7,842 nt of DNA, taken from positions 1-7,842 of the forward strand of contig JACPHL010000117.1 of the NCBI GenBank assembly GCA_016188625.1, in the 5' to 3' direction. The position numbers and the translations under genes are program-made. Source of the stretch: Candidatus Rokuibacteriota bacterium. GTDB lineage: Bacteria > Methylomirabilota > Methylomirabilia > Rokubacteriales > JACPHL01. The notes below the pieces were generated by a model. The model had not been told where the DNA came from, did no database searches, and saw only the letters and a program-made list of their open reading frames with translations. Positions 1 to 7,842 of the stretch are shown one piece after another (the stretch's first letter is position 1; every line of letters begins with the position of its first letter).

Positions 1-27
1 GGGGCTCTCGCGCTGGATTTCAGCCAT
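1..27 (-). CDS. Start of an unidentified gene, cut by the window edge
   Basis: Only the first nine codons are visible, reading MAEIQRESP from an ATG at 25-27. The start is supported by a good ribosome binding site (CGGAG, six bases before the ATG on the minus strand) and by a near-consensus promoter about 35-60 bases further upstream. It lies 131 bases beyond the fhs stop, in the same direction, but a candidate terminator and its own promoter lie between them, so it is probably transcribed independently of fhs. Nine residues are too few to assign a family. A folate or C1 gene would be natural next to fhs, but nothing visible shows this. Confidence 0.6.
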
Positions 28-61
28 GTCAGACTCCGAAGCAGGGCCGGAATGTCATAAC

Positions 62-91
62 ATCATAACAAGCCATCAAAAAACGTGTCAA
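62..91 (-). promoter_or_regulatory. Sigma70-type promoter for the gene starting at 27
   Basis: On the minus strand a perfect -35 box TTGACA (86-91) is followed after 18 bases by TATGAT (62-67), one base off the TATAAT consensus. Transcription would start near position 55, giving a leader of about 28 nt with a Shine-Dalgarno sequence before the ATG at 27. The surrounding 50-100 region is clearly more A+T-rich than the rest of the window, as expected for a promoter. The -35 box lies inside a candidate terminator hairpin for fhs. Confidence 0.7.
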
Positions 92-121
92 GCCGTAACT
101 TGCGGCCGGGACGGCAGCACG
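78..121 (-). terminator. Candidate intrinsic terminator of fhs
   Basis: Read on the minus strand, CGTG (118-121) pairs with CACG (84-87) and GCCGT (111-115) pairs with ACGGC (92-96). They are separated by a small internal loop (CT opposite TTGA), and the hairpin loop is 14 nt (97-110). The stem is followed directly by six T residues (78-83). It begins about 38 nt after the fhs stop. The stem is imperfect and the loop large, so termination may be partial. The same bases carry the -35 box of the next promoter. Confidence 0.4.
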
Positions 122-158
122 GGGTCTCGGGCGCCGCCCTCGGTCACCGGGACCGCCC

Positions 159-1853
159 CTAGAAGAGCCCCACCACGTTGCCGTGCTCATCGAGGTCGAT
201 CTTCCAGGCGTTGGGCTCGGACGGGAGCCCCGGCATGGTCCGCATCTCCCCCAGCAGCGGGTAGAGGAAGCCGGCCCCCATCGAGGCCCGGACCTCCCGG
301 ATGGGGACCCTGAACCCGCGGGGGCGCCCCTTGAGCGAGGGGTCGTGGGAGATCGAGAGGTGGGTCTTGGCCATGCAGATCGGCAGGTCGCCGTACCCCA
401 GCTCCGTGTACTTGGCGATCTGCTGCTCCGCCGCCGGGAGGTAGGTGGCCCCGTCCGCGCCGTAGATCCGGGTGGCGATGATCTCGATCTTCTCCTTGAT
501 GGGGAGCTCCAGGGGGTACAGGAACCGGAACTGGTTCGGCTTCTCGGCGGCCTTCACCACCGCCCGGGCCAACTCCTCGGCCCCCGCCCCGCCCCGGGCC
601 CAGACCTCGCTCCGGTAGGCCCCCTCGGCCCCGGCCGCCAGGGCCCGCTGGCGGATCAGCTCGATCTCCCGCTCGGTGTCGGTCCCGAAGGTGTTGATCG
701 CCACCACCACCGGGACCCCGAAGAGGCGGGCATTCTCGATCTGCTTGTCGAGGTTTTCGCACCCCAGCTCCACCGCCTCCAGGTCCTCCTTGGTCAGGCC
801 GGGGTCCAGCGGCTTCCCGGCCACGACCCGGAACCGCCCGCTGTGCATCTTGAGGGCCCGAACCGTCGTGACCATCACCACCGCGTCCGGCCGGAGCCCG
901 GAGGCGCGGCACTTGATGTTCATGAACTTCTCCATCCCCATGTCGGCCCCGAACCCGCTCTCGGTGACCACGCACTCGGCCAGCTTGAGGCCGATCTGGT
1001 CGGCCAGGATGGAGCTGTTGCCGTGGGCGATGTTGGCGAACGGGCCGGCGTGGATGAAGACCGGGGTGTGCTCGAGGGTCTGCAGGAGGGTGGGCTTGAT
1101 GGCGTCCCTGAGGAGGACCGCCATCGCCCCGGCGGCCCGGAGGGCCTCCGCCGTGACGGCCTTCCCGTCGGCGTCGAGCCCGACCACGATCCGGCCCAGC
1201 CGCTGGCGGAGGTCCTTGAGGCTGGTGGTGAGCCCCAGGATCGCCATCACCTCGGAGGCCACCGCGATGTCGAACTGGGTCTCCCGCGGGTAGCCGTGCT
1301 CCCGCCCCCCGAGCCCGATGACGACCTTCCGGAGGGCGCGGTCGCTCACGTCCACCACCCGGGGCCAGGTGATGGAGAGGGGGTCGATGCGGAGCGTGTT
1401 CCCGTGCAGGATGGAGTTGTCGATCATCGCGGCCAGGAGGTTGTGGGCGAGCGAGATGGCGTGGACGTCCCCGGTGAGGTGGAGGTTGAACTCCTCCATG
1501 GGGACGACCTGGGCGTACCCACCCCCGGCGGCGCCCCCCTTGATCCCGAAGACCGGCCCCAGCGACGGCTGACGGATGGCGGCGATGGTCCGGACGCCGA
1601 TCCGGTTCAGGGCCATGGAGAGCCCGATGGTGGTGGTCGTCTTCCCCTCGCCCAGGGGGGTGGGGGTGATGGCGGTCACGTCGATGTACTTCCCGTTGGG
1701 CCGGTCCCGGAGGCGCTCCAGGACCGAGAGGGCGACCTTGGCCTTGTACCGGCCGTACGGCTCGACCTCCTCCTCGGCGAGCCCGAGGGCCCCGGCGATC
1801 TCCACGATGGGGCGCATCGAGGCCCGCTGGGCGATCTCGAGGTCACTCAGCAT
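159..1853 (-). CDS. fhs: Formate-tetrahydrofolate ligase (10-formyl-THF synthetase)
   Basis: This cytoplasmic enzyme makes 10-formyltetrahydrofolate from formate, ATP and tetrahydrofolate, the entry step of formate into folate C1 metabolism and the methyl branch of the Wood-Ljungdahl pathway. The 564-residue product is close to the usual length of about 555-560. The phosphate-binding loop TPLGEGKTT lies at residues 65-73. The conserved glycine-rich stretch around residues 98-112 ([16 protein letters not shown]), the [10 protein letters not shown] motif (120-129) and the C-terminal TMPGLP motif (539-544) are all present. I chose the ATG at 1853 because an AGGAG sits seven bases upstream and the protein then begins as family members do; the open frame extends to 1964 but the extra 37 residues look non-coding. 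It has its own candidate promoter at 2000-2030, so it is probably separate from the upstream tauE gene. No frameshift or missing motif is seen. The visible window does not show whether it serves biosynthesis, formate assimilation or C1 oxidation. Confidence 0.97.
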
Positions 1854-1860
1854 CCCGGTT

Positions 1861-1878
1861 CTCCTCGCGATCCCGAGG
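1861..1878 (-). promoter_or_regulatory. fhs ribosome binding site inside a short hairpin
   Basis: The fhs Shine-Dalgarno AGGAG (1861-1865) lies seven bases before the ATG and fixes the start. Part of it belongs to a five-base-pair stem, CCTCG (1874-1878 read on the minus strand) with CGAGG (1863-1867), around a six-base loop. If it forms in the mRNA, this hairpin would partly hide the ribosome binding site. Further upstream in the leader are a perfect 12-bp palindrome (1889-1900) and a five-base-pair pairing of 1880-1884 with 1912-1916. Short GC stems are common by chance here, so the site is secure but the regulatory role is not. Confidence 0.45.
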
Positions 1879-1958
1879 CATCGGACGAGGGCGGCCGCCC
1901 GAGAAAGGAGACCGATCCCTCCGAGGCCTGCAGCGGGGGAAGCTTCGCTCGTGAAGTA

Positions 1959-1990
1959 CATCACAAGACATCATGACTCATCCTGTGATG
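1959..1990. promoter_or_regulatory. Inverted repeat upstream of fhs, candidate operator
   Basis: CATCACAAGA (1959-1968) and TCCTGTGATG (1981-1990) form an inverted repeat with 9 of 10 positions matching, around a 12-bp spacer. It sits just downstream of the candidate fhs -10 box, covering roughly +4 to +35 of the predicted transcript. It could be the operator of a dimeric repressor or a hairpin at the 5' end of the leader. It is less GC-rich than its surroundings, which makes a chance GC palindrome less likely. No specific regulator family is recognised. Confidence 0.4.
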
Positions 1991-1999
1991 ACATGGCCG

Positions 2000-2030
2000 A
2001 TAGTACCCGAACTCCCGGCGGCGTTGTCAA
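2000..2030 (-). promoter_or_regulatory. Candidate sigma70-type promoter of fhs
   Basis: On the minus strand TTGACA (2025-2030) is followed by TACTAT (2000-2005) with a 19-bp spacer, two bases longer than ideal. Transcription would begin near 1993 and give a leader of about 140 nt before the fhs ATG. The -35 box is 34 bases past the tauE stop. The perfect -35 and its position favour a real promoter; the long spacer and imperfect -10 suggest a weak or activator-dependent one. Confidence 0.5.
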
Positions 2031-2064
2031 GGGGAAATCCCGCGCTGCCCTGAGGCCGCGGAGG

Positions 2065-2838
2065 CTACCACGCCTTGATGATGGTCGCGACGGCGCTGAT
2101 GACGATGAACGAGACCATGATGAGCTTGAGCGGCCGATCCGGGAGAAGGTTGGTCGCCTTGCTGCCGAGGAAGACCCCGAAGACCGACCCCGCCAGGAGC
2201 AGGCCCAGCAGCCGAAGATCCACCCCCCCGGCCGACAGGTGCGTGAGCCCGGCCGGGACGATCATGATCAGCGCGATCGCGATGTTCGACCCCACCATCT
2301 GTCGGGCCGGCATCTCGAACAGCAGGACCAGGGAGAGGACCACCAGACTCCCGCTCCCGATCGAGGTGGTCCCGAGCAGCCCGCCCACCACCAGCATGTA
2401 GAAACCGATCCCGACGATCCGTCGAAGGGGCAGCTCGTCCGGGTCCCAGCGTCGGCGGTCCGTCCCCCACGCCACCGTGGTGTCGAAGAAGATGAAAGCC
2501 GAAACCGCGATCAGGACGACTCCCATCAGGATGGGGAAGAACCGTTCCGACAGGTCCCCGGACAGGTACAGGAGCTTCGAGCCGAGGATGGCCCCGGGAA
2601 TCCCCGTGAGGCCGAACACCGCGCTGAGGCGCCATCTCACGTTGTCCTGCCGGACGTGCTGGACGAAGCCCAGGACCTTGGTCAGGAAGGAGTAGATCAG
2701 GCTCAGGGCGACCGCCTGGGTGTAGGTCAGGCCGAGGATGACGTAGAGGGCCGGGGCGACCAGGGCCCCGCCCCCGATCCCGGTCAGACCGATGCAGAAC
2801 CCGAGGACGAAGCCCAGGAGGACGGGGACGAGGATCAA
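2065..2838 (-). CDS. TauE/SafE family membrane anion exporter (probable sulfite exporter)
   Basis: A 257-residue polytopic inner-membrane protein of the TauE/SafE (formerly DUF81) family, whose characterised members export sulfite, sulfoacetate or related anions. About eight hydrophobic segments can be placed (near residues 2-30, 36-58, 70-92, 100-119, 140-172, 178-200, 207-226 and 237-254). The two-fold family repeat shows in matching motifs: GLTGIGGGALVAP (18-30) in the first half and GTTSIGSGSLVVL (156-168) in the second. The start is a TTG at 2836-2838: the frame has a stop at 2869-2871 with no ATG between, a GGAAAGG lies a few bases upstream, and the first residues already form the first helix. 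It follows the MazG-like gene by 68 nt and probably ends the qmo operon. That context favours sulfite or another sulfur oxyanion as substrate, but this is inferred; other family members move different anions. Confidence 0.88.
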   Translation of the reverse strand: MILVPVLLGFVLGFCIGLTGIGGGALVAPALYVILGLTYTQAVALSLIYSFLTKVLGFVQHVRQDNVRWRLSAVFGLTGIPGAILGSKLLYLSGDLSERFFPILMGVVLIAVSAFIFFDTTVAWGTDRRRWDPDELPLRRIVGIGFYMLVVGGLLGTTSIGSGSLVVLSLVLLFEMPARQMVGSNIAIALIMIVPAGLTHLSAGGVDLRLLGLLLAGSVFGVFLGSKATNLLPDRPLKLIMVSFIVISAVATIIKAW

Positions 2839-2906
2839 CGCGGGCCTTTCCGACGACCACCCATCGCCTCAGCAATCCGACCGCGAAAGGACGCGACCTG
2901 ACGGCG

Positions 2907-3263
2907 CTAATACTCGGTGTACTTCTTCCCCTGGCCCTTGACCAGGCCGACCGGGTACTTCCGCGCGTTGATCTCGAGCTTCTCCCGCGCGGCCTCGAGG
3001 GCGTCGATGCCCAGGTGGTCGGCGAGGTTCAGGAGGTAGATCAGGACATCGCCGATCTCCTGCCTGAGCGAGGCCCGCTTCTCCTCCGGGAGGTCGGCGC
3101 TCTCCTCCGGGGTGAGCCACTGGAAGAGCTCGACGATCTCGGCGACCTCGACGCTCAGCGCCATGGCCAGGTTCTTCGGGGAGTGGAACTTCTCCCAGTC
3201 CCGCTCCCGCGCGAACCGCCGGATCCGCTCGATCAGCTCCTCGACGCCACCCTTCGCCGGCAC
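2907..3263 (-). CDS. MazG-like nucleotide pyrophosphohydrolase (dCTPase/RS21-C6 type)
   Basis: A 118-residue all-alpha NTP pyrophosphatase of the MazG-like superfamily, which hydrolyses (d)NTPs, often non-canonical ones, to the monophosphate plus pyrophosphate. The metal-binding EXXE and EXXD motifs are intact: E39 and E42 (with E45) in EVAEIVELFQW, and E69 and D72 in EIGDVLIYL. The FHSPKNLAMAL segment (26-36) before the first motif and the KYP near residue 103 are typical of the RS21-C6/DCTPP1 subgroup rather than the longer two-domain MazG. The start is a GTG at 3261-3263, three bases after the qmoC stop, with a G-rich Shine-Dalgarno-like stretch overlapping the end of qmoC, so it is probably translationally coupled. 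It has no known role in electron transfer; house-cleaning of damaged nucleotides is the default reading. The exact substrate cannot be read from sequence. Confidence 0.9.
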   Translation of the reverse strand: MPAKGGVEELIERIRRFARERDWEKFHSPKNLAMALSVEVAEIVELFQWLTPEESADLPEEKRASLRQEIGDVLIYLLNLADHLGIDALEAAREKLEINARKYPVGLVKGQGKKYTEY

Positions 3264-3266
3264 GGC

Positions 3267-4412
3267 TCACCCCCGCCCCTGGCCCGCGCCCTCCGAGGCC
3301 CTGGCATAGATCATGGCCGCGGACCGGTACACGAGGTGGGAGAACTTCGAGTAGGGGATGTACACCAGCAGGAAGAAGATGAAGAGGAGGTGGACATAGT
3401 ACATCGGGTACGCGAGCCGCGGCAGGTCGGCCAGGCGCAACCACTGGCAGAGAAAGCCCGTGAGCGTGGTGAGGCCGAGGATGGCGAGGAACAGCCAGTC
3501 GGAGTACGTGCCCTTGCCTGCCTCGGCCTTGTCGGCGATCCGGCGCCAGATGAAGACCGCCAGGGCGGCGAGGACGGCGAGGCCGCTGGCGTTGCCGAGG
3601 ATCTTGACGGGGTGCCACAGCGGCCACGGCGTCAGGTAGCCGAAGGCGTAGATGCCGATGCCGACCGAGGTCGTCGTGACCACGAGGCCCAGGAATCCGT
3701 AGAAGACCGCCAGGTGGGTCCTGTGCATGTGCTCCTTGTGGGTCTTGCGGATCCCCGGCGCGTCCCCGCACCGCCGGAACTTCCCGTGCCTGAAGATCTC
3801 CAGCAGCGTGGCCACCAGGTGCCGGCGCGGAGGGGGCCGGCCCCCGGAGTCTGCGGCCGCGCCCATCGCCCTCCAGTACCGGAGGCCGCCCAGGGCCGCG
3901 CCCGCCATCGCGAGCCCGACCGCGGCGATGAAGACCACCTCGATGTAGAGGATCGGGATGAACTTGGAGTAGACGATCCGGCCCTCGGGGAGCGCGGTGA
4001 GATGCCCGAGCCAGCCGAGGATCGCCGCGAAGATGACGGCCGGGATGGCGAACAGGAGCGGCAGGAACCTGGCGTCGCTGAGCGCGCGCCCCATGAACCC
4101 GGGGATGGCGTAGTGCAGGATGCTGTAGTCGCGGAGCGCCGCCATCACGTTGGACGGCTTCGCGTCGCGGGGGCAGTAGGTGTTGCACGTGCCGCACTGG
4201 TGGCAGAGCCAGATGGACGCGTTGCCCAGCGCCAAGTCCTTCAACCCCCACTGGACCCAGACCATCTCCTTGCGGGGAAACGGGTTGTCGGCCGTCGAGA
4301 TGGGGCAGACGGCCGTGCACGTGCCGCACTGGTAACAGAAGGAGAGGTCGTGGGCGTCGAGACCGATGATCCGGCGCTTCCACTCGGCGTCGGGCTGAAC
4401 GAGCACCGCCAT
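3267..4412 (-). CDS. qmoC: Qmo complex membrane subunit QmoC (HdrC-HdrE type fusion)
   Basis: The membrane subunit of the quinone-interacting oxidoreductase, joining an HdrC-like ferredoxin domain to an HdrE/NarI-like heme b membrane domain; it exchanges electrons between the quinone pool and QmoAB. The 381-residue product has two [4Fe-4S] motifs at C26-C29-C32-C36 and C70-C73-C76-C80, each CxxCxxCxxxCP. About six membrane segments follow (near 116-137, 150-175, 232-257, 270-290, 305-325 and 338-354). Histidines near membrane faces, including H230, H233, H341 and H359, are candidate heme ligands. The start is the ATG at 4410-4412, two bases after the qmoB stop, with GAAGGGA inside the end of qmoB as ribosome binding site. 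The open frame runs much further upstream, but that part is a shadow of qmoB. The HdrC-HdrE fusion next to a QmoB-type protein distinguishes it from separate HdrC and from NarI or DsrM. Confidence 0.93.
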   Translation of the reverse strand: MAVLVQPDAEWKRRIIGLDAHDLSFCYQCGTCTAVCPISTADNPFPRKEMVWVQWGLKDLALGNASIWLCHQCGTCNTYCPRDAKPSNVMAALRDYSILHYAIPGFMGRALSDARFLPLLFAIPAVIFAAILGWLGHLTALPEGRIVYSKFIPILYIEVVFIAAVGLAMAGAALGGLRYWRAMGAAADSGGRPPPRRHLVATLLEIFRHGKFRRCGDAPGIRKTHKEHMHRTHLAVFYGFLGLVVTTTSVGIGIYAFGYLTPWPLWHPVKILGNASGLAVLAALAVFIWRRIADKAEAGKGTYSDWLFLAILGLTTLTGFLCQWLRLADLPRLAYPMYYVHLLFIFFLLVYIPYSKFSHLVYRSAAMIYARASEGAGQGRG

Positions 4413-4414
4413 GC

Positions 4415-6550
4415 TCAGAGTCCCTTCATGGGATTCGGGCCGACGGCCCGGATCACGTCCACGAACGCCTCGATCATGGCCGGGAGCCTGTCCGAGTCCG
4501 AGATCGCCACCTCCATGACCTGCACCCGCTCGGACTCCAGCATCTGGCGCCCCAGCGTCTCCCGGATGTTCTCCATCCGCGTCCCGAGCAGCTCGCTCCC
4601 CCGGATGAAGTGGCACTGGTAGTCCTCGCCGGGCTTGCAGCCCATGAGGATGACGCCATCGAACCCGCGGGTCACGGCGTCGGCGACGAGGATGGCGTTG
4701 ACCGAGCCCAGGCAGCGCACCGGGATCACGCGGACCCCCGCCGCGTACTGCAGCCGGTTGATCCCCGCCATGTCGAGGGCGGGATAGGCGTCGTTCTCGC
4801 AGGCCAGGGCCAGGATCCGCGGCCTGTCCTCGGCCTCCGGGATCTCGACGGCCCTGATCATCGAGGAGAGCATGTCGATGGAGTAGTCGTTGAAGGAGAT
4901 GATCTGGACCGGACAGGCGCCCATGCAGATCCCGCAGCGCCGGCACCGGTTGGTGCTCAGCACCGGGTTCCCCCGCTCGTTCTTCTCGAGGGCGCCGAAC
5001 GGGCACTCCTGCATGCACCGGCCGCAGGACGTGCACTTCTGCATGAAGAACTCCGGATACGAGAGGTCCCCGACCCGGGGGTGGACCGCCTGCCCGGCGG
5101 AGGATTTCTCGATGCATTGGATCGCCTTGAGCGCCGCGGCCCGGCCGTCCTGGGCGGTCAGCGCCAGGTCCATCGCCGACCGCACCGCGCCGGCGGAGTA
5201 GATGCCGGTCCGGCGCGTCTCGTACGGGAAGCAGATGAAGTGGGAGTCGGCATAGCCGAACGGCGTGGTGGGGACGTTCCTCCCCTGGAGGTAGGCGAGG
5301 CCGAGCGGTCCTTCCTGATCGAGCGTGGAGGGGAGCATCCCGGTGGCGAGGACCAGCAGGTCGGCCACCACCTGGATGTCCCTGGCTATCACGCTGTCGC
5401 CCACCTCGAGCACGAGGCTCTGCTCCCGATCCTCCCGGATCGCGCGGATCTGCCCGCGGGAGAGGAGGATGCCCGGATCGGCCTGGACCGCCCGGTAGAA
5501 GTACTCGTAATGCCCCGGAGTGTTCATGTCGTCGTAGAAGATGTACGCGGTCGCGTCCGCCTGCTGCGTCCGGACGTAGAGCGCCTGCTTGAGGGCCACC
5601 AGGCACGCCACGCTCCCACCGTACGGCAGATGCCCCTCGTCGCCGGGACTGTCGCAGAGGAGGAACGCCACCCGCCGGGCCGGACGGCCGTCCGAGGGGC
5701 GGGCGATCGCTCCCCGCGCCGCCATCTCCTCGAGCTCCACGCTGGTGACGACGTTCCGGTACCGTCCGAGGCCGTAGCGCTCGTACTGCGCCGGCTCGGG
5801 CGGCCGCCAACCGGTGGCCATGACGATCGCCCCGACCGCGACCTCGGTGCCGCCCCCCGGTCCGTCGATCCGCGCGGCGAACCGGCCGGGCTCGCCCGTG
5901 ACCTGCCGTACCTGCGCGCTCGTCAGCACCTGCACGTTCGGGAGCGACCGGACCTCGCGGATCCGCTCCGCGATGTCCACGTCCTCGAGTCGCTCGTAGG
6001 GCGGGCGCTTGGGGAACTGCTTGTGGAGCTTCCGGGCATAGCCGCCCAGCTCGGCCTCCTTCTCGACGAGGACGACACGGAGCCCGCTCCGGGCCGCGCC
6101 GATCGCGGCGGCGAGCCCCGCGGCGCCGCCCCCGACGACCAGCACGGTCCGCTCGTTGGCCTCCGTGTACGGCCTGGGCGGCTGCGCCTTCTGCGCGCGG
6201 ACCACCCCCATGCGGAGGTAGTCCTCGGCGAGGCCCTGGGTCTCCTCGTGGTTCGGGGCGTGGCTCCAGGCGACCTGCTCGCGGATGTTGACCCGCTCCA
6301 CGAAGGCGGAGGGAAACCGGAAGACATCGGTGTTGACCCGGGGGGAGCAGGCGGCGATGACGACCGAGTCCACGCCGTTCTGCTCGACGTCCGTCCGGAT
6401 GAGCCGGGCGTCTTCGAGGCAGAAGGCGGGCGACGTGCGCACCGGGGCGTCTGGGTTCGCCGCCTTGGCGAGCTCCACCAGCTTCTGGGTGTCGAGGGTG
6501 CCCGCGATCCCGCACCCGCCGCAGATGTAGATGCCGGTCTTCTTGCCCAT
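4415..6550 (-). CDS. qmoB: Qmo complex subunit QmoB (HdrA-like flavoprotein with MvhD domain)
   Basis: A cytoplasmic FAD and iron-sulfur subunit of the Qmo complex, which in sulfate reducers links menaquinol to APS reductase. The 711-residue product runs: an N-terminal HdrA-like region with CGGC (10-13), C44 and C68; a dinucleotide-binding fold with GGGAAG (140-145) followed by VEKEAELGG (162-170); a second flavoprotein segment with LVLATGM (399-405); and two ferredoxin motifs, C506-C509-C512-C516 and C536-C539-C542-C546. The C-terminal MvhD-like domain (about 575-700) has cysteines C584, C613, C638 and C646, probably for a [2Fe-2S] cluster. The HdrA plus MvhD arrangement is the hallmark of QmoB. 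Where typical HdrA carries a YCSxxCC motif, this protein has only C299 and C316. The ATG at 6548-6550 has a GAGG only three bases upstream. It is two bases from qmoC but 213 bases from qmoA, a gap filled by a large inverted repeat. An HdrA of a heterodisulfide reductase is the alternative and is less likely. Confidence 0.93.
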   Translation of the reverse strand: MGKKTGIYICGGCGIAGTLDTQKLVELAKAANPDAPVRTSPAFCLEDARLIRTDVEQNGVDSVVIAACSPRVNTDVFRFPSAFVERVNIREQVAWSHAPNHEETQGLAEDYLRMGVVRAQKAQPPRPYTEANERTVLVVGGGAAGLAAAIGAARSGLRVVLVEKEAELGGYARKLHKQFPKRPPYERLEDVDIAERIREVRSLPNVQVLTSAQVRQVTGEPGRFAARIDGPGGGTEVAVGAIVMATGWRPPEPAQYERYGLGRYRNVVTSVELEEMAARGAIARPSDGRPARRVAFLLCDSPGDEGHLPYGGSVACLVALKQALYVRTQQADATAYIFYDDMNTPGHYEYFYRAVQADPGILLSRGQIRAIREDREQSLVLEVGDSVIARDIQVVADLLVLATGMLPSTLDQEGPLGLAYLQGRNVPTTPFGYADSHFICFPYETRRTGIYSAGAVRSAMDLALTAQDGRAAALKAIQCIEKSSAGQAVHPRVGDLSYPEFFMQKCTSCGRCMQECPFGALEKNERGNPVLSTNRCRRCGICMGACPVQIISFNDYSIDMLSSMIRAVEIPEAEDRPRILALACENDAYPALDMAGINRLQYAAGVRVIPVRCLGSVNAILVADAVTRGFDGVILMGCKPGEDYQCHFIRGSELLGTRMENIRETLGRQMLESERVQVMEVAISDSDRLPAMIEAFVDVIRAVGPNPMKGL

Positions 6551-6584
6551 TAGCCTCGCAGGGGGGCTCCGCCGACTCCTGACA

Positions 6585-6767
6585 TTAGCCGCGACTATTC
6601 ATGAACGGCTTTCCACGAGGCGGACGGGTCCTGTCGCGCCGGGCAGCCCCACTCGGCTCGCCACCCCCGCCCGGTGTGGGGTCCCCCGGCTCGCCGCGTG
6701 GGGCGCCCCGCCCGGCGCGCCACCCGTCCGCCGTCCGCTGCCGGCGTTCATGGATAATCCCGGTTAG
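6585..6767. repeat. Large imperfect inverted repeat between qmoA and qmoB (MITE-like)
   Basis: Nearly the whole spacer is one inverted repeat centred near 6676. The outer 25-bp arms (6585-6609 and 6743-6767) match at 19 of 25 positions, including eight in a row, CATGAACG. Inside, exact complementary blocks occur in the same order: 6619-6629 with 6722-6732 (11 bp), 6635-6644 with 6710-6719 (10 bp) and 6646-6652 with 6698-6704 (7 bp). The centre holds a direct repeat of GGCTCGCC (6655-6662 and 6688-6695). Both ends carry TTAG or its near-equivalent with a TA dinucleotide (6586-6587 and 6765-6766), as would follow insertion at TA. No transposase is present. The right end overlaps the qmoA stop codon (6764-6766). 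It could be a small non-autonomous element or a conserved mRNA hairpin; I do not recognise it as a named repeat. Confidence 0.75.
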
Positions 6768-7842
6768 GCCCGTGGCGCCTGGGCGCCGGCGGCGCTCTGG
6801 ATCGTCGCGATGGCCATCGCGGCGGCGGCCGTCGCATCCTGCACCGACGTCGCCACGTCCACGGGGGCCTTGGCGCAGCCGGCCGCGAAGATGCCGTCCC
6901 CGGTCTCGGCCTGCAAGACGAAGTGGTCCTTGTCGAGGGCGAGCGGCCCGGCCGGCCGGCCCTGGGCCAGGCTCGACGCCATCCCGGTGGCGAGGACCAC
7001 CAGATCCACCGGGAGCCGGACCTTCTCGAACGAGAGGATATTCTCCGCTTCCACGATCAGCTTCCGGGCGCCGGGGTCCTCGGTGATCCGGGCCACCTTG
7101 CCCTTCATCACGCTGATCCGCTCGTCCTTGAGCACCTTCTGGGTGAAGAACTCGTAGGTCCCCGGCGTCCGGAGGTCGATGTAGAAGACGTACGCCCGCG
7201 CGTTCGGGTTCTGCTCGCGCAGGTACGTCGCCTCCTTCAGGGAGGCCAGGCAGCAGATGCTCGAGCAATACCCCAGGTGGTTCACGTCGCGCGAGCCCGC
7301 GCACTGGACGAAGACCGCGCTCTCGACCTCCCGGCCGTCCGACGGCCGGAGGATCCGCCCCTGCGTCGGCCCGTTCGCCGCTGCCAGCCGCTCCATCATG
7401 ACGTTCGTGATCACGTTGCGAACGACGTCGGGATACCTGCCGAACCCGAGGTTGTCGATGCGGCCCGCCTCGTAGGGGTCCCAGCCCGTCGCGATGATGA
7501 TCGCGCCGGCCTTGAGCGTGAGGGTCTTCGGCTGCATCGTCAGGTCGATGGCGTCATAGGCGCACACCTCGACGCACTTCGCGCACTCGGTGAGCCTGCA
7601 CGCCGACTCGTCGATGGCGTACTTCATCGGGAACGCCATCTCGTGCGCGAGGTAGATGGCCTTGGTCTTGCCCAGCCCGAAGTTGAAGGCATTCGGGCGC
7701 TCGACCGGGCAGACGGCGACGCACGCGTTGCAGGCCGTGCACCGGTCGTTCACGTAGCGGGGGCGCAGCCTCACCGTGACGTCGAAGTTGCCCGGCCGGC
7801 CGGAGATCCCCTCCACCTCGGCCATGGTGTGGAAGCGGACCT
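6764..7842 (-). CDS. qmoA: Qmo complex subunit QmoA (HdrA-like flavoprotein), N-terminus outside the window
   Basis: The C-terminal 358 residues of an HdrA-like flavoprotein that partners QmoB. The frame is open to the window edge. The ATG at 7823-7825 is not taken as the start, because the residues around it (VRFHTMAEVEGISG) read as the middle of an HdrA-like protein, and the N-terminal FAD motif must lie beyond 7842. Counting from that methionine, a ferredoxin motif is C29-C32-C35-C39 and a second cluster motif is C76-C81-C84-C88 (CRLTECAKCVEVC). The HdrA-type cysteines C175, C187, C191 and C192 are present (CAGSRD then YCSSICC). The flavin-fold motif LVVLATGM lies at 275-282 and the C-terminal FAAGC at 313-317. 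Together with qmoB and qmoC downstream this gives the usual qmoABC order. The stop is TAA at 6764-6766, inside the end of the inverted-repeat element. Confidence 0.9.
   Translation of the reverse strand, partial: VRFHTMAEVEGISGRPGNFDVTVRLRPRYVNDRCTACNACVAVCPVERPNAFNFGLGKTKAIYLAHEMAFPMKYAIDESACRLTECAKCVEVCAYDAIDLTMQPKTLTLKAGAIIIATGWDPYEAGRIDNLGFGRYPDVVRNVITNVMMERLAAANGPTQGRILRPSDGREVESAVFVQCAGSRDVNHLGYCSSICCLASLKEATYLREQNPNARAYVFYIDLRTPGTYEFFTQKVLKDERISVMKGKVARITEDPGARKLIVEAENILSFEKVRLPVDLVVLATGMASSLAQGRPAGPLALDKDHFVLQAETGDGIFAAGCAKAPVDVATSVQDATAAAAMAIATIQSAAGAQAPRA

What the first reader, a model, noticed from the sequence alone, without database searches (positions are those of the whole stretch)
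6585..6767. A 183-bp inverted-repeat element splits qmoA from qmoB
Elsewhere in the cluster genes are 2-68 nt apart, but qmoA and qmoB are separated by 213 nt that is almost entirely one imperfect palindrome. Its arms hold exact 7-11 bp complementary blocks in matching order, and its terminal repeats match at 19 of 25 positions. The mismatched ends with conserved inner blocks look like an aged MITE, possibly inserted at TA, or a structure kept by selection. In the mRNA it would form a very stable GC hairpin inside an operon whose products must form one complex, so it could cause RNA processing, attenuation or unequal qmoA:qmoB expression.
Basis: partly seen in the sequence, partly recalled or inferred. 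Interest (0 to 1): 0.6.

Follow-up and report, generated by a model that had tools for sequence, protein, structure and literature searches.

The report
Mobile element carrying a widespread hairpin
A small non-autonomous transposon has inserted exactly at the stop codon of qmoA in a Rokubacteriales-like bacterium, and inside it sits a conserved hairpin that recurs in unrelated mini-transposons and at other intergenic sites across many bacterial phyla, with an unknown role.

Summary
The 213-nt qmoA-qmoB spacer holds a 175-bp inverted-repeat element between 4-bp direct repeats (CTAA). It is not single copy: the draft genome holds at least 14 copies at 83-98% identity. In eight relatives of the same order the spacer is 4-14 nt. 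Full-length IS elements with the same terminal repeats in relatives encode an IS1380-family transposase, so this is a non-autonomous IS1380-type MITE. It inserted at a CTAR site that is also qmoA's stop codon; 18 of 23 sibling insertions also end an open frame exactly there, because CTAG is rare in this GC-rich DNA and mostly found at stop codons.

The unexpected part is the centre: a hairpin (CGGGTGGC...GACAGGACCCG) with an invariant internal loop. It occurs in over 100 loci from roughly a dozen phyla, in elements with at least five other sets of inverted repeats (one has 2-bp duplications), and also without recognisable MITE ends. Its stems covary, with strand-specific wobble tolerance. It matches no Rfam family, and I found no description in the papers held. 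A model built without Rokubacterial sequences finds the window copy (E 9e-5).

What the hairpin does is unknown. An effect on qmo expression is possible but untested.

The parts
6764..7825 (-). qmoA (incomplete: the frame is still open at the contig edge); its stop codon TAA lies inside the target-site duplication
   Evidence: 79-81% identical to the nearest relatives
6764..6767 (-). target-site duplication, copy next to qmoA (CTAA on the sense strand)
   Evidence: direct repeat with 6585-6588
6589..6763 (-). the 175-bp non-autonomous IS1380-type element (MITE)
   Evidence: >=14 copies in the genome; ends shared with full-length IS1380-family IS
6745..6763 (-). terminal inverted repeat, qmoA side (CCGGGATTATCCATGAACG)
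6589..6607 (+). terminal inverted repeat, qmoB side (CCGCGACTATTCATGAACG)
6620..6731 (-). conserved hairpin module (CGGGTGGCGC...GCGACAGGACCCG at 6726-6625)
   Evidence: covariance model built without Rokubacterial sequences, 29.9 bits, E 9.3e-5
6720..6721 (-). 5' side (GG) of the invariant internal loop
6630..6634 (-). 3' side (ACAGG) of the invariant internal loop
6585..6588 (-). target-site duplication, copy on the qmoB side (CTAA on the sense strand)
6551..6584 (-). remaining 34 nt between the element and qmoB
4415..6550 (-). qmoB (711 aa, FlpD/MvhD domain)
   Evidence: 60-78% identical in relatives

Best explanation
A non-autonomous mini-transposon (MITE) whose ends belong to the IS1380 insertion-sequence family was moved in trans by an IS1380-type transposase. 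It inserted into a CTAR tetranucleotide that formed the end of qmoA (...C-TAR, where TAR is the stop codon) and duplicated 4 bp, so qmoA kept its stop codon and reading frame. Before that, qmoA and qmoB were probably only about 4-14 nt apart, as in relatives. Inside the MITE is a conserved hairpin module (CGGGTGGC - stem - GACAGGACCCG, internal loop GG/ACAGG) that also rides inside mini-elements with other terminal repeats in other phyla and occurs at sites without recognisable MITE ends; it appears to be kept by selection as a folded single strand of one polarity (RNA or single-stranded DNA). Shown: multicopy, lineage-specific insertion, shared ends with IS1380-family IS, stop codon in the duplicated target, membership of the hairpin family, stem covariation. 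Inferred: that the transposase acted in trans; that close qmoA-qmoB spacing was lost and a very stable hairpin now sits in the qmo mRNA; any effect on expression. Not known: what the hairpin module does.
For: At least 14 copies in the draft genome, 83-98% identical. Spacer 4-14 nt in eight relatives against 213 nt here. Same ends, CTAG-NNN-GGATTATTCATGAACG, in 36 of 59 genomes of the order; three ~1.5-1.7 kb elements with these ends encode similar transposases, the one scanned matching PF13701 at E 1.9e-126. CTAA in direct orientation at both ends in the window and in L075, no pair inverted. 18 of 23 elements end an open frame of >=100 codons exactly in the duplication, against 0.33% of random positions. 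Stems covary: 91.2% of cells paired against 77.9% shuffled, covariation score 0.322 against 0.100, slid versions at most 0.076. Model from non-Rokubacterial copies finds the window copy. G.T 13 against A.C 1 in the inner stem, p = 0.002. Same core in elements with other ends.
Against: No IS1380 transposase in the own draft genome, which is 84% complete. Only two elements have a non-CTAG direct duplication, so the duplication rests on few cases. CTAG sites elsewhere in the same loci are also mostly stop codons (5 of 9), so no stop-codon preference beyond CTAG is shown. The model's hit in the window is moderate (29.9 bits with a large composition correction), and the strict-filter genome search missed the own genome's copies. 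The inner three stem pairs were fixed by the search pattern.
Confidence: 0.86

Rival explanations
1. The hairpin module is a structured RNA, for example a processing site or insulator that makes insertions tolerable inside transcripts, and it acts that way in the qmo mRNA too.
For: Covarying stems with an invariant internal loop; G.T tolerated but not A.C on one strand; truncated copies keep the loop (L061, L118, L314, L321); several copies sit inside operons right after a stop codon.
Against: No preferred orientation relative to neighbouring genes (25 --, 19 ++, 18 +-, 13 -+); no Rfam match; no sigma-70-like promoter match near the window copy.
Confidence: 0.35
2. The hairpin module acts as folded single-stranded DNA, recognised by a host or transposition factor, and this helps unrelated mini-elements to spread.
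For: No gene-orientation bias; carried by elements with different ends and different duplication lengths; flank inverted copies suggest fold-back synthesis; single-strand constraint.
Against: No enzyme found; not associated with Y1 (HUH) transposases.
Confidence: 0.4
3. The hairpin is a qmo-specific regulatory structure (attenuator or stoichiometry control) kept by selection at this locus.
For: It lies between two genes whose products form one complex and is very stable.
Against: The same element occurs at 13 or more other sites in the genome; relatives lack it at qmoA-qmoB; no terminator-like site.
Confidence: 0.04
4. It is a REP/REPIN-type repeat moved by a RAYT (Y1/HUH) transposase.
For: Multicopy, palindromic, mostly intergenic; some RAYT-like genes are flanked by non-REP inverted repeats (PMC3733652).
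Against: No Y1 transposase found in G000, G034, G047, G048, G087 or G095, and none flanked by the hairpin elsewhere; the window element has IS1380-type ends instead.
Confidence: 0.03

Closest known systems
MITEs derived from insertion sequences, here of the IS1380 family
   Same: Short, non-coding, terminal inverted repeats, short target duplication, many copies, full-length IS with the same ends in relatives.
   Different: Its centre is not a remnant of the IS: the full-length elements lack the hairpin motif, and the same centre is found in elements with other ends.
REP/REPIN repeats and TIR repeats of TIRtrons (RAYT/TIRYT systems, PMC3733652)
   Same: Palindromic, multicopy, intergenic, often with unpaired loop bases.
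   Different: No association with Y1 transposases; far longer; cross-phylum conserved internal loop.
Structured bacterial RNAs catalogued in Rfam (e.g. the 2010 set, PMC2864571)
   Same: Covarying stems, invariant internal loop, wide taxonomic spread.
   Different: No Rfam match; no gene-orientation bias; carried by transposon-like elements.
BOX, RUP, NEMIS, QMITE2 and similar bacterial MITEs with structured transcripts (PMC10969869, PMC3733652)
   Same: Mini-elements whose transcripts would form stable stem-loops and may affect neighbouring genes.
   Different: I know these as lineage-restricted families (from memory); here one module is shared by elements of unrelated ends and many phyla.

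Membership tests
MITE | Terminal inverted repeats | tested here: met
   19 of 25 end positions match; arms 82% complementary
MITE | Multiple copies in the genome | tested here: met
   >=14 copies, 83-98% identity
MITE | Target-site duplication | tested here: met
   CTAA direct repeat at both ends; no inverted case
MITE | No transposase gene of its own | tested here: met
   175 bp, too short to encode one
MITE | Insertion absent from the orthologous site in relatives | tested here: met
   spacer 4-14 nt in eight relatives
IS1380-derived element | Ends shared with an IS whose transposase is of the IS1380 type (PF13701) | tested here: met
   L111-L113 carry these ends and similar transposases; the L111 transposase matches PF13701, E 1.9e-126
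IS1380-derived element | Short duplication of about 4-5 bp | tested here: met
   4 bp here; IS1247 of this family is listed with 5 bp (PMC3281130)
IS1380-derived element | Autonomous partner in the same genome | tested here: not met
   no PF13701 match in the 84%-complete draft; not required for an old or currently immobile MITE
Hairpin family described here | Match to a model built from other phyla | tested here: met
   29.9 bits, E 9.3e-5, right strand and position
REP/REPIN (RAYT) | Associated Y1 transposase in the genome | tested here: not met
   none in G000
REP/REPIN (RAYT) | GTAG (or CGTC) tag next to a short palindrome | not tested
   no such tag was seen at the aligned hairpin ends, but no dedicated test was run
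Rfam RNA family | Match above the family's gathering score | tested here: not met
   no match at the element
Structured RNA | Covarying stems | tested here: met
   0 of 500 shuffles reach the score
Structured RNA | Transcription of the hairpin strand | not testable with these tools
   no expression data
Intrinsic terminator | GC stem followed by a T run | tested here: not met
   0 sites in 6400-7000

The most novel reading that the evidence does not exclude
The centre of this element is a so far undescribed, widespread mobile hairpin module, functional as a folded single strand, that has been taken up repeatedly by mini-transposons of different transposase families in about a dozen bacterial phyla, and whose insertion comes with, or provokes, inverted copying of its flanks.
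Probability: 0.4. Interest if true: 0.8.

Novelty: new variant of a known kind. Interest (0 to 1): 0.62.

Why it matters
As a MITE the element is ordinary, but it explains why the insertion did no obvious harm: its CTAG-type target is mostly a stop codon in these genomes. The hairpin is the interesting part. The same folded module, with the same internal loop, recurs in Nitrospira, Acidobacteria, Omnitrophota, Actinobacteria, candidate phyla and Rokubacteria, inside elements with different ends. That pattern calls for either a shared host factor that recognises it or a shared benefit to unrelated mobile elements, and it gives a concrete sequence with which to test this.

Tried and rejected
Chance palindrome: rejected by 14 or more copies. 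qmo-specific regulator as the origin: rejected by the other copies and by relatives' spacers. Known RNA family: three Rfam searches, nothing at the element. RAYT-mobilised REP: no association. Terminator: no T run. Phage or plasmid spread: no exact match in viral contigs, no blastn match in plasmids. The hairpin as a fixed part of the IS1380 element: rejected, since the full-length IS lack its motif and it occurs inside other element types. Stop-codon targeting beyond CTAG: not supported, other CTAG sites behave alike. Literature: seven searches found no description, but most subscription papers are not held.

Full report
What is there. The window is one whole contig (G000:C242) of a 2.6-Mb, 84%-complete draft genome. 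One member of its order appears to be the genome of Candidatus Rokubacteria RIFCSPLOWO2_02_FULL_73_56: G039:C45 and MGCF01000045 (L165) are both 9,699 bp and carry the same hairpin. So the order is most likely Rokubacteriales. The minus strand carries qmoA, qmoB and a qmoC-like gene. The qmoA frame is still open at the contig edge, so qmoA is incomplete here.

The spacer is 213 nt, the 25-nt ends of 6585-6767 match at 19 of 25 positions, and the segment folds more stably than all but 1 of 200 dinucleotide shuffles.

It is a mobile element. The own genome has at least 14 copies (83-98% identity), several at contig ends. In eight relatives of the order with a qmoA-qmoB junction the spacer is 4-14 nt, so the insertion is specific to this lineage. 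The ends, CTAG-NNN-GGATTATTCATGAACG, occur in 36 of 59 genomes of the order. In three of them they bound ~1.5-1.7 kb elements that encode similar transposases; the one scanned is of the IS1380 type (PF13701, E 1.9e-126). The own draft has no such transposase.

Target. The outer four bases are CTAG at both ends in 27 of 49 pairs. CTAG is its own complement, so it cannot distinguish a duplication from a terminal repeat; but in the window and in L075 the tetranucleotide is CTAA in direct orientation at both ends, and no pair is inverted. The duplication holds qmoA's stop codon TAA. In 18 of 23 elements an open frame of 100 or more codons ends exactly there, against 0.33% of random positions, but other CTAG sites in the same loci behave alike (5 of 9). 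Reading: the enzyme chooses CTAR; in these GC-rich genomes CTAG is rare and mostly a stop codon; the insertion therefore leaves the gene intact.

The centre is a wider family. The element contains CGGGTGGCGC...GCGACAGGACCCG with internal loop GG/ACAGG. None was found in viral contigs, and blastn with the hairpin found none in plasmids. In 47 divergent non-Rokubacterial copies the stems covary: 91% of cells paired, covariation score 0.322 against 0.100 shuffled and at most 0.076 slid. A model from these alone finds the window copy on the expected strand and position, and has matches in 20 of 95 genomes of the phylum (the strict filters missed the own genome's copies). In the inner stem G.T mismatches outnumber A.C 13 to 1 (p = 0.002), while the outer flank pairs do not (8 to 6): constraint on one strand, as RNA or single-stranded DNA.

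Different carriers. In an Acidobacterium (G104) near-identical elements of about 150 bp with ends CAGGCGGTTTCATAACC carry the same core; most are flanked by TA on both sides, one by AA and one by TC in direct orientation, i.e. 2-bp duplications. Other ends: GCGTTGCGAAATTACG (G105), GCGTTGCAGAATT (G106), and two types in one genome, G087. Truncated copies keep the internal loop bases (L061, L118, L314, L321). Other copies have no recognisable MITE ends, yet the bases just outside the core are locus-specific and complementary (score 5 or more in 52%, against 8% for swapped flanks; part of this excess comes from copies that do lie in MITEs). At nuoA-nuoB of three Nitrospira genomes the outer arm pairs with the coding end of nuoA; four related genomes lacking the core have the same nuoA end but no such inverted copy beside it. 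This fits inverted copying with or after insertion rather than a pre-existing palindrome; one locus is thin evidence.

What it does. There is no orientation preference relative to genes, no Rfam match, no terminator-like site, and no association with Y1 transposases. I cannot say what the hairpin does. Two readings remain about equally likely: a structured RNA, or a single-stranded DNA hairpin recognised by a host or transposition factor. For qmo, the inferred consequence is loss of close qmoA-qmoB spacing and a very stable hairpin in the mRNA; no expression data were available.

Limits. The inner three pairs of the aligned copies were fixed by the search pattern. E-values of the model are rough. 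Gene context used simple ORF picks, not a gene finder. The literature library lacks most subscription papers, so 'undescribed' means not found here.

Noticed in passing
L194 (Nitrospira moscoviensis), L127, L274; orthologous sites L275-L278: At nuoA-nuoB three Nitrospira genomes carry the hairpin right after the nuoA stop codon, with an inverted copy of the nuoA end on the far side; related genomes without the hairpin have other, unrelated imperfect inverted repeats in that spacer.
   Followed up: partly
L003 (G000:C309) and L009 (G000:C64): Copies with tandem duplication of one arm or of an end plus its flank, suggesting slippage or repeated events at the element's ends.
   Followed up: no
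L133 (Acidimicrobiales): A hairpin whose arms are expanded as tandem repeats, so that several GGGTGGCG/GACAGGACCC units are stacked in one long hairpin.
   Followed up: no
L052, L099, L102: Elements in which both duplicated CTAG ends are stop codons of converging open frames, so one insertion separated two genes that met at a shared CTAG.
   Followed up: partly
G038, G034, G043 of the order: These genomes hold about 130, 70 and 66 matches to the IS1380-type end, so the family is much more abundant there than in the window's genome; several short elements lack the hairpin.
   Followed up: no
window 159-1853 (-), 2065-2838 (-), 2907-3263 (-): Neighbours of the qmo genes: formate-tetrahydrofolate ligase, a TauE/SafE-type exporter and a MazG-like protein.
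   Followed up: no
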